DNA of 64,000 nt, taken from Burkholderiales bacterium RIFOXYD12_FULL_59_19. Lineage in GTDB: Bacteria > Pseudomonadota > Gammaproteobacteria > Burkholderiales > Burkholderiaceae_C. The notes beneath the pieces are model-generated. The model did not search any database. It was not told where the DNA came from and worked only from the letters and a program-made list of their open reading frames with translations. Position 1 is the stretch's first letter, and each line of letters starts with the position of its first letter. The stretch spans positions 1 to 64,000 of the forward strand of contig MESQ01000067.1 in NCBI GenBank assembly GCA_001771065.1, given 5' to 3'. The translations under genes and the position numbers were made by a program. Positions 1-64,000 of this stretch are shown in pieces.

Positions 1-2613
1 GCTCTTTTCTATCGCCAGGTTGCCCTTGACGCCAAAGAAACCAAACACGTCCAGCTCAAGGTTGCCACTGGCTTGCAGTAATTCACCCTTGGCGGCATCG
101 GCCGACACATTGAGAGTTTTGCCATCGAGCGTGATGCCCATGGCATGGCTGCCTGAGAAGTCTGCGACACGTTGCTGGTTGCTGGCGGTGTTGTAGGTCA
201 GCGCCAGTGCGTTGGCGGCCAGAGTGAAATCCGCAATACCGGACAAACTGGCCGCGCCCAGGGTACCGGACAAACTCTTCCACTGGTTGAGGGCATTGTC
301 TGTATCAGAGAACAGACCCAGCACAAACTCCAGCCCGGTCGCCTGCAGACCAATAAAACTGCTCTCACCGGGGTTCAGGCCCACAGCGGCGGACAAACCG
401 GTACCAGCCACCCATATCTGGCTGGCGCTGCGGGTGCTGCCATCGGCCAGCGTCAGGGTAGCCGGTTGACCTGCCCAGCGTACCACCAGGGCGCCTGAGG
501 CCTGAATGAAGCCCGCCAGAGTCAGCTCGGCCCCAACAATTGACAGCTCTTGTGCGCCCGCTTGCATGGTGCTGCCAAAGGTGTGGGACTGACCTGCAGC
601 GGTGATGCTGGACCCACTGGCATCTGCGGTCGTTTCGTTCAGGCGCAGGGTGACCGCGCTGGCCGAAACCGCCACGTCATCACCCAAACTGGCGCTGAGC
701 GCACCACTGGCTTCGAGCACGCGGCCCGCTGCCGAAACGGATAAACCCAAATTGGCGTTTGATACACCCACCGCCATGCTGCCCGCGCCCACTTGAGCCG
801 AGGCATTTTTTGCCACAACCCGCATGGCGTTGATGCTGGCATCTTTTTCAAACGCAAAATTACCACCGATGCTCAGTCCCGAACCCAGATTGGCTGACAA
901 GCCGGTGACGCCGACGGCCTGCAGATTGCTTGACGCCGCCACATCCTCAAAGGTGTAGCTGAAATCGCCCGCAAAGCTGAGCGTGCGCCCGGTCTGCAAA
1001 ACACCGGTGTTATTGAAGACAACCCGCGCCGAAGACGCACTGACGCTGGCAAAACCGCCGCCGCTCAGACTCAAGGCGCCCACCGCCTCAAACACCAGGC
1101 CCGACGCATCCGAAACCAGGCCAAACGCGCCACTGCTTAATCCTGCCGACATGCCGCCCGCGGCCAAGCTGGCGCTGACATCACGACCAGCCATGACAAA
1201 GGCACTGTCAAGAATCGACACGCCCACGGTGGCGCTCAAAGACACGTCACCGACCGAACCGGCCAGCGTGCCCGATGCCAGCAGGAACTCACCTTTAGCG
1301 CCATCACTGTTAAAGGTGCTGCTGCCGACGGTAATCGGGGTGGCGGACAGGTTGAGCAAGCTGTTGTTGGCACTGCCGTCAGTCAAATTACCATAACCCC
1401 AGTTCACATCAAGCGCCAGATTGCTGCCTGACAAGCTGAGTCCAGCGATACCGCTGATGCTGGCACTGTCCAAAGTCCCCTGGCCCATGACCCAGCCGTA
1501 ACCGGTGTTTTTGGCCTGCACAAAGGCCAGATTCAAGTTGAGCCCGCTGAGCGTCAGGCCTTTGCCCGACACCCCCATGAAACCATCGAGGTTGCTGGCG
1601 CTCAAGCTCCAGATGTTGGTATTCAGGGCACTGCCACCCGCCGGGGTCAGGCTTTCATCGGCGTTGTAGCCCAGGGTGAAGCTGCCGCTGGCGGTCAGGG
1701 TGTTGGCAAGGTTCAGGTTACCGCTGAAAGTGACCGGCGCGAGATCCTGAAAATAGTTGTAGTTGAGCCATTGCCCGATCTGGTTGGTCTGGTCCACGCC
1801 CAAACCCAAGGCATCGGCGGGATCAGCATCCAACGCATCGAGCACGAAGTCGATCGACGGATCAATCGTATGAGCCGTCAGGGTCAGGCTGGTGGCGTTT
1901 TGGGTAACCTCAAAATAAAGGCCTTCATTGGTCTTGAGCAAGCCGGATCCCACGTCAAACTTGCCCGTGACCGAGCCAAAGTTCATGACGTTGAAAACCT
2001 GACCATCCTGCGGCTTGTACCCACCCCACAAGTCCACAGCCAACGTGCCATCAAGCACCGCTGCGCCACTGATATTGAACTGATCGTAATGACCATCCCC
2101 GGTGCCAGCCGTGTCGCCACCAATCTCGATCAGCAGCGTACCACTGGCATCCTGGGTGAAGCTGGTCACGTTTTCAACCCCGGGCGAATAACCCGGGCTG
2201 ACCACACCCATATTGAACAAATCAACATCCAGCGAACCACTGCCCCCCAGCACCTCATTGGCAGCCACCCGCAAGGAGGCGTCCATGAAGCCCGCCTGCA
2301 ACGCCATCTGACCGATATCGAATAACACCGCATCGACGGCAAAGTTTTTGGCCGAGCTGTTGGCTGCCGGGTTGGACAGCAGCCGCGCCATCATGGGCAC
2401 CGAAATCGACGGACTGCTGTTTTCTTGGGCCGCAGCATAGGCTTCGCTGATGCTTTGAATATCGTGGCGATCCGGTGCAAGTGCAATCAGCGCGGGCGCA
2501 AAAATGGGGTCAGCAGACAGCAAAACCCGTGGTTCCAGAGGCTCAATCCGAAAGGCGTCACGGCGCATCGCATCGCGAATCCGCGCTGCTACCGATTTTT
2601 TGATTGCTTTCAT
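1..2613 (-). CDS. LEPR-xLL giant repetitive protein (N-terminal part; cut by left window edge)
   Basis: The minus-strand frame starting at ATG 2613 stays open for 871 codons to the window edge, so only the N-terminal part is present. After a basic leader (MKAIKKSVAARIRDAMRR) it carries LEPRVLLSADP at about residues 26-36, the signature of the LEPR-XLL family: very large repetitive proteins of proteobacteria thought to be exported or surface-associated. The rest is Gly/Ser/Ala/Val-rich with no cysteine-rich or catalytic motif. A segment around residues 140-200 (SPGVENV, GTLAVDLWGGY) resembles beta-helix/autotransporter-type passenger strands. Further on, loosely repeated blocks such as GSVGDVSLSATVGVS and SLGDDVAVSASAVT recur. 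No classical Sec signal is obvious; type I export is an inference from the family. The ORF track omits it because it lacks a stop inside the window. Confidence 0.8.
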   Translation of the reverse strand, partial: MKAIKKSVAARIRDAMRRDAFRIEPLEPRVLLSADPIFAPALIALAPDRHDIQSISEAYAAAQENSSPSISVPMMARLLSNPAANSSAKNFAVDAVLFDIGQMALQAGFMDASLRVAANEVLGGSGSLDVDLFNMGVVSPGYSPGVENVTSFTQDASGTLLIEIGGDTAGTGDGHYDQFNISGAAVLDGTLAVDLWGGYKPQDGQVFNVMNFGSVTGKFDVGSGLLKTNEGLYFEVTQNATSLTLTAHTIDPSIDFVLDALDADPADALGLGVDQTNQIGQWLNYNYFQDLAPVTFSGNLNLANTLTASGSFTLGYNADESLTPAGGSALNTNIWSLSASNLDGFMGVSGKGLTLSGLNLNLAFVQAKNTGYGWVMGQGTLDSASISGIAGLSLSGSNLALDVNWGYGNLTDGSANNSLLNLSATPITVGSSTFNSDGAKGEFLLASGTLAGSVGDVSLSATVGVSILDSAFVMAGRDVSASLAAGGMSAGLSSGAFGLVSDASGLVFEAVGALSLSGGGFASVSASSARVVFNNTGVLQTGRTLSFAGDFSYTFEDVAASSNLQAVGVTGLSANLGSGLSIGGNFAFEKDASINAMRVVAKNASAQVGAGSMAVGVSNANLGLSVSAAGRVLEASGALSASLGDDVAVSASAVTLRLNETTADASGSSITAAGQSHTFGSTMQAGAQELSIVGAELTLAGFIQASGALVVRWAGQPATLTLADGSTRSASQIWVAGTGLSAAVGLNPGESSFIGLQATGLEFVLGLFSDTDNALNQWKSLSGTLGAASLSGIADFTLAANALALTYNTASNQQRVADFSGSHAMGITLDGKTLNVSADAAKGELLQASGNLELDVFGFFGVKGNLAIEKS

Positions 2614-2657
2614 GTCTGCACCCCACCGAAATTCAAAAATTAACGAACAATTTGGGA

Positions 2658-2687
2658 ATTATCATTGATTAATTAGACATTCAACAA
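2658..2687 (-). promoter_or_regulatory. candidate sigma-70 promoter of the LEPR-xLL gene
   Basis: On the minus strand TTGTTG is followed after 18 nt by GATAAT in the AT-rich leader, about 45 nt before the ATG at 2613. The match to the housekeeping consensus is moderate and only positional evidence supports it. Confidence 0.3.
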
Positions 2688-2754
2688 CCCAATCTCGCAA
2701 TCGGTTTTTACTGGCCTGCAAACCCTCCCATCAAGCAACTACATTACTTGTCAC

Positions 2755-3003
2755 TTATTTATAAAAAGCCTCCACCTTGCCTTTGAGCTTGATCAGCAGC
2801 GGGTTGCCCTTGCGGTCGCGCGTTTTGCCAGCGGGCACCTTGACCCAGCCTTCACTGACGCAGTATTCCTCTACGTTGAAGAGTTCCTTTTCATTGAGCC
2901 GAATGCCAATATCATGCTCAAACACGGCCGCCACGTGGTGCGGACTGCGGGCGTCTGAAGACAGGTGGTCGGGAAGCTCGGGTTTTTGTGGGGTGTCGGT
3001 CAT
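2755..3003 (-). CDS. DUF3297 family protein
   Basis: An 82-residue protein matching the conserved small DUF3297 family over its whole length: SSDARSPHHVAAVFEHDIGI near the N-terminus, EEYCVSEGWVKVPAGK in the middle and LKGKVEAFYK at the C-terminus. The family is widespread in proteobacteria, cytoplasmic by composition and has no known function. It lies 82 nt downstream of the yihY-like gene on the same strand and could be co-transcribed with it. The ATG at 3003 is the natural start. Confidence 0.85.
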   Translation of the reverse strand: MTDTPQKPELPDHLSSDARSPHHVAAVFEHDIGIRLNEKELFNVEEYCVSEGWVKVPAGKTRDRKGNPLLIKLKGKVEAFYK

Positions 3004-3085
3004 GGGGTACTTCTTTGGCTATCAAAATGAAAGGGGTGAAAGGAGCCTATTTTCCAACATTCGGCAGCGGCAAATTCCAGACGTC

Positions 3086-4324
3086 TCACAGCGCCTGACG
3101 CATCGTCATTTCCTGCCAGCGTCCGTTTTCCCACAAATGCAGGGTACTGGGCTCGTAAGGCAACAACAAGGTGTGCAACAAGGCTTGCAACGGCGTGCTG
3201 TCGGGGTCGGCCAGCAGCACGTAACGCGCTTCGCCGTCGGCGCACTCTTCCTGCAACTGGCCAACCCAGTCCAGCGCCAACAAGGCCTCCATCACGGGCT
3301 CTAGCTGCAGGGCATCCACCTTGAGCGAATGCGTCAGCGCGGCCATGGTCAAACCTTTATCGGGCTTGATGCGCAGCGGCGCCAAATGCTGCAGCACCTC
3401 GACGGCCAGCAAAAACTGCCAGCCCTGGGCCGTGGCACGACGCTGCACGCCACTGAGCAGGCTGGGCAAATAGGCGGTAATCACCGCGCCAAGCAGCACA
3501 ATGACCCAGCCCACATAAATCCAGATCAGCATGATGGGCAGGGTGGCAAAGGCACCATACAACACCGAATAGGTCGGCACCTTACCTAAATAGAGTACCA
3601 ACAGCTTTTTGGCGGCCTCAAAACCCACCGACACAAACAGGCCACCCACCCAAGCGTGGGCCCAACGCACCTGGGTATTGGGCACATAGCGGTACAGCGC
3701 GGCCAGCCCCAAGGCCAGCAGCACAAATTGCAGGCTGTCCAGCAGCAGTTGCACGCCGCCCGGCAAGCCGCCCACCAGACCTTTGGAGGCCGACAAGGCG
3801 TAAGACGTCAGAGTCAAACTCAGGGCCAGCAAAATGGGGCCAAGCGTCATCACCGCCCAGTACACCAGCACCCTTTGCCCCAGCGGGCGCGATTTGCGTA
3901 CCCGCCAAATGGCATTCAAGGTGCGGTCGATGGTCAAAATCAGGGCCAATGCGGTGATGAACAACACGGCCAGACCGACGCCACCAAGCTTGCTCGCCTT
4001 GCCAGCAAACTGCGTCAGGTAGCCCAGTACCTGGCGTGCAATGGTGTCGGGAATCAGGCTTTCAATCAGCCACTGCTGCAGCACCCCCTGGAACTTGGCA
4101 AACATGGGGAACGCGGTGAACACCGCCAGCAGCACCGTGACCAGCGGCACCAGCGCAATGGTGGTGGTAAAGGTCAGGCTACTGGCGGTGAGCCCCAAAC
4201 GGTCTTCACGAAAGCGCTCGCGCAGGGTGTGGGCGGTATTTTTCCAGGGAAAATTGGACAGGTCATTTAAAAAGACATCCAGCCTCTGGGGCCAGCTTAT
4301 GCGTGCTGTGGGTGATGAACTCAT
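3086..4324 (-). CDS. YihY/UPF0761 family inner-membrane protein
   Basis: A 412-residue membrane protein with about six hydrophobic segments between residues 45 and 300 (for example IALVPLVTVLLAVFTAF and VLFITALALILTIDRTLNAIW). The LTASSLTFTTTIALVPL region and the NAIWRV segment are typical of the YihY (formerly ribonuclease BN-like) family. The approximately 110-residue hydrophilic C-terminal part is longer than in the E. coli protein but usual for betaproteobacterial homologues. Function is unknown; it is not the tRNA nuclease despite old annotations. It diverges from the DUF2069 gene with only 21 nt between start codons. Confidence 0.88.
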   Translation of the reverse strand: MSSSPTARISWPQRLDVFLNDLSNFPWKNTAHTLRERFREDRLGLTASSLTFTTTIALVPLVTVLLAVFTAFPMFAKFQGVLQQWLIESLIPDTIARQVLGYLTQFAGKASKLGGVGLAVLFITALALILTIDRTLNAIWRVRKSRPLGQRVLVYWAVMTLGPILLALSLTLTSYALSASKGLVGGLPGGVQLLLDSLQFVLLALGLAALYRYVPNTQVRWAHAWVGGLFVSVGFEAAKKLLVLYLGKVPTYSVLYGAFATLPIMLIWIYVGWVIVLLGAVITAYLPSLLSGVQRRATAQGWQFLLAVEVLQHLAPLRIKPDKGLTMAALTHSLKVDALQLEPVMEALLALDWVGQLQEECADGEARYVLLADPDSTPLQALLHTLLLPYEPSTLHLWENGRWQEMTMRQAL

Positions 4325-4345
4325 GGCCGCTATGATGCCATTGTC

Positions 4346-4798
4346 ATGAACACTTTTCCCACCCCTCCCCCAACACCTGCCACCCCCGGCGTGGCCTTGA
4401 CCCGAATTTTGGCCGTGGGCAGCCTGCTGGGCCTCATTGCCCTGGGCCTGGCCTGGGAACTGCTGCTGGCGCCACTGCGTCCGGGTGGCTCCTGGCTAGC
4501 GCTCAAGGTATTGCCACTGTGCCTGCCATTGGCGGGTTTGCTCAAAAACCGCATGTACACCTACCGCTGGGTCAGTTTGCTGGTGTGGCTGTACTTTACC
4601 GAAGGCGCGGTGCGCGCCTACAGCGACGCCGCGCCCGGCAACACCCTGGCGATGGTGGAAGTTGCCCTGTGCCTGACCCTGTTTACTGCTTGCGCGCTGC
4701 ATGTGCGCTTGCGCCTGAAGAACGCCGCCGAGGCAGCCAAGCCAGCCCTTGAGACCCCAGATCCCTCCGCATCCAGCCATGCAAAACCTGCTCTCTGA
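4346..4798 (+). CDS. DUF2069 family small integral membrane protein
   Basis: A 150-residue protein with four predicted membrane segments (VGSLLGLIALGLAWELLL, LKVLPLCLPLAGLL, WVSLLVWLYFTEGAVRAY, VEVALCLTLFTACALHV) and a charged, Ala/Pro-rich tail. The LxxxPLxLPLxGLLKxRxYTYRWxSLLVWLYFTEG pattern is characteristic of DUF2069, a family of unknown function common in beta- and gammaproteobacteria. Its last 20 nt overlap the start of the FAD oxidoreductase, suggesting translational coupling. Confidence 0.85.
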   Translation: MNTFPTPPPTPATPGVALTRILAVGSLLGLIALGLAWELLLAPLRPGGSWLALKVLPLCLPLAGLLKNRMYTYRWVSLLVWLYFTEGAVRAYSDAAPGNTLAMVEVALCLTLFTACALHVRLRLKNAAEAAKPALETPDPSASSHAKPAL

Positions 4799-6218
4799 AC
4801 TCAAAGCCATCGTCGGCAGCGCCCACGTGCTGACCGAAGGCGACCTCAGCGCCTGGACCCAGGACTGGCGCAAACGCACTTCGGGCAAGGCCCTGGCCGT
4901 GGTGCGGCCAGCTTGTACCGACGAGGTCGCCCGGGTGGTCAAGGCCTGCGCTGAATTTTTGACGCAGCACCCCGACAGCGGCCTGAGCGTCGTGCCGCAA
5001 GGTGGCAACACCGGGCTGGTGGTGGGTTCCACACCCGACGAGTCGGGCCGGCAAATCGTGCTGAGCCTGCAACGCCTGAATGCGGTGCGCAACATTGATG
5101 CGGCCAACCTGACCATGACGGTGGAAGCCGGCTGCATTTTGCAAACGGTACAGGAGCAGGCCCAGGCCGCAGGTTTCTGGTTTCCGCTGAGCCTGGCGGC
5201 CGAAGGCTCGTGCACCATTGGTGGCAATCTGGGCACCAACGCCGGCGGCACCCAGGTACTGCGCTTTGGCAATACCCGTGACCTGTGCCTGGGATTGGAG
5301 GTGGTGACGCCGCAAGGTGAAGTCTGGCAGGGCTTGAGCGGCCTGCGCAAGGACAACACCGGTTACGACCTGAAAAACCTCTACATTGGCGCCGAGGGTA
5401 CGCTGGGTATCATCACCGCCGCCACACTCAAGCTGTACCCGAGCCCCAAGGCGCAGCTCACCGCCTGGGCTGCCGTGCCCTCAATGGAAGCTGCGGTGCG
5501 ACTGCTGGGCATGGCGCACCAGCACCTGGGCGCCAGCCTGACCGGCTTTGAGCTAATGGGCCAGTTTGCCCTGAGCCTGGTGGCCAAACACTTTAGTAAT
5601 TTACGCGTGCCGCTGTACCGGAGCAACGCCTTTTGCGTGCTGCTGGAGAACGCCGATGCCGAATCCGAAGCCCATGCCCGGGCACAGTTAGAGGGCTTGC
5701 TGGAAGCCGCGCTGGAAGCTGGTTGCGTGACCGACGCCGTGGTAGCCGAAAACCTCACGCAGGCGCAAAGCCTTTGGCAGATCCGCGAAAGCATTCCGCT
5801 GGCGCAAGCACAGGAGGGCCTCAACATCAAACACGACATTTCGGTGCCGGTGTCTGCCATGGCGACCTTTGTCGCCGGGACCGATGCCCTGCTGGCGCAA
5901 GCCATTCCTCACGTGCGGCTGGTCAACTTTGGCCACCTGGGCGACGGCAACCTGCACTACAACGTACAGGCCCCCGAGGGGCAGGACGCCGCTGTTTTTT
6001 TGCGCGAGCAGGAAGTACACGTCAACCGGATCGTGTTCGACGCGGTGCAGGCCCATGGTGGCTCCATTTCGGCCGAACACGGCGTAGGCAGCCTCAAGGT
6101 GGATCACCTGACCCACTACAAATCGCCCGTGGCGCTACACACCATGCGCGCAATCAAACAGGCACTGGACCCGCAAAACTTGCTGAACCCGGGTCGGGTG
6201 GTGCGGCTCAGGCGGTAG
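4779..6218 (+). CDS. FAD-linked oxidoreductase of the D-lactate/D-2-hydroxyglutarate dehydrogenase family
   Basis: A 479-residue protein when started at ATG 4779; the ORF-track start at 4749 is a TTG inside the previous gene and less likely. Residues ~35-215 form a PCMH/FAD_binding_4 domain (VVPQGGNTGLVVGST, GTNAGGTQVLRFGNTRDL). The C-terminal FAD-oxidase_C domain carries NFGHLGDGNLHYNV and SAEHGVGSLK, the His-rich motifs that bind metal and substrate in GlcD, D-LDH and D2HGDH enzymes. It should oxidise a D-2-hydroxy acid to the 2-oxo acid in the cytoplasm, passing electrons to ETF or quinone; the exact substrate (D-lactate, D-2-hydroxyglutarate or glycolate) cannot be told from the sequence. 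No GlcE/GlcF partners are adjacent. Confidence 0.88.
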   Translation: MQNLLSELKAIVGSAHVLTEGDLSAWTQDWRKRTSGKALAVVRPACTDEVARVVKACAEFLTQHPDSGLSVVPQGGNTGLVVGSTPDESGRQIVLSLQRLNAVRNIDAANLTMTVEAGCILQTVQEQAQAAGFWFPLSLAAEGSCTIGGNLGTNAGGTQVLRFGNTRDLCLGLEVVTPQGEVWQGLSGLRKDNTGYDLKNLYIGAEGTLGIITAATLKLYPSPKAQLTAWAAVPSMEAAVRLLGMAHQHLGASLTGFELMGQFALSLVAKHFSNLRVPLYRSNAFCVLLENADAESEAHARAQLEGLLEAALEAGCVTDAVVAENLTQAQSLWQIRESIPLAQAQEGLNIKHDISVPVSAMATFVAGTDALLAQAIPHVRLVNFGHLGDGNLHYNVQAPEGQDAAVFLREQEVHVNRIVFDAVQAHGGSISAEHGVGSLKVDHLTHYKSPVALHTMRAIKQALDPQNLLNPGRVVRLRR

Positions 6219-6447
6219 GCGCGGCGCCATCGCCTGGAAGGCCCCGTCTGCTGGATCTTTTAAGTGACGCAGATGCGTCTCTGGGTTGGATTCAACACGA
6301 CGTGTGCTCGCTATGTGGAGGAATCACAGTAACCAAGGGTTTGCCCTGTAAGTAGTCAGCTATTACCTGCTGCACTGTTTTTGGTGAAATACTTCCTTGG
6401 TCATTTGCACAAAGTATGCAGATGCGAATAACCCACTGGAGACAATT

Positions 6448-7077
6448 ATGCGTGTGATTGCCATTGCGAAAGCGAGCCCCGAGCTTGGCGGCTGTGACGA
6501 AGAAGGCGGTGTAATCCGCAAGATAACCCTGCCGCTGGCGCGGCGTGAATTTCTCAAAGGTTCCGGCGTGCTATTCGGCTCGCTGGCGGTCGGTACGCTG
6601 CTGGCGGGTTTGGCTCCATCCAGCGCTTGGGCACTGGAACTCAAGACGCTTTCCAGCGAGCAAGGGCAAACCCTGATGGCTATGGGACGCATTCTCTTTC
6701 CGCACAAAAAACTGCCTGACGCTGTGTACGCCCTGCTGGCAAAGGACCTTGACGCCAAAGCCGACACCGACGCTGCTTCCGCCAAGTTGCTGAAAGACGG
6801 TGCGGCCTGGCTCAATCAGTCGGCAGCTGGCAATTTCGCCAAAGCCAGCCGGGCCACGCGCGAGCAAATCGTGCGCGGCATGGAAGGCACCGCGTTTTTT
6901 GCCATGGTGCGTGGCCAGTGCGTAACCTCACTCTATGACAACGACATGGCCTACGCCGTCTTCGGCTATCCGGGCTCGGCTTGGGAGAAAGGCGGCTACA
7001 TCACCCGCGGCTTTCAGGACCTGAAGTGGTTGCCGGCCCCCTCCAAGGAAGCCAGCCCACCGCCCTACATGGGCTAA
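6448..7077 (+). CDS. Tat-exported gluconate 2-dehydrogenase subunit 3-like protein
   Basis: A 209-residue protein using ATG 6448, preceded by GGAGA at suitable spacing; the track's upstream TTG start has no such support. About 30 residues in, a twin-arginine signal ARREFLKG is followed by a hydrophobic stretch and a cleavage site near SSAWA. The mature part matches the small (gamma) subunit of membrane-bound gluconate/alcohol dehydrogenases: a helical chaperone-like subunit that is exported together with a folded FAD-containing GMC partner. The next gene (41 nt downstream) is exactly such a GMC flavoprotein. The N-terminal region ahead of the RR motif is unusually long for a Tat signal. Confidence 0.82.
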   Translation: MRVIAIAKASPELGGCDEEGGVIRKITLPLARREFLKGSGVLFGSLAVGTLLAGLAPSSAWALELKTLSSEQGQTLMAMGRILFPHKKLPDAVYALLAKDLDAKADTDAASAKLLKDGAAWLNQSAAGNFAKASRATREQIVRGMEGTAFFAMVRGQCVTSLYDNDMAYAVFGYPGSAWEKGGYITRGFQDLKWLPAPSKEASPPPYMG

Positions 7078-7117
7078 GCCATCGCGACAGAAAACCAACT
7101 AAATTCCGGAGATAGAC

Positions 7118-8686
7118 ATGGCTAAATTTGATTTCGCAGACGACTCGATCGTCCTTATCATCGGCTCGGGCGCGGGCGGCGGCACGCTGGCCAACGAGCT
7201 CTGTCAAAAAGGCATCAAAGTTGTGGTCCTTGAAGCGGGCGCAATGCAGTCCCAGGCGTCTTTCATCAATGACGAGTGGAAGTCCTTCAGCCAGTTGGCC
7301 TGGCTGGACAAGCGCACCACGTCAGGCTCCTGGCGCGTGGCCAAGGACTTTGCCGGTCTGCCCGCGTGGATTTGCAAGACCGTCGGCGGTACCACCACCC
7401 ACTGGGCTGGCGCCTCGCTGCGATTTCAGGAGCATGAGTTTCGCGCCAGGTCGGTTTACGGCGAGGTTAAAGGCGCAAACTTGTTGGATTGGCCCATTAC
7501 CCTGAAGGACCTGGAGCCCTACTACGCCAAGGCTGAATACAAAATGGGAGTAACCCGCACCAACGGCATTTCCGGCTTGCCCGGCAACAACAACTTCAAG
7601 GTCATGCATGCTGGCGCTACCAAGCTTGGCTACAAAGAGGTGCACACCGGCAACATGGCCATCAACAGCCAGCCACGTGATGGCCGGGGCCGTTGCATGC
7701 AATTGGGTTTTTGCTTCCAGGGATGCAAAAGCGGTGCCAAGTGGTCCACGCTGTACACCGAGATCCCCAAGGCCGAGGCCACCGGAAATTTTGAAATTCG
7801 CCCACTGTCCCATGTCTCGCGCATTGAGCACAACGCGGCGGGCAAGGTCACTGGCGTGGTCTATTTTGACAAGGACGGCAAGGAACAGCGCCAAAAAGCC
7901 CGCATCGTTTGCGTGGCAGGCAACTCGATCGAGACCCCGCGACTGCTGTTGTTATCAGCCTCCAACATGTTCAAGGACGGTCTGGCCAACTCCTCGGGCC
8001 AGGTCGGGCGCAACTACATGCGCCACATGACGGGCTCGGTGTATGCCGCATTCAAGAATCCGGTGCACATGTACCGCGGCACCACCATGGCCGGCATTGT
8101 GCGCGACGAGGCGGCACACAACCCAAACCGCGGCTTTGCGGGCGGTTACGAATTGGAAACGCTGGCGCTTGGCATTCCGTTCATGGCTGCGTTCCTGAAC
8201 CCAGGTGGCTGGGGTTCAGAGTTCACTTGGTGGATGGACCGCTACACCAACCTGGCAGGCATGTGGCTGGTGGGGGAAGACATGCCACGCGAAACCAATC
8301 GCGTCACGCTCAACACCAATGTCAAGGACCAATGGGGTAACTACGCGCCCAATGTGCACTTTGACGACCATGACAATGACATCGCCATGCGCAACCACGC
8401 CTTCACCCAGGCAGAGCGTATCTACGAGGCGGCTGGCTCGATCAAATCGTTCCGCACGCCGCCGTACCCGTCGACCCATAACATGGGCACCAGCCGCATG
8501 AGCGCCCAAGCACAGGATGGCGTGGTGAACAAATGGGGCCAAACCCATGACATTCCCAACCTGTTCATCAGCGACGGCAGCCAGTTCACTACCGGGGGTG
8601 CGGAAAATCCGACACTGACCATCGTCACTTTGGCGATTCGTCAGGCAGACTACATCGCCCAGCAGATGACAGAGCACGCGATTTAA
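7118..8686 (+). CDS. GMC-family FAD oxidoreductase (gluconate/sorbitol dehydrogenase-like large subunit)
   Basis: A 522-residue flavoprotein. The N-terminus holds the dinucleotide-binding loop IIGSGAGGGTLANEL followed by the acidic end of strand 2 (VVLEAG). The C-terminal GMC_oxred_C domain has THNMGTSRM and GGAENPTLTIVTLA, supplying the His/Asn active-site pair. It lacks its own signal peptide, so it probably rides through the Tat system with the preceding subunit and oxidises a sugar, sugar acid or alcohol in the periplasm. The substrate is not readable. ATG 7118 is preceded by a GGAG box. The dedicated multihaem cytochrome usually third in such operons is absent; a monohaem cytochrome lies three genes further on. 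Confidence 0.88.
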   Translation: MAKFDFADDSIVLIIGSGAGGGTLANELCQKGIKVVVLEAGAMQSQASFINDEWKSFSQLAWLDKRTTSGSWRVAKDFAGLPAWICKTVGGTTTHWAGASLRFQEHEFRARSVYGEVKGANLLDWPITLKDLEPYYAKAEYKMGVTRTNGISGLPGNNNFKVMHAGATKLGYKEVHTGNMAINSQPRDGRGRCMQLGFCFQGCKSGAKWSTLYTEIPKAEATGNFEIRPLSHVSRIEHNAAGKVTGVVYFDKDGKEQRQKARIVCVAGNSIETPRLLLLSASNMFKDGLANSSGQVGRNYMRHMTGSVYAAFKNPVHMYRGTTMAGIVRDEAAHNPNRGFAGGYELETLALGIPFMAAFLNPGGWGSEFTWWMDRYTNLAGMWLVGEDMPRETNRVTLNTNVKDQWGNYAPNVHFDDHDNDIAMRNHAFTQAERIYEAAGSIKSFRTPPYPSTHNMGTSRMSAQAQDGVVNKWGQTHDIPNLFISDGSQFTTGGAENPTLTIVTLAIRQADYIAQQMTEHAI

Positions 8687-8715
8687 CATGTTCCTTTTTA
8701 ATGTTGGAGCCATCC

Positions 8716-9093
8716 ATGTGTGAATATTTCGTCAAGGCTGATCCCATCCAGTATGAACAGCGCTCGCGGACGATTCGGATCAGAAACGTGCTCACCAGTT
8801 TGCGTCTGGAAAACATGGTGTGGGACATCCTGGCCGAAATGGCCGAGGAAGAAGGCTGTACCACCAACGCGCTGATCTCCAAGTTTCACGACGAGATATT
8901 CGCTCATCGGGGCGAGGTCCCCAACTTCGCTTCGTTTTTACGGGTGACCAGCATGCGTTATTTGCGACGTTGCATGCTGGCGCTTGAAAGAATGCAGACC
9001 CCCACCGCGCCTGCGCTAGCCGTGATCAACAACGTTAGCCGGGTGCAGCCGTTTGAACCCGTCCCAAAACCGTTGCTGGCAGTGGGCATGTAA
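8716..9093 (+). CDS. ribbon-helix-helix (RHH_4-type) domain protein
   Basis: A 125-residue protein when started at ATG 8716, which has GGAG 8 nt upstream; the in-frame ATG at 8701 would put that box inside the gene. Residues ~15-80 (RTIRIRNVLTSLRLENMVWDIL, then EEGCTTNALISKFHDE) match the ribbon-helix-helix family PF13467, which is small and putatively DNA binding. The end of the protein is a low-complexity tail. It lies 30 nt after the GMC gene and could be a local regulator or merely co-transcribed; its target is unknown. Confidence 0.75.
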   Translation: MCEYFVKADPIQYEQRSRTIRIRNVLTSLRLENMVWDILAEMAEEEGCTTNALISKFHDEIFAHRGEVPNFASFLRVTSMRYLRRCMLALERMQTPTAPALAVINNVSRVQPFEPVPKPLLAVGM

Positions 9094-9185
9094 TTTCACT
9101 GCCCATCGCAGCGTGGCCAGCGTCGGACCGTCCATCCGATGCTCGTCGGGAACGCTGCTTCAATTTCTTAAGAAAATTTTTTACC

Positions 9186-9722
9186 ATGAGCTTCACTACC
9201 GAGACCCACCCTGGCGCCTACCAAGGCGTGGTCGATGCCACCCGCGGATTTGTCTTCAACCACGCCATGGTGCGCGTGAAAGAGCCGCAAGTGGCGCTGG
9301 ACTTCTACACCCGTGTCATGGGCATGCGCGTATTGCGCAAGCTGGACTTTCCCGAGATGAAATTTTCACTGTATTTCTTGCACCTCAGTGTTGACGGCGA
9401 GAGTGCGCCCGGTGATGTCGGTGAGCGCACGGCCTGGACCTTCGCCCAGAGGGGCATCCTCGAATTGACCCACAACTGGGGTACCGAACTCGACCCGGAA
9501 TTCAGGTACCACGACGGCAATGCCCAGCCCCAGGGCTTTGGCCACCTTTGTTTTTCCGTGCCTGACCTGGATGTGGCCATTGCCTGGTTTGATGAAAATC
9601 AGGTGAGCTTTGTAAAGCGTCCCGACCAGGGCAAGATGAAGGACGTGGCCTTCATCAAAGATCCCGATGGCTACTGGATTGAAATCATTGAGCCGTCCAG
9701 GCTCAAAGGCCTGGGCCGTTAA
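9186..9722 (+). CDS. gloA: glyoxalase I (lactoylglutathione lyase)
   Basis: A 178-residue protein of the longer glyoxalase I type. It isomerises the hemithioacetal of methylglyoxal and glutathione to S-lactoylglutathione. The four metal ligands are visible: His in FNHAMVRV (about residue 26), Glu in ILELTHNWGTE, His in GFGHLCFSV and Glu in WIEIIEP. LDFYTRVMGM and FIKDPDGYW are family signatures. Its stop overlaps the start of the cytochrome c gene (TAATG), implying coupled translation; a functional link between the two is not established. Confidence 0.92.
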   Translation: MSFTTETHPGAYQGVVDATRGFVFNHAMVRVKEPQVALDFYTRVMGMRVLRKLDFPEMKFSLYFLHLSVDGESAPGDVGERTAWTFAQRGILELTHNWGTELDPEFRYHDGNAQPQGFGHLCFSVPDLDVAIAWFDENQVSFVKRPDQGKMKDVAFIKDPDGYWIEIIEPSRLKGLGR

Positions 9723-10066
9723 TGTTCATGCGTCATATTGCCCGCCAAGGGTTCAGCCCGTTCGCATTAAAAGTCCTGTTGCTGGCAGCTACCTGGGGGA
9801 GTACGGGTAGCGGCCTTGCAAACGAGGCATTGGCCAGGAAAAGCGGCTGTTTGGGGTGCCATGCGGTGAATGTCAAATTGGTAGGGCCGGCCTACCACGA
9901 CGTTGCAACCAAATATGCTGGCCGGAGTGATGGGTTGGAGCAACTGACAGACAGCGTCCGTCATGGCAGCGTCGGTAAATGGGGCGATTTACCCATGCCA
10001 GCGCACCCCAAACTCTCAGCCGCTGATGTCAAAAAACTGGCTACTTGGGTTTTAAGCGCCAAGTAG
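9722..10066 (+). CDS. periplasmic monohaem cytochrome c (c551/c552 type)
   Basis: A 114-residue protein with a Sec signal peptide (hydrophobic ALKVLLLAATWG, cleavage near GLA-NEA) followed by a single haem motif CLGCH and a distal Met in LPMPAHP. Size and motifs fit small class I cytochromes that shuttle electrons in the periplasm. The start may be ATG 9722, overlapping the gloA stop, or ATG 9728. Placement downstream of the GMC dehydrogenase genes suggests it may accept electrons from that enzyme, but gloA and the RHH gene intervene. Confidence 0.85.
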   Translation: MFMRHIARQGFSPFALKVLLLAATWGSTGSGLANEALARKSGCLGCHAVNVKLVGPAYHDVATKYAGRSDGLEQLTDSVRHGSVGKWGDLPMPAHPKLSAADVKKLATWVLSAK

Positions 10067-10071
10067 CATCT

Positions 10072-11487
10072 CTACCGGATCAAAAACGCCAGCACCCGCT
10101 CGGCCAGCTTGCCATAGGGCGGCCACAGGAATTTGAGCGTGCTGAACCGGGCTTGGTAAAACACCGGGCGCATTTTGGAAAAAGTCTCGAAGCCTTCGTG
10201 GCCGTGGTAGTGGCCCATGCCCGAATCACCCACGCCGCCAAAGGGCAGATCGTGCTGGCCCACATGAAACAGCGCATCGTTCACAGAGACCCCGCCCGAC
10301 ATGACGCGTTCGATGATGCTTTGCACCTGCGCCGCATCAAAGCTGAACGGGTAGAGCGCCAGCGGTCGCGGCCCGGCGTTAATAGTGTCGATCACTTGGC
10401 CCAGCGCGGTATAGCTGCACAGCGGCAGGATCGGACCAAAGATTTCGCGCTGCATCAGCAGGCAATCCAGGGGCGCGTCCAGCACAATGTGCGGCGCGAT
10501 TTTGCGGGTGGCCGCATCAAAGGCGGGCCCGTCCAGCAGGGGCAGCACTTTGGCGCCGCGGTCTTGTGCGTCTTGCAGCGCGTGCCGCAGCCGCTCAAAA
10601 GCGCGCTGATCAATGATGGCGGTGTAGTCCGGGCTGTCGAGCTGCGGGTAGCGTTGCCGGGCAAAGCTGCGCGCCAGGCGCACAAATTCATCGACCTTGC
10701 CCGTCGGCAGCCAGGCATGGTCCACGGTGGTGCAGATCTGGCCCGCATTGAGCAACTTGACAAACATGATCCGTTCGACCGCCGTTTGCAGCGGGAAGTC
10801 ATCACAGACAATGGCCGGCGCCTTGCCGCCCAGCTCCAGCGTGACCGGGCACAGGTTCTGTGCGGCGGCGGCCATCACCGCCCTGCCCGTCTGGCTGGAG
10901 CCGGTGAACAGCAAATGGTCGAATTTAAGTTGTGAGAAGGCAATACCCACACCCCCGGTTTCGTCAAAAAACTGCAGCTTTTCCGGCGGAAAGTAAGTCG
11001 GTATGTGGGCCATCAAGTAAGCCGCCAGGTGACGCGAGTTTTCGCTCATCTTGACCATGGCGCGGTTGCCTGCCGCAAAGATGTAGGTCAGCGGCACCAG
11101 ACTCAGATTGAGCGGAAAGTTCCACGGCACGATCACACCCACAACACCCAGCGGCTGTGCCATGACGCGGTTGCTGGCCCCAAGAAAATTGCGCCAGTCC
11201 ACAGCGCGGCGCTGCGGCTTCATCCAGCCTGGCAGTTGTTTGATGACGTGGTCAATGCCGTCCACCACCGGAAACACCTCGGCGAGCAGGGTTTCAACGC
11301 GCGAACGGTGGCCGTAGTCGGCATTGATGGCATCACACAGGGCTTCCTTGTGCTCGCGCACGAAGCGCTGCAGCGTACGCAAATCTGCCTTGCGCTCGGC
11401 CAACGCGGGAACAGGATGGGCCAAATAGGCTTGGCGCTGCAGCGCAAGTGCCGCCTCTAGCGGGCTCGGGGTAAGGGTCTGGTTCAT
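10072..11487 (-). CDS. calB: coniferyl-aldehyde-dehydrogenase-type aldehyde dehydrogenase
   Basis: A 471-residue NAD(P)-dependent aldehyde dehydrogenase, started at ATG 11487 (MNQTLTP); the track start at 11529 adds an unlikely extension. It has the PWNFP motif, TGSSQTGRAVM for cofactor binding, the catalytic Glu in LELGGKAPAI and the catalytic Cys in GQICTTVDH, which is the pattern of the coniferyl aldehyde dehydrogenase subfamily rather than the usual GQxC(T/S)A. The hydrophobic C-terminal end is also typical. It probably oxidises aromatic or long-chain aldehydes to acids. It is convergent with the cytochrome gene, with 5 nt between the stops. The symbol is by family resemblance only. Confidence 0.8.
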   Translation of the reverse strand: MNQTLTPSPLEAALALQRQAYLAHPVPALAERKADLRTLQRFVREHKEALCDAINADYGHRSRVETLLAEVFPVVDGIDHVIKQLPGWMKPQRRAVDWRNFLGASNRVMAQPLGVVGVIVPWNFPLNLSLVPLTYIFAAGNRAMVKMSENSRHLAAYLMAHIPTYFPPEKLQFFDETGGVGIAFSQLKFDHLLFTGSSQTGRAVMAAAAQNLCPVTLELGGKAPAIVCDDFPLQTAVERIMFVKLLNAGQICTTVDHAWLPTGKVDEFVRLARSFARQRYPQLDSPDYTAIIDQRAFERLRHALQDAQDRGAKVLPLLDGPAFDAATRKIAPHIVLDAPLDCLLMQREIFGPILPLCSYTALGQVIDTINAGPRPLALYPFSFDAAQVQSIIERVMSGGVSVNDALFHVGQHDLPFGGVGDSGMGHYHGHEGFETFSKMRPVFYQARFSTLKFLWPPYGKLAERVLAFLIR

Positions 11488-11561
11488 GGCGCCTGACAGT
11501 TTATGCCCGAATCCTTGCGCCCGGTGCACCGCGTGATCCGATTGAACTCAGGCATCTAATC

Positions 11562-11775
11562 AGTTGGGGTCAGAGCACGTCGCTGCGCGAGTGGTCTGAC
11601 CCGCAAAGTTTCAAGTTAGTTGGGGTCAGAGCACGTCGCTGCGCGAGTGGTCTGACCCGCAAAGTCTCAAGTTAGTTGGGGTCCGAGCACGTCGCTACGC
11701 GAGTGGTCTGACCCGCAAAGTCTCAAGTTAGTTGGGGTCCGAGCACGTCGCTACGCGAGTGGTCTGACCCGCAAG
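11562..11775. repeat. four tandem 56-bp palindromic repeats (REP/REPIN-like)
   Basis: Four copies begin with AGTTGGGGTC at 11562, 11618, 11674 and 11730, an exact period of 56 bp, the last truncated. Each contains an inverted repeat, GGGTCAGAGCAC against GTGGTCTGACCC, around a loop GTCGCTGCGCGA. Copies 3 and 4 share changes (GGTCCGAG, CGCTACGCG), so the array grew by stepwise duplication. It fills most of the 327-nt gap between calB and thiQ; nothing else is seen in that gap. Confidence 0.9.
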
Positions 11776-11814
11776 ACATCTAAATTGACACCTTTGCCAT
11801 GGGGCTTGAACAGC

Positions 11815-12459
11815 TCACCACAAAGCAGCAAGACGGCCATGACTCAGGCGCACTGCACGTGTGGCCATGGCGCGGGCCTCCTGTTCGTCGTGGGTGACCA
11901 GCAAGGTCGGCACGCCAGCGGCCTGAATACGGGCCTTGAATTCATCGCGCAGGCTGGTACGCAAGTCGGCATCCAGCGCAGAGAAAGGCTCGTCGAGTAA
12001 AAGCGCACGCGGCTGGGTGATCAGCGCGCGTGCCAGCGCCACACGCTGCTGCTCACCACCCGACAAATGCCAGACCTTGTACCGCGCATGGTCAGCCAGG
12101 CCAAACAGCGCCAGCATAGCCAGTGCTTTTGCTCTGGCTTTGGACTTGTCCAGCCGCTGCTCAATCAAACCAAAAGCCACGTTGTCAAGCACAGACAGAT
12201 GAGGAAAGAGCGCAAAGTCCTGAAACATCAGGGCAAACCGGCGCTGCTCGGGTGGCAACCGGGTGATGTCCTGGCCGTTAAACCAGACGCTGCCGCCCAA
12301 GGGGGACTGCAAACCCGCCACGATGGCAAGCAGCGTGCTTTTGCCGCTGCCGGACGGTCCCAGCAAAGCGACAATTTCGCCAGCCGCCACCGACAGATTG
12401 ATGTCTTGCAGCAAGGCGCGATCGCCGTAGTTTTGGCTGATGTGGCGCAGTTCAAGCAT
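11815..12459 (-). CDS. thiQ: thiamin ABC transporter ATP-binding protein
   Basis: A 214-residue ATPase from ATG 12459 (MLELRH); the track's 12492 start lies inside thiP. It has Walker A GPSGSGKST, signature LSGGEQQRVALARAL, Walker B ALLLDEPFSALD and the switch His in VTHDE. It energises uptake of thiamin/TPP with ThiP and ThiB. The short length and the gene context (thiB-thiP-thiQ behind a TPP riboswitch) identify the substrate. The start overlaps the end of thiP by 8 nt. Confidence 0.93.
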   Translation of the reverse strand: MLELRHISQNYGDRALLQDINLSVAAGEIVALLGPSGSGKSTLLAIVAGLQSPLGGSVWFNGQDITRLPPEQRRFALMFQDFALFPHLSVLDNVAFGLIEQRLDKSKARAKALAMLALFGLADHARYKVWHLSGGEQQRVALARALITQPRALLLDEPFSALDADLRTSLRDEFKARIQAAGVPTLLVTHDEQEARAMATRAVRLSHGRLAALW

Positions 12460-14101
12460 GGCGCAATTCTCCCATCGGCACGTTCCCTGCAACTGGCCAA
12501 CCGGGCACCTCGCGCTCCACCACCGGCCACTCGATCAGCAAAAATGCCAGTAGCGCCAGCAGCATCAACAGACTCGCCAGCACAAAAGCCTGGTCCAGGC
12601 TGGCGGCCCCCGGATGGCCCAGGCGCCGATAGATCAGGGTGGTAAGCGTGGCCCATTCGGGGCGCGACAAAAACAAGGTCACGGCAAACTCGCCCAGCGC
12701 GGTGGCCGCCGCAAACGCCATGCCGCGGCGCAAGGCCGGGCGCAACAGCGGCAGGGTGACACGCCAAAAGGTCCGCTGCGGACTGGCGCCCAGCGTACGC
12801 GCCGCGTTCAGAACATGCGGCGGCAAACTGTCCAGCCCCGCTGCCATGGACTTGGCCACAAACGGGTACGCCAGGACGGCATAGGCCGCCAGCAGCAAGG
12901 GCAAACTGGCGGTCCAGTCCGGGTACAACAACAGCAGACCAAACGCCACGGTGACCGGCGACACCACAAACGGCAAAAAGGCAGCGGCACGCCACAACAC
13001 CGAGCGCTGCGCAGCCAGCGCGTGTAAAACGCCCAGCAACGTGGCCAGCAGCAAGGCGATGCTGGAAAACCGCAGCGTGTTCCATAAGGCCGCCGCCACC
13101 TCAAAGTCCAGCAGCGTGACCCAGGTGCTCCACCCAGCCGCCAGCGCCCGCCACACAATCGCCAGAATCGGCAAGGCGCAAATGGCGAACAGCACCAGCA
13201 AGGCCCCAAGCAAGGCCAGCCACTGCGCCAGGCCTTGAGGCGGCCGCCGTGCCAGCGGTTGCACCCGGCTGGGTGCAGCCAGGCGTTTCTCCAGCAGCGC
13301 ATACAGCAAGGCCACACCGCCGGTGAGCCCCAGCATCCACAGCGCCAGCACACTGGCCTGCCCCAGTTGCAGCTCATGTGCCACCAGGGTGTAAATCTCG
13401 ACCTCCACCGTGGCAAAACGCTGGCCGCCCAGCACCAGGGCCAGGCCAAAACCGGCAAAACAATACAAGAAAACCAGGCACAAGCTCGACATCAGCCACG
13501 GTGCAATGGCTGGCCACTCAATACGCCAAAAGGTACGCCACGGCGTGGCACCCAAAGAGCGAGCCGCCGCCACCTGACGCGCGTTGATCTGACCCAGCGC
13601 ATCGACCCCGGCGCGCACCACCAGGCACAGGTTGAAAAACAGATTGCCATACAGCAGCAGCCAGGGCGTGTCCTGCAAATTGACACCGAGCCAACCACTG
13701 AGCAGGCCACGCGGACCCCACAGCGCCAGCACGCCGAGTGCGGCTACCAGCGTCGGCACCACAAAGGGCAGCATCAACAGACGCAGCACCAGTGCGCGCC
13801 CGGCAAATTCAAAACGCGCAAGCACCCAGGCCAGCGGCAGACCCAGCACAAAGACCAGCACACAGGTAATGCCCGCCTGCGCCAGCGACCACAACACGCG
13901 CCAACGCAAGTAATCGTCTTGCCACGGCGTCCAGAGCGACCAACTGCTGCTGGCGGCACCGAGCCAACTGGCCTCGCCGGTGAAGCCACTCAAAGCCAGC
14001 CGGGCCAAGGGCGCGATCAGCAACAGCAGCAGCGCGGCAAAGGGCAGCAAGGCGAGCCACAGGCTGCTTTGTGACTGTCCACAGGCACGTACAAAAGACA
14101 T
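12452..14101 (-). CDS. thiP: thiamin ABC transporter permease
   Basis: A 549-residue inner-membrane protein from ATG 14101 (MSFVRACG); the track start at 14185 runs into the repeat region. It is a fused double permease with about 12 membrane segments and two binding-protein-dependent transport domains. Each half has an EAA-like loop that contacts ThiQ (ARSLGATPWRTFWRIEWP in the first, ARTLGASPQRTFWRVTLP in the second). It forms the thiamin channel. It is separated from thiB by an unusual 226-nt gap full of repeats, so whether it is read from the same transcript is uncertain. Confidence 0.93.
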   Translation of the reverse strand: MSFVRACGQSQSSLWLALLPFAALLLLLIAPLARLALSGFTGEASWLGAASSSWSLWTPWQDDYLRWRVLWSLAQAGITCVLVFVLGLPLAWVLARFEFAGRALVLRLLMLPFVVPTLVAALGVLALWGPRGLLSGWLGVNLQDTPWLLLYGNLFFNLCLVVRAGVDALGQINARQVAAARSLGATPWRTFWRIEWPAIAPWLMSSLCLVFLYCFAGFGLALVLGGQRFATVEVEIYTLVAHELQLGQASVLALWMLGLTGGVALLYALLEKRLAAPSRVQPLARRPPQGLAQWLALLGALLVLFAICALPILAIVWRALAAGWSTWVTLLDFEVAAALWNTLRFSSIALLLATLLGVLHALAAQRSVLWRAAAFLPFVVSPVTVAFGLLLLYPDWTASLPLLLAAYAVLAYPFVAKSMAAGLDSLPPHVLNAARTLGASPQRTFWRVTLPLLRPALRRGMAFAAATALGEFAVTLFLSRPEWATLTTLIYRRLGHPGAASLDQAFVLASLLMLLALLAFLLIEWPVVEREVPGWPVAGNVPMGELRHA

Positions 14102-14155
14102 CAGTTGAGGCACTTCAAAGTTGGTGTTGACTCTGAGCTTGGTGGGGCAGATTTC

Positions 14156-14191
14156 GGTCTTCCACGGTCTTCCACGGTCTTCCACGGTCTT
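14156..14191. repeat. 10-bp microrepeat GGTCTTCCAC, 3.6 copies
   Basis: GGTCTTCCAC is repeated three times exactly and then begins a fourth copy (GGTCTT). It lies in the thiB-thiP gap immediately beside the REP hairpin, consistent with replication slippage. Confidence 0.9.
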
Positions 14192-14210
14192 TGTAGGGCG
14201 TGAAGGGCGT

Positions 14211-14260
14211 TGTACAAGGGCGGACTTCAGTCCGCCTGGTCGACTGAAGTCGACCCTACA
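14211..14260. repeat. bipartite REP hairpin element, copy 1
   Basis: Two adjacent perfect hairpins: GGCGGACT-TC-AGTCCGCC and GGTCGACT-GA-AGTCGACC, bounded by TGTACAAGG and CCCTACA. A second copy of the same element is at 17496-17541. It sits between thiB and thiP in the transcribed direction, so it may act as an RNA stem that lowers expression or protects the upstream message. Confidence 0.88.
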
Positions 14261-14293
14261 TCAACCCTACATCAACCCTACATCAACCCTACA
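14254..14293. repeat. 11-bp microrepeat CCCTACATCAA, 3.6 copies
   Basis: Three exact copies of CCCTACATCAA plus CCCTACA. The unit starts with the last seven bases of the REP element, so it seems to have grown by slippage from the REP terminus. Confidence 0.9.
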
Positions 14294-14327
14294 GCAAACC
14301 CAAACAAACTGCCCTTGAGACATGTGT

Positions 14328-15350
14328 TTACTTCAGCACCACCTTGGTCCAACGCGCCACCCAAACGGCGCCTTGGCTGGCCACCACTTGCGGGGCCGGG
14401 GCTTCAAAGGCGGCGGGCTCGGCAGCGTGGCGCATCACCTCGGGACGGGCGGTTCCGGCCTGCGCCGGGTACATCCACATCTCGGTCGGTAGCGCTTGCT
14501 GCACTGACCCTGAGCGCATGAAATCGACAAACTTCAGCGCTGCCTCTCGCTGACTGCCACCCTTGACCAGGCCCACACCCTCCACTTGTCGAAACACACC
14601 GCCCTTGAGGTTCAGGCTGGCGGTGGGCGCCTCAGAAATTTTTTCCTTACTGTAAAACACCTCGGCTGCCGGACTGGTGGCGTAGCTCACCACCAGCGGG
14701 TAGGCACCCTTGTTGCGGGCAAAGTCGGTGTAATAGGCTTCGCTCCAGCCTTTCACCACTTTCAGGCCATTGCCACGCATCTGCGCCCACCAGGCAAAGG
14801 CAGGCTCTTCGCCCAGGCCTGAAATGGTTGCCAACAGGAAGGAATAACCGGTGCTACTGGTGGCCGGGTTGGGCGTGACCAACCAGCCCTTGTAGGCGGG
14901 CAGGGTCAAGTCCTGCAGGGTCTTGGGCAAAGCCACGCCGCCCTTGACGACTGCCGCCTTGTCGTAGTTCAAGGTGACAAAACCATAATCCACGGCGGCC
15001 AGCGCCGGACCCAGGTTGGCATCGGGGGCATTCGCGGTCTGGGGCAAAGTGGGCTCCAGCACACCGGCCGCCAGCGCCTTGCCAACCAGGGTGTTGTCAA
15101 TGCCGAACACCACATCGGCCACGGGCTGGGCGCGCGTCAAAATGAGCTTGTTGAGCATCTCACCAGCATCACCGCCCTTGATGATGACCAGCTTGATGCC
15201 GTTTTGAGCCTCAAACTGCGCCAGCAGGGGTTTGGGCAGGGCAAACGAACTGTGCACCATGACGCGCAGTTCATCGGCTGCCAGGGTTTGGGTAGAGACA
15301 GACAAAGTGGCCAGCGCGGTGGCTGCAAGGGCAAACAAACGACGGTTCAT
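14328..15350 (-). CDS. thiB: thiamin ABC transporter periplasmic binding protein
   Basis: A 340-residue protein from ATG 15350 with a Sec signal peptide (MNRRLFALAATALATLS, cleavage near TLAA-DEL). The mature part matches the ThiB/TbpA family of solute-binding proteins: LRVMVHSSFALP at the start, a DVVFGIDNTL hinge region, and a Trp/Tyr-rich pocket (ATSSTGYSFLLATI, GWSEAYYTDF). It captures thiamin, TMP and TPP in the periplasm. It is the first gene after the TPP riboswitch. The track start at 15392 lies in the riboswitch leader and is rejected. Confidence 0.94.
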   Translation of the reverse strand: MNRRLFALAATALATLSVSTQTLAADELRVMVHSSFALPKPLLAQFEAQNGIKLVIIKGGDAGEMLNKLILTRAQPVADVVFGIDNTLVGKALAAGVLEPTLPQTANAPDANLGPALAAVDYGFVTLNYDKAAVVKGGVALPKTLQDLTLPAYKGWLVTPNPATSSTGYSFLLATISGLGEEPAFAWWAQMRGNGLKVVKGWSEAYYTDFARNKGAYPLVVSYATSPAAEVFYSKEKISEAPTASLNLKGGVFRQVEGVGLVKGGSQREAALKFVDFMRSGSVQQALPTEMWMYPAQAGTARPEVMRHAAEPAAFEAPAPQVVASQGAVWVARWTKVVLK

Positions 15351-15424
15351 GGCAAAGCCTTTTAATGCGCCAGCACAAGGGTCGCTGGGCAAAAGGCCAA
15401 CCGCCAGACGGCAGACCTTCGAGC

Positions 15425-15512
15425 CTTCACGCTCCCTACGCTGGCATGATCCAGATCAGGTAAGGGGACTGTCTCAGCCCGTCTTGCAACGGACACCCCC
15501 GGTGAGGCCGCC
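15425..15512 (-). promoter_or_regulatory. TPP (THI-box) riboswitch
   Basis: On the minus strand the conserved order of TPP aptamer blocks is seen: GGGGGTGTCC, then GGGCTGAGA, CCCTTACCTGATCTGGATCA and TGCCAGCGTAGGGA. This is the complete THI-box core. It lies about 75 nt upstream of the thiB start. When TPP binds, expression of thiBPQ should fall. The stretch between aptamer and ATG contains a CCGTCTGGCGG-type stem that may belong to the expression platform, but whether it acts on transcription or translation cannot be decided by eye. Confidence 0.97.
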
Positions 15513-15536
15513 ATTGTAATAAGGCAGAGTCAAGGC

Positions 15537-16091
15537 TCAACCGGTGAGGGTCTCCACCGCCAAAATCGCCGCTTGCAAGCGCGCATCATGCTGGCCTTGG
15601 ATTTCAATGTGGGGAACATGCATGGCCTGCAGCGCGCGTTGAACCCGGCTGTGCACTGTGGCGCGCACGACTTCGCTGTCGCGCTGCAGACCGTCAGACT
15701 GCCAGGACAAATCAGGCTGCAATACCAACGTCAGGGCATAACGCCCGTGCAGGGCGTGGGCACAGTCAAACAACGAGCGGTCCGAGAAGTAGTAGTCGCT
15801 GTAAATCGCAGTGAGCAGCGGCGCACTGTCGCAAAACACGTAACCACAGCCCGTTTGCAAGGCCAGCGCAACCACCTGCTCTTCCTGCTCAAACTGGGTA
15901 CGCATGATGACCGCCTGCTCATCAATTCTGGGGGTACGGCCGTTCAGGTCGCAAAAGGTACGCAAATGCTCGGGCACCCAAAGCCCGCCAAAATGCGTCG
16001 CCAGGGCCTGCGCCAGCGTACTTTTGCCGGTGCACTCGGCACCAATCAGGCAGATGCATTGTGGTTGAAGCATCCCATCTGCCGGTGTCAT
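15537..16091 (-). CDS. NadR/AAA_28-like P-loop nucleotide kinase
   Basis: A 184-residue protein from ATG 16091 (the track includes one extra TTG codon). It has Walker A GAECTGKSTLAQAL, an EHLRTFCDLNGRTP block and CDSAPLLTAIYSDYY, resembling the AAA_28 ATPase family that includes the ribosylnicotinamide kinase domain of NadR. It therefore probably phosphorylates a small nucleoside or vitamin-like molecule, possibly nicotinamide riboside; this is inference. It starts 8 nt after the serS stop and so is likely co-transcribed with serS, and it ends just before the TPP riboswitch of thiB. No DNA-binding or NMN-adenylyltransferase domain of full-length NadR is present. Confidence 0.7.
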   Translation of the reverse strand: MTPADGMLQPQCICLIGAECTGKSTLAQALATHFGGLWVPEHLRTFCDLNGRTPRIDEQAVIMRTQFEQEEQVVALALQTGCGYVFCDSAPLLTAIYSDYYFSDRSLFDCAHALHGRYALTLVLQPDLSWQSDGLQRDSEVVRATVHSRVQRALQAMHVPHIEIQGQHDARLQAAILAVETLTG

Positions 16092-16099
16092 CAACTCGT

Positions 16100-17479
<1,380 letters not shown>

Positions 17480-17495
17480 TCATGGCACGTTGTGC

Positions 17496-17541
17496 TGTAG
17501 GGCGTGCTTTAGTCCGCCATGGTCGACTGAAGTCGACCCTA
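17496..17541. repeat. bipartite REP hairpin element, copy 2
   Basis: TGTAGGGCG then an imperfect GGCGTGCT/AGTCCGCC hairpin and a perfect GGTCGACT-GA-AGTCGACC hairpin, ending CCCTA. It is nearly identical to the element at 14211-14260. It lies in the 195-nt gap between ispH and serS; the remainder of that gap shows no gene. Confidence 0.85.
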
Positions 17542-17617
17542 AAAAAGACCGATAACACGTTAGCAATGGTTGCATGGAAAGGAACGTAGCAAGGTGCCAT
17601 GACAACCGCTTTCCGGC

Positions 17618-18577
17618 TTAAATTTCTTCATTCTGGTCCGGCCGCAAGCCCTTAGGCAGCGGAAACTTGACACTCTCGGGGTCGCCGGGCATACGTTGCA
17701 CCGACACCGCGCCCAGCGCTTTCAGCCGCGCCAGCACCTGGGTCACCAGAATTTCCGGGGCTGACGCGCCAGCCGTCAAGCCGACCCGAGTGCTGCCTTG
17801 AAACCACTGCGGCTGCAACTCGTCGGCACTGTCGACCATGTAGCCGGGTGTGCCCAGCTTGCGCGCCACCTCAGCCAGTCGGTTGCTGTTGGAACTGGTG
17901 GGGCTTCCCACCACCACCACCACATCGACCTGTGGGCTCATCAATTTGACCGCGTCCTGGCGGTTTTGCGTGGCGTAACAAATGTCTTGCTGCTTGGGCT
18001 CGCGCACGTTCGGGAAACGGGTCTTGATGGCTACCGCAATGGCCGCGGCGTCGTCCACACTGAGGGTGGTTTGTGTCACCACGGCCAGTTTGGCGGTCTG
18101 CGTGGGCTGAATACGCGCCACATCATGCACGTCCTCCACCAAGTGGATACCGCTGTCGAGCTGACCCATGGTGCCTTCCACCTCGGGGTGGCCCTTGTGG
18201 CCGATCATGATGAACTCATACCCCTCTTTGGCCAGCTTGGCCACTTCCACATGCACCTTGGTGACCAGCGGACAGGTAGCGTCAAAAATGCGAAAACTGC
18301 GCGCGGCGGCCTCTTGTTGCACGGCCCGGCTGACACCGTGGGCCGAAAACACCAGCGTGGCGCCTACAGGCACATCATCGAGGTCTTCTATAAAAACAGC
18401 GCCCTTGGCTTTCAGGTCGTTCACAACATAGGTGTTGTGCACAATTTCGTGGCGCACATAGATGGGGGCGCCAAACTTGGCCAGCGCACGCTCCACAATT
18501 TCAATGGCGCGGTCCACCCCGGCGCAAAATCCTCGCGGCTCAGCCAACAACACCTCAAGCCCTGCGTTCATGTTCAT
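17618..18577 (-). CDS. ispH: 4-hydroxy-3-methylbut-2-enyl diphosphate reductase
   Basis: A 319-residue enzyme catalysing the last step of the MEP isoprenoid pathway, HMBPP to IPP and DMAPP, with a [4Fe-4S] cluster. The three cluster cysteines are in [21 protein letters not shown] and [11 protein letters not shown]; substrate-binding His residues are in [15 protein letters not shown] and IGHKGHPE. The [11 protein letters not shown] segment is also typical. Its ATG overlaps the fkpB stop (ATGA). A start six bases further in (MNAG) is also possible. Confidence 0.97.
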
Positions 18578-19038
18578 AACACCCCGATCAGCTGGACTTC
18601 AAACGTCACCGGCTGGCCTGCCAGCGGATGGTTAAAGTCAAACAACACCGCCTCACCCTTGTGGTCGCTGCGAAAGTCGACAATCACCCCGGCAAATTCG
18701 CCCTGACCGTCGGGCGTGGGAAACTTGACGACATCGCCCACGGCGTAGCTTTCTCCGGCCCCGCCCAGGTCCAGCAGCTCCTTGCGCGCCATCCACTGCA
18801 CCATGTCGGGGCTGCGCGGGCCAAAAGCCTCGCCTGCCGCCAATTCAAGGGTGGTGCGGCTGCCCTCGGCCAGACCGATCAAGCGCAATTCCAGGGCCGG
18901 CGACAACTCACCGGTGCCCAGGGTCAGCGTGGCCGGGGCCGACACAAAGGTGTTGACCACGTCGCCAGCCGGGCCGCTCAGGCGGTAATGCAGCGTCAAA
19001 AAAGAGCCGGGTTGAACGGTTGGGCAAGAGGTCGTCAT
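18574..19038 (-). CDS. fkpB: FKBP-type peptidyl-prolyl isomerase (SlpA/FkpB type)
   Basis: A 154-residue cytoplasmic PPIase/chaperone. It has the FKBP N-terminal strand FLTLHYRL, the [18 protein letters not shown] flap and [16 protein letters not shown], the FNHPLAG motif shared by SlyD and SlpA proteins. It lacks the His-rich tail of SlyD. Pairing with ispH (4-nt overlap) is the common arrangement in proteobacteria. Confidence 0.9.
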
Positions 19039-19124
19039 GAAGTTCCTGTAAATTCTTGAATACCCCCGGGTTTAAAACCTGTGGGTGCTGGCATAAACTG
19101 CAAGCCATTGTAAAAGCCTGCACC

Positions 19125-19826
19125 ATGCCCCTCAAAGACCTGCCCCCCGATGCCCGCCCACGTGAAAAGATGCTGGCCCGTGGCCCTGGCGCTTTAAGCG
19201 ACGTGGAATTGCTGGCGCTGCTGCTGCGTACCGGCATCAAGGGCAAGGGTGTGTTTCAACTGGCGCGTGAATTGCTCGACATCAAGCCCGGCGCAGACGG
19301 CCAGAACGGATTTGACGGCATTGCCGGGCTGCTCAACGCCACGGCCGAGGACCTCAAGCCAGTCAAGGGGCTGGGGCCAGCCAAACGTTCCGAGCTGTTG
19401 GCGGTGCTGGAGCTGGCCCGGCGCGCCCTGTCGCAGCGACTGCAGGAGCGCACGGTTTTTGCCACGCCCGACGCGGTCAAGCATTTTTTGCAACTCAAAC
19501 TGGCGGCGCGTCAGCAGGAAGTGTTTGCGGTGCTGTTTCTGGACGTGCAAAACCGGCTGCTGTCCTATGACGAAATGTTTCAGGGCACCTTGACCCAAAC
19601 CAGCGTTTATCCACGTGAAGTCGTATTGCGTGCCCTCAAACACCAAGCCGCCGCCGTGGTGCTGTCGCACAACCACCCGAGTGGCTCGGTGCAGCCGTCG
19701 CGGGCGGATGAAATGCTGACGCAAACCCTTAAAACCACGCTGGCGCTGATCGACGTGCGGGTACTCGACCACGTCATTGTGGCCCCAGGCGAAGCACTGA
19801 GCATGGCCGAACGGGGCTTGCTGTGA
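19125..19826 (+). CDS. radC: RadC family JAB-domain protein
   Basis: A 233-residue protein from ATG 19125 ([16 protein letters not shown]); the track start at 19056 adds a non-conserved leader. The N-terminal part has helix-hairpin-helix character ([16 protein letters not shown]). The C-terminal JAB1/MPN-like metalloprotease fold carries the zinc motif [16 protein letters not shown]. The family is historically linked to DNA repair, but its biochemical function is not settled. Its stop overlaps the GTG start of smr. Confidence 0.9.
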
Positions 19827-20473
19827 CACTGATCAAAGTCAAAGCCTTGCGCGACCTGAAAGTGGTCAAACATGCCATTGCCGAGCAAGCCCAACAACGC
19901 GCCCTGAAAGCCAGTCAGCAAGTCAAGGCGGTACAACAGGCCGCCAGCGACAAGGACTTGTTCATCCGGGCGGCTGGCGCCGTCAAACCCCTGCCCGACA
20001 AGCGCAAGCTGCTGCACAAGACTGAGCCCAAAATGCCGCAGGCGATGCAATACCGGCGCGATGAAAAAGCGGTCTTGAAAGAAGCCATCAGCGACGAGTT
20101 TGATGTGTCCACGCTGCTCGAATGCGACGAGCACCTGAGCTTTCGCCGCCCCGGCATCGGCACCGACGTGACGCGCAAGCTGCGTCGCGGCGAATGGTCC
20201 ATTCAGCGCCAGCTGGACCTGCACGGCCTGCGCCGCGACGACGCCCGAGAAGCCCTGAGCACCTTCATCCGCGAGGCGCACAAACAAGGCATTCGCTGTG
20301 TGCGTGTGGTGCACGGCAAAGGCCTGGGTTCACCCGGCAAAGCGCCCATTTTGAAAAGCCGTGTCCACAGCTGGCTGGTGCAAAAAAACGAGGTGCTGGC
20401 CTTTGTGCAGGCCAAACCGGCCGACGGCGGCGCCGGTGCCCTGGTGGTGCTGTTGATGGCGTCGCGGGCCTGA
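19823..20473 (+). CDS. smrA: Smr domain (MutS2 C-terminal-like) protein
   Basis: A 216-residue protein starting with GTG 19823, overlapping the radC stop by 4 nt. Residues ~130-210 are a small MutS-related domain with [12 protein letters not shown] and the [12 protein letters not shown] loop, residues associated with nicking or RNA-endonuclease activity in the family. The N-terminal half is basic and probably helical. Expected to act on nucleic acid in the cytoplasm. The gene symbol is by family only. Confidence 0.82.
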
Positions 20474-20482
20474 CCCGCAATC

Positions 20483-20527
20483 CATGACGCCCGGATGTCC
20501 TGGATCCCGGATCAAGTCCGGAATGAC
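20483..20527. repeat. dispersed proteobacterial palindromic repeat (single copy)
   Basis: CATGACGCCCGGATGTCCTG is followed by GATCCCGGATCAAGTCCGGA and ends in ATGAC, with a CCGGA-TCAAG-TCCGG stem. Its form resembles short dispersed palindromes common in proteobacterial genomes. It follows the smr stop and may also act as a weak terminator. The rest of the 207-nt gap before cheR shows no gene. Confidence 0.6.
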
Positions 20528-20680
20528 AAACCCAGGCTGTGCCCCTGTATGAACAAAAGAGAAGGCTTTTTGCCACGGTGATTCACCAATTAAAGCCGTT
20601 TCGTTTTGGTACATTGGTCAGTAAATCAATGGCTTGGCATACGAAACGCAAATTTTGCGCAATCGTGAACACGAAAGCGT

Positions 20681-21550
20681 ATGAGTACAAACCCTTCTCT
20701 TGCGAACACGGCGACAATCACGCCGGATTTCCTGCTGACCGAGGCTGACTTTTCCAGAATCCGGGCACTGATCCACCAACGTGCCGGCATCGCCTTGAGC
20801 GAACAAAAGCGGCAAATGGTCTACAGCCGCCTGGCGCGCCGTTTGCGCCAGCTCAAATTGAAGGAATTCTCGGACTACCTGCGCCTGCTGGAGGTCAACC
20901 CGAACGGCGAAGAGTGGCAATTGTTCACCAACGCGCTGACCACCAACCTGACGTCGTTCTTTCGCGAGTCCCACCATTTTCCGGTGCTGGCCGAATTTGC
21001 GCGCAGCCGCCCGACCCCGCTACGGGTCTGGTGCTCGGCCGCTTCCACCGGTGAAGAGCCCTATTCCATTGCCATCACACTGATGGAAGCACTCGGCAAC
21101 CAGGCCGCCACATCCCAGGTGCTGGCGACCGACATTGACACCCATGTGCTTGAAGTGGCGGCCGAGGGCGTGTTTTCAGACCAGCAGGCCAGCAAACTGG
21201 CACCAGATCAACTCAAGCGCTTTTTCCTGAAAGGCGCTGGCGCACATGCCGGCAAGGTCCGGATCCGCCCCGACGTCGCGGCCATGGTGACATTTGGACA
21301 ATTGAACCTGCTGGACCCAAAATGGCAGCTAGCCGAACCGTTTGACGTCATTTTTTGTCGCAATGTCATGATTTATTTTGACCGTGAAACCCAAATCAAG
21401 ATTTTGCAGCGTTTTGTCCCGCTGCTCAAACCGCATGGACTGTTGTTTGCCGGGCATTCCGAGAATTTTTCATTTGCCCAACATCTGTTTCGACCCCGCG
21501 GCAAGACGATCTATGAACTGGCGACACAGCAAGCGAAGTCAAGCGCATGA
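20681..21550 (+). CDS. cheR: chemotaxis protein methyltransferase
   Basis: A 289-residue SAM-dependent enzyme that methylates glutamates of methyl-accepting chemotaxis proteins. Residues ~15-75 form the helical CheR_N domain. The catalytic domain follows, with the SAM loop WCSAASTGEEPYS, ATDIDTHVLEVA and FDVIFCRNVMIYFD. It opens the plus-strand cheR-D-B-Y-Z block and overlaps cheD by 4 nt (ATGA). No convincing promoter motif was found in front of it. Confidence 0.96.
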   Translation: MSTNPSLANTATITPDFLLTEADFSRIRALIHQRAGIALSEQKRQMVYSRLARRLRQLKLKEFSDYLRLLEVNPNGEEWQLFTNALTTNLTSFFRESHHFPVLAEFARSRPTPLRVWCSAASTGEEPYSIAITLMEALGNQAATSQVLATDIDTHVLEVAAEGVFSDQQASKLAPDQLKRFFLKGAGAHAGKVRIRPDVAAMVTFGQLNLLDPKWQLAEPFDVIFCRNVMIYFDRETQIKILQRFVPLLKPHGLLFAGHSENFSFAQHLFRPRGKTIYELATQQAKSSA

Positions 21551-22197
21551 ACGCTGTCCCCATGGAATCCACCGCCACCCTGCACTATTTTGACCGTGAG
21601 TTTGCGACCCCAGCGGTCAAACTTTTGCCCGGCGAATACTACGTCACGTCCAAGGACATGCTGCTGACCACGGTCTTGGGCTCATGCGTGGCCGCCTGTG
21701 TGCGCGACGGTGTCACGGGTGTGGGTGGCATGAACCACTTTATGCTGCCCGAGGAGACCCTCCACAACCCCCAAAGCGCCACCGTCGCCATGCGTTATGG
21801 GGCCTATGCCATGGCCATGTTGATGCAGAAATTGTTCAAGGCCGGCGCCCGACGTGAACACCTGGAAGCCAAAGTGTTCGGCGGAGGTGCCGTCATGAGC
21901 AGCATGACCACCATCAATATTGGTGACCACAATGCCGACTTCGTGTTGCGTTATCTGCAAGCCGAACAGATTCGGGTGGTGGCCCAGGATTTGCGCGGAA
22001 ACCTGCCGCGTCGCATCAACTATTTCCCGGCCACGGGCCGGGTCACGCTACGCAAACTCCGGCGCCAGGAAGACAGCTTGCTGGTGCGCAACGAAGAGCA
22101 GGCGCTGGCCCAGGCCTTGTCACGGCAACCCATCGACAAGCAACTGCTGTTGCTGGATTCTGAGCTGGCTGTCAACCACAGGACGTGGACACCATGA
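21547..22197 (+). CDS. cheD: chemoreceptor glutamine deamidase
   Basis: A 216-residue protein that deamidates glutamine side chains of MCPs before methylation. The catalytic Cys lies in [12 protein letters not shown] and the catalytic His in [22 protein letters not shown] is another family block. The C-terminal tail is longer than in short CheD proteins. It overlaps both cheR (4 nt) and cheB (4 nt), so the three are translated as a coupled unit. Confidence 0.95.
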
Positions 22198-23279
22198 GCA
22201 ACGAGAAAATCACCGTCCTATGTGTCGACGACTCGGCACTGATACGCAGCCTGATGACTGAAATCATCAACAGCCAGCCTGACATGCGGGTGGTTGCAAC
22301 GGCCGCCGACCCCCTGATCGCCCGCGATCTGGTCAAGCTGCACAACCCCGATGTGATGACCCTGGATGTCGAAATGCCGCGCATGGATGGCCTTGATTTT
22401 TTGGAAAAACTCATGCGCCTACGGCCCATGCCCGTGGTCATGGTGTCCTCGCTGACCGAACGCGGCTCGGAAGCGGCGCTGCGCGCCCTGGAACTTGGCG
22501 CCATCGACTTTGTGACCAAACCCCGGCTTGGCATACGTGATGGTTTGCTGGCCTATACCGAACTGATTACCGGCAAGATCCGGGTTGCCGCGGCGGCCCG
22601 CCTGCTACCAGCCAAACGCGCCTCCAGCACGGCCAAATCCGATGCCGCCCCGAATGCCCCGATGCTGCACAACACCCGCCTGAGCACCGAAAAACTGATC
22701 ATCATCGGTGCCTCGACAGGCGGCACGGAAGCCATTCGCGAAATTCTTCTGCCCATGCCCCCGGACAGTCCGGGCATCATGATCGCCCAACACATGCCGG
22801 CCGGCTTTACCCGTTCCTTTGCCAGTCGCCTCAACAACCTGTGCCGTCTCCAGGTCTCGGAAGCGGTCCATGGCGAGCGCATTTTGCCGGGCCATGTGTA
22901 CATTGCACCGGGTGAATACCATTTGTCGCTGCGGCGTAGCGGTGCCAACTATGTCGCCCATGTGGACCAGGCAGAAGTCGTCAACCGACACCGTCCGTCG
23001 ATCGACGTGCTGTTCGACTCCGCCGCCGTTCATGCCGGGAAAAATGCCATTGGTGTGCTGCTCACCGGCATGGGCCGTGATGGTGCCGAAGGTCTGCTCC
23101 ACATGCATCAGGCGGGCGCGCATACACTGGCGCAAGACGAGGCCAGTTGTGTGGTTTTTGGCATGCCCAAAGAAGCCATTGCACTCGGCGCCGCCGACGA
23201 GGTGGCGCCCCTCAATGAAATCAGCAAGCGTGTCATGGCGCACCTGACGTCGCATGGAGAACGCAGCAATCGTGTATAA
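22194..23279 (+). CDS. cheB: chemotaxis response regulator / protein-glutamate methylesterase
   Basis: A 361-residue protein from ATG 22194, which overlaps the cheD stop; the track's 22185 GTG start is less likely. The receiver domain (~5-125) has VDDSALIRS and the phosphoacceptor Asp in [12 protein letters not shown]. After a linker, the methylesterase domain contains the catalytic Ser in [10 protein letters not shown], His in [10 protein letters not shown] and Asp in [12 protein letters not shown]. Phosphorylated by CheA, it removes receptor methyl groups for adaptation. Confidence 0.96.
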
Positions 23280-23362
23280 AAGCGTTCAACGGTGCCAGCC
23301 CTTGCGGCAGCCAATCAAGGCACCCTCAAGGACCGCGTTGGCATTCATTTTTTGGAGTAACC

Positions 23363-23761
23363 GTGATTGACAAAAACATCAAGATTCTGGTCGTTGACGA
23401 TTTCCCGACCATGCGCCGCATTGTTCGTAATTTGCTCAAGGAATTGGGCTTTGCCAATGTCGACGAAGCCGAAGACGGCGCCATTGGCCTGGAAAAGGTC
23501 CGGGGTGGCAAATACAGCTTTGTGGTCTCGGACTGGAACATGCCCAACATGGACGGGCTGGAAATGCTCCGGGCCATCCGCGCCGACCCCGTGCTGGCCA
23601 AACTGCCGGTGCTGATGGTCACCGCCGAAGCCAAAAAGGAAAATATCATTGCAGCAGCCCAGGCCGGTGCCAGCGGCTACGTGGTCAAACCCTTTACAGC
23701 CGTCACGCTGGAGGAAAAAATCAACAAGATTTTTGAAAAACTAGAACGAGAAGGGGCCTGA
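23363..23761 (+). CDS. cheY: chemotaxis response regulator CheY
   Basis: A 132-residue single receiver domain starting with GTG 23363, preceded by a good GGAG ribosome site. It has [12 protein letters not shown], the phospho-Asp at residue 57 ([11 protein letters not shown]), the conserved Thr in [11 protein letters not shown] and Lys in YVVKPFT. Phosphorylated by CheA, it binds FliM to change motor rotation. An 83-nt gap separates it from cheB; cheZ follows immediately. Confidence 0.96.
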
Positions 23762-23762
23762 C

Positions 23763-24404
23763 ATGAGCCAGCAACAACCCGAACCCGCCACACCCGGCGA
23801 CTCAACCGAACAATTGGTCAATCGTATTGGTCAATTAACACGCCAGATGTTAGAGAGCATGCGCGAATTGGGTCTGGACAAAAATATCGCCAAGGTCACC
23901 GAAGCCATCCCCGATGCCAGGGATCGGCTGCATTATGTGATTCAAATGACCGAGCGGGCGGCCGAACGGGCGCTCAATGCCATTGACGTGGCGCAACCGA
24001 TCCAGCTTACCTTGTCCGCCGAAGGCACGCGTTTGAACGCGCGCTGGGACCTCTGGTTTGCGGCTCCCATTGACTTGTCGGACGCCCGTGATCTGGTCAA
24101 CGACACCCGCCAGTACCTGTCACAGGTACCCGTGCAGGTGCAGGCGACCAATGCCCAGCTGATGGAAATCATGATGGCTCAGGACTTTCAGGATCTGACC
24201 GGGCAGGTCATCAAAAGGATGATGGACGTGATCAAGGACATGGAGACGCAGTTGCTGCAACTGCTGGTGGACAACACGCCGCCTGAAAAACGTCCCGAAC
24301 TGAGCAGCGGCCTGCTCAACGGCCCCAAAATCAAAATGGGCAACGCCGACACGCTGGACGATCAGGAACAGGTCGACGACCTGCTGGCCAGCCTCGGCTT
24401 TTGA
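23763..24404 (+). CDS. cheZ: CheY phosphatase CheZ
   Basis: A 213-residue, mostly helical protein. The long four-helix bundle carries the catalytic Gln region [16 protein letters not shown], and the C-terminal CheY-binding peptide DDLLASLGF is intact after a flexible linker. It dephosphorylates CheY-P and terminates the signal. It begins one base after the cheY stop. Confidence 0.95.
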
Positions 24405-24421
24405 ATCGCCCGCCCTGATTG

Positions 24422-24459
24422 GCCAAAGAGCAGCTTGAAGCCTGCTTTGTTTGGCTGAT
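24422..24459. promoter_or_regulatory. candidate FlhD4C2 box upstream of flhB
   Basis: ATTGG-CC-AAAGAGCA, a 12-nt spacer, then an inverted half read as ATCAG-CC-AAACAAAG on the other strand. Both halves resemble the enterobacterial FlhDC half-site AAYGS-N2-3-AAATARCG and the spacer is in the expected range. It lies about 70 nt before the flhB ATG, with a TAATCA -10-like hexamer between. The outer GCCAAA...TTTGGC dyad is shared with the sites at 45907 and 46887. Confidence 0.65.
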
Positions 24460-24527
24460 CGTTTACCCCCGCTTGCTTTCATAATCATTCAGAAGCGGCG
24501 CATTGCGCCTCACGCTGCGGAGTATTG

Positions 24528-25670
24528 ATGGCGGAAGAAAGTGATCTCGAAAAAACAGAACCGGCGTCCCCGGAGCGGCTGGAAAAGGCACGCCAGGAAG
24601 GGCAGGTGGCGCGCTCGCGCGAACTGGTTACCTTTGTCATGCTGGTCACCGCGCTGGGTGGCCTGTGGGTCATGGGCGACAGCATCAGCCTGCATTTCGG
24701 CAACGTCTTTCGCACCACGCTGCATTTCGAGCGCATGTCCGCGTTCGACCCGCCGCACATGATGAATCTGGCTGGCAACATTGCGGCCAACACCCTGCTC
24801 GCCCTGATGCCGCTGATGATCATGATGCTGATCGCGGCACTGGTTGCGCCGATGATGCTGGGCGGCTGGCTGCTGTCAACCAAATCGCTGGCGCCCAAGT
24901 TCTCCAAGTTGAATCCGATCGCCGGTATTGGCCGCATGTTTTCGACCGAATCACTGGCCGAACTGGTCAAAACCATTGTCAAGTCGCTGCTGATTGGCAG
25001 CATTGCCTGGTGGGTCATCAGCGCCAAGATAGACGCCATCATGTCGCTCATGAGCGAACCCACCCACGCCGCGCTGTCGCACAGCTTGCGCCTGGTGGCT
25101 GGCACCTGCGCATTGATCGTGGGCTCGCTCTTGCTGGTGGTCCTGATCGATGTTCCCTACCAGCTCTGGAGCCATGCCCACAAACTGCGTATGTCGCGCG
25201 AAGATCTGCGCCAGGAACAAAAAGAAAACGACGGCGACCCCCAGGTCAAGGCACAGATTCGACGCCAGCAACAGCAAATGGCCAAACGCCGCATGATGGC
25301 CGAAGTACCCAGGGCCGACATCATCATCACCAACCCAACCCATTTTGCTGTGGCCTTGAAGTACACCGACAAAGAAATGCAGGCCCCCCGCGTCATTGCC
25401 AAAGGCGCTGATCTGGTGGCCATGCGGATCCGTGAGATCGCCAAAGAACACCACATTCCCACCCTTGAGGCGCCCCCGCTGGCGCGTGCCCTATACAAAC
25501 ACACGGCGGTCAATCAGGAAATCCCCTTGGCCTTGTACTCGGCTGTCGCCGAAGTGTTAGCCTGGGCCTACCAGCTCAGGCGTCTGGGTGCGACTGCCAG
25601 CAACCTGCCGCCCCCGCCCCGCGACCTGCCGGTACCGGCAGCGCTTGACCCCCTGGGACACACCGCATGA
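24528..25670 (+). CDS. flhB: flagellar type III export switch protein FlhB
   Basis: A 380-residue inner-membrane component of the flagellar export gate, started at ATG 24528 (the track includes an extra TTG codon). Four membrane segments occupy residues ~30-215. The cytoplasmic C-terminal domain contains the autocleavage site NPTH at residues 269-272 (TNPTHFAVAL), which lets FlhB switch substrate class once the hook reaches length. The N-terminal SDLEKTEPASPERLEKAR is typical. Its last 4 nt overlap flhA. Confidence 0.97.
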   Translation: MAEESDLEKTEPASPERLEKARQEGQVARSRELVTFVMLVTALGGLWVMGDSISLHFGNVFRTTLHFERMSAFDPPHMMNLAGNIAANTLLALMPLMIMMLIAALVAPMMLGGWLLSTKSLAPKFSKLNPIAGIGRMFSTESLAELVKTIVKSLLIGSIAWWVISAKIDAIMSLMSEPTHAALSHSLRLVAGTCALIVGSLLLVVLIDVPYQLWSHAHKLRMSREDLRQEQKENDGDPQVKAQIRRQQQQMAKRRMMAEVPRADIIITNPTHFAVALKYTDKEMQAPRVIAKGADLVAMRIREIAKEHHIPTLEAPPLARALYKHTAVNQEIPLALYSAVAEVLAWAYQLRRLGATASNLPPPPRDLPVPAALDPLGHTA

Positions 25671-27757
25671 CGCTCCCGAATTCATGGCTGCGGCTGGCCG
25701 GGCTGATCATGTCCGGCGACAAAAGCAAAGGGCTGGTCGGCCCCATCCTGATCATCCTGATCCTGAGCATGATGGTGCTACCCTTGCCGCCATTTTTGCT
25801 CGACCTGCTGTTCACCTTCAACATCGCCCTGTCCATCATGGTGCTGCTGGTCAGCATGTACACCATGAAGGCGCTTGATTTTGCCGCCTTCCCGGCGGTG
25901 CTGCTGTTCACCACGCTGCTGCGCCTGTCGCTCAACGTGGCATCAAGTCGGGTGGTGCTGATGGATGGCCACACCGGCCCCGATGCCGCCGGCAAGGTGA
26001 TTGAAGCATTTGGCCACTTTTTGGTCGGTGGCAACTTTGCGGTGGGTGTCATGGTCTTCATCATCCTGGTGGTCATCAACTTCATGGTGATCACCAAAGG
26101 CGCCGGCCGCATTGCGGAAGTGGGCGCGCGCTTTACCCTGGATGCCATGCCCGGCAAACAAATGGCCATTGACGCCGACCTCAACGCCGGCCTGATTGGC
26201 GAAGACGACGCCCGCAAGCGGCGCTCGGAAGTCGCCCAGGAAGCCGCCTTTTATGGCTCCATGGACGGTGCCAGCAAATTTGTACGCGGCGACGCCGTGG
26301 CGGGCTTGCTGATCATGGTGATCAACATCATTGGCGGCCTGATTGTGGGTGTCGGGCAACACGACCTGTCTTTCTCGGCGGCGGCCACCACCTACACCCT
26401 GCTGGCCATTGGCGACGGCCTGGTCGCCCAAATTCCGGCACTGGTGATCTCGACCGCAGCCGGCGTGATTGTGTCGCGCGTCGCCACCGACGAAGATGTG
26501 GGCGGCCAGCTCACAGGCCAACTCTTTGCCAACCCGCAGGTGCTGTATCTGACCGCCGGCGTGATCGGCCTGATGGGCCTGATTCCGGGCATGCCCAACC
26601 TGTCCTTTCTCATCATCGCGGGTGGCCTGATCTGGCTCGGCCGGCGCATCACGCAAAAAGCCAGCAGCAGCGCGAGCCGTGCCGCCGTGGCGCCCCCACC
26701 GCCGCCGCCGGTACCCGAAACGCAGGAAGCCAGCTGGGATGATGTAGCCCTGGTCGATCCGCTCGGGCTTGAAGTGGGCTACCGCCTGATCTCGCTGGTT
26801 GACCAGGCCCAAAATGGCGAGCTGTTGGGTCGCATCAAGAGCATCCGCAAGAAATTTGCCCAGGACATCGGCTTTCTGGTGCCGGTGGTCCATATTCGCG
26901 ACAACCTCGAGATCAAGCCCAATGCTTATGTGATCAAGCTCAAGGGTGTGCAAATTGGCCAAGGTGAAGCCGCACCGGGCCAATGGATGGCGATCAATCC
27001 GGGCCAGGTCAGCGCCTCGCTGCCCGGCACCCAGACCAAGGACCCGGCCTTCGGTTTGCCGGCCATCTGGATCGACCCGGGCTTGCGCGAGCAGGCCCAG
27101 ATTTATGGCTACACCGTGGTGGATGCCAGCACCGTGGTGGCCACCCACCTCAATCACCTGATTCATTTACACGCCGCCGAATTGCTGGGGCGTCAGGAGG
27201 TGCAGCAGCTGCTGGACCGCATTGGCAAAGAATCCCCCATGCTAATCCAGGACCTGGTGCCCAAAACCCTGTCGCTCACCACCCTGCAAAAAGTGCTGCA
27301 AAACCTGCTCGACGAAGAGGTGCCGATCCGCGACATGCGCACCATTCTGGACGTGCTGGCCGAACATGCGCCCGCCGTCTCAGACACCACCGAACTCACC
27401 AGCCTGATCCGTCTGGCCTTGGGGCGCGCCATCGTGCAGCACATTTTCCCGGACAGCGACGAGCTGCAGGTCATTGGCCTGGACAACTCGCTTGACCGCG
27501 TGCTGCTGCAAGCACTCAGCAACAGCAGCGGGCTGGAACCTGGGCTGGCCAACAACCTGCTGCGCGAAGCCCAGTCGGCCATGGACCGTCAATCACAACT
27601 GGGGGTGGCCAGTGTCTTGGTGGTGCAACACGCATTACGCGTCTTGCTGGCCCGCTTTTTACGCCGTAACCTGCCGCAACTCAAGGTGCTTTCGCACAAT
27701 GAAATCCCCGACAACCGCACCATCAAAGTGACAGCCACCATTGGAGCAAGAGCTTGA
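25667..27757 (+). CDS. flhA: flagellar export gate protein FlhA
   Basis: A 696-residue protein with about eight membrane segments in the first 330 residues and a large cytoplasmic domain that docks export chaperones. Conserved FHIPEP-family blocks are clear: RLSLNVASSRVVLMDG, GAGRIAEVGARFTLDAMPGKQMAIDADLNAGLI (family signature region) and EGQ-like VPVVHIRDNLEIKPNAY. ATG 25667 overlaps flhB and the stop overlaps flhF. Confidence 0.97.
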   Translation: MTLPNSWLRLAGLIMSGDKSKGLVGPILIILILSMMVLPLPPFLLDLLFTFNIALSIMVLLVSMYTMKALDFAAFPAVLLFTTLLRLSLNVASSRVVLMDGHTGPDAAGKVIEAFGHFLVGGNFAVGVMVFIILVVINFMVITKGAGRIAEVGARFTLDAMPGKQMAIDADLNAGLIGEDDARKRRSEVAQEAAFYGSMDGASKFVRGDAVAGLLIMVINIIGGLIVGVGQHDLSFSAAATTYTLLAIGDGLVAQIPALVISTAAGVIVSRVATDEDVGGQLTGQLFANPQVLYLTAGVIGLMGLIPGMPNLSFLIIAGGLIWLGRRITQKASSSASRAAVAPPPPPPVPETQEASWDDVALVDPLGLEVGYRLISLVDQAQNGELLGRIKSIRKKFAQDIGFLVPVVHIRDNLEIKPNAYVIKLKGVQIGQGEAAPGQWMAINPGQVSASLPGTQTKDPAFGLPAIWIDPGLREQAQIYGYTVVDASTVVATHLNHLIHLHAAELLGRQEVQQLLDRIGKESPMLIQDLVPKTLSLTTLQKVLQNLLDEEVPIRDMRTILDVLAEHAPAVSDTTELTSLIRLALGRAIVQHIFPDSDELQVIGLDNSLDRVLLQALSNSSGLEPGLANNLLREAQSAMDRQSQLGVASVLVVQHALRVLLARFLRRNLPQLKVLSHNEIPDNRTIKVTATIGARA

Positions 27758-29091
27758 ATACCACCACAGAAGTCAGCAGCGCCGCCTGCAAGGTACTGGC
27801 ACCTTCGAGTCGCCAGGCACTGCGCCTGTTGCGCGAAAACATGGGGCCGGATGCCCTTGTTCTGTCCAATCGGGTGACACCCCACGGCATTGAAATCATG
27901 GCCACTCTGGAAGAAGAGTTGGCGACCATGATGACTGCGGGTGCACGCTCTGGCAGCCCGGTGCCAAACATTCAGTCAGAACTGGCGCCGGCGGCCGCAC
28001 CCGAGGAAGGCAGCATCCTGCGCGAAATCCACGCCATGCGCGGCATGATTGAAGACCAGTTGGCCAGCTTGTCATGGAGCGAAAAGCAAAAACAAGACCC
28101 GCTTTCGGGCCGCCTGCTGCGCGCGTTGCTGGCGGCGGGCTTCAGCGCCCGTTTGGCGCAATCCATTTTGGCCACCATGCCCAGCGGTCAGAGTTACACC
28201 AGCGGACTCGACTACGCCAAGTCAGAGCTTGCGCGCCAACTGCCCCTGCTAGAAGACGAAACCGCCCTGATGGACCAGGGCGGGGTGTATGCCCTGATCG
28301 GCCCCACCGGTGTGGGCAAAACCACCACCACAGCCAAACTGGCAGCGCGCTGCGTGATGCGCTTTGGCTCAAAAAAACTGGCCCTGGTCACCACCGACAG
28401 TTACCGGATTGGCGCCTATGAGCAGCTGCGGATTTATGGCCAGATCCTGGGGGTCAGCGTGCATGCCGTCAAAGACCCGGCCGACCTGGAGCGCGCCCTG
28501 CTGGACCTGGCCGACAAACACATGGTGCTGATCGACACCGTCGGCATGAGCCAGCGCGACCGCGCCGTCTCTGACCAAATCGCGATGCTGTGCACCTCCA
28601 GCCGCCCGATCAAACGCCTGTTGCTGCTCAATGCCAGCAGCCACGGCGACACCCTCAATGAAGTGGTGCAAGCCTATCGGCACAGCACCCAAACACCAGG
28701 CGGCCCCGACCTGGCAGGCTGCATCTTCACCAAGGTCGATGAAGCCACCCACCCGGGTTCACTGGTGGACATGGCGATACGCCACCAACTGCCGGTGCAC
28801 TACATCTCCAACGGCCAAAAGGTGCCCGAAGACCTGCTGTCAGTCAATCGTCAAGCCCTGATCGAACAGGTCTTTATGGCCAACAGCCAAAGTGCCCTGT
28901 TTGTCCCCGGCGAGGCCGACCTTGACCAAAAGCCGCAGCCCGTCACCACCCAAGCCGAACAGGCCACCGCTACCGCCATCTGGCGTTTGCGCTCGCAGTG
29001 CCAGCAGGTCATAGAAACCCTGAAAGGCACCGAACAGGTGCAGGACTTCGGTGCCAACATCACCCCCGGTGCACCCATCAGGCAGGAGTGA
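27754..29091 (+). CDS. flhF: SRP-type GTPase FlhF
   Basis: A 445-residue protein that marks the place and number of polar flagella. An N-terminal basic/helical region is followed by the NG GTPase core with P-loop GPTGVGKTTTTAKLA at about residue 183, DTVGMSQRD (G3) and TKVDEATHPG (G4/G5). The start is TTG 27754, overlapping the flhA stop by 4 nt, which suggests weak, coupled translation. Presence of FlhF implies polar flagellation. Confidence 0.94.
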   Translation: MNTTTEVSSAACKVLAPSSRQALRLLRENMGPDALVLSNRVTPHGIEIMATLEEELATMMTAGARSGSPVPNIQSELAPAAAPEEGSILREIHAMRGMIEDQLASLSWSEKQKQDPLSGRLLRALLAAGFSARLAQSILATMPSGQSYTSGLDYAKSELARQLPLLEDETALMDQGGVYALIGPTGVGKTTTTAKLAARCVMRFGSKKLALVTTDSYRIGAYEQLRIYGQILGVSVHAVKDPADLERALLDLADKHMVLIDTVGMSQRDRAVSDQIAMLCTSSRPIKRLLLLNASSHGDTLNEVVQAYRHSTQTPGGPDLAGCIFTKVDEATHPGSLVDMAIRHQLPVHYISNGQKVPEDLLSVNRQALIEQVFMANSQSALFVPGEADLDQKPQPVTTQAEQATATAIWRLRSQCQQVIETLKGTEQVQDFGANITPGAPIRQE

Positions 29092-29094
29092 ATT

Positions 29095-29793
29095 GTGAAA
29101 AAAGTAATCAACGATCAGGCCGATGGCTTGCGCCAGTTGATGGCCGGACACGCTGGTCAACGGGTGGCTGTTGTCGGCGGTTCAACCGCCGTGGGCGTGA
29201 CCAGCGTCACCCTGAATCTGGCGGCCGCCCTGCTACAACAGGGCAAGGACGTGCTGTTGCACGACGAGCGACGTGGCGCAGCGCCCACGCTGGCTGAGCG
29301 CCAGGGACACTTGCTGCTGATTGACAGCGTTCTTGATTTGCAAGGTGCACTGTCACCGCTGGCGTCGCAGGCAGATCACATCCTGGTGGTCTTGCAACCC
29401 AATGCGGCATCGATCAAGGACTGTTACGCCTGCATCAAAAAATTGCACTATGCCCATGCCCTACAACGCCTGCGCGTGCTGGTCAACTACGCCACCGATG
29501 CCGCGCAGGCGCAGCGCATACTGGACAACCTGGTGCTGGCCAGCGGCCGCTATCTGGCACTGACGCTGGAACCGGCCGGCCTGGTGCGCGCCGATCCACA
29601 GCTGGCACAAGCCAGAAAACTCAACCTGAGCGTGGTGGAGGCCTATAAAAATAGCCCGGCGGCGCTCGACTTTCATCACATTGCAGCCAATCTGCTGCAA
29701 TGGCCATGGGCTGCGTCTCCTGTGCAAACGGCGTCCGCCATGGCACTGCCCAACAGCGGGCAAAAAGACCAGCCAGAGCTGGCACTGCACTAG
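29095..29793 (+). CDS. flhG: FlhG/FleN-like MinD-family protein with degenerate P-loop
   Basis: A 232-residue ParA/MinD-type protein in the position where flhG always lies, between flhF and fliA. It keeps the DQADGLRQLM N-terminal motif that stimulates FlhF GTPase in FlhG proteins. The Walker A region reads GGSTAVGVTSVTLNLA, lacking both the signature Lys and the catalytic Lys of the deviant P-loop (KGGVGKT). The segment between Walker A and the LLLIDSV strand is also much shorter than in typical 270-300-residue FlhG. It may thus bind FlhF without normal ATP cycling. GTG start at 29095. Confidence 0.75.
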   Translation: MKKVINDQADGLRQLMAGHAGQRVAVVGGSTAVGVTSVTLNLAAALLQQGKDVLLHDERRGAAPTLAERQGHLLLIDSVLDLQGALSPLASQADHILVVLQPNAASIKDCYACIKKLHYAHALQRLRVLVNYATDAAQAQRILDNLVLASGRYLALTLEPAGLVRADPQLAQARKLNLSVVEAYKNSPAALDFHHIAANLLQWPWAASPVQTASAMALPNSGQKDQPELALH

Positions 29794-29846
29794 CACTTCG
29801 ACAAGCACGGTCAACGTCGATCACACAGCAGCAAAAGGAACCCGTG

Positions 29847-30596
29847 ATGTACACAGCCCAGGGAAAAATAGACAAATCCGGCCCGTCCGCCATGCTGATC
29901 CAGTATGCGCCACTGGTGCGCCGTCTGGCCCTGCAAATGATTGCCAAACTGCCGGCCAGCGTCGAACTTGATGACCTGATCCAGGTCGGCATGCTGGGCT
30001 TGCTTGAAGCGGCTGGCCGTTATCAGGACGACCAGAGCGCAAAATTCGAGACTTACGCAACACAGCGCATTCGCGGTGCCATGCTTGACGAATTGCGCGC
30101 CAATGACTGGGTCTCGCGCGGCTTGCGCCAGTCGTCACGCAGCGTGGCAAGTGCGGTACAGGCCCAGGAAAACAAGCGCGGGCGCGCTCCCACCGAAGGC
30201 GAAATCGCCGAACAACTGCAAATGTCGCTGGACAGCTACCAACACCTGCTGCAAGAGATTCACGGTTGTCAACTGGTCTATTACGACGACTTTGACCACA
30301 ACGAGCAAGACAACAATTTTCTGGACCGGCAAAACCAGGGTGAGGCCTCTTTGCTGAACGAACCCCTGAGCCAGTTGCTCAAGGGCGACTTCAGGCGCCA
30401 GTTGATTGACGCCATTGAGCGCCTGCCCGAGCGTGAGCGCCTGCTACTCAGCTTGTACTACGATGAAGAGTTGAACCTGCGCGAGATTGGCGCTGTCATG
30501 GAGGTCACCCAATCGCGCGTGTGCCAGTTGCACAGCCAGGCCATCAGCCGGCTGCGCGCCAGTTTGAGCGAGTCAATTGAAACCATGGCCAACTGA
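29847..30596 (+). CDS. fliA: flagellar sigma factor sigma-28
   Basis: A 249-residue sigma-70-family factor from ATG 29847 (MYTAQGKIDKSG); the track's longer start at 29700 runs through flhG. Region 2 is seen in LVRRLALQMIAKLP and DDLIQVGMLGLLEAAGRY, region 3 in the GRAPTEGEIAEQL block, and region 4 in LNLREIGAVMEVTQSRVCQLHSQAI. It directs RNA polymerase to late flagellar genes such as fliC, whose promoter in this window matches its consensus. It is convergent with the HD-GYP gene. Confidence 0.96.
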   Translation: MYTAQGKIDKSGPSAMLIQYAPLVRRLALQMIAKLPASVELDDLIQVGMLGLLEAAGRYQDDQSAKFETYATQRIRGAMLDELRANDWVSRGLRQSSRSVASAVQAQENKRGRAPTEGEIAEQLQMSLDSYQHLLQEIHGCQLVYYDDFDHNEQDNNFLDRQNQGEASLLNEPLSQLLKGDFRRQLIDAIERLPERERLLLSLYYDEELNLREIGAVMEVTQSRVCQLHSQAISRLRASLSESIETMAN

Positions 30597-30629
30597 GCCA
30601 ACAGTAGCCTGGCCGACCAGGGTGCAGCG

Positions 30630-31850
30630 CTAAATGTACTGGTACGGGTCAATGCGCCACTGCTCGGCAGATTCGTGGCTAACAATTTTGTCGCCGCCGC
30701 CATGGCCCAGTGGTTTGGACAAGTCGACATCTTGCGGCGTCAGGTGACAGTGTTTAAGGGCATCAAACACAACGAGCACCAGCGGCCGCGTCAAGTCCCG
30801 GCCTTGCTGGTCAATCACCACGGCAATCTTGCGGCTTTCCAGCATCACCAAGGTGCCCACCGGATAAATGCCAATGGTGCGCACAAAGGTCTGGATCAGC
30901 ACCGGGTCAAAGTGGAACTTGCTCCATTCAAACATTTTTCTCAGCGCCACGGTGGGGTCCATGCCCTTGCGATAACAGCGGTCAGAGGTGATGGCGTCGT
31001 ACACATCCACAATGGACGCCATTTGTCCGTAAATGGACATGTCTGCCCCCTTGAGCTTGAGCGGGTAACCACTGCCGTCGTAACGTTCGTGGTGCTGGGC
31101 AACCACCTCATACGAGGTTTGGCTGATGTTGGGCATCTCGGCCAGAATGTTCTGGCCATACACCACATGCCTCTGGATGGTGCTGAATTCATCAGGCGTC
31201 AAGGCGCCGGTCTTGTTCAAGATACGATCTGGCACCCTGGTTTTGCCGATGTCATGCAACATGCCACCGGTACCAAGCAACTGCATGTCTTCGTTTTTGA
31301 GATTAAAGGTCCGTGAAAAACTCATCAACAACACACCCACACTGACCGAGTGCAAAAAGGTGTAGTTGTCCTTTTCCTTGATGCGGCACAGACTCAGCAG
31401 CGCGTCCTTATTACGCAGCACCGACTCCGACATCTCGCTCACCACATGGTCAACTTTTTCCTGCTCGATCTGGCGGCCCAGACGCGCCCCATGCATCACT
31501 TCACCAATGATGCGGTTGGCCTCGGACAGCACCACCCGGGCGCGACCCATCTCATCGTGCAGCGAGGTGGGTTCTACCGGTTGCCGGGTTTCGAACAGTG
31601 CCGTCATTTGGCGCGTGAGAACAACAGCCACTTCACGCTGTGTGGGCGCGTCGGGCACATCCAAACCTTTGTCGGTATCAATGTACAGCTCGTGAATGCC
31701 GTACTCGACCATGCGCTCAATGTCCTTGTCGACGCGCACCTTGAATGAGCCGGTCAAAAAAGGGTGCTCCATCCAGCCGCAGTCCATGTCATGCACAAAC
31801 ATGCCGGGCTGGAGTTGATGGATGCTGATTTTTTTAATCATCTGGTTCAT
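30630..31850 (-). CDS. HD-GYP domain cyclic-di-GMP phosphodiesterase
   Basis: A 406-residue protein with an N-terminal DUF3391 (residues ~1-125, IHQLQPGMFVHDMDCGWMEHPF) and a C-terminal HD-GYP domain. Metal and signature residues are intact: HSVSVGVLL, MLHDIGKTRVPD, HHERYDGSGYP, so it should hydrolyse cyclic-di-GMP and favour motility. It is 18 nt downstream of cheA and on the same strand, at the end of the flhDC-motAB-cheA transcript, where cheW is commonly found. Start at 31850 or the Met at 31841. Confidence 0.9.
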   Translation of the reverse strand: MNQMIKKISIHQLQPGMFVHDMDCGWMEHPFLTGSFKVRVDKDIERMVEYGIHELYIDTDKGLDVPDAPTQREVAVVLTRQMTALFETRQPVEPTSLHDEMGRARVVLSEANRIIGEVMHGARLGRQIEQEKVDHVVSEMSESVLRNKDALLSLCRIKEKDNYTFLHSVSVGVLLMSFSRTFNLKNEDMQLLGTGGMLHDIGKTRVPDRILNKTGALTPDEFSTIQRHVVYGQNILAEMPNISQTSYEVVAQHHERYDGSGYPLKLKGADMSIYGQMASIVDVYDAITSDRCYRKGMDPTVALRKMFEWSKFHFDPVLIQTFVRTIGIYPVGTLVMLESRKIAVVIDQQGRDLTRPLVLVVFDALKHCHLTPQDVDLSKPLGHGGGDKIVSHESAEQWRIDPYQYI

Positions 31851-31868
31851 GGACTTTTTTGAATCAGC

Positions 31869-33935
31869 CTACCAGCGGGCCCTGCCAGACGCTGCCTGAC
31901 GCACCTTGACCACATCAATGATGAGCGCCACATTGCCGTCGCCCAAAATGGTGGCAGCAGAAATGCCGGGCACCTTGCGGTAATTGGTTTCAAGGTTCTT
32001 CACCACCACCTGATGCTGGCCAACCAGCTGGTCGACCAGCAAGGCAAAGCGGGTGCCCTCAGTCTGTAAAATCACCAAAATGCCCTGCGTTGGGTCCTGC
32101 ACCGCATCAGCGATATCAAAAAACTTGTGTAACTCAACCATGGACAGGTACTCCCCGCGCACATGGATCACCTGCTCGCCGCCCGAGATGGAATGAAGAT
32201 CCTGGGCCAGCGGCTGCAATGACTCAATCACGTAACTCAAAGGCAAGATAAAAATCTCGGCACCCACCTTGATCGACATGCCATTGAGAATGGCCAGCGT
32301 CAGCGGCAACACGATTTTGATACTGGTGCCCTGGCCGCGCACCGAGGCTATTTCTACGTGGCCACCCATTTCCTGAATATTGCGCCGCACCACATCCATA
32401 CCCACGCCCCGACCCGAGACATCCGAAACCACCTCTGCGGTGGAAAAACCCGGGGCAAAGATAAACTGCCAAAGTTCATCGTCGCCAATCGACGCATCCA
32501 CATCGAAGCCTTGCTGGATCGCCTTGGCCAGGATTTTGTCCCGATCCAGACCGGCGCCATCGTCCCTGACCTCAATCACGATGCTGCCACCCTGGTGCTG
32601 CGCCGACAACGTCAGACGTCCCATTGGGTCCTTTTTGGCCAGGGCGCGCTGCTCCGGGCTCTCCAGACCGTGGTCAAGGCTGTTGCGCACCAGATGGGTA
32701 ACCGGGTCAATGACACGCTCAATCAGACTCTTGTCTAGCTCGGTCTCCTTGCCAATCATCACCAACTGCACCTGCTTGCCGAGCTTGGCCGACAAATCGT
32801 GGATCAGGCGCGGAAAACGACTGAACACGTAGTCCATGGGCATCATTCGGATCGACATCACCGACTGCTGCAAGTCCAGGGCGTTGCGCTCCAAATGTCC
32901 CATACAGCTCAACAAACGCTCATACAACGCCGGGTCCAGCGTTGACGCAATTTGCGTCAACATCGACTGGGTAATGACCAGTTCGCCCACCAGATTGATG
33001 ATCTGGTCGACCTTGTCCACATCGACCCGGATCGATCCTGCATCCTTGTTGGCGGCAACGGCTGGCGCCGCTGCGGCTGGCGCTGCCACGGGTTTGGCCG
33101 CCCTGACCGCCTGTGCCGGTGCCGGTGCAGGCACAGGCGCTTCAGGCTGCTGCGGCTCGACCGGGTTTGGCAGCACAACTGGACTCGCCAGTGCGTGCTC
33201 AGCCACCGGGCTCGGGTCTAACGTGGCCAGACTGACCTCGATCTGATCGACGTCAACAATAAAACAGCAGACGGCAATCACATCATCGGCATCACAGCTG
33301 GTTTCCAGGCTCAGGGTCAGGCCGTCGTCGGTTTCAAGCTGCGACACCACGGTGCCAAGATTCGTCAATTCTTCACTCAGTAATTTGCGGTCAGCGGCGC
33401 CCACCTTGAAAAAGGAAACCTTCAGGACCGGCGGCGCCAGCATGTTGCCAGCGGGTGTTGCCACGGACTCGGACACCACCACCGGCGGCTCGGGCTCGAT
33501 CACAGGTGCAGGCACTGGTACCGGCACGGCAGACGCCGCCCCCTTAGCGCTTGACTCCAAGGCCAGTTGGCGCAGAATCTCGCAGATTTTTCCAACCATC
33601 TCCGGCTCGGGCTCAGCGTCAGCCCGGTAAGCGCTCAATTCTTTTTGCAACACGTCTTTGGTCTCCAGAAAGGCCCCCACCATGTCCGAGGTAATGTGCA
33701 AGCTGCCGTGGCGCGCCTGATCAAGCAAATTTTCAAGCAAGTGGGTGGTCTCGGTCAGCGCCTGAAAGCCAAAGGTTGCCGCCCCGCCCTTGATCGAATG
33801 GGCCGACCGGAAAATGGCATTGAGTTGCTCCATGTCAGGCGCCTGCAGATCAAGCTCCAGCAGGAGCCGCTCCATCTCGGCAAGCAACTCATCAGCTTCC
33901 TCGAAAAATGTTTGGTAAAACTGTTTGATGTCCAT
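31869..33935 (-). CDS. cheA: chemotaxis histidine kinase CheA
   Basis: A 688-residue signalling kinase. P1 (Hpt, ~1-105) has the phosphorylated His46 in FRSAHSIKGGAATFGF. A P2-like segment (~175-245) lies between Pro/Ala/Val-rich linkers. P3 dimerisation (~305-370) is followed by P4 with HLVRNSLDHGLESPE, VRDDGAGLDRDKI and GRGVGMDVVRRNI, and P5, the CheW-like domain (~555-680). It phosphorylates CheY and CheB. No cheW gene is present in the window. Confidence 0.96.
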   Translation of the reverse strand: MDIKQFYQTFFEEADELLAEMERLLLELDLQAPDMEQLNAIFRSAHSIKGGAATFGFQALTETTHLLENLLDQARHGSLHITSDMVGAFLETKDVLQKELSAYRADAEPEPEMVGKICEILRQLALESSAKGAASAVPVPVPAPVIEPEPPVVVSESVATPAGNMLAPPVLKVSFFKVGAADRKLLSEELTNLGTVVSQLETDDGLTLSLETSCDADDVIAVCCFIVDVDQIEVSLATLDPSPVAEHALASPVVLPNPVEPQQPEAPVPAPAPAQAVRAAKPVAAPAAAAPAVAANKDAGSIRVDVDKVDQIINLVGELVITQSMLTQIASTLDPALYERLLSCMGHLERNALDLQQSVMSIRMMPMDYVFSRFPRLIHDLSAKLGKQVQLVMIGKETELDKSLIERVIDPVTHLVRNSLDHGLESPEQRALAKKDPMGRLTLSAQHQGGSIVIEVRDDGAGLDRDKILAKAIQQGFDVDASIGDDELWQFIFAPGFSTAEVVSDVSGRGVGMDVVRRNIQEMGGHVEIASVRGQGTSIKIVLPLTLAILNGMSIKVGAEIFILPLSYVIESLQPLAQDLHSISGGEQVIHVRGEYLSMVELHKFFDIADAVQDPTQGILVILQTEGTRFALLVDQLVGQHQVVVKNLETNYRKVPGISAATILGDGNVALIIDVVKVRQAASGRARW

Positions 33936-33956
33936 AACCAGCCTGTCTGTCGTTCT

Positions 33957-34895
33957 TCAGTCAAGTTTATTCACTGTCGTCTCCAGCGACAAAGCTGTCA
34001 CCGGCTGACTGGCAGTGGCGGCCGGCGCATCAGACATTGACAGACCAACCACGGCCGCACTGCTGACGTTCACAGGCAGCGCCGCATTGGCAGCCTCAAT
34101 GTCGGCCTGCGCCCGGTGATTGAGCACCACAATGCTGATGCGCCGGTTGATGGCTGCCAACGGGTCGTCCCGGTCCAGGTGCATGCTCGCAGCCACCCCC
34201 ATCACGCGTAACACCTTGTCGTCACGCATACCGCCAGCAACCAGCTCGCGCCGCGACGCATTGGCCCGGTCGGCCGACAGTTCCCAGTTGCTGTAGGCTT
34301 TGTCGCCCTTGGGGTAAAGCGTGGCGTCGGTGTGCCCGGACAAGGTAATCTTGTTGGATTGTTCGTTGAGCACCGGTCCGATCTCTTGCAGGATGATGCG
34401 CATGTGGGCCAACACCACCGCACTGGAGCGGTCAAACATGGAGCGGTTGTTGCTGTCAACAATCTGAATGCGCAGTCCTTCCGGCGTGATGTCAAGCAGC
34501 AACTGGTGGCGGAACTGGCGCAGCACCGGGTTGGATTCAATCATGTCGTTCAGGCGCTGTTTCAGCTCGTTCAGGCGACTCATATCTTCTTTGTCGCCAT
34601 CTGATTTTTTCTCTTCACCGGTCAACTGGATCGGGTCACTGCCACCACCCGGAATCACGCTGGCAGACATACTGCTTTTCGGGCCGCCATTGATGGCCAC
34701 CTTGAGCGGCATTTTGAAATGTTCGGCAATACCGGCCAGCTGCTGCGACGACGAGTTACCCAACAGCCACATCACCAGAAAGAAGGCAAACATGGCCGTC
34801 ATGAAGTCGGCAAAGGCAATCTTCCAGGCGCCGCCGTGGTGTCCAGCCGCCTGAATCGGGCGTTTGATGATGATGCGGCGTGCAACTTCGCTCAT
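33957..34895 (-). CDS. motB: flagellar stator protein MotB
   Basis: A 312-residue stator subunit. A single membrane helix at residues ~27-46 bears the proton-binding Asp30 (FADFMTAMFAFFLVMWLL). The C-terminal OmpA/MotB domain binds peptidoglycan (LSGHTDATLYPKG, NWELSADRANASRR). With MotA it forms the proton channel. It follows motA by 21 nt. Confidence 0.95.
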   Translation of the reverse strand: MSEVARRIIIKRPIQAAGHHGGAWKIAFADFMTAMFAFFLVMWLLGNSSSQQLAGIAEHFKMPLKVAINGGPKSSMSASVIPGGGSDPIQLTGEEKKSDGDKEDMSRLNELKQRLNDMIESNPVLRQFRHQLLLDITPEGLRIQIVDSNNRSMFDRSSAVVLAHMRIILQEIGPVLNEQSNKITLSGHTDATLYPKGDKAYSNWELSADRANASRRELVAGGMRDDKVLRVMGVAASMHLDRDDPLAAINRRISIVVLNHRAQADIEAANAALPVNVSSAAVVGLSMSDAPAATASQPVTALSLETTVNKLD

Positions 34896-34916
34896 GGTGT
34901 GTCCTGCCGGGTCGTG

Positions 34917-35780
34917 TTATCGGTTTTTGACCTCACGCACGTGCCCCTCAAGTTCAGTAAACGAAGGGCGCTCGGTCGAACACAAGGTTTTTCGGCCAAA
35001 CTCCACCGCCAACTGGGGCGCATAACCATTCAGGCTGGCCAGCAACGTGACCCTGATGCACTGGTAGACCTTGAGCGATTCAGCCACATGGTGTTCGATC
35101 AGGGTGGACAGCGGCGTCACAAAACCATAAGACAACAAAATACCCAGAAAAGTGCCAACCATCGCATGCGCAATCAACTGTCCCATCTCTGCTGGCGGCA
35201 AGTCGGCTGATGCCAGCGCATGCACCACCCCCAGCACGGCCGACACAATACCCAGGGCGGGCAACGCGTCGCCCATGCGTGCAAGACTGTGCGCAGGGAC
35301 TTCGGCTTCATGTTTGTAGGTCTCGATTTCATGCTCCATCAACTCGCCAATCTCAAACGGGTCGGTGTTGCCGCTGACCACCAGGCGCAAGTAATCAGTT
35401 AAAAATTCGGTCACCCTGAGGTCTTTCAAAATCCTGGGGTAGGGGGCAAAAATCGCGCTGTTCTGGGGGTCATCAATGTCCGACTCCAGCGCCATCATGC
35501 CGTCCTTGCGGCCCTTGGCAAGAATCACATACAGCAAGGCCAGCAGTTCCATGTAGAGCGCTTTGTCGAGTTTTTTTGCATTGCGCAACAATTTGGGCAA
35601 CTCTTTCATGGTGGCCCGCAGCGTCTTGAGGTCATTGCCGGCCACAAAAGCGCCCACCGCTGCACCGCCAATAATGAGCAGTTCAAGCGGCTGGTAAAGC
35701 ACCCCCAGATGCCCGCCCATGGCCATATAGCCACCAAAGACGGAAGAAACGACGATCAGATAACCAACAATGACCAGCAC
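34917..35780 (-). CDS. motA: flagellar stator protein MotA
   Basis: A 287-residue membrane protein with two N-terminal and two C-terminal membrane helices around a cytoplasmic loop that contacts FliG. IIGGAAVGAFVAGND, ALPALGIVSAVLGVVHAL and GTFLGILLSYGFVTPL are conserved family blocks; the Pro residues of helices 3/4 are present. The start codon appears to be GTG 35780, only 9 nt after the flhC stop, consistent with one flhDC-motAB-cheA transcript. Confidence 0.94.
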   Translation of the reverse strand: MLVIVGYLIVVSSVFGGYMAMGGHLGVLYQPLELLIIGGAAVGAFVAGNDLKTLRATMKELPKLLRNAKKLDKALYMELLALLYVILAKGRKDGMMALESDIDDPQNSAIFAPYPRILKDLRVTEFLTDYLRLVVSGNTDPFEIGELMEHEIETYKHEAEVPAHSLARMGDALPALGIVSAVLGVVHALASADLPPAEMGQLIAHAMVGTFLGILLSYGFVTPLSTLIEHHVAESLKVYQCIRVTLLASLNGYAPQLAVEFGRKTLCSTERPSFTELEGHVREVKNR

Positions 35781-35789
35781 GTTGTTCTT

Positions 35790-36416
35790 TCAGGTTCTCA
35801 CGCCGTTCATCACCGCTGCCAGCCATTGTGATGAAGAAGGCATTGGCTCTTCTTGTCTGTGGCCCGGTGACGCCTCGCCGGGTTCGTTTTTAGGCTTGAC
35901 ACTCTTGCCTACCTTGCCAGCGCGCGACGGCGGTCGACACAAAACACACACATAGTTCTTTTGCGCATCATGGGCATGGGCCACAAACTGGCCGGTACAG
36001 CGGGTGCAACTGCTCAACTGGAGCATGTCGCTGTCAAAAAATCGCACCAGTGTCCAGGCCCGCGTGAAATCGAGCACGGGCTCTGCGCCCTGGAGCTTGA
36101 CCTGCTCCAGATAAAGGCGGTAGCTCTTGATCACAGCCTCAATGCGGGTGCAGCCACCCTGGGTCATCATGAACCGGTAAATGTTGTAAAACATCGACGA
36201 ATGGATGTTGCACAACCAGGTCATGAACCAGTCGGTGGAAAACGGCAACAGGCCTTTGGGTGGGGAAACCCCCTTGAGTTCCTTGTAGAGCTTGATCAGG
36301 CGGTCCCGGCTCAGGCTGGTCTCCGCTTCCAGAAACTGCAGGCGGGCGCCAAGGTGAATCAGGTCGATGGCCAGCGCGATGTCTTGCGCTTCCCGGATGA
36401 CACTTTTGCCGGACAT
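35790..36416 (-). CDS. flhC: flagellar master activator subunit FlhC
   Basis: A 208-residue DNA-binding subunit of FlhD4C2. The N-terminal helix-turn-helix region ([34 protein letters not shown]) and [10 protein letters not shown] are well conserved. Zinc-binding cysteines are present as CTRC and CVLC. The C-terminal ~40 residues after the zinc site are variable and Lys/Pro/Ser-rich. Activates class II flagellar operons. Confidence 0.95.
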
Positions 36417-36473
36417 GCTGAGCTCAAGGGCAAGAAATTTGAAGAACTGGGACGCCCAACACGAGGTGGAGCA

Positions 36474-36791
36474 TCAGTTTGCCGCGGCAACAGCTTGACC
36501 AGACAAAATAATAGCGGTATGTGCCTGCCGCAAGGACAGGTTGTTATGGTCATGTGACAAGGTCGACAAAATGGGGTGATCGTCAAACCGGAAACGGCAC
36601 AAGAGCAGACTTGAAGAGGCCAGCTTGACGATTTGTGCGAGTGACAAATTGCCCAGCAAATCCGCCAATTCCCGGCTCATGCCCAAGCGGAACATGGCAG
36701 AGGCAGCGTCCTCTTTCACCAGCCGCTGCGCCAACAAAAGGTAAGCCAAATTCAAATCACCGATCTCGTGAAAATTATCAGAATCAATCAC
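36474..36791 (-). CDS. flhD: flagellar master activator subunit FlhD
   Basis: A 105-residue dimeric partner of FlhC. The IGDLNLAYLLLAQRLVKEDAASAMFRLG helix region is typical. It starts with GTG 36791, with TAGGAG 6 nt upstream. It heads the flhDC-motAB-cheA operon and is preceded by an AT-rich control region with five 9-bp repeats. The Cys of the inter-subunit disulphide position in E. coli is not evident in the usual place. Confidence 0.94.
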   Translation of the reverse strand: MIDSDNFHEIGDLNLAYLLLAQRLVKEDAASAMFRLGMSRELADLLGNLSLAQIVKLASSSLLLCRFRFDDHPILSTLSHDHNNLSLRQAHTAIILSGQAVAAAN

Positions 36792-36911
36792 TTTATGCTC
36801 CTAAGTTGACAAGCTGCGTGTTGCGGCAGCTCACAGAACGCTTTCCTGTGTCGCCGTTGAAAAGCGCTAATTCGTAACGAAGTGTATCAAATCGAATTGA
36901 TCTTTAATATC

Positions 36912-36956
36912 GATTTAATCGATTTGTGCGATTTAATTGATTAAGTTGATTTAACG
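36912..36956. repeat. five tandem 9-bp repeats in the flhDC control region
   Basis: GATTTAATC, GATTTGTGC, GATTTAATT, GATTAAGTT and GATTTAACG follow each other without gaps from 36912. The block sits in the AT-rich 175-nt gap between the sensor kinase stop (36967) and flhD, about 120 nt upstream of the flhD start. It could be an array of operator half-sites for a flhDC regulator or a slippage product. Confidence 0.75.
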
Positions 36957-36966
36957 CAACAAATCG

Positions 36967-39747
36967 TCAAAATCTTAATTTTTCCTGCCCATCCAGAGTT
37001 TTTGATGTTAAAAGGCAAGCTGCCAGTGCTGCCTGGAGTTCATCGGGATTGATCGGTTTCATGAAGTAGCGCAGGATCTCATGGCGCAGCACCTCGCTCT
37101 GGTCCAGCGGATCGGTATAGCCACTGCAAAGAAAAATGGGCAGCTCGGGCTGCACCCGATGCAACTGCTGCGCCAGCGCCAGCCCCGTCAGGCCCGGCAT
37201 GGTCCGGTCAGAAATCACCAGGTCAACGTCATTTTGTTTGGCGTCAAATGCCAGTAACAAGTCCCAGGGGTGATTGAACAACCTGACCCGGTAGCCCCAC
37301 TCCTGCAGCAACTCGCCCAGGTAACGGGCCACGGAGGGCTCGTCGTCAACCACCCAAATACGTTGCCCCGTGCGCATCGGCTCCGCAAATTTCGACACCT
37401 GAGGAACGGTCTTGGACACGGGTGACGCAGCCAATGGAAACAACAGCTGAAACCAGCTCCCGTCGGGCCCGGACTTGACCAGAACATACCCATTGGAGCG
37501 GCGCATGATGCCCTGCACCATGGACAAACCCAGCCCGGTGCCCTTGCCGACCTCCTTGGTGGTAAAGAACGGATCAAACAAGCGCGGCATGTGCTCAGCG
37601 GCAATGCCTTTGCCGGTGTCAGACACCTCCAGTGCGGCAAAGGTACCCGACACCACCGAATGACTGGCGCTGCAAATCTGGCCCTTGACCTCAACCTGAC
37701 GCAACAACAGATCAATCGTGCCCTGTTCGCCAATCGCATCACGCGCGTTGATGATCAGGTTGACCAGTACCTGACTCAGCTCACTCGGGTCGATGCGGAT
37801 GGCAACATCGTCTTCGATCCAGGTCTTGATTTGAATACTCGACGGAATCGACACCCGCATCATCTTGACCACTTCATGCACCACCGCCGAGGGCAGGATC
37901 ACCTCGGCACCCAAGCTTGGCCGGGTTCCGGCAAACGTCAGCATCTTGGCAATCAGGTCACGGGCACGTTCACTGGCGCCAATCACCTCCCCCAGGTAAT
38001 CGGCCAATTTGCTTTGCCGGTCAGGCACAAAACGCTCCAGCGCCAGACGCGAATAACCCAGAATGGTGGCCAGGTTGTTGTTGAAGTCGTGCGCAATACC
38101 GCCCGTCAATTGCCCCAACTGTTCTACCTTCTGGGACTGCTGAAGTTGTCGCTCGAGTACCTTTCTGGCTGCTGCTGCCTGCACCATCTCGGTTCTGTCA
38201 CGCACGAAGGTAAAAAACAGCGCGTGCTCAGGGTCGTAAATCACTGACAAATCGACGGTAAATTCCTGCCCATTTTTGTGCCGAAGCTGGGTTTCAAACT
38301 GGTGCTTGCCAACACTGCGAATTTTTGCCATGTGTTGCGCCAAACCGGTGCTGGACTTTGGCGACTCCAACTCACTGATGTGCATGGTCAGCAGTTCGTC
38401 AACGCTGTAACCTGACATCCGGGCATAGGCCTCATTCACCTCCTGAAACTGGCCCACCGCATCCGCCACCCAAAACCCGTCGATCGACATGTCGAGCACA
38501 CGTTTGTAGCGCAACTGCGCCAACTCCCGCTGGGTCACGTTTTCGGCCACGGCAATGTAGCCGTGGGGCGCCGAATTTTCGTCGTGCACCAGCGTCACGG
38601 TTTGATCCAGCACCACCTCATTGCCCTGCTGGTCGCGCAGGTAAATCAGGCCTTCCCAGACCCCCGTGCTGGTCAAGGTGTCTTGCATCCGCTGCGCGAC
38701 CAGCGGGTCGGGCGTGATGGGGGCCGCAAACAGCGACAAGCCAGTAGCAGTCGTCTTGGGCAACGCACCCAGCAGCGCCAAACTGGCCCGGTTGCGCCAA
38801 AGCACCTTGCCCTGCAGGTCAGACACAATGACCGGTGTGCCGGTGGCGTTCAAGGCCAGCCCCTGGTTGCGCAGGGTCTGGTCACTGATGCGGCGCAATT
38901 GCATTTGCGCCGTCAACTTCTCATAGGGCCGGTTCACACACACCGCAAACATGGCCTGGTAAAAAATGCCGTAACTCAGCAGCCTATAGGCATGGCCCAG
39001 CAGGTTGTGCACATCGGTGGCGCGTACCGACTGGCTCACCAGCGCCTGACTCAAACCGGCCAGGGCAATGGCACTGAACAGCAGTGACCAAACGTCATCC
39101 CCCTTGTCCTCGGCAAGCCAGTAGGCGCGCCAGGCGGCTATGGCAAAAAGCGCCGTGATCAGGCCATTGATTTGCACCCCAAGTGGCATTGGCCAAGCAT
39201 ATTTTGGGTTCAGAATCGGCAGTGAATCAGCATAAAAAACCGTTGAAAATAGCAGCAGATTAACCACCACAAAAGCGGCAAAAATAGCAACACGCAGCCT
39301 GACCGAGGCCGGCGCCAGCACTGGAAAAAAGCCAACCACAAGCAAGCTTGTGGCCACCACCAGGCCCTCGAGCAGCCGCATCAAATTGCTTTTTTCTGCT
39401 GCCAGCGCGCCCACCGCGCCAAACGGCCCCTGAAACAGGATCGCATCGCCAAAGTCAAGCCATCCAGACGCTAAAAGCGCAATGGCGATCAACAGGTAAG
39501 AGGTAGAAACCTCTTTGGCGGGCGTATGCCATACAGTTGCAAAAACCAACACCACCAGCACCACCAAAGGGAACTCAAGCGCAACCTGAAGCCTTGTATT
39601 GACCTGCGACGCAGCATCCAGGTCGGGTAATGGCACCAGCATCACCAACAAGGCCAGCACCACCAGCACACTCACCAAGCCAATTTGTCGGCGTAACAAA
39701 AGCACATCACCAACGACTTTTTTTCGGTCAGATATATTGCGATTCAT
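36967..39747 (-). CDS. membrane-bound hybrid sensor histidine kinase (MASE3-like, PAS-PAS-HisKA-HATPase-REC)
   Basis: A 926-residue kinase. Residues ~20-290 hold about eight hydrophobic helices resembling the MASE3 sensory module. Two PAS domains follow (~295-410, VSDLQGKVLWRNRASLALL; ~420-530, DGFWVADAVGQFQEVNEAY). The HisKA His is at residue 553 (GIAHDFNNNLATILGY), then N, G1 and G2 boxes (NLIINARDAI, VSDTGKGI, GKGTGLGLSMVQG). A C-terminal receiver has the phospho-Asp at residue 847 (ISDRTMPG). It is 45 nt downstream of the HTH-REC gene and immediately upstream of the flhDC promoter region, so the pair may be a two-component system that controls motility; this is inference. Confidence 0.85.
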   Translation of the reverse strand: MNRNISDRKKVVGDVLLLRRQIGLVSVLVVLALLVMLVPLPDLDAASQVNTRLQVALEFPLVVLVVLVFATVWHTPAKEVSTSYLLIAIALLASGWLDFGDAILFQGPFGAVGALAAEKSNLMRLLEGLVVATSLLVVGFFPVLAPASVRLRVAIFAAFVVVNLLLFSTVFYADSLPILNPKYAWPMPLGVQINGLITALFAIAAWRAYWLAEDKGDDVWSLLFSAIALAGLSQALVSQSVRATDVHNLLGHAYRLLSYGIFYQAMFAVCVNRPYEKLTAQMQLRRISDQTLRNQGLALNATGTPVIVSDLQGKVLWRNRASLALLGALPKTTATGLSLFAAPITPDPLVAQRMQDTLTSTGVWEGLIYLRDQQGNEVVLDQTVTLVHDENSAPHGYIAVAENVTQRELAQLRYKRVLDMSIDGFWVADAVGQFQEVNEAYARMSGYSVDELLTMHISELESPKSSTGLAQHMAKIRSVGKHQFETQLRHKNGQEFTVDLSVIYDPEHALFFTFVRDRTEMVQAAAARKVLERQLQQSQKVEQLGQLTGGIAHDFNNNLATILGYSRLALERFVPDRQSKLADYLGEVIGASERARDLIAKMLTFAGTRPSLGAEVILPSAVVHEVVKMMRVSIPSSIQIKTWIEDDVAIRIDPSELSQVLVNLIINARDAIGEQGTIDLLLRQVEVKGQICSASHSVVSGTFAALEVSDTGKGIAAEHMPRLFDPFFTTKEVGKGTGLGLSMVQGIMRRSNGYVLVKSGPDGSWFQLLFPLAASPVSKTVPQVSKFAEPMRTGQRIWVVDDEPSVARYLGELLQEWGYRVRLFNHPWDLLLAFDAKQNDVDLVISDRTMPGLTGLALAQQLHRVQPELPIFLCSGYTDPLDQSEVLRHEILRYFMKPINPDELQAALAACLLTSKTLDGQEKLRF

Positions 39748-39792
39748 TCGACGGGTGTGCAGTTGACAGATTTGAGGCGAGTGTGTGGCGTG

Positions 39793-40359
39793 TTAAGCCT
39801 CAAGCATCAGGAGTTTCAGCAAGCGGCTGACGTCAATCGGTTTGGTCAGGCAGCATTCGGCGCCGGCGGCCAGCAGTTCGGCTTCGGTTTCCGGATTCAA
39901 ATAGCCGCTCATGGCAATCACACGCACTTCGGCAAGGCCGGGCAACTGCTTGATCTGGCGGCACACTTCGCTGCCCTTGATACCGGGCATCATGAAGTCC
40001 AGCAGCACCACCGAAGGCGCAAAAGTGTGCACCTTGCGCCCGGCCTCAAAGCCGTCGTGCGCGGTCTCTACCACCACCGCTGCGTCGCCGCCTTCAAGCA
40101 GCTCGCGTAGGAACCCGACCACCCCACGGTCATCGTCCACAATCAGCACACGCAACGGGCCCTTGTTGCCCACCGGATTCCATTGACGCGCAAAACGCTC
40201 CACCTCCTGTGAACGAAACCGTCGGTGCCCACCGGGTGTCACCTCAGCCTGCAACAAACCGCGCTGTGCCCAACCGCGCACCGTCACGGGCGACACCATC
40301 ATCCACTGGGCCACCTCGTTGGGCGTGAGGTAGGCCTGTTTTTTGTAATCTTCGTTCAT
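39793..40359 (-). CDS. HTH (MerR/excisionase-type)-receiver domain regulator
   Basis: A 188-residue protein with domains in the reverse of the usual order. The N-terminal ~60 residues are an excisionase/MerR-like winged helix (YLTPNEVAQWMMVSPVTVRGW, then GGHRRFRSQEVERFA). The C-terminal receiver has LIVDDDRG, the phospho-Asp at residue 121 (VLLDFMMPGIKG), conserved Ser in AMSGYL and Lys in CLTKPID. It is a likely partner of the adjacent hybrid kinase. It starts 13 nt before the end of the FlhB-like gene's leader and is on the same strand as the fli genes upstream. Confidence 0.83.
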   Translation of the reverse strand: MNEDYKKQAYLTPNEVAQWMMVSPVTVRGWAQRGLLQAEVTPGGHRRFRSQEVERFARQWNPVGNKGPLRVLIVDDDRGVVGFLRELLEGGDAAVVVETAHDGFEAGRKVHTFAPSVVLLDFMMPGIKGSEVCRQIKQLPGLAEVRVIAMSGYLNPETEAELLAAGAECCLTKPIDVSRLLKLLMLEA

Positions 40360-40372
40360 ACCGTGGTCTGCT

Positions 40373-40699
40373 TCATTGGGACTCCCGATTCAATCGTTTG
40401 ATCTCGTCCATGTATTTTTGTGTTTCTGGTTTGGTTTCTAGCTGATGCAACCATGCCAGCAATTCTGCCACGGCCACATAGAGTTGCGGCGGAATGCGGG
40501 CATCCAGATCAACGTCCATCAGGAGCTTCACCAAATCGGGCGAAGAATGCACATACAGTCCGTTTTCACGCGCCACCCGGATGATGGACTCGGCCACCGC
40601 GCCATAGCCCTTGGCCGCCACAATGGGCGTCATGTCCTTGTCGGAGTGGGCCAGCGCAACCGCGCTGATGCGGTTGTCGGCGGGCTGATTGACCGTCAT
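40373..40699 (-). CDS. FlhB C-terminal-domain homologue (FhlB/EscU-like switch protein)
   Basis: A 108-residue soluble protein equivalent to the C-terminal half of FlhB: AVALAHSDKDMTPIVAAKGYGAVAESI and PPQLYVAVAELLAWLHQLE align with FlhB VALKYTDKEMQAPRVIAKGADLVAMRI and IPLALYSAVAEVLAWAYQL. It lacks the membrane part and the NPTH cleavage loop, so it corresponds to the FlhB-CC fragment only. Such FhlB proteins can partly substitute for the C-terminal fragment in other bacteria. Its ATG overlaps the stop of the FliK-like gene upstream. Confidence 0.83.
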   Translation of the reverse strand: MTVNQPADNRISAVALAHSDKDMTPIVAAKGYGAVAESIIRVARENGLYVHSSPDLVKLLMDVDLDARIPPQLYVAVAELLAWLHQLETKPETQKYMDEIKRLNRESQ

Positions 40700-41643
40700 G
40701 ACGCAGGCCCTGCTGCCGTGCCTTGTGCACCAATAAACAAGCTTGTCAGCTGCAGGCCTTGTGCACCTAAACGCCCGGGCAACTCGGCCCCGGCAGCGTC
40801 AAGCAGGCCCACCGTGGCCTGTTCTTGCGCCACCACACGCAATTGCAGCGTGTTGCCCGCCAACTGCAAGCGAAATTCAACAGCCCCCAGCGTGGGCAAA
40901 TTCAGCGCCAGCCGGGTGCGCCAGCGCGTGGGCGCCGGGGCCGCATCGGCAGCGGGGCTGGCATCAGGGTCAGGTTCTACATCCCAGTCCATGACAACCC
41001 CTGACCAGGCCTCGCCAGTCCAGCGAAACTGCGGCGCGGCCAACAATTCAAGCTGCTGGCGAACCAGTGGCAGCGTGGCGAGGTTGACAGCCTCAGCCTG
41101 CCCCGGCATGGGCGCCTGAGTGTGGCTATCTGGTGCAAAAGCAACCTGGGTTTGCAGCTGTGCCTGCGGCTCCTGGGCCAACTGTGCTTGTGTGCGTGTG
41201 CCGACGGCAAACTGGCGCAAATGCGCCTCATAAAACAGCCCGGAATGGGCGACCGTGCTAGCCAGGGTGGCGGCTAATTGCGGGGTGTTGGGCGTCTGCG
41301 CGTCTGACACCAGCGGCGCGGTGCCAAAAATTCGAGTTGGCGTGGCGGCAGGCGGGTCCAAAATGGCAGTGAGCGCCCGCGCCATAGCACTCAAAGTAAC
41401 CGTTTGGTTCAGGCCTGCCGTGGGCACGGGCCTGGCCGTGTCGGCGTACTGCGGCAACACGCCACCCAGCTGTTGCTGCGCCGCCGCCCGCGACGACAGG
41501 CGCACATCGTTGGTGACCTGCCCCACCGGGTTCACCGTGACCGGACCCGTAATGTCAAATTGCCCCTTCAGGGGCACCAGATCAAGCCGCTGCGCCAGCC
41601 GCGTGGCCAGCAGGGTATCAACCAGAGGTGTGATACCGCTCAT
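40696..41643 (-). CDS. second FliK-like (Flg_hook domain) protein
   Basis: A 315-residue protein with an Ala/Gln/Thr/Pro-rich, probably disordered N-terminal two thirds and a C-terminal domain (~225-310) resembling the FliK hook-length domain: RTRLALNLPTLGAVEFRLQLAGNTLQLRVVA. The classical fliK is at 52249-55038. It sits between fliT and the FlhB-C homologue; a FliK-C/FlhB-C pair recreates the two partners of the export substrate switch. Function beyond that is unknown. Confidence 0.75.
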   Translation of the reverse strand: MSGITPLVDTLLATRLAQRLDLVPLKGQFDITGPVTVNPVGQVTNDVRLSSRAAAQQQLGGVLPQYADTARPVPTAGLNQTVTLSAMARALTAILDPPAATPTRIFGTAPLVSDAQTPNTPQLAATLASTVAHSGLFYEAHLRQFAVGTRTQAQLAQEPQAQLQTQVAFAPDSHTQAPMPGQAEAVNLATLPLVRQQLELLAAPQFRWTGEAWSGVVMDWDVEPDPDASPAADAAPAPTRWRTRLALNLPTLGAVEFRLQLAGNTLQLRVVAQEQATVGLLDAAGAELPGRLGAQGLQLTSLFIGAQGTAAGPAS

Positions 41644-41651
41644 AACACCCG

Positions 41652-41984
41652 CTAATTGGGCCGTCCGTAGGCCTGTTGCAGCATGTGCTGGCTCATCATG
41701 CTCTTCAGCGTCTGACCCAGCTCTTGCAGCTGCGGCATCACCAGCTTGCCAATCGCGTCCTGATGCGCCCTGATGCGCACCAGCAACTGGTATTTGCGCG
41801 CCGTTTGCGACTCAGAGAGCGACTCATTGGGCTCAAGCGCCCTCAAGCGGTCAACCAGCTCACTTTGTTGCTCCTCCAATGCCGGCAAATCACCCCAATG
41901 GCCCAAGTTTGCCAACATCAGCATACGCTCGGTCAGGGGGGCCATCTGCTCATAACAATGGATCACTTCACTTTGACAACCCAT
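41652..41984 (-). CDS. fliT: flagellar export chaperone FliT
   Basis: A 110-residue helical protein with CYEQMAPLTERMLMLANLGHWGDLPALEEQQSELVDRL, the FliT pattern. It chaperones the cap protein FliD; in enterobacteria it also binds FlhDC. It follows fliS after one base in the conserved fliD-fliS-fliT order. Assignment rests on both sequence and position since FliT proteins diverge quickly. Confidence 0.85.
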   Translation of the reverse strand: MGCQSEVIHCYEQMAPLTERMLMLANLGHWGDLPALEEQQSELVDRLRALEPNESLSESQTARKYQLLVRIRAHQDAIGKLVMPQLQELGQTLKSMMSQHMLQQAYGRPN

Positions 41985-41985
41985 C

Positions 41986-42462
41986 TCATGCTCCTATGGA
42001 AAATCGCGCTGTCATCGGGCCATTGGCGGCCTCGATGGGCCGATGGCTGCGCTGGGGATCAATTTCAAGCCAGGCCGAACTGATGGTGTCGAGCAAGCGC
42101 TCGGCTTCATCCAGCAAATCGGCATCGTTGCGCAGGTTGGCCAACATCAGGCGGCGGCTGGTGTAGTCATACAGGGCCATCAGATTGGCCACCAGTGCGG
42201 CGGCGTCCTTATCTGACGCCTCTACGTCAAAACTGGTCTTGAGGCCGTTGTCGATGATGTTGATAGCCTTGGAAATAGCCTTGCCTTTGGCCGCAATTTC
42301 GCCCTGCGCCATGTGGTGGCGGGCCATGATGATGGCGGTTTTGGCACCGTTGAACAGCAGGGTGATGATCTGATGCGGCGACGCACTCATGACGCCACTT
42401 TCCAGGCCCACGCGGGCATACAGGTTGGCGCCGTTGCGCGCCAGAATGTTGGGTTCATACAT
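41986..42462 (-). CDS. fliS: flagellin export chaperone FliS
   Basis: A 158-residue helical chaperone from ATG 42462 (MYEPNILARNGANLYARVGLESGV), which has AAGGTG 7 nt upstream; the GTG at 42471 in the track is less likely. SPHQIITLLFNGAKTAI and LYDYTSRRLMLANLRND are FliS signatures. It binds the C-terminus of flagellin to prevent early polymerisation. The C-terminal tail is longer than in the ~130-residue enteric protein. Confidence 0.93.
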   Translation of the reverse strand: MYEPNILARNGANLYARVGLESGVMSASPHQIITLLFNGAKTAIIMARHHMAQGEIAAKGKAISKAINIIDNGLKTSFDVEASDKDAAALVANLMALYDYTSRRLMLANLRNDADLLDEAERLLDTISSAWLEIDPQRSHRPIEAANGPMTARFSIGA

Positions 42463-42472
42463 GGTGTTCACC

Positions 42473-43939
42473 TTACTTGGTTGTCGTGTTGTTCAAAGCA
42501 TCAAACTGCTGGGTCAGATAAGAACTGGTAGCACTCATGCGGCTGATCATCAGGTCAAGCTGAGTAAACTGCGCCTTGTAGCGCGCCACCGTGGCGTCAA
42601 TACGCTCCTGGGCCTGGTCATAACGATCGCTCAGGGTGTCAAGGCTGGTGTTGATGCCCTTGGTAGCTGACGACAAGGTGCCATCCGTGTCGGTGTAGCC
42701 GGTAATCAAAGCCGCCATTTGTGTGCCGTAACCACCCACACCGGCGCTGCCGGCAAACAGATTGGCCACACCGCTCAAGTTGCTACTCAGGGCCGCCTTG
42801 AGCTTGGTGGCGTCGGTGACCAGTGTGCCGTCTTTCTGAAACGACACACCAATGTTTGACAGCATGGTCAAGCCACTGCCATCATCTGCCTGGGCACTGG
42901 TCAAAGCCGAACGAATGCCGACCTGGATATTGCGCAACACCGAATCCCCCAGCAAGGCCCCCCCGGACGCCTTGTCGGCATCATAAGCACTGAGTGTGGT
43001 AGCCACAGACTGCAAGCTGTTGTAGGCTTTGACAAAGTTGTTGACGGCACTTTCCACGCTGGCAGTGTCGTCCTGCACCGTCAGGGTGCTGGTGCCCACC
43101 TTGGACAGTGTCATGGTGACACCCTGCGCGGCGTCTACCACACTGTTGTTGGTGCTGGTGACGGCAATGCCGTTCACGGTGAGCTGGCTGTTTTGAGCGG
43201 CCACGGTCTGTTGCAACTGGGCCGCTGGCAAGCCCGCCGGATCGTGGTTTAACAAACTGGCCAAGTTGGCGTCACCGGCAACCGCAATACGCATGCTGGA
43301 GGTTTCGCCACTGAGCTTGGAGGTCAACACCAGCCGGTTGGGGCTGGCACTGCCGTCATTGACTATGGCGGCCGTCACGCCCATGTCGGCATTGGCGTTG
43401 ATGGCATCACGAATGCCGGCCAGCGTGTTGTTGCTGCTGTCAAGCGTGATGCTGGTGGCGGTGCGTGAGGCGTCCGGGGTAAAGGTGGCACCGGTGTATT
43501 TGCCGGTGACCGGGTCCACCGTGGCGCCGGAAATGGTGCCAAAGTCGAGTGTGAGTGTGCTGGTGACGGCAGCGCCAATGGCTGTGCTGGTGCTGGCCAC
43601 GCCGACTGCAGCCACCGACTGGGCTTGCGACAATTGCGTCACATTGAGCGCATAGACACCACTGCTGGCGCTGGCCGTGGCTGTGGCGGTGACCACCGCG
43701 CTGTCACTTGAGCTGGCCTTGACAGCGGTAAAGAGTTCGGGTTTGGCCAGCGCTTCTGACGCGGTTTGCAGCGCACTCAGGACGTTGCTGAGCTGGCCAT
43801 AGGCACTGAGCTTGGCTGTAAACGCGGTCTGCTGCTTTTGCAGCGCCACCAACGGGGCCTGCTCGCCACTCTTGATGCCCTCAAGCAAGCCGCCCAAGTC
43901 AAGGTTGGCACCAATACCGAGCGATGAAATAGTGGCCAT
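42473..43939 (-). CDS. fliD: flagellar filament cap protein FliD
   Basis: A 488-residue hook-associated protein 2. The FliD_N block (ISSLGIGANLDLGGLLEGIKSGEQAPLVALQKQQTAFTAKLSAYGQL) and the C-terminal coiled coil (LDTLSDRYDQAQERIDATVARYKAQFTQLDLMISRM) are conserved. The middle is Ser/Thr/Ala/Val-rich and variable. It caps the growing filament and promotes flagellin insertion. A CAGGAGC box precedes ATG 43939. Confidence 0.95.
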   Translation of the reverse strand: MATISSLGIGANLDLGGLLEGIKSGEQAPLVALQKQQTAFTAKLSAYGQLSNVLSALQTASEALAKPELFTAVKASSSDSAVVTATATASASSGVYALNVTQLSQAQSVAAVGVASTSTAIGAAVTSTLTLDFGTISGATVDPVTGKYTGATFTPDASRTATSITLDSSNNTLAGIRDAINANADMGVTAAIVNDGSASPNRLVLTSKLSGETSSMRIAVAGDANLASLLNHDPAGLPAAQLQQTVAAQNSQLTVNGIAVTSTNNSVVDAAQGVTMTLSKVGTSTLTVQDDTASVESAVNNFVKAYNSLQSVATTLSAYDADKASGGALLGDSVLRNIQVGIRSALTSAQADDGSGLTMLSNIGVSFQKDGTLVTDATKLKAALSSNLSGVANLFAGSAGVGGYGTQMAALITGYTDTDGTLSSATKGINTSLDTLSDRYDQAQERIDATVARYKAQFTQLDLMISRMSATSSYLTQQFDALNNTTTK

Positions 43940-43963
43940 GTCTGCTCCTGTTGCGGTATGGCG

Positions 43964-44410
43964 TTAGACCGCTTGCGCGAACAACAGGCCCTTGAGGTTG
44001 TCGAGCGCCTTGGAAATACGCACCACCTCTTCGGACGGAAACTGGCGAATCACCTTGCCGCTCTCCTGGTCCACCACCTTGATGACCATTTGCTGGTCTT
44101 CGGGGTCCACCTGAAAGCGCACACTGATGGACAGCGCGTCCATCACCTTGTTCACCTCTTGCAGCGCTTTTTTTGTTTGCTCTGTGGTGAGTTTGTCCGT
44201 CTCGGCACGCACCGTATCGAGTTGCTTGGCCGCTGCTTGTCCCACTTCATGCGCGGCTTTGCTTGTGGGGCTGCTGGAGGGTGGTGGCAGCGCAGCGCCT
44301 TGTGCCGAAAACAAGCCCGCTTGCGCCTTGCTGGCAGCACTGGGCTGCACCGTGGTGCGACTGGGCAGCGCGCTGGGCGCTGCTGGCAGTGGGGTTGTTG
44401 AAATCGACAT
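43964..44410 (-). CDS. flaG: FlaG family protein
   Basis: A 148-residue protein. The C-terminal ~75 residues are the FlaG domain (ALQEVNKVMDALSISVRFQVDPEDQQMVIKVVDQESGKVIRQFPSEEVVRI). The N-terminal half is a Ser/Pro/Ala-rich disordered region. FlaG lies between fliC and fliD in many polar flagellates and influences filament length. GGAG stands before ATG 44410. Confidence 0.92.
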   Translation of the reverse strand: MSISTTPLPAAPSALPSRTTVQPSAASKAQAGLFSAQGAALPPPSSSPTSKAAHEVGQAAAKQLDTVRAETDKLTTEQTKKALQEVNKVMDALSISVRFQVDPEDQQMVIKVVDQESGKVIRQFPSEEVVRISKALDNLKGLLFAQAV

Positions 44411-44470
44411 GTTGTACTCCTGTCAAAACCGCTTGTCGCTCGGGCCGGATCAAATCACCAGGCCGGAGTG

Positions 44471-44506
44471 AAAAGCGCAATCGGGCTTGTGACCCGATTG
44501 GCTTTA
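44471..44506 (-). terminator. intrinsic terminator after fliC
   Basis: On the minus strand AAAGCCAATCGGG-TCACAAG-CCCGATTGCGCTTT forms a long stem with a single bulged G, followed by TTTTC. It begins about 11 nt after the fliC stop, so it should end most fliC messages before flaG. Confidence 0.85.
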
Positions 44507-44517
44507 AGTTGGAAGGC

Positions 44518-45636
44518 TTATTGCAGCAGCGCCATCACACCCTGGGTGGACTGGTTGGCCTTGGCCAGCACCGAGGTACCAGCCTGTTGCAGGATCTGCG
44601 CACGGGTCATGTTGGAAACTTCCGTGGCGTAGTCTGCATCTTCAATCCGCGACTTGGAAGACGTCAGGTTGTTGATGGTGGTGCCCAGGTTCGAGATCAC
44701 CGAATCGAAGCGGTTTTGAACCGCACCGAGATCTCCGCGAAGGGAATCAACGTCCGACAGAGCTGCATCAATCGCTGCAAGAGGATTTGCCGTTGCGGTC
44801 AGTCCAGCGGCTGCATCTGCTTCGTAGTTAGATTTTGCTGTCGCAATGCCGGCTGCGTTCACGAAGTCAAAGGTCACAACACCAGTTGCTTCATTCACAG
44901 CGGCGGCACCAATTTCATACAAATTGCCTGACTCATCTTGTACGGCGTAATTTGCGTAGCTTTGGGTATTGGCGGTGTACGCACCATAGCCATGAAGTGT
45001 CAATACGCCAGCTGGGCCGTTGGCAACGCCTGTGAAAGCAACATCAACCGTGGTTGAAGTACCTGCTACAGAGGTATCAGTGAAACTGGTAAGTGGCGCT
45101 GACAAGCCCGAAACACTGAAGCCAGCCAAACCCAAGCTTGTTGAGTCAATTTTTTTCAAGCCGATGTCAATTGATTGGCCATCGTTAGCGCCAACTTGAA
45201 TTGAAAGGGTTTGATTGCTCGCCAACACCTTGGTGCCGTTAAAGTCGGTCTGAGTAGAGGTACGGTCAATTTCCGCCAAGCGCTGAGTGATTTCCGCCTG
45301 AATCGAAGTCTTGTCTTCAGCCGAATTGGAACCATTGGCCGCTTGAACAGCCAACTCACGGATACGTTGCAGGTTGTTGTTGACCTCGTTCAAGGCGCCT
45401 TCCGTGGTTTGCGCCAGCGAGATACCGTCATTGGCATTGCGTTGTGCTTGTGTCAAACCCTTGATGTTGGCGTTGAAACGGTTCGCAATGGCCTGACCTG
45501 CAGCGTCGTCTTTGGCGCTGTTGATGCGCATGCCCGACGAGAGGCGCTGAATGGAGGTTTCCATTGCAGATTGCGATTTGGTCAAGTTGTTTTGGGTAAG
45601 CAACGAGAGCGTGTTGGTGTTGATGACTGATCCCAT
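44518..45636 (-). CDS. fliC: flagellin
   Basis: A 372-residue filament protein from ATG 45636 ([17 protein letters not shown]), with AGGAG upstream; the track start is seven codons earlier in the leader. The N-terminal D0/D1 region ([32 protein letters not shown]) and C-terminal D1/D0 region ([46 protein letters not shown]) are fully conserved. The variable central region (~residues 170-295) is short and less GC-rich than its surroundings. It is transcribed from a sigma-28 promoter and has its own terminator. Confidence 0.97.
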
Positions 45637-45731
45637 GATAAAAGCTCCTGTAGGCAAAAGTTAATGGACTCGGCCGTTTGCCGAAACGTTGGGGTTATCC
45701 AGTTGTTAGGAGTTCGCCACCGTTATTTAGG

Positions 45732-45758
45732 TTATCGGCCAGTTTTTAAAAACCTTTA
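45732..45758 (-). promoter_or_regulatory. sigma-28 (FliA) promoter of fliC
   Basis: The minus strand reads TAAAGGTT, 11 nt, GCCGATAA, against the FliA consensus TAAAGTTT-N11-GCCGATAA: a perfect -10, a -35 differing at two positions and exact spacing. The start of transcription would be about 90 nt upstream of the fliC ATG. Confidence 0.93.
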
Positions 45759-45906
45759 GGGTTGAAGTCAAAAATTTATTTATATGTGCGCCCTGGCCAG
45801 CGCCAGCACACCAAGCAGTAGCCGGGCTGGCCGGTCCCCGGGCCGCAGACCAACCCGTGGCTTATGCCTAACTGATAGCGTAGCAGCAAGGCCCCATACG
45901 CATGAT

Positions 45907-45943
45907 GCCAAAAGACGCCAAATGTCCCGGTTGTTTGGCCGAT
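45907..45943. promoter_or_regulatory. candidate FlhD4C2 box upstream of fliC (no class II gene next to it)
   Basis: GCCAAAAGACG...GTTGTTTGGCCGAT is nearly the same as the site between fliE and fliF at 46887 (GCCAAAAGACG...GTTGTTCAGCCGAT). The inverted right half reads ATCGG-CC-AAACAACC, close to AAYGS-N2-AAATARCG. It is 270 bp upstream of the fliC start and 120 bp after the fliE paralogue. No plus-strand gene follows it closely. Confidence 0.55.
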
Positions 45944-46040
45944 GGGGCCATGGGGGTTAAAACCCGCCCCACAAGGCGTCATGGTATTTGTCGATTTCAA
46001 TCGACGATGCAGCGCCGTGGCCCGACTGAAGCAACGCGTA

Positions 46041-46062
46041 ATCCGGGCATTACTGCCCGGAT
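46041..46062 (-). terminator. possible terminator hairpin after the fliE paralogue
   Basis: ATCCGGGCA-(4 nt)-TGCCCGGAT is a perfect 9-bp stem three bases after the stop. There is no T-tract on the minus strand, so it may be a stability or processing hairpin rather than a true intrinsic terminator. Confidence 0.45.
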
Positions 46063-46064
46063 GA

Positions 46065-46415
46065 TCAGGGCTTCATGTTCATGACTTGCTGGTAAGCCGC
46101 CACCTGCTTGTTGCGCAAGTACATCCCCAGCTGAGAATTGTCGCCAGATTTTTGCAGGCCATCCATGGCGTCGTTCAGCACGGCACCAGGCTCGCCCAGG
46201 GCAAAGGCCTCGGTTGGGCCAGAAACCTTGTTTTGCGCCTCATTGACGCGCGCCAGCGTATGTTTTAGCGTGTCTGAAAAACTGACGCTGGACGACTCAA
46301 TCTTTGGCGCTGCCAGCTGGCACGGGTCGTCAACCTTGACCATTTGGCGCACCTGGCGTATTTGCGCCAGCACCGAATCAATGGACGCGCCAGAGGAGAC
46401 AGACGAGATAGCCAT
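46065..46415 (-). CDS. FliE paralogue (divergent second copy)
   Basis: A 116-residue protein clearly homologous to the FliE encoded 40 nt upstream: both share FSDTLK-T/S-L-R pairs, a QNK motif, EAF-LG-PG-LND and a C-terminal RNK-VAAYQ-VM-M block. In this copy the rod-interaction segment [12 protein letters not shown] is changed to NSQLGMYLRNKQ, and an extra Pro/Cys-containing stretch (VDDPCQLAAPK) occurs in the first half. It is not obviously a pseudogene: start, stop and frame are intact. It may form a mixed FliE ring or have taken another role. Confidence 0.85.
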   Translation of the reverse strand: MAISSVSSGASIDSVLAQIRQVRQMVKVDDPCQLAAPKIESSSVSFSDTLKHTLARVNEAQNKVSGPTEAFALGEPGAVLNDAMDGLQKSGDNSQLGMYLRNKQVAAYQQVMNMKP

Positions 46416-46455
46416 AAAAGTGCCAGTGGTTCAGCCGTTCAACGGGTGCGCCATG

Positions 46456-46806
46456 TCACGGCGTCATACTCATGACTTCCTGGTAGGCGGCCACCAGCTT
46501 GTTGCGTACCTGCACACCCATCTGGAAATTGATGCTGGCTTTTTGCAGGTCGACCATCACGTCATTGAGCGCCACCCCGGGTTTGCCCAGTTCAAACGCT
46601 TCGGCCTGGCTGTAGGCCTTGTTTTGGCTTTGACTGATACGCGTCAACGACCGTTTCAGGGTGTCCGAAAAGTTGACGCTGGCGGCGTCGCCATTCAGCG
46701 CCGACGCCTGGTCTGCGTCTGCCATTCCGGCGGATTGGCGCAGCTGGCGCATTTGCGTTAGCGCCGATTCAATCGGTGCGTTTGACAAGAGAGTCGGTAG
46801 CGCCAT
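46456..46806 (-). CDS. fliE: MS-ring/rod junction protein FliE
   Basis: A 116-residue protein from ATG 46806 ([13 protein letters not shown]), preceded by AAGGA; the track start at 46836 is ten codons upstream. The canonical C-terminal FliE sequence is present: [25 protein letters not shown]. FliE connects the FliF MS ring to the proximal rod and is exported early. It diverges from fliF across a candidate FlhDC box and is followed by a second fliE-like gene. Confidence 0.93.
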
Positions 46807-46886
46807 GCGGAGTTCCTTTGGCGCCCAAGCGCCCATGATTGATCCAAGTGCCCCAAGCGTAGCCGCGTAAAGCCATGGTGCATCGC

Positions 46887-46923
46887 GCCAAAAGACGGCA
46901 AAAGCACCAGTTGTTCAGCCGAT
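46887..46923. promoter_or_regulatory. candidate FlhD4C2 box in the fliE-fliF divergent region
   Basis: Left half ATCGC-GCC-AAAAGACG and an inverted right half read as ATCGG-CT-GAACAACT resemble the FlhDC half-site AAYGS-N2-3-AAATARCG with a spacer in the normal range. It lies between the divergent fliE (start 46806) and fliF (start 46948) and can serve both. The 37-bp core matches the sites at 45907 and 24422. Confidence 0.62.
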
Positions 46924-46947
46924 CAGCCCACCGACCCTAATCGCACA

Positions 46948-48639
46948 ATGCTTGGCATGAGTAATGACGCCACCGCCCCCAACCCGGCCTTGCTGGACCA
47001 GTGGCGCGCCAACCCGCGGCTGCCGCTGATGCTGGGGGTGTCGGCCCTGGTGGCCGCTGTGGCTGCCATGTGGCTGTGGAGCCGGGCCCCCGATTACGGC
47101 GTGCTGTACAGCAATTTGTCGGACCGTGATGGCGGCGCCATCATTGCCTCGCTGCAGCAAATGAACATCCCGTACAAGTTCACCGACGGCGGTGGCGCCT
47201 TGCTGGTAGCTGCCAACAAGGTGCCCGAGGCGCGCTTGCGACTGGCGGCACAAGGCTTGCCCAAGGGCGGCACAATGGGCTTTGAGCTGCTGGACAACCA
47301 GAAGTTTGGCACCAGCCAGTTTGCCGAACAGGTCAACTACCAGCGCGCCCTGGAGGGCGAGTTGGCGCGCTCCATCAATTCGATTTCGGCAGTCAGCATG
47401 TCGCGTGTGCATCTGGCCCTGCCCAAGCCCTCACTGTTTGTGCGCGACCAGAAAAAGCCAAGCGCTTCGGTGGTGTTGACCCTGCACCAGGGCCGCAGCA
47501 TTGATGAGGCGCAGATCAGCGCCGTGGTGCACCTGATCTCGAGCAGCGTGCCCGAACTGTCGGCCAAAAGCATTACCGTGGTCGACCAGGCCGGCAACCT
47601 GCTGTCTGCGGCCAATGTCAACACACGTGGTCTGGACACCAGCCAGCTGAAGTACGCACAAGAGATTGAGCAGGGCTACATTCGCCGTATCGAGGCCATT
47701 TTGCTGCCCATCGTCGGGCCCGGCAATGTCCATGCCCAGGTGTCGGCCGATGTCGATTTTTCCGTGGTTGAAAACACCGACGAAAAATACCGTCCCAACG
47801 ACGGCAGCGGCAACGCGGCCATCCGCAGTCAGCAGATCAGCGAATCCAGCCAGGCTGGCGGCGGTGCCGCTGGCGGGGTACCGGGGGCGCTCAGCAACCA
47901 GGCACCGCAAACGCCGCTGCTTGCCAGCGCGGCGGCCAGTGCAGCGGCACCGGCCGCCACCGCATCGCAACCCCAGCCAGACACCAACGCTGGCGTGGCA
48001 GCAGCCAATGCGCGCTCTGATGGCACCACCAACTATGAACTGGACCGCTCAATCCGCCATGTGCAGCAAGGTGCTGGCAACATCAAACGCCTGTCGGCGG
48101 CGGTGCTGGTGAACTACCGCAGCCAGCTCAATGCACAGGGCAAGCGCGACAACCAGGCGTTGACGGCAGAGGAACTTGAACAGATCAAAAACCTGGTGAA
48201 GGAAACCATGGGCTTCAGCGCAGAGCGCGGCGACTCGGTCAACGTGGTCAATAGCCCCTTCGCCGAGGAACCCAAGGTCGAGCTGCCTGAGCTGCCATGG
48301 TGGCGCCAGCCCGAAAACATTGAGCTGGCCACGGTGGCGGGCAAAGGCCTGCTGATGGGCGTGCTCGGTTTGTACTTGCTGCTGGGGGTGTTCCGGCCTT
48401 TGTTGAACAAGTTTTTGCAGCCAGCGGGCGCTGCACACGCCCCGGCCCAGGCCAATGGCACCGAACAGGTGGGTACCGACATGGGCGCCAGTGCCACGGC
48501 GCCGCAGTCAGCGCCAGCGCATGACCCGCAAGTGCGGCGGCACCAGGAAAATATCCAATACGCACAAAAATCGGCGCTTGAGGGCCCCCAAATGGTGGCC
48601 ATGGTGGTGAAGAACTGGATGGGAAAAAGCAATGAATGA
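46948..48639 (+). CDS. fliF: flagellar MS-ring protein FliF
   Basis: A 563-residue inner-membrane protein that forms the basal-body MS ring and houses the export gate. Membrane helices are at ~29-48 (LPLMLGVSALVAAVAAMWLW) and ~455-475 (VAGKGLLMGVLGLYLLLG). RBM blocks include DYGVLYSNLSDRDGGAI, FGTSQFAEQVNYQRALEGEL and VVDQAGNLLS. An Ala/Pro/Gln-rich insertion lies at ~305-355. The C-terminus binds FliG. Start ATG 46948 or 46957 (MSND); neither has a strong ribosome site. It overlaps fliG by 8 nt. Confidence 0.96.
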   Translation: MLGMSNDATAPNPALLDQWRANPRLPLMLGVSALVAAVAAMWLWSRAPDYGVLYSNLSDRDGGAIIASLQQMNIPYKFTDGGGALLVAANKVPEARLRLAAQGLPKGGTMGFELLDNQKFGTSQFAEQVNYQRALEGELARSINSISAVSMSRVHLALPKPSLFVRDQKKPSASVVLTLHQGRSIDEAQISAVVHLISSSVPELSAKSITVVDQAGNLLSAANVNTRGLDTSQLKYAQEIEQGYIRRIEAILLPIVGPGNVHAQVSADVDFSVVENTDEKYRPNDGSGNAAIRSQQISESSQAGGGAAGGVPGALSNQAPQTPLLASAAASAAAPAATASQPQPDTNAGVAAANARSDGTTNYELDRSIRHVQQGAGNIKRLSAAVLVNYRSQLNAQGKRDNQALTAEELEQIKNLVKETMGFSAERGDSVNVVNSPFAEEPKVELPELPWWRQPENIELATVAGKGLLMGVLGLYLLLGVFRPLLNKFLQPAGAAHAPAQANGTEQVGTDMGASATAPQSAPAHDPQVRRHQENIQYAQKSALEGPQMVAMVVKNWMGKSNE

Positions 48640-49624
48640 AGGCATCAGAAAAAGTGCCATCCTGCTGATGTCGCTGGGTGAAGAAGGCGCCGGCAGCGTG
48701 CTGCAACACCTGTCACAAACAGCGGTACAGACGCTGGGCGAGGCCATCGCCGGCTTGCAACAGGTCAGGCACGAAGAAGTGTCGAACGTGCTGGAAGAGT
48801 TCCGCATGGAAACCGAGCAATATTCGGCCATGCACCTCGATTCAGGCAGCTACCTGCGCGGTGTGCTGAACAAGGCGCTGGGCAATGACCGGGCGGCCGA
48901 CCTGTTGGAAAACATTTCCCAGTCAAATGAATCGGCCAGCGGCATCGAGCGGCTCAACCATTTGGCTGCCGCCGAGGTGGCCGAACTGATCCGCGACGAA
49001 CATCCGCAAATCATTGCCACGCTGCTGGTGCACATGGAGCGCAACAAGGCCGCCGACGTGCTGCAGCACCTGTCTGAGCGGGTGCGCTACGACGCCCTGT
49101 TGCGTGTGGCCACATTTGGCGGCGTGCAACCCGCCGCGCTCAAGGAGCTGACCGAGGTGCTTTCCGAAATGCTATCGGGCGAAGGTGTCAAGCACAGCGG
49201 GCTGGGCGGCGTCAGGGCGGCGGCAGAAATTGTCAACCAGATGAGCAGCACCCAAGAAGAAGATCTGATCAAACATGTGCGCGAACATGACGAAAACCTG
49301 GCGCAAAAAATTCTCGACCAGATGTTCCTGTTTGAAAATCTGCTGGAGCTTGAGGACAAGGCGATCCAACTGTTGCTCAAAGAGGTGGAGTCGGAGTCTT
49401 TGATCATTGCGCTCAAGGGTTCGCCCCAGGAGATGCGCGACAAGTTTCTCAAAAACATGTCGCAGCGCGCAGCCGAAGCCTTGCGCGAAGACCTGGAAAT
49501 ACGCGGCCCGGTGCGTGTGTCTCAGGTCGAGGCAGAACAAAAGAACATCTTGATGATCGTGCGCCGCCTCACCGACGCCGGCGAGATCACCGCCGGTGCC
49601 TCGGGCCAGGATGCCTATGTCTGA
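48632..49624 (+). CDS. fliG: flagellar motor switch protein FliG
   Basis: A 330-residue rotor protein. The N-terminal domain binds FliF, the middle domain has the EHPQ motif (IRDEHPQIIATLLVHMERNKAADVL) and the C-terminal torque helix carries the charged residues that face MotA (SESLIIALKGSPQEMRDKFLKNMSQRAAEALREDLE). Full normal length. Overlaps fliF and fliH by 8 nt each. Confidence 0.97.
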   Translation: MNEGIRKSAILLMSLGEEGAGSVLQHLSQTAVQTLGEAIAGLQQVRHEEVSNVLEEFRMETEQYSAMHLDSGSYLRGVLNKALGNDRAADLLENISQSNESASGIERLNHLAAAEVAELIRDEHPQIIATLLVHMERNKAADVLQHLSERVRYDALLRVATFGGVQPAALKELTEVLSEMLSGEGVKHSGLGGVRAAAEIVNQMSSTQEEDLIKHVREHDENLAQKILDQMFLFENLLELEDKAIQLLLKEVESESLIIALKGSPQEMRDKFLKNMSQRAAEALREDLEIRGPVRVSQVEAEQKNILMIVRRLTDAGEITAGASGQDAYV

Positions 49625-50345
49625 GCGCATCACCCATGCACCGCGTCAGGGTGTCCCGCCGGCACTGATGAGTGCCTGGCAGCGCTGGGAGATGAACATG
49701 ATTTCAACACAGCCCGTCGGTGCAGCCAGCCCGGTTGACGCCGGCAGTGCGGCACCGGCACCGCCGTTGGTGCTGGACGAGGCAGCACTGGCCGAGCTAA
49801 GGCAACAGGCCCAGCGGTCGGGTGAAATCGAAGGCCGGCAGCAGGGTTATGCCCAAGGCTTGGCACAAGGCCAGACCGACGGTTATGCCGCGGGCCTGAA
49901 GCTGGCGCAGGCGCAGGCGCAGGCGCTGCGGACCCTGCTGGCGTCACTGCCAGCGGCTTTGCAGGCGGCCGAACGCGAGGTGGCCGACGACTTGCTGGCG
50001 CTGGCGCTCGACATTGCGCGCCAGATGGTGGGCCAGGCGCTGGTGACCGAGCCCGAACACATCTTGACGCTGGTGCGCGAATTGCTGCGCACCGAGCCAA
50101 CGCTCAGCGGCACGCCCCGGCTGCTGATGCATGTAGATGACGCCGCGCTGGTACAGCAGCATCTGGCCGATGATTTACATGCCGCCGGCTGGCGCATCCG
50201 CACCGATCTGACCATCAGTCGCGGTGGCTGCCGCGTACATGCCGCCAGCGGCGCGCTGGACGCCACCCTGGAAACACGCTGGGAACGCGTGGCCAGCGCA
50301 TTTGTGCGCAGCGCGACACCGCCACCAGAAGAACCGCATGACTGA
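49617..50345 (+). CDS. fliH: flagellar export ATPase regulator FliH
   Basis: A 242-residue protein from ATG 49617 (MSERITHAP). It has an N-terminal FliN-binding part with conserved Trp residues (SAWQRWEM), a central GxxxG-type helix region ([24 protein letters not shown]) and a C-terminal domain binding FliI ([19 protein letters not shown]). It holds the FliI ATPase at the export gate. The track start at 49596 is inside fliG. It overlaps fliI by 8 nt. Confidence 0.93.
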
Positions 50346-51747
50346 CACCGCCAGTGCGCCTGCCCTTGACTCGCCCCTGCTGCGTTGGCAAACCGAGTTG
50401 CGCCAGGCGCGCGCTGCCGTGACCGAAAGTACGCCGGTACTGGCCTGTGGCCGGCTGACGCGGGCGGTGGGCCTGGTGCTGGAAGCGGTGGGCTTGAGAA
50501 TACCCATGGGCAGCGACTGCCTGATTGAACTGCCGCCCGGCCATGCGCACAAAACGGCCGAAGCCGAGGTGGTTGGTTTTGCCGGCGAACGCATTTTTTT
50601 GATGCCGCAAACCGAGGTCGACGGACTACTTCCCGGCGCCCGGGTTTTTGCACTTGAATCGGCGCCCGGCCGGGGCGACGGCAGCGGCCCAAAAACCAAA
50701 CGGCTGCCGGTAGGCGAAGGCATGCTGGGACGTGTGGTTGACGCCATGGGGCGACCGCTGGACGCCTTCGGGCCGCTCAAATTTTCGCGTAAAGTGCCGC
50801 TGTCGGCGGCCCCCATCAACCCCCTGAGCCGGGCCCCGATTGACAGCGTGCTCGATGTCGGTGTGCGCGCCATCAATGCCCTGCTGACCGTGGGCCGCGG
50901 CCAGCGCATGGGGCTGTTTGCCGGCTCCGGTGTTGGCAAAAGCGTGCTGCTGGGCATGATGGCCCGCTACACCAGCGCCGACGTCATTGTGGTGGGCCTG
51001 ATTGGTGAACGTGGTCGCGAGGTCAAGGATTTTATTGACAACACGCTCGGCCCAGAAGGCATGCAACGCGCCGTGGTGGTGGCGGCACCGGCCGACACGT
51101 CGCCACTGCTGCGGCTGCAAGGGGCGTCCTATGCCACCTGCCTGGCCGAATATTTTCGCGACCAAGGCAAACATGTACTGTTGATCATGGATTCCTTAAC
51201 ACGCTACGCCATGGCCCAGCGTGAAATTGCGCTGGCCGTGGGCGAACCGCCGGCCACCAAGGGCTACCCGCCGTCGGTGTTTGCCAAATTGCCGGCGCTG
51301 GTGGAGCGTGCCGGCAACGGCGCCAAAGTCGGAGGCGGCTCCATTACCGCGTTTTACACAGTGCTGACCGAAGGCGACGACATGCAGGACCCGATTGCAG
51401 ATTCAGCCCGCGCCATTCTTGACGGCCATGTGGTGCTGTCACGCAATCTGGCCGAATCAGGCCACTACCCGGCCATCGACATCGAGGCCTCCATCAGCCG
51501 CGCCATGACGGCCTTGATTGAGCCGTCCCAATTTGATTTGGTGCGCAACTTCAAGCAGATGCTGTCGCGCTACCAGCGCAACCGCGACCTGATCAGCGTG
51601 GGCGCCTATGCCCCGGGGCACGACGCCCAGCTTGATCGCGCGGTGGCGATGTACCCAAAAATTGAGGCTTTCCTGCAGCAAACCATGCATGAACGCGTGA
51701 ACTACGAAGCCGCGGTGGGCCAGCTCGACAGCTTGTTCCAAGGCTGA
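50338..51747 (+). CDS. fliI: flagellum-specific ATPase FliI
   Basis: A 469-residue F1-like ATPase from ATG 50338 ([11 protein letters not shown]); the longer track start lies in fliH. Walker A is [13 protein letters not shown], followed by [13 protein letters not shown], the Walker B region [18 protein letters not shown], and the [17 protein letters not shown] motif. It drives early steps of flagellar protein export with FliH and FliJ. Confidence 0.97.
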
Positions 51748-51773
51748 TGCCGCACCGCTAACGAGAAAACGTC

Positions 51774-52229
51774 ATGTCCAACAAAATGCCACTTGCCACC
51801 CTGATCGAACTGGCACAGAACAAAACGGATGAGGCCACCCGCCGGCTTGGCAAGTTGCAAGGTGCACAAACCAGCGCTGCCAGCAAGCTCGACATGCTGC
51901 AGCAGTACCGGCAGGAATACCTCAGCCAGCTACAAACACACCTGAACGACGGTCTGGCCGCGGCCCAGTTGCGCAACTTCCACAACTTTATCCGCACCCT
52001 CGATAACGCCATTGAGCAGCAGCGCCTGTTGAGCGTACAAGCCGACAACCAGCTCGCCCATGGCCGCACCGATTGGCAACACAACAAGTGCCGGCTCAAT
52101 TCCTTTGACACCCTGGCCCAGCGCGTGCAACAGCAGGAAATGCTGGCCCTGAACAAGCGTGAACAGCGCGACTCCGACGAACGCAGTGCGCGCCAGTTCT
52201 ACCTGCGCATGAGCACCGCCAACGACTGA
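51774..52229 (+). CDS. fliJ: flagellar export protein FliJ
   Basis: A 151-residue, almost wholly helical coiled-coil protein (ELAQNKTDEATRRLGKLQGAQ, LDMLQQYRQEYLSQLQ). It sits between fliI and fliK as usual and acts as the stalk of the FliI ring and as a chaperone escort. Normal family length. Starts 26 nt after the fliI stop. Confidence 0.92.
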   Translation: MSNKMPLATLIELAQNKTDEATRRLGKLQGAQTSAASKLDMLQQYRQEYLSQLQTHLNDGLAAAQLRNFHNFIRTLDNAIEQQRLLSVQADNQLAHGRTDWQHNKCRLNSFDTLAQRVQQQEMLALNKREQRDSDERSARQFYLRMSTAND

Positions 52230-52248
52230 GCGCACCCTGGAACACACC

Positions 52249-55038
52249 ATGTCTGTCATTCTTCCAGCTACTGCCCTGACACCACTGACAGGCGGCCGGG
52301 CCGCCAAGGCCAGCGCCAGCAGCATGGGAACCTCGGCTGAATCGCTCAGCTTCAGCGAGGTGTTTGTGCTGTCGCTGAAAACAGCGCCGGTCGGCACCAA
52401 AGCCGGGGCGGCCACGGTCATTACCCAAACTGTTGAAGCAGTCGTTGCGAAAGCGCCAGAGGAACCCCAGGCAGAGGGCAGTTATCCCGCAGACCTGCTG
52501 GGCGCCATGGTGATGGCCCTGCAAACCCTTGACCGGGCCATGCCCACAGCCCCGGCAATCACGACAGCCGCTAGGAGTAAATCGGCACCAACTGACCCTG
52601 AGGGCCTGACCGCCACCCAAGGCAGCCACCACCCGGCCCCAGAGACGGCCACCACCACAACCCCCATCGTCAGCGCAATGGCCGCTGGGGCACCTCAGCC
52701 AGTCCACCCTGCCGACTTAACACCAGCACCAGTTGCCGCACCGGATGCAGCGCCCACGCGGCCTGCCACCGATACGACCCCCATGCCTGGTCACACACCA
52801 GCAGCCCCGTCAATCGCCCACCCCCTGCCTGAGGCAGCCATCGTCAGCAACACCCAAAGCCACACAGCCCAAGCACCACAATCCAGCGGGCAAAAGGCAA
52901 TGACCAGTGCCTTGCATGTGCCAGCCAAAGATGACACCTCGACAAGCACTGCGATCGAACCAGCCAAAGGCGTAATCACGGCGGCGCCTGTCGCCGACCT
53001 ACCAGACACGGCAAGCACTGCGGCGGCCAGCCCCGTCATGGCATCGGTCACCGCCTTCAACAGTGTGGCGGAAAGGATCACTCAGCCAGTTCGCCCGGCC
53101 ACCTTAACGCCATTAACACCGCAAGCATCGGTCGCAATACCCGTCGCAGCGCCTATTGCTGCGTCCGTGGTGTCGCCCGTTGCAGCACCCGCGCAGTTTG
53201 CTGCCGATCCGGCACCCTTGTCAGCTCACACACCGGTAGCGAAACAAGCCACCCGCAACCCGCCAGTGACAACTGTTGCCAGCAGCACCCCAAGTCCCAC
53301 CGTCCAAACCCCTCAGTCCAGCAGGCAAAACACGGTGCCAAGCGCCTTGCCTATGCCAGCCACAGGTGAAAACACGACAAACCCTGTAGCCGAGCCAGCC
53401 AAAGGTGAAATCACGGCGGCGCCTGTTACAGATCTACCAGGCGCGGCAAGCCTTGTTGCGCCCAGCCCCGTCATGGCACCGATCACCGCCGTCGACCGCA
53501 TGGTGGACGGGTTCACTCAGCCAGTTCGCCCGGCAGCCTTTACGCCATTCATACCGCAAGCGCCGGTTGCGGTACCCGTTGTTGCGGCGTCCGAGGTATC
53601 GCCCGCTGCATCGCACGCACAAGCTGCCGCCGATGCAGCACCCTTGTCGGCTCACACAGCAGCAGCCCAACCAACCGCCCGCACCCCGCCAGAAGCAGCC
53701 GTTGTTGGCAGCACCTCACGCCACATCCCCCAAGCGCCGCAATCCAGCGGGCAAAACACCTTGCGTGCGTCAGCCAAAGATGCCCCCCCGACAAGCCCTG
53801 CGATTGAGCTCGCCAAAGGCACAATCACGGCAGCCCCTGTTACCGGCCTACCGGACACAGCCAGCCCTGCTGCGACAAGAAGCCCTGCGACAGCCAGCCC
53901 AGTCATGACACCAGTCACCACTTTCAACCGCGTGGCTGATGGGCTCACTCAGCCAGTTCGCCCGGCAGGCTTAACACCATTGACACCGCAAGCGCTGGTT
54001 GCAGCGCCGATTGCAGCATCAGTCCCAGCGCCCGCTGCCGCACCCACACGGCCTGCAGCCAATACGACATCCGTGTCAATTCAAACTCCGGTAGCTCAGT
54101 CAACCGCCCGCACCCTGCCAGAGACAAGCCTTGGCAGCAGTACTGGCAACCAAACCACAGAAATACCAGCGACGGCAAGTGCCGTCCCGACAGGCCCCGC
54201 CCTGGCAACGGCCACGGTCATGAACGGCATGGCTGAGACCTTGATCCGGACCGTCAGCCTGATGGCGCAAAAACAGGCCACACCACTCCAGCCCGCTGCC
54301 TCGCCAGTTCGCCCTGCCCTTGTGAACGACGCGCCAGCCGAAGCACTTGCCACCGACGGGAGCACCGCACCGCTGCTGCCAAACCTTGACACCACGTCGT
54401 CAACGGAGGCAGCCAGCAGCTTTATCCTCAGCAGCAACAGTGACAACCTCGGCCACGGCGACACCTTTGACAACACCGCCAATAACATCGTCAACACAGG
54501 TTTTCTGCCGCAACCCGGGCCGACAGCGCCCAACCCTGCGGCAGCAGCTACGGGCCTCGCCAACACCCACCCGACCGACGCCAACGTGGTTCAGGCACTG
54601 CTCAGCCCCGAAGTCAGCAGCAAGGAATGGCGTCACGCACTGAGCCAGCAGGTGGTGCATCTGAAGCAGTCTGATCAGCAGGTCGCCGAGTTACAACTCA
54701 ACCCACCTGGCCTGGGACCCTTGAAGGTCACCTTGGCGATGGTTGATCAGCAGATGCAGCTCATGTTTGTGTCTGCCCATGCCGCCGTGCGGGCGGCAGT
54801 TGAAGCGGCCGTGCCACAATTACGCGCCAGTCTGGCCGACACTGGCATCAGTCTGGGCAACACCACGGTGAGCGCCGACAACCAGCCCCAGGCGGCATTT
54901 GCCCAAAGCCAACAGAATGCCTCCCAGCAGCGCCGGGCCTACCGGCAGGCCAGCCAGAGCACCCCGGCATCTTTCAATCCGGGCCCGGCTTCAGGCCGCA
55001 GCCAACCCAGCCATGGCAGAGTGGACACTTTTGCCTGA
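52249..55038 (+). CDS. fliK: flagellar hook-length control protein FliK (long, with internal repeats)
   Basis: A 929-residue molecular ruler. About 800 residues are Ala/Pro/Thr-rich and low-complexity, including three full and one partial copy of a ~143-residue repeat. The C-terminal Flg_hook domain (~800-890) has LQLNPPGLGPLKVTLAM and HAAVRAAVEAAVPQLRASLADTGISLG, the part that contacts FlhB to switch export. The tail is Gln/Ser-rich. Typical FliK is around 400-500 residues, so this is about twice the normal size. It is the last gene of fliFGHIJK; fliL follows after 133 nt. Confidence 0.92.
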   Translation: MSVILPATALTPLTGGRAAKASASSMGTSAESLSFSEVFVLSLKTAPVGTKAGAATVITQTVEAVVAKAPEEPQAEGSYPADLLGAMVMALQTLDRAMPTAPAITTAARSKSAPTDPEGLTATQGSHHPAPETATTTTPIVSAMAAGAPQPVHPADLTPAPVAAPDAAPTRPATDTTPMPGHTPAAPSIAHPLPEAAIVSNTQSHTAQAPQSSGQKAMTSALHVPAKDDTSTSTAIEPAKGVITAAPVADLPDTASTAAASPVMASVTAFNSVAERITQPVRPATLTPLTPQASVAIPVAAPIAASVVSPVAAPAQFAADPAPLSAHTPVAKQATRNPPVTTVASSTPSPTVQTPQSSRQNTVPSALPMPATGENTTNPVAEPAKGEITAAPVTDLPGAASLVAPSPVMAPITAVDRMVDGFTQPVRPAAFTPFIPQAPVAVPVVAASEVSPAASHAQAAADAAPLSAHTAAAQPTARTPPEAAVVGSTSRHIPQAPQSSGQNTLRASAKDAPPTSPAIELAKGTITAAPVTGLPDTASPAATRSPATASPVMTPVTTFNRVADGLTQPVRPAGLTPLTPQALVAAPIAASVPAPAAAPTRPAANTTSVSIQTPVAQSTARTLPETSLGSSTGNQTTEIPATASAVPTGPALATATVMNGMAETLIRTVSLMAQKQATPLQPAASPVRPALVNDAPAEALATDGSTAPLLPNLDTTSSTEAASSFILSSNSDNLGHGDTFDNTANNIVNTGFLPQPGPTAPNPAAAATGLANTHPTDANVVQALLSPEVSSKEWRHALSQQVVHLKQSDQQVAELQLNPPGLGPLKVTLAMVDQQMQLMFVSAHAAVRAAVEAAVPQLRASLADTGISLGNTTVSADNQPQAAFAQSQQNASQQRRAYRQASQSTPASFNPGPASGRSQPSHGRVDTFA
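52795..54282 (+). repeat. intragenic tandem repeats of ~430 bp in fliK (3 full copies + 1 partial)
   Basis: Copies begin at 52795 (435 bp), 53230 (426 bp), 53656 (429 bp) and 54085 (partial, about 200 bp). Shared landmarks are AKG-ITAAPV--LP, MTQP-like TQPVRPA-LTP--PQA, APLSAH, and TP-A followed by QAPQSSGQN. All lengths are multiples of three, keeping the frame. Sequence identity is partial, so the duplications are not recent. Confidence 0.85.
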
Positions 55039-55171
55039 CGATCACGGGCCCAACAGCGGCATACGGCACACGGCAAAGCCAAGATTTGAAGCCCTTTACG
55101 CCTTGTGATCAAGTGATGCCGGTGCGGGAATTTGCCCAACAATCGAGACCAGATCCAAACTCAGCGACCCT

Positions 55172-55678
55172 ATGGCTACCAGCACCACCAACAACCTTGG
55201 CACGCCCGGCGCGCCCAACACCGCCAAAGTCAAGAAACCAAGACGACGCAAACTCCTGCTCGTGGTGCTTGGCAGCATGCTGGTGACCGGCATTGTCGGC
55301 GCCGGGGCGTATTACCTGCTGGGTTATGACCAGCCGGACAAGCCGGCCGTGGTGGTGCCGGAAGACCCCATTTATGTGGCGCTGCAGGCGTTTACCGTGA
55401 ACCTGCAACCCAATGACAAATACCGCATGTTGCACACCGTGGTGACACTGCAGGTCGCCAACACCCAGTCGCAGGCCATGGTGACCAAATATTTGCCCTT
55501 GGTGCATGGGCTTGTTTTGTCGGTGCTGTCCAATCGCCAATCCGATGTCCTGTTGACAAAAGAAGACAAAGCCAAACTCGGCGAAGAGATCAAGGCGACG
55601 TTGAACAAGCCTTTTGCACCCAACCTGCCGCCTGCGGAAATTTCCAAAGTGGAACTGTTTCCATTCATGTTTCAGTAA
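55172..55678 (+). CDS. fliL: flagellar basal-body protein FliL
   Basis: A 168-residue inner-membrane protein with a basic N-terminus, one membrane helix (~27-47, KLLLVVLGSMLVTGIVGAGAYYLLG) and a periplasmic domain (YVALQAFTVNLQPNDKYRMLHTVVTLQV). It associates with the MotAB stator. It opens the fliLMNOPQR block; fliM starts 31 nt later. Confidence 0.94.
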   Translation: MATSTTNNLGTPGAPNTAKVKKPRRRKLLLVVLGSMLVTGIVGAGAYYLLGYDQPDKPAVVVPEDPIYVALQAFTVNLQPNDKYRMLHTVVTLQVANTQSQAMVTKYLPLVHGLVLSVLSNRQSDVLLTKEDKAKLGEEIKATLNKPFAPNLPPAEISKVELFPFMFQ

Positions 55679-55709
55679 ATTCAGCAAAGTCACTTCAGGA
55701 TCTCAAGCC

Positions 55710-56711
55710 ATGACCTATGACCAGCAGCTCTCTCAAGACGAGGTTGATGCCCTGCTACAAGGTGTGGGCGGTGACAGCGGGGCCAGCAACGCTTCCCCGT
55801 CCTCGGGCCAGTCGCTACCAACCTACAACCTAGGCACCGACGAGCGCATTGTGCGCGGACGCATGCACACGCTGGAGGTGATCAATGAACGGTTCGCGCG
55901 CAATCTGCGTGCTTCACTACTGACCTTCATGCGCCGCCATGCTGATATTTCGGTGGGTGCGGTACAGATTCAGAAATATGGGGACTTCATCCGGCATTTA
56001 CCGGTCCCGGCCAACATCAACCTGATGCAGATGAAGCCCTTGCACGGCACCGCCTTGTTTGTGTTCGACCCGAAACTGGTGTTTCTGGTGGTTGACAATT
56101 TGTTTGGCAGTGATGGCCGCTACCACTTCCGTATTGAGGGCCGCGACTTCACGCCCACCGAACAGCGCATCATCAAACGCCTGCTCAATGTCACCCTGGA
56201 AAGTTACGGCAGTGCCTGGCAACCGGTCTATCCACTGGATTTTGAATATGTGCGCTCCGAGATGCACGCCAAGCTGGCCAACATTGTGGCGCCGAACGAG
56301 GTGATCATCAACACCACGTTTGAAATCGAATTTGGCCCCATTGGCGGCACGCTGAGCGTGTGTATTCCCTACTCGATGATTGAACCGATCAGGGACCTGC
56401 TGGTCAATCCGGTTCAGGACAGCGTTGCGGTTGACAAGCGCTGGGTGAAACAACTGTCGCATCAGGTGCAAAGTGCCGATGTCGAACTACGGGCCCATTT
56501 TCAGACCATGCAATCCAGCATTGGCGAGCTGCTCAAACTACAGGTCGGCGACGTGCTGCCGATCGATATTCCGCAGTCCATTGTTGCCAGCGTCAACGGT
56601 GTTCCGGTGCTCGAATGCGGCTACGGCACGTCCAACAACCATTACGCCCTGCTGGTCAAGAAAATGATCTACCACCAGGAAAGCGACTCAAGCAAGGAGC
56701 AACGACTATGA
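55710..56711 (+). CDS. fliM: flagellar motor switch protein FliM
   Basis: A 333-residue C-ring protein from ATG 55710; the track start at 55614 lies in fliL. The N-terminal CheY-P-binding motif LSQDEVDALLQG is intact. The middle domain has ERIVRGRMHTLEVINERFARNLR and the GGTLSVCIPYSMIEPIRDLL block. The C-terminal SPOA domain (~255-325) resembles FliN. Overlaps fliN by 4 nt. Confidence 0.97.
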   Translation: MTYDQQLSQDEVDALLQGVGGDSGASNASPSSGQSLPTYNLGTDERIVRGRMHTLEVINERFARNLRASLLTFMRRHADISVGAVQIQKYGDFIRHLPVPANINLMQMKPLHGTALFVFDPKLVFLVVDNLFGSDGRYHFRIEGRDFTPTEQRIIKRLLNVTLESYGSAWQPVYPLDFEYVRSEMHAKLANIVAPNEVIINTTFEIEFGPIGGTLSVCIPYSMIEPIRDLLVNPVQDSVAVDKRWVKQLSHQVQSADVELRAHFQTMQSSIGELLKLQVGDVLPIDIPQSIVASVNGVPVLECGYGTSNNHYALLVKKMIYHQESDSSKEQRL

Positions 56712-57157
56712 GCGACGACAACGCGCTGGAAGCAGCGCAAGTCTCTGACGATGACTGGGGCAGTGCCTTGGCCGAACAGGCCATGGCCAGCAGCCCCAAG
56801 GCGAGTCCGTTTGTGGCACCCGCCAGCCCGGCCAGACCGGCGTCCCAGCATGTTTTTCAGCCCTTGCCGAGCCAGCCGGGGTCGGACATTGCACCCGGCG
56901 ACATTGAGCGGGTGCTTGACGTGCCGGTGCAATTGACGGCCGAGTTGGGGCGCACACGTATCACCATCAAGAGCCTACTGCAACTGTCACAGGGCTCGAT
57001 TGTCGAACTCGACGGTCTGGCGGGTGAACCCATGGACGTGCTGATCAACGGCTATCTGATTGCGCAGGGCGAGGTGGTGGTGGTGAACGACAAGTTTGGC
57101 ATTCGGCTCACCGACATTCTGACGCCGCCGGAGCGCATCCAGAAATTGAGCCGATGA
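56708..57157 (+). CDS. fliN: flagellar motor switch protein FliN
   Basis: A 149-residue C-ring protein from ATG 56708 (MSDDNALEAAQVSDDDWG). An Ala/Pro/Ser-rich linker joins the acidic N-terminus to the SPOA domain: IERVLDVPVQLTAELGRTRI, ELDGLAGEPMDVLINGYLIAQGEVVVVNDKFGIRLTDI. Overlaps fliM and fliO by 4 nt. Confidence 0.96.
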   Translation: MSDDNALEAAQVSDDDWGSALAEQAMASSPKASPFVAPASPARPASQHVFQPLPSQPGSDIAPGDIERVLDVPVQLTAELGRTRITIKSLLQLSQGSIVELDGLAGEPMDVLINGYLIAQGEVVVVNDKFGIRLTDILTPPERIQKLSR

Positions 57158-57618
57158 AAACGCCAAGTCTTTGCCTGCAGGCAGCCCGTGGGCGAACCCT
57201 GCTGGGTATGACGCTGGCCGCGGTGGCCACCACCGCCAGCGCAGAAACAGGCCAGGACTCCGGCCTGGCCAGCTTGCTGCAGGTGGGGTTGGGTCTGGCC
57301 GTGGTGCTGGCGCTCATTTTTGCCGCGGGCTGGTTGGTGCGCCGACTCGGCTTGCAAAACCGGCAGGGTGGCCGCCTGCTCAAGGTGGTGTCAAGCCTCA
57401 TGGTGGGTCAGCGCGAACGTGTTGTGCTGGTGGAAATTGGCGACACCTGGCTGCTGCTTGGTGTGGGTGCCGGGCAGGTCAACACGCTGCACACCATGGC
57501 GGCGCAACACGCCCCGGATGCTTCACCCAAGGTGGACGACACCGACCCTGACACGTTTGCCAACCGACTGCGCCAGTCGCTCAGCCCCATGCGCCAGCCC
57601 GGAAAGTCGGCACCATGA
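57154..57618 (+). CDS. fliO: flagellar biosynthetic protein FliO
   Basis: A 154-residue membrane protein. It has a possible N-terminal signal segment, a main membrane helix ([22 protein letters not shown]) and the conserved cytoplasmic part [39 protein letters not shown]. It aids FliP ring assembly. Overlaps fliN and fliP by 4 nt. Confidence 0.92.
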
Positions 57619-58382
57619 CAAAAGTAGGGGGCTGTTTGTTCACCCGGTTGCTGTTGCCCCTGCTGGCGCTGCTGTGCCTGACGCTGCCGTCGGTGGGCGT
57701 GGCCCAAGGTCTGCCCGGCATTGTCAGCAGCCAGGGACCCGGCGCCAGCCAGACCTGGTCACTGAGCGTGCAAACGCTGGTGCTGCTGACGTCGCTGACG
57801 TTCCTGCCGGCCTTGCTGCTCTCCATGACCAGCTTCACCCGCATTCTGATTGTGCTCGGGCTGCTGCGCACCGCCATTGGCACACAGTCCTCGCCACCCA
57901 ACCAGGTGTTGGTCGGGTTGGCGCTGTTCCTGACTTTTTTTGTCATGTCGCCGGTGTTGGACAAGGCCTACAACGAGGCCTACCAGCCGTTCTCCGAAAA
58001 CAAGATCAGTGCCGAAGAGGCCATGACACGCGGGGTGGAACCGTTCAAGGAATTCATGCTCAAGCAAACCCGGCAAGCCGATCTGGCGATGTTTGCCAAG
58101 CTGGCGCGCGCCGAGCCCATGCAGGGTCCGGAGCAGATCAGCTTGCGGATTCTGCTGCCGTCTTTTGTCATCAGCGAGCTCAAAACCGCGTTCCAGATTG
58201 GCTTCACGATCTTTATCCCGTTCCTGATTGTTGACCTGGTGGTCGCCAGCGTATTGATGTCAATGGGCATGATGATGGTGCCCCCCGCCACCATTTCATT
58301 GCCTTTTAAATTGATGCTGTTTGTGCTGGTGGACGGCTGGCAACTGCTGATGGGCGCGCTGGCCCAAAGCTTTTTCAGTTAA
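57615..58382 (+). CDS. fliP: flagellar export gate protein FliP
   Basis: A 255-residue membrane protein with a cleavable N-terminal signal ([19 protein letters not shown]) and four membrane helices. Family blocks: [62 protein letters not shown], and [18 protein letters not shown]. It forms the FliPQR core of the export channel. Confidence 0.97.
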
Positions 58383-58391
58383 GGCCACAGC

Positions 58392-58661
58392 ATGACCCCC
58401 GAAACAGTCATGACCATGGGCTACCAGGCGATGCAGCTGTCGGTGCTGCTGGCCGCACCGCTGCTGCTGGTGGCCTTGGTCACCGGCTTGCTCATCAGCC
58501 TGTTTCAGGCGGCTACCCAGATCAATGAGATGACCCTATCGTTCATCCCCAAGCTTCTGGCCGTCTTTGCCACCCTGGTCATTGCCGGACCCTGGATGCT
58601 GGAAAGTGTGCTTGACTACATGCGCACGCTGTTTTCCTCTATTCCGCAACTGGTGGGCTGA
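58392..58661 (+). CDS. fliQ: flagellar export gate protein FliQ
   Basis: An 89-residue protein of two membrane hairpin helices (LSVLLAAPLLLVALVTGLLISLFQAATQINEMTLSFIPK, then VFATLVIAGPWMLESVLDY). QAATQINEMTLSFIPK is the family signature. Its stop overlaps the fliR start by one base. Confidence 0.96.
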   Translation: MTPETVMTMGYQAMQLSVLLAAPLLLVALVTGLLISLFQAATQINEMTLSFIPKLLAVFATLVIAGPWMLESVLDYMRTLFSSIPQLVG

Positions 58662-59452
58662 TGGCCCCGATCCTGTCGGTCACCTCAGAGCAGCTGAACC
58701 TCTGGTTGCTGGGCTTTTTTTGGCCCTTTGTGCGTATTCTGGCGCTGCTTGCCAGCGCCCCCCTGTTTGGCGAAAGTGTGGTGCCGCGCAATGTCAAGGT
58801 GGCCATGGCGGTGTTGCTGAGCCTGGTGATTGTGCCCACGCTGGCGCCCATGCCCAGCACCCCTTTGATGTCTGCGGGCGGGTTCTGGATTTTGGTCCAA
58901 CAAATTCTGATCGGCGCCGCCATGGGTTTTGCCATGCGCATGGTGTTTGCCGCTGTGCAGGCCACGGGCGACTATGTGGGCCTGCAAATGGGCCTGTCTT
59001 TTGCCACGTTTTTTGACCCCAGCAGCGGCGGCAACACCATGGTACTGGCACGCCTGCTCAATGTGCTGGTGATGTTGCTTTTTCTGGCGGTCGACGGCCA
59101 TTTGATATTGATCCGAACCTTGGCCGAAAGTTTTGTGACCCTGCCCATCTCTGATGCGCCGTTGTCCAAGGGCGGCTGGGCCCAGCTGGTGGCCGCAGGC
59201 GGCAATGTGGTGGCGGACGGCCTGATGCTGGCACTGCCCCTGGTGGCCTGCCTGTTGAGCCTGAACCTGGCGATGGGCATTTTGAACCGGGTGTCACCCC
59301 AGTTCAGCATTTTTTCGGTGGGTTTTCCGATCACGCTGCTGGCCGGTATTGGCATGTTGCAGTTGCTGATGCCCTACCTCGGTCCCTTTATGTTGCCGCG
59401 CTTTAGCGCCGGTTTTGAGCTGATTGGCCGATTTTTGCAAGCGCTGCGGTGA
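58661..59452 (+). CDS. fliR: flagellar export gate protein FliR
   Basis: A 263-residue protein with about six membrane helices. RILALLASAPLFGESVVPRNVKVAMAVLLSLV and FSVGFPITLLAGIGMLQLLMPYL are typical. It completes the FliPQR export core and ends the plus-strand flagellar operon. It converges with flgL with 17 nt between stops. Confidence 0.95.
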   Translation: MAPILSVTSEQLNLWLLGFFWPFVRILALLASAPLFGESVVPRNVKVAMAVLLSLVIVPTLAPMPSTPLMSAGGFWILVQQILIGAAMGFAMRMVFAAVQATGDYVGLQMGLSFATFFDPSSGGNTMVLARLLNVLVMLLFLAVDGHLILIRTLAESFVTLPISDAPLSKGGWAQLVAAGGNVVADGLMLALPLVACLLSLNLAMGILNRVSPQFSIFSVGFPITLLAGIGMLQLLMPYLGPFMLPRFSAGFELIGRFLQALR

Positions 59453-59469
59453 TGTGCCGCGCCAGCCTG

Positions 59470-60687
59470 CTACAAATAATTGAACAGTGACAACTTCTCA
59501 ATTTTCACAAAAGCCTGCTGGGTGGCCTGCAGCGCCGTCTGATGCTGAAAAAGCTCCGAGATGGCACTGGCGTAATCCAGGTCTTGCAAGTCTGACAACT
59601 GGCTCTGGTCGAACAGTGTCCGGTTACTGCCGGTGGTGTTGAGGGCGTCAAGCTCCTGCAAGCGTGAACCCACCGACGAGCGCACCGTCAACACATTGTC
59701 ATGCGCGTTGGTGACCTTTTTATTGGCGGTACTCAAGGCGTTGAGCAGTTGCGCGCGCGCCGCCGGGCTGCCGCTGTCGACCGGCTTTTTAAGCACGGCA
59801 AGCACGTCAGCAATGGCGCCAAAGATGTCAGTGCCGGCATTTTTGGCAGTTGAGACATCAAAGCTGTCGCCGGCGGCGGGCACGCCAGTCAAGCTGAGCC
59901 TGACACCACCAAAGCTGATGGCATTGCCCTCGGTGTACGCCGTGCTGGGCACCACATTGACTGCGGGCACACCCGTGGTGTTGACCTCAAAGGTGTTGGC
60001 AGTCAGGAACTTGATCACAAAGTCCTTGCCAAAGTTCGGGTCTGTGGCGTCAACCACGGTATTGGCAGTAAACACCCCGGTTCCGGTATTGAGCGGGTTG
60101 GCCGAGTTCACGTAGCCCGCCCCGCCTTGCACCGCCTGAAAGATGCTGCGTCCATCGTCGCTGGCAGCCATCTGGCGCGACACATCCACCTGCATCAGGC
60201 GCCGCCCCTGGTCGCCCGCGTACTGTACCCGGCCATCGCCCTGGGTCACAAAAGGTGGCGTACTGCTTTTAAAACCGGCAAACAAAAACTGCCCGTTGCC
60301 ATCGTCGGCATTGGCCAGCCCCTGCAGCTGGTCCAGGTTGCTCTGCATCGCCATGGCAATGCTGGCACGGTCCGCATCGGCGAGTGTGCCGTTGCCGGCC
60401 TGGACTACCAGGCTTTTGACGTCTTGCAAGATGGAGGTGACGCTCTGGAGCGCGTTTTCTTCGAGCGAAAGCGTCTGGGTTGCCTGCGCCCGGCTGGCCG
60501 CATACTGCTTGCTGAGCGCGATGGACTGCGTCACGCCAAGCGCACGGGTGGCACTGATCGGGTCGTCCGAGGGGGTCAGGGTCTTGGTCATGGCGCCCAT
60601 TTGCTGCTGCACCCGCAACAGGCTTTCTTGCTGCGAGCTGATGGCTGCCTTGCTTTTTTCAAAAAAAGTTGCGGTGCTGATACGCAT
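59470..60687 (-). CDS. flgL: hook-filament junction protein FlgL
   Basis: A 405-residue HAP3. The flagellin-like N-terminal helices (TATFFEKSKAAISSQQESLLRVQQQMGAMTKTLTPSDDPISATRAL) and C-terminal helices (LQELDALNTTGSNRTLFDQSQLSDLQDLDYASAISELFQHQTALQATQQAF) are conserved; the middle is variable. AGGAG precedes ATG 60687. It is 23 nt downstream of flgK. Confidence 0.94.
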   Translation of the reverse strand: MRISTATFFEKSKAAISSQQESLLRVQQQMGAMTKTLTPSDDPISATRALGVTQSIALSKQYAASRAQATQTLSLEENALQSVTSILQDVKSLVVQAGNGTLADADRASIAMAMQSNLDQLQGLANADDGNGQFLFAGFKSSTPPFVTQGDGRVQYAGDQGRRLMQVDVSRQMAASDDGRSIFQAVQGGAGYVNSANPLNTGTGVFTANTVVDATDPNFGKDFVIKFLTANTFEVNTTGVPAVNVVPSTAYTEGNAISFGGVRLSLTGVPAAGDSFDVSTAKNAGTDIFGAIADVLAVLKKPVDSGSPAARAQLLNALSTANKKVTNAHDNVLTVRSSVGSRLQELDALNTTGSNRTLFDQSQLSDLQDLDYASAISELFQHQTALQATQQAFVKIEKLSLFNYL

Positions 60688-60710
60688 GGTGCGCTCCTTG
60701 AAAAGGCGGG

Positions 60711-62630
60711 TTAGCGAAGGCCCAGAATCGCATCAAACATGGTTGAGGCGGTCTGGATCACCTTGGCATTGGCTTGGTACATCTGTTGAAAGATCAACAA
60801 GTTGGCGGTTTCTTCGTCTTGATTGACCCCCGACACCGACTGCTGTGCGGTGCGGATTTGCGCCGTCAAACTGGTCTGTGCGGTATTGGAAATGTCAATC
60901 TGGCGGGTCTTGTTGCCCACCGTACTCACCAGTTGGGCATAGGCATCGTTGAAACTCGACGCGTTGTCGCCAATTGTTTTCTTGTTTTGCAGGTCGGCCA
61001 ATAACAAGGCATTGCGACCATCTGAGACACCACCGCTGTTTTTCTCGATGGTAAAGCTGTCGCCGTTGGCCGGGCTGCCGCTGAGCTTGACACTGATGCC
61101 ATCAAAACGCATCGTGGCACCGGCACTGTAGGTCACCGTGCTGCCATCGGGAAAACCCGACAGGCTGTTGCTCGCGCTGTCATAGGTCAAGGTCACGTTG
61201 TTGGCCAGTGGTGTGGCCAGATAGTCGGCATCCACAGTGCCGCCCGAGATCAGCCCGCTGCCCAGATTCTTGATGGGGTTGCCCAGCACCACGGGTGCAG
61301 CTGCCGCCAGTTTGGAGGGGTCAAGCAGCACCACATCAAAGTCGCGGGCACCGCTTCGGGTGGGTTGAATCAGGAAGGAGTCGCCAGCACTGGCGCTGCC
61401 GCTGGCAAAGCTCAGCGTCACACCATCAAAAGTGGCCGTGCTGACGGTGCTGGCCGGAAAGCCGGTGGGCAAGGTCAGCGTTTGCTGATCGGACAGCCGG
61501 GTCAGGGTCAGGCTCAGGTCGGCCTCAACACTCAAACGGTAGTCACTGGTGGTTAATTTACCGGTGTCGTCAAAGGACACGTCCAAAGCCAGATTACCCT
61601 TGTTATTGTTGTTGGCAATGATGCCGGGCGCCGCTTGTGAAAAGAAGTCTTTGCCCAGAACACCCTGCATGTCAACGCCCAGGCGCTGTTGGGCATTGAA
61701 CGTATCGGACATGGCAATGGCAATGCGCCCGAGTGCGTTTTGGGTGTTGTTGAGGGTTTCATTGCGAAATTGCAGCAAACCGCCCAGCGAACCACCCGCC
61801 AGCACCGTGTCCTGCAACTCCACGCTGCGGCCGCTGGCACCCAGCAAAGCCACGCCGGTGCGTGCGGGATCGGCGCTGGACGAGACCGCCTTCAGGCTGG
61901 CGGCCTGATCACCCAACACCAGGGTCTGACCATTGCCTATAAATACGCTGTACTGGCCGCCATCCTGCACCACCACCTTGGTACCCACCAATTGGCTGAG
62001 CTCACTCACCAGCAAATCTCGCTGGTCGAGCAAATCGTTGGGTGCCTGGTTGCCAGAGGCATCGGTGACCAGGGCAATTTGTTTGTTCAGGCTGGCAATT
62101 TGGCCAGAATAGGTGTTGATCAGGTCGACACTGCCGGCGATTTGATCATTGGCATTGGTGTTGAGGCCGGAAAGGTAGTCGCTGGTGGCTCTGAACTGGT
62201 TGGTCATCGCTTGCGCCGAACCGATCAATTGTTGCCGTGCCGCCGGGTCGGCCGGGGTGTTGGCAACCGCTTGCACGCTGGTGAACACCGCTTGCATCAG
62301 GGGCGCCAAACTGGCGCTCTGATTGGCCAGCAGGTTGTCGATCTGACTGATTTGCCCGTAGTGTGTGCTCAAGGACTGATTGGCCGACTGCGCCTGATTG
62401 AGCTGCGTTGTGAGGAAACGGTCATAACTGCGCGTGACGTCGGTCGCCTTGACACCGGTTCCAAAAAAGCCGACCCCCGGTGCATAAATGCCGCCATTGG
62501 ACGCAATTTGTGCCGACTGGCGGCTGTAGCCAGGCGTGTTGACGTTGGCGGTGTTGTGCCCCGTGGTCACCAACGCTGCCTTGGCCACGTTCAGGCCACT
62601 CAGGCCGGTGTAAAACATTCCGAATGACAT
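60711..62630 (-). CDS. flgK: hook-filament junction protein FlgK
   Basis: A 639-residue HAP1. The N-terminal Flg_bb_rod-type block (FYTGLSGLNVAKAALVTTGHNTANVNTPGYSRQ) and the C-terminal block (SVSGVNQDEETANLLIFQQMYQANAKVIQTASTMFDAILGL) are fully conserved; a Ser/Gly/Thr-rich region lies between. Its ribosome site GAGGTAA overlaps the stop of the chemoreceptor gene upstream, 12 nt before the ATG. Confidence 0.96.
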   Translation of the reverse strand: MSFGMFYTGLSGLNVAKAALVTTGHNTANVNTPGYSRQSAQIASNGGIYAPGVGFFGTGVKATDVTRSYDRFLTTQLNQAQSANQSLSTHYGQISQIDNLLANQSASLAPLMQAVFTSVQAVANTPADPAARQQLIGSAQAMTNQFRATSDYLSGLNTNANDQIAGSVDLINTYSGQIASLNKQIALVTDASGNQAPNDLLDQRDLLVSELSQLVGTKVVVQDGGQYSVFIGNGQTLVLGDQAASLKAVSSSADPARTGVALLGASGRSVELQDTVLAGGSLGGLLQFRNETLNNTQNALGRIAIAMSDTFNAQQRLGVDMQGVLGKDFFSQAAPGIIANNNNKGNLALDVSFDDTGKLTTSDYRLSVEADLSLTLTRLSDQQTLTLPTGFPASTVSTATFDGVTLSFASGSASAGDSFLIQPTRSGARDFDVVLLDPSKLAAAAPVVLGNPIKNLGSGLISGGTVDADYLATPLANNVTLTYDSASNSLSGFPDGSTVTYSAGATMRFDGISVKLSGSPANGDSFTIEKNSGGVSDGRNALLLADLQNKKTIGDNASSFNDAYAQLVSTVGNKTRQIDISNTAQTSLTAQIRTAQQSVSGVNQDEETANLLIFQQMYQANAKVIQTASTMFDAILGLR

Positions 62631-62642
62631 GGGATTACCTCA

Positions 62643-64000
62643 TCAAAATTCTTCCCAATCACCCCCGGCCGCAGCGGGAGCAGCGGCAGGCGCACGGGTC
62701 AATTGTCGCGTCGCCAGGATCTTGGGCTCGCGCTTGGGCGCCTCGGCCTGCAGTTTGATCTGTGGTGCCGGCGCCGGGTTGCTGCGTGACTGGGCAAACA
62801 TGGCGGTCTGGCGACGGTCCAGCTTGAAGACACTGACACCCTGTGACAAATTGCTGGCTTGCTCTTGCAAGGAGGCCGCAGCAGCGGCTGCTTGTTCCAC
62901 CAGCGCGGCATTTTGCTGGGTGACCTGGTCCATTTGCGTGATGGCCTGGTTGACCTGCTCAATGCCCGAGGTCTGCTCCTGGCTGGCCGCCGAGATTTCG
63001 GCCATGATGTCGGTCACCCGCTTGACGCTGTTGACAATTTCATCCATGGTCCGGCCCGCCTCTGCGACCTGTTTGCTGCCTTCCTCGACCTTGTCAACCG
63101 AGTCCCCGATCAGCATCTTGATTTCTTTGGCGGCGGCGGCGGAGCGTTGCGCCAGATTGCGCACTTCAGCCGCCACCACGGCAAAACCACGGCCCTGCTC
63201 ACCCGCCCTGGCGGCTTCGACCGCCGCATTGAGGGCCAGAATATTGGTCTGGAAAGCGATGCCATCGATGACGCCAATGATGTCGACAATTTTCCTGGAA
63301 GAGGCGTTGATCGCGCCCATGGTGCCAACCACGTCAGCCACCACGCTGCCACCCCTGACCGCCACCCCCGAGGCCGCCATGGCCAACTGATTGGCTTGCC
63401 GCGCGTTGTCGGCATTTTGTTTGACGGTGGCTGTCAGCTGCTCCATGGACGCCGCAGTCTCTTCCAGGGAACTGGCCTGCTGTTCGGTTCGGCCCGACAG
63501 GTCAAGGTTGCCAGCCGCAATCTGGCTTGAGGCCGACGCAATGGTGTCGGTGCCATGACGCACCTCGCCCACAATTCTGACCAGGCTGTTGTTCATTTCA
63601 CTCAGGGCCTGCATCAGTTGGCCGGTTTCATCCTTGGTGCTGGGACCAATGTGGCTGGTCAGGTCGCCGCTGGCCACTTTTTGCGCCAGGATCACAGCCC
63701 GGTGCAACTGGCGGGTAATACCGACCGTGAGCCACCACGCCAACACACATCCGAGGGCCACGGCGAGCAGCGCCAGGCCGACCAGATTCAACTGGCCAGC
63801 GCGGTACAGGTCATCAATGGACCGTGCGGTCTGGTCGATATGGTTGGCCTCAAAACTCAACAGCGCCCTGATCGATTCTTCGTAGGCCCCAAGGGCGGGC
63901 ACCAGCTTGGTGTCGGTCAACTCGACCGCCAGTTCCTGCTGGCCATCGGACTTCATCTTCATGGCGGTCGCCCGGATGTCCACATACAGGGCGCGTTTGG
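62643..64000 (-). CDS. methyl-accepting chemotaxis protein (C-terminal part; cut by right window edge)
   Basis: A chemoreceptor open through the right edge; the GTG at 63983 in the track is internal, since codons upstream continue in frame (KRALYV). A periplasmic four-helix-type segment precedes a membrane helix ([25 protein letters not shown]), a HAMP domain (~[22 protein letters not shown]) and the signalling hairpin with the tip [28 protein letters not shown]. The C-terminus ends DWEEF, an xWxxF pentapeptide for CheR/CheB docking. It lies directly upstream of flgK. Confidence 0.95.

Follow-up and report, generated by a model that had tools for sequence, protein, structure and literature searches.

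Tandem fliE genes with reciprocally diverged copies in a Burkholderiales flagellar cluster

The window analysed here, a 64,000-nucleotide stretch of a Burkholderiales genome, carries two complete fliE genes side by side, designated fliE1 and fliE2. In our preferred reading, to which we give a probability of roughly 60%, fliE2 is a lineage-specific local duplicate whose product, a FliE with a loosened rod domain, is scarce and partly redundant. FliE forms the joint between the flagellar rod and the membrane base, and it ties the onset of rod assembly to opening of the flagellum's export channel; its six non-equivalent sites are thought to be filled by six identical FliE subunits. The pair is an unusual natural test of how far the joint between rod and base can change.

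Two FliE-family genes in one flagellar cluster

The two open reading frames lie on the minus strand between fliF and fliC, 40 nt apart. The locus comprises the following features.

46948..48639, plus strand: fliF, the divergently transcribed MS-ring gene (PF01514, PF08345)
46807..46953, minus strand: fliE1 leader, between fliE1 and fliF, a conserved element with a ribosome-binding site
46456..46806, minus strand: fliE1, 116 aa (MALPT...), canonical FliE (PF02049, 92.7 bits), with an AAGGA ribosome-binding site
46416..46441, minus strand: truncated copy of the leader, immediately preceding the start codon of fliE2; it matches the fliE1 leader at 85% over 26 nt
46065..46415, minus strand: fliE2, 116 aa (MAISS...), divergent FliE (PF02049, 61.1 bits)
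46037..46062, minus strand: hairpin just past the fliE2 stop codon, with a 9-bp stem (ATCCGGGCA/TGCCCGGAT), from folding
45877..45950, minus strand: third copy of the leader, in the interval between fliE2 and fliC (upstream of the latter), matching the fliE1 leader at 69% over 75 nt (E = 3e-6)
44518..45639, minus strand: fliC, flagellin, the next gene downstream (PF00669, PF00700)

Both genes belong to the known FliE family. Their scores against PF02049 (above) and TIGR00205 (88.3 bits for fliE1, 58.4 bits for fliE2) exceed the curated cut-offs of 22.4 bits (Pfam) and 30 bits (NCBIfam), and the pair adjoins fliF in a flagellar cluster with fliJ, fliK, fliL, fliM, fliO, fliR, flhA, fliC, fliD and others; flhC is also present within the window. 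The two adjacent intact FliE genes described in the initial annotation are thus borne out by both their reading frames and their family matches. Searching the whole assembly for FliE returned no match besides these two.

The proteins align without gaps over 115 residues, 56 of which are identical (49%). Seven invariant FliE residues (F46, L80, K89, R101, N102, A107 and Y108) are retained in both copies, and fliE2 lacks F94 and V100, two of the five nearly invariant ones. The canonical segment ascribed to the upstream copy and the NSQLGMYLRNKQ segment ascribed to the downstream copy were both found in the proteins as quoted. A Pro-Cys insertion, also ascribed to fliE2, is rejected because the alignment is gapless: VDDPCQLAAP in fliE2 matches VADPGQAAAA and AGDPGQVAAP in the single FliE of two related genomes (G051 and G013, respectively), so that DPCQ in place of the relatives' DPGQ is a Gly-to-Cys substitution. 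AlphaFold placed helices near residues 9–26, 46–72 and 80–112 in both copies, at low confidence (pLDDT 54 and 61); confidence for fliE2 relative to fliE1 was slightly higher in α1 and clearly lower in α2/α3, both models being weak.

Elsewhere in the window, a stand-alone FlhB C-domain protein (40373–40699, minus strand; 108 aa, PF01312) overlaps the gene for a second FliK-domain protein (40696–41643, minus strand; 315 aa, PF02120), which is separate from the regular 929-aa FliK at 52249–55038 and is retained in G051 (58%) and G070 (44%); the two possibly form an extra substrate-switch pair. At 36967–40359 (minus strand), a MASE3-PAS hybrid histidine kinase lies beside a response regulator whose N terminus carries a MerR-type helix-turn-helix, and G070 keeps this kinase/regulator pair beside its flagellin genes.

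Relatives, leader repeats and the origin of the pair

By FliF, the same flagellar system is present in four genomes of the genus (G051, G070, G056 and G013; 71–78% identity), whereas other near-complete FliF matches reach at most 56%. Each of the four carries one fliE of the same type, and a search of the relatives for a second copy showed that none carries fliE2. The order fliE-fliC-flaG-fliD-fliS is common to G051 and G070, where fliE and fliC are separated by less than 200 nt, which leaves no room for a second fliE; on the G013 and G056 contigs, the sequence behind fliE is unrelated.

Phylogenetic trees placed fliE1 and fliE2 as sisters, with G013 next, inside a five-member clade supported at 100/100. 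Support for the sister node was 91/72 in a tree of 110 proteins, 72.6/49 with 13 proteins and 76.2/75 with 13 DNA sequences. The trees thus favor sister copies with modest support, and for this reason the duplication may slightly predate the split from G013, with a possible loss in that genome. Sister placement, together with the single fliE of the four same-system genomes, supports the tandem duplication proposed initially. An assembly artefact is unlikely, given the conserved gene order of the 64-kb stretch around the pair, the divergence of the copies and the leader remnants.

Transfer of fliE2 from another flagellar system or species, followed by insertion beside fliE1, would be compatible with the modest sister support and with the greater identity of fliE2 to the G013 FliE (58%) than to fliE1 (49%). 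We consider this origin highly improbable, however, since both protein and DNA trees group fliE2 with fliE1 within the fully supported clade, GC and GC3 are equal in the two genes, and a remnant of the same leader precedes fliE2. Nor was a closer relative found among the searched genomes: the best match to fliE2 in the genome collection was 41%, and plasmids yielded ordinary fliE alone, at <50%.

The leaders suggest how a local duplication may have arisen. The fliE1 leader is 67–79% similar to the leaders of G013, G056, G070 and G051, sharing an element of roughly GAACAACCGGG-N-TTTTGCCGTCTTTTGGCG ... GCTACGCT that is followed in most related genomes by an AAGGA-type ribosome-binding site. From its position and the presence of flhC in the window, the element is a putative FlhDC-dependent class-2 promoter. 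G051 and G070, in which fliE and fliF have become separated, have two leader copies each, with one preceding each of the two genes. In G051 (L107, 6660–13572), an insertion of ~7 kb separates fliF from fliE and is flanked on both sides by the fliE leader element; its genes encode a TPR/glycosyltransferase-41 protein, a DegT aminotransferase and others. Three leaders and two genes in the window suggest unequal crossing-over between leader repeats flanking fliE, and the gene was probably doubled by such recombination: a leader repeat would first have flanked fliE, and unequal crossing-over between the repeats would then have doubled the gene inside a single flagellar cluster.

The remnant before fliE2 has neither the downstream half of the leader nor a Shine-Dalgarno sequence. 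Predicted Shine-Dalgarno pairing is −1.5 kcal/mol for fliE2, compared with −5.4 to −5.7 for fliE1 (−5.6) and the relatives' fliE. Because its own leader has lost these parts, fliE2 seems to be weakly translated, although the absence of a Shine-Dalgarno sequence alone is no proof of low translation. Behind fliE2, the hairpin is not followed by a T tract (region z-score −2.9); a promoter and terminator scan around the pair found nothing above chance and did not list this hairpin. The third leader copy might render fliC partly class-2 driven. A sigma-28-like site (TAAAGG...GCCGATAA) lies closer to fliC than this copy does.

Reciprocal divergence, selection and FliE contacts

Divergence between the copies is reciprocal: fliE1 has changed in its N-terminal part and fliE2 in α2/α3. 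Over the N-terminal 45 residues, fliE2 is 60–63% identical to G013 and G051, compared with 39–48% for fliE1; over α3, fliE1 is 83–90% identical and fliE2 53–58%. Sites at which only one copy has the outgroup residue split 5:13 (fliE1:fliE2) in the N-terminal part and 23:3 in α2 and α3 (Fisher p = 7e-5). The initial view of the downstream copy as the divergent one consequently holds for the canonical segment but not for the N-terminal part, where it is the upstream copy that has diverged.

Branch-specific codon models were fitted to 13 sequences of this short gene; synonymous sites were close to saturation, and a single genome represented fliE2. Whole-gene ω was 0.13 for the background, 0.18 for fliE1 and 0.29 for fliE2; this dN/dS comparison, which the initial annotation had suggested, rejected neutrality of fliE2 (ω = 1, p = 0.003) and weakly rejected its equality with the background (p = 0.036). 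In α3, ω was 0.062 for the background, 0.012 for fliE1 and 0.33 for fliE2, the last differing from both the background (p = 1.7e-4) and 1 (p = 0.012). In the N-terminal part, fliE2 (0.21) resembled the background (0.25), and fliE1 (0.46) was not significantly higher (p = 0.15). These results show that fliE2 is under purifying selection, weaker in α3. Conservation in fliE2 is highest in the N-terminal region, which speaks against a new export signal there, an idea raised initially.

The main rival to a partly redundant FliE is ongoing decay, in which fliE2 would be a redundant duplicate heading for loss: constrained early, then deprived of its Shine-Dalgarno sequence and drifting in α3, with little or no protein and no role. 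The truncated leader, the elevated ω of α3 (0.33 against 0.06) and the replacement of the nearly invariant F94 and V100 all fit this account. So do the terminal branch of fliE2, the longest of its clade (0.59 in the 110-protein tree; fliE1, 0.27), and the truncated second copy in the other tandem pair, that of G824. Decay nevertheless strikes us as fairly unlikely. A pseudogene would have a broken frame or evolve neutrally, but the fliE2 frame is intact and ω = 1 is rejected for the whole gene as for α3, with the qualification that a branch-average ω is insensitive to recent relaxation. Simulated neutral drift left the frame intact by chance with P = 0.04–0.25, making the open frame weak evidence alone; the seven invariant residues are kept as well, and the N-terminal part is as constrained as in orthologues.

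Residue contacts known for Salmonella FliE from genetics and cryoEM (PMC8546590) were mapped onto fliE2 through a gapless alignment (fliE2 residue = Salmonella number + 12). fliE2 keeps the counterparts of A95 and V99, which contact FliP, of K77, which contacts FliR, and of G85 and the C-terminal M102. Where M82 of Salmonella meets E98/V99 in a FliE–FliE contact, fliE2 has S and Q/V, and the FliR contacts D74 and M84 become G and L; L92 is replaced by Q and Q103 by K. Since D74G and M82T are harmless as single mutations in Salmonella and Q103K leaves 31% motility (PMC8546590), fliE2 could be partly functional.

A heteromeric FliE layer with divided work, in line with the mixed MS-ring/rod junction raised initially, is another conceivable outcome, with FliE2 at one of six non-equivalent FliP5–FliR sites and FliE1 elsewhere. 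FliE1 would then be specialised in rod-core packing and gate opening, and a scarce FliE2 might take up the closing position or the one next to FliR; both assignments are doubtful. The six FliE sites of Salmonella are indeed not equivalent (PMC12403130), the copies diverge reciprocally by domain, FliE2 is altered at FliE–FliE and FliR contacts while retaining those to FliP, and a low FliE2 dosage would fit one site in six. However, the N-terminal acceleration of fliE1 is not significant, α3 of fliE2 appears relaxed rather than remade (ω below 1), and a single FliE builds the layer in each relative. We hold this division of work to be quite improbable, though less so than transfer.

Under the preferred reading of a partly redundant duplicate, fliE1 would carry the essential role, and fliE2, presumably co-transcribed with it, would be expressed at low dosage. 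FliE2 would be exported and bind the MS ring through its conserved N-terminal helix and would still touch FliP, and its α3 rod-core helix would be loosened at the FliE–FliE and FliR contacts. Because of this loosening, any contribution of FliE2 to the FliE layer would be that of a minor and partly redundant subunit at most.

Rarity of tandem fliE and comparison with known FliE

We surveyed PF02049 matches in samples of the genus (90 genomes, 63 with FliE), family (401, 320), order (300, 201) and phylum (349, 277), giving ~830 distinct FliE-bearing genomes. For multi-match genomes outside the genus, match positions were re-located; positions within the genus were listed directly. At the threshold used (E = 0.001), from which more diverged second copies would escape, adjacent copies occurred in 2 of the ~830 genomes: that of the window and G824. 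This search for paired fliE, proposed initially, agrees with the view that a tandem pair is unusual. The accompanying statement that fliE is normally single applies per flagellar system but not per genome, as many two-system genomes carry two distant copies; 53 of the 320 FliE-bearing genomes in the family sample have at least two FliE. A search of open-access papers found no report of duplicated or tandem fliE.

In G824, from the same phylum but another family, the pair lies next to fliF (L148, 3808–4413) in the order flgB-flgC-fliE-fliE′-fliF, with flgB and flgC assigned by reading ORF translations. Its second ORF encodes 76 aa, and the FliE match starts at profile position 37, the N-terminal part being missing.

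A FliE2 that is under selection yet altered at FliE–FliE and FliR contacts offers a natural tool for asking which FliE contacts matter at which site, and the pair lets one ask whether mixed subunits are tolerated, or put to use, in the FliE layer. Were fliE2 no more than a fading duplicate, the locus would still illustrate how repeated leaders flanking a small operon can lead to duplication of a component with a tightly controlled copy number.

Compared with Salmonella FliE (7BIN; PF02049, TIGR00205), both copies share family scores above the cut-offs and all seven invariant residues; a three-helix layout (α1, then α2/α3 of domain D0) is suggested for both by the weak models. They differ from it in standing side by side within one flagellar system, and fliE2 differs from known FliE at F94, V100 and the counterparts of Salmonella M82, E98, D74 and L92. 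Two-system genomes likewise encode two FliE proteins, but their fliE copies are separated by tens of kb or sit on different contigs, and none are adjacent. The G824 pair, the sole other adjacent one in the survey, sits in a different operon, is of independent origin and has a truncated second copy, whereas both copies are full length here.
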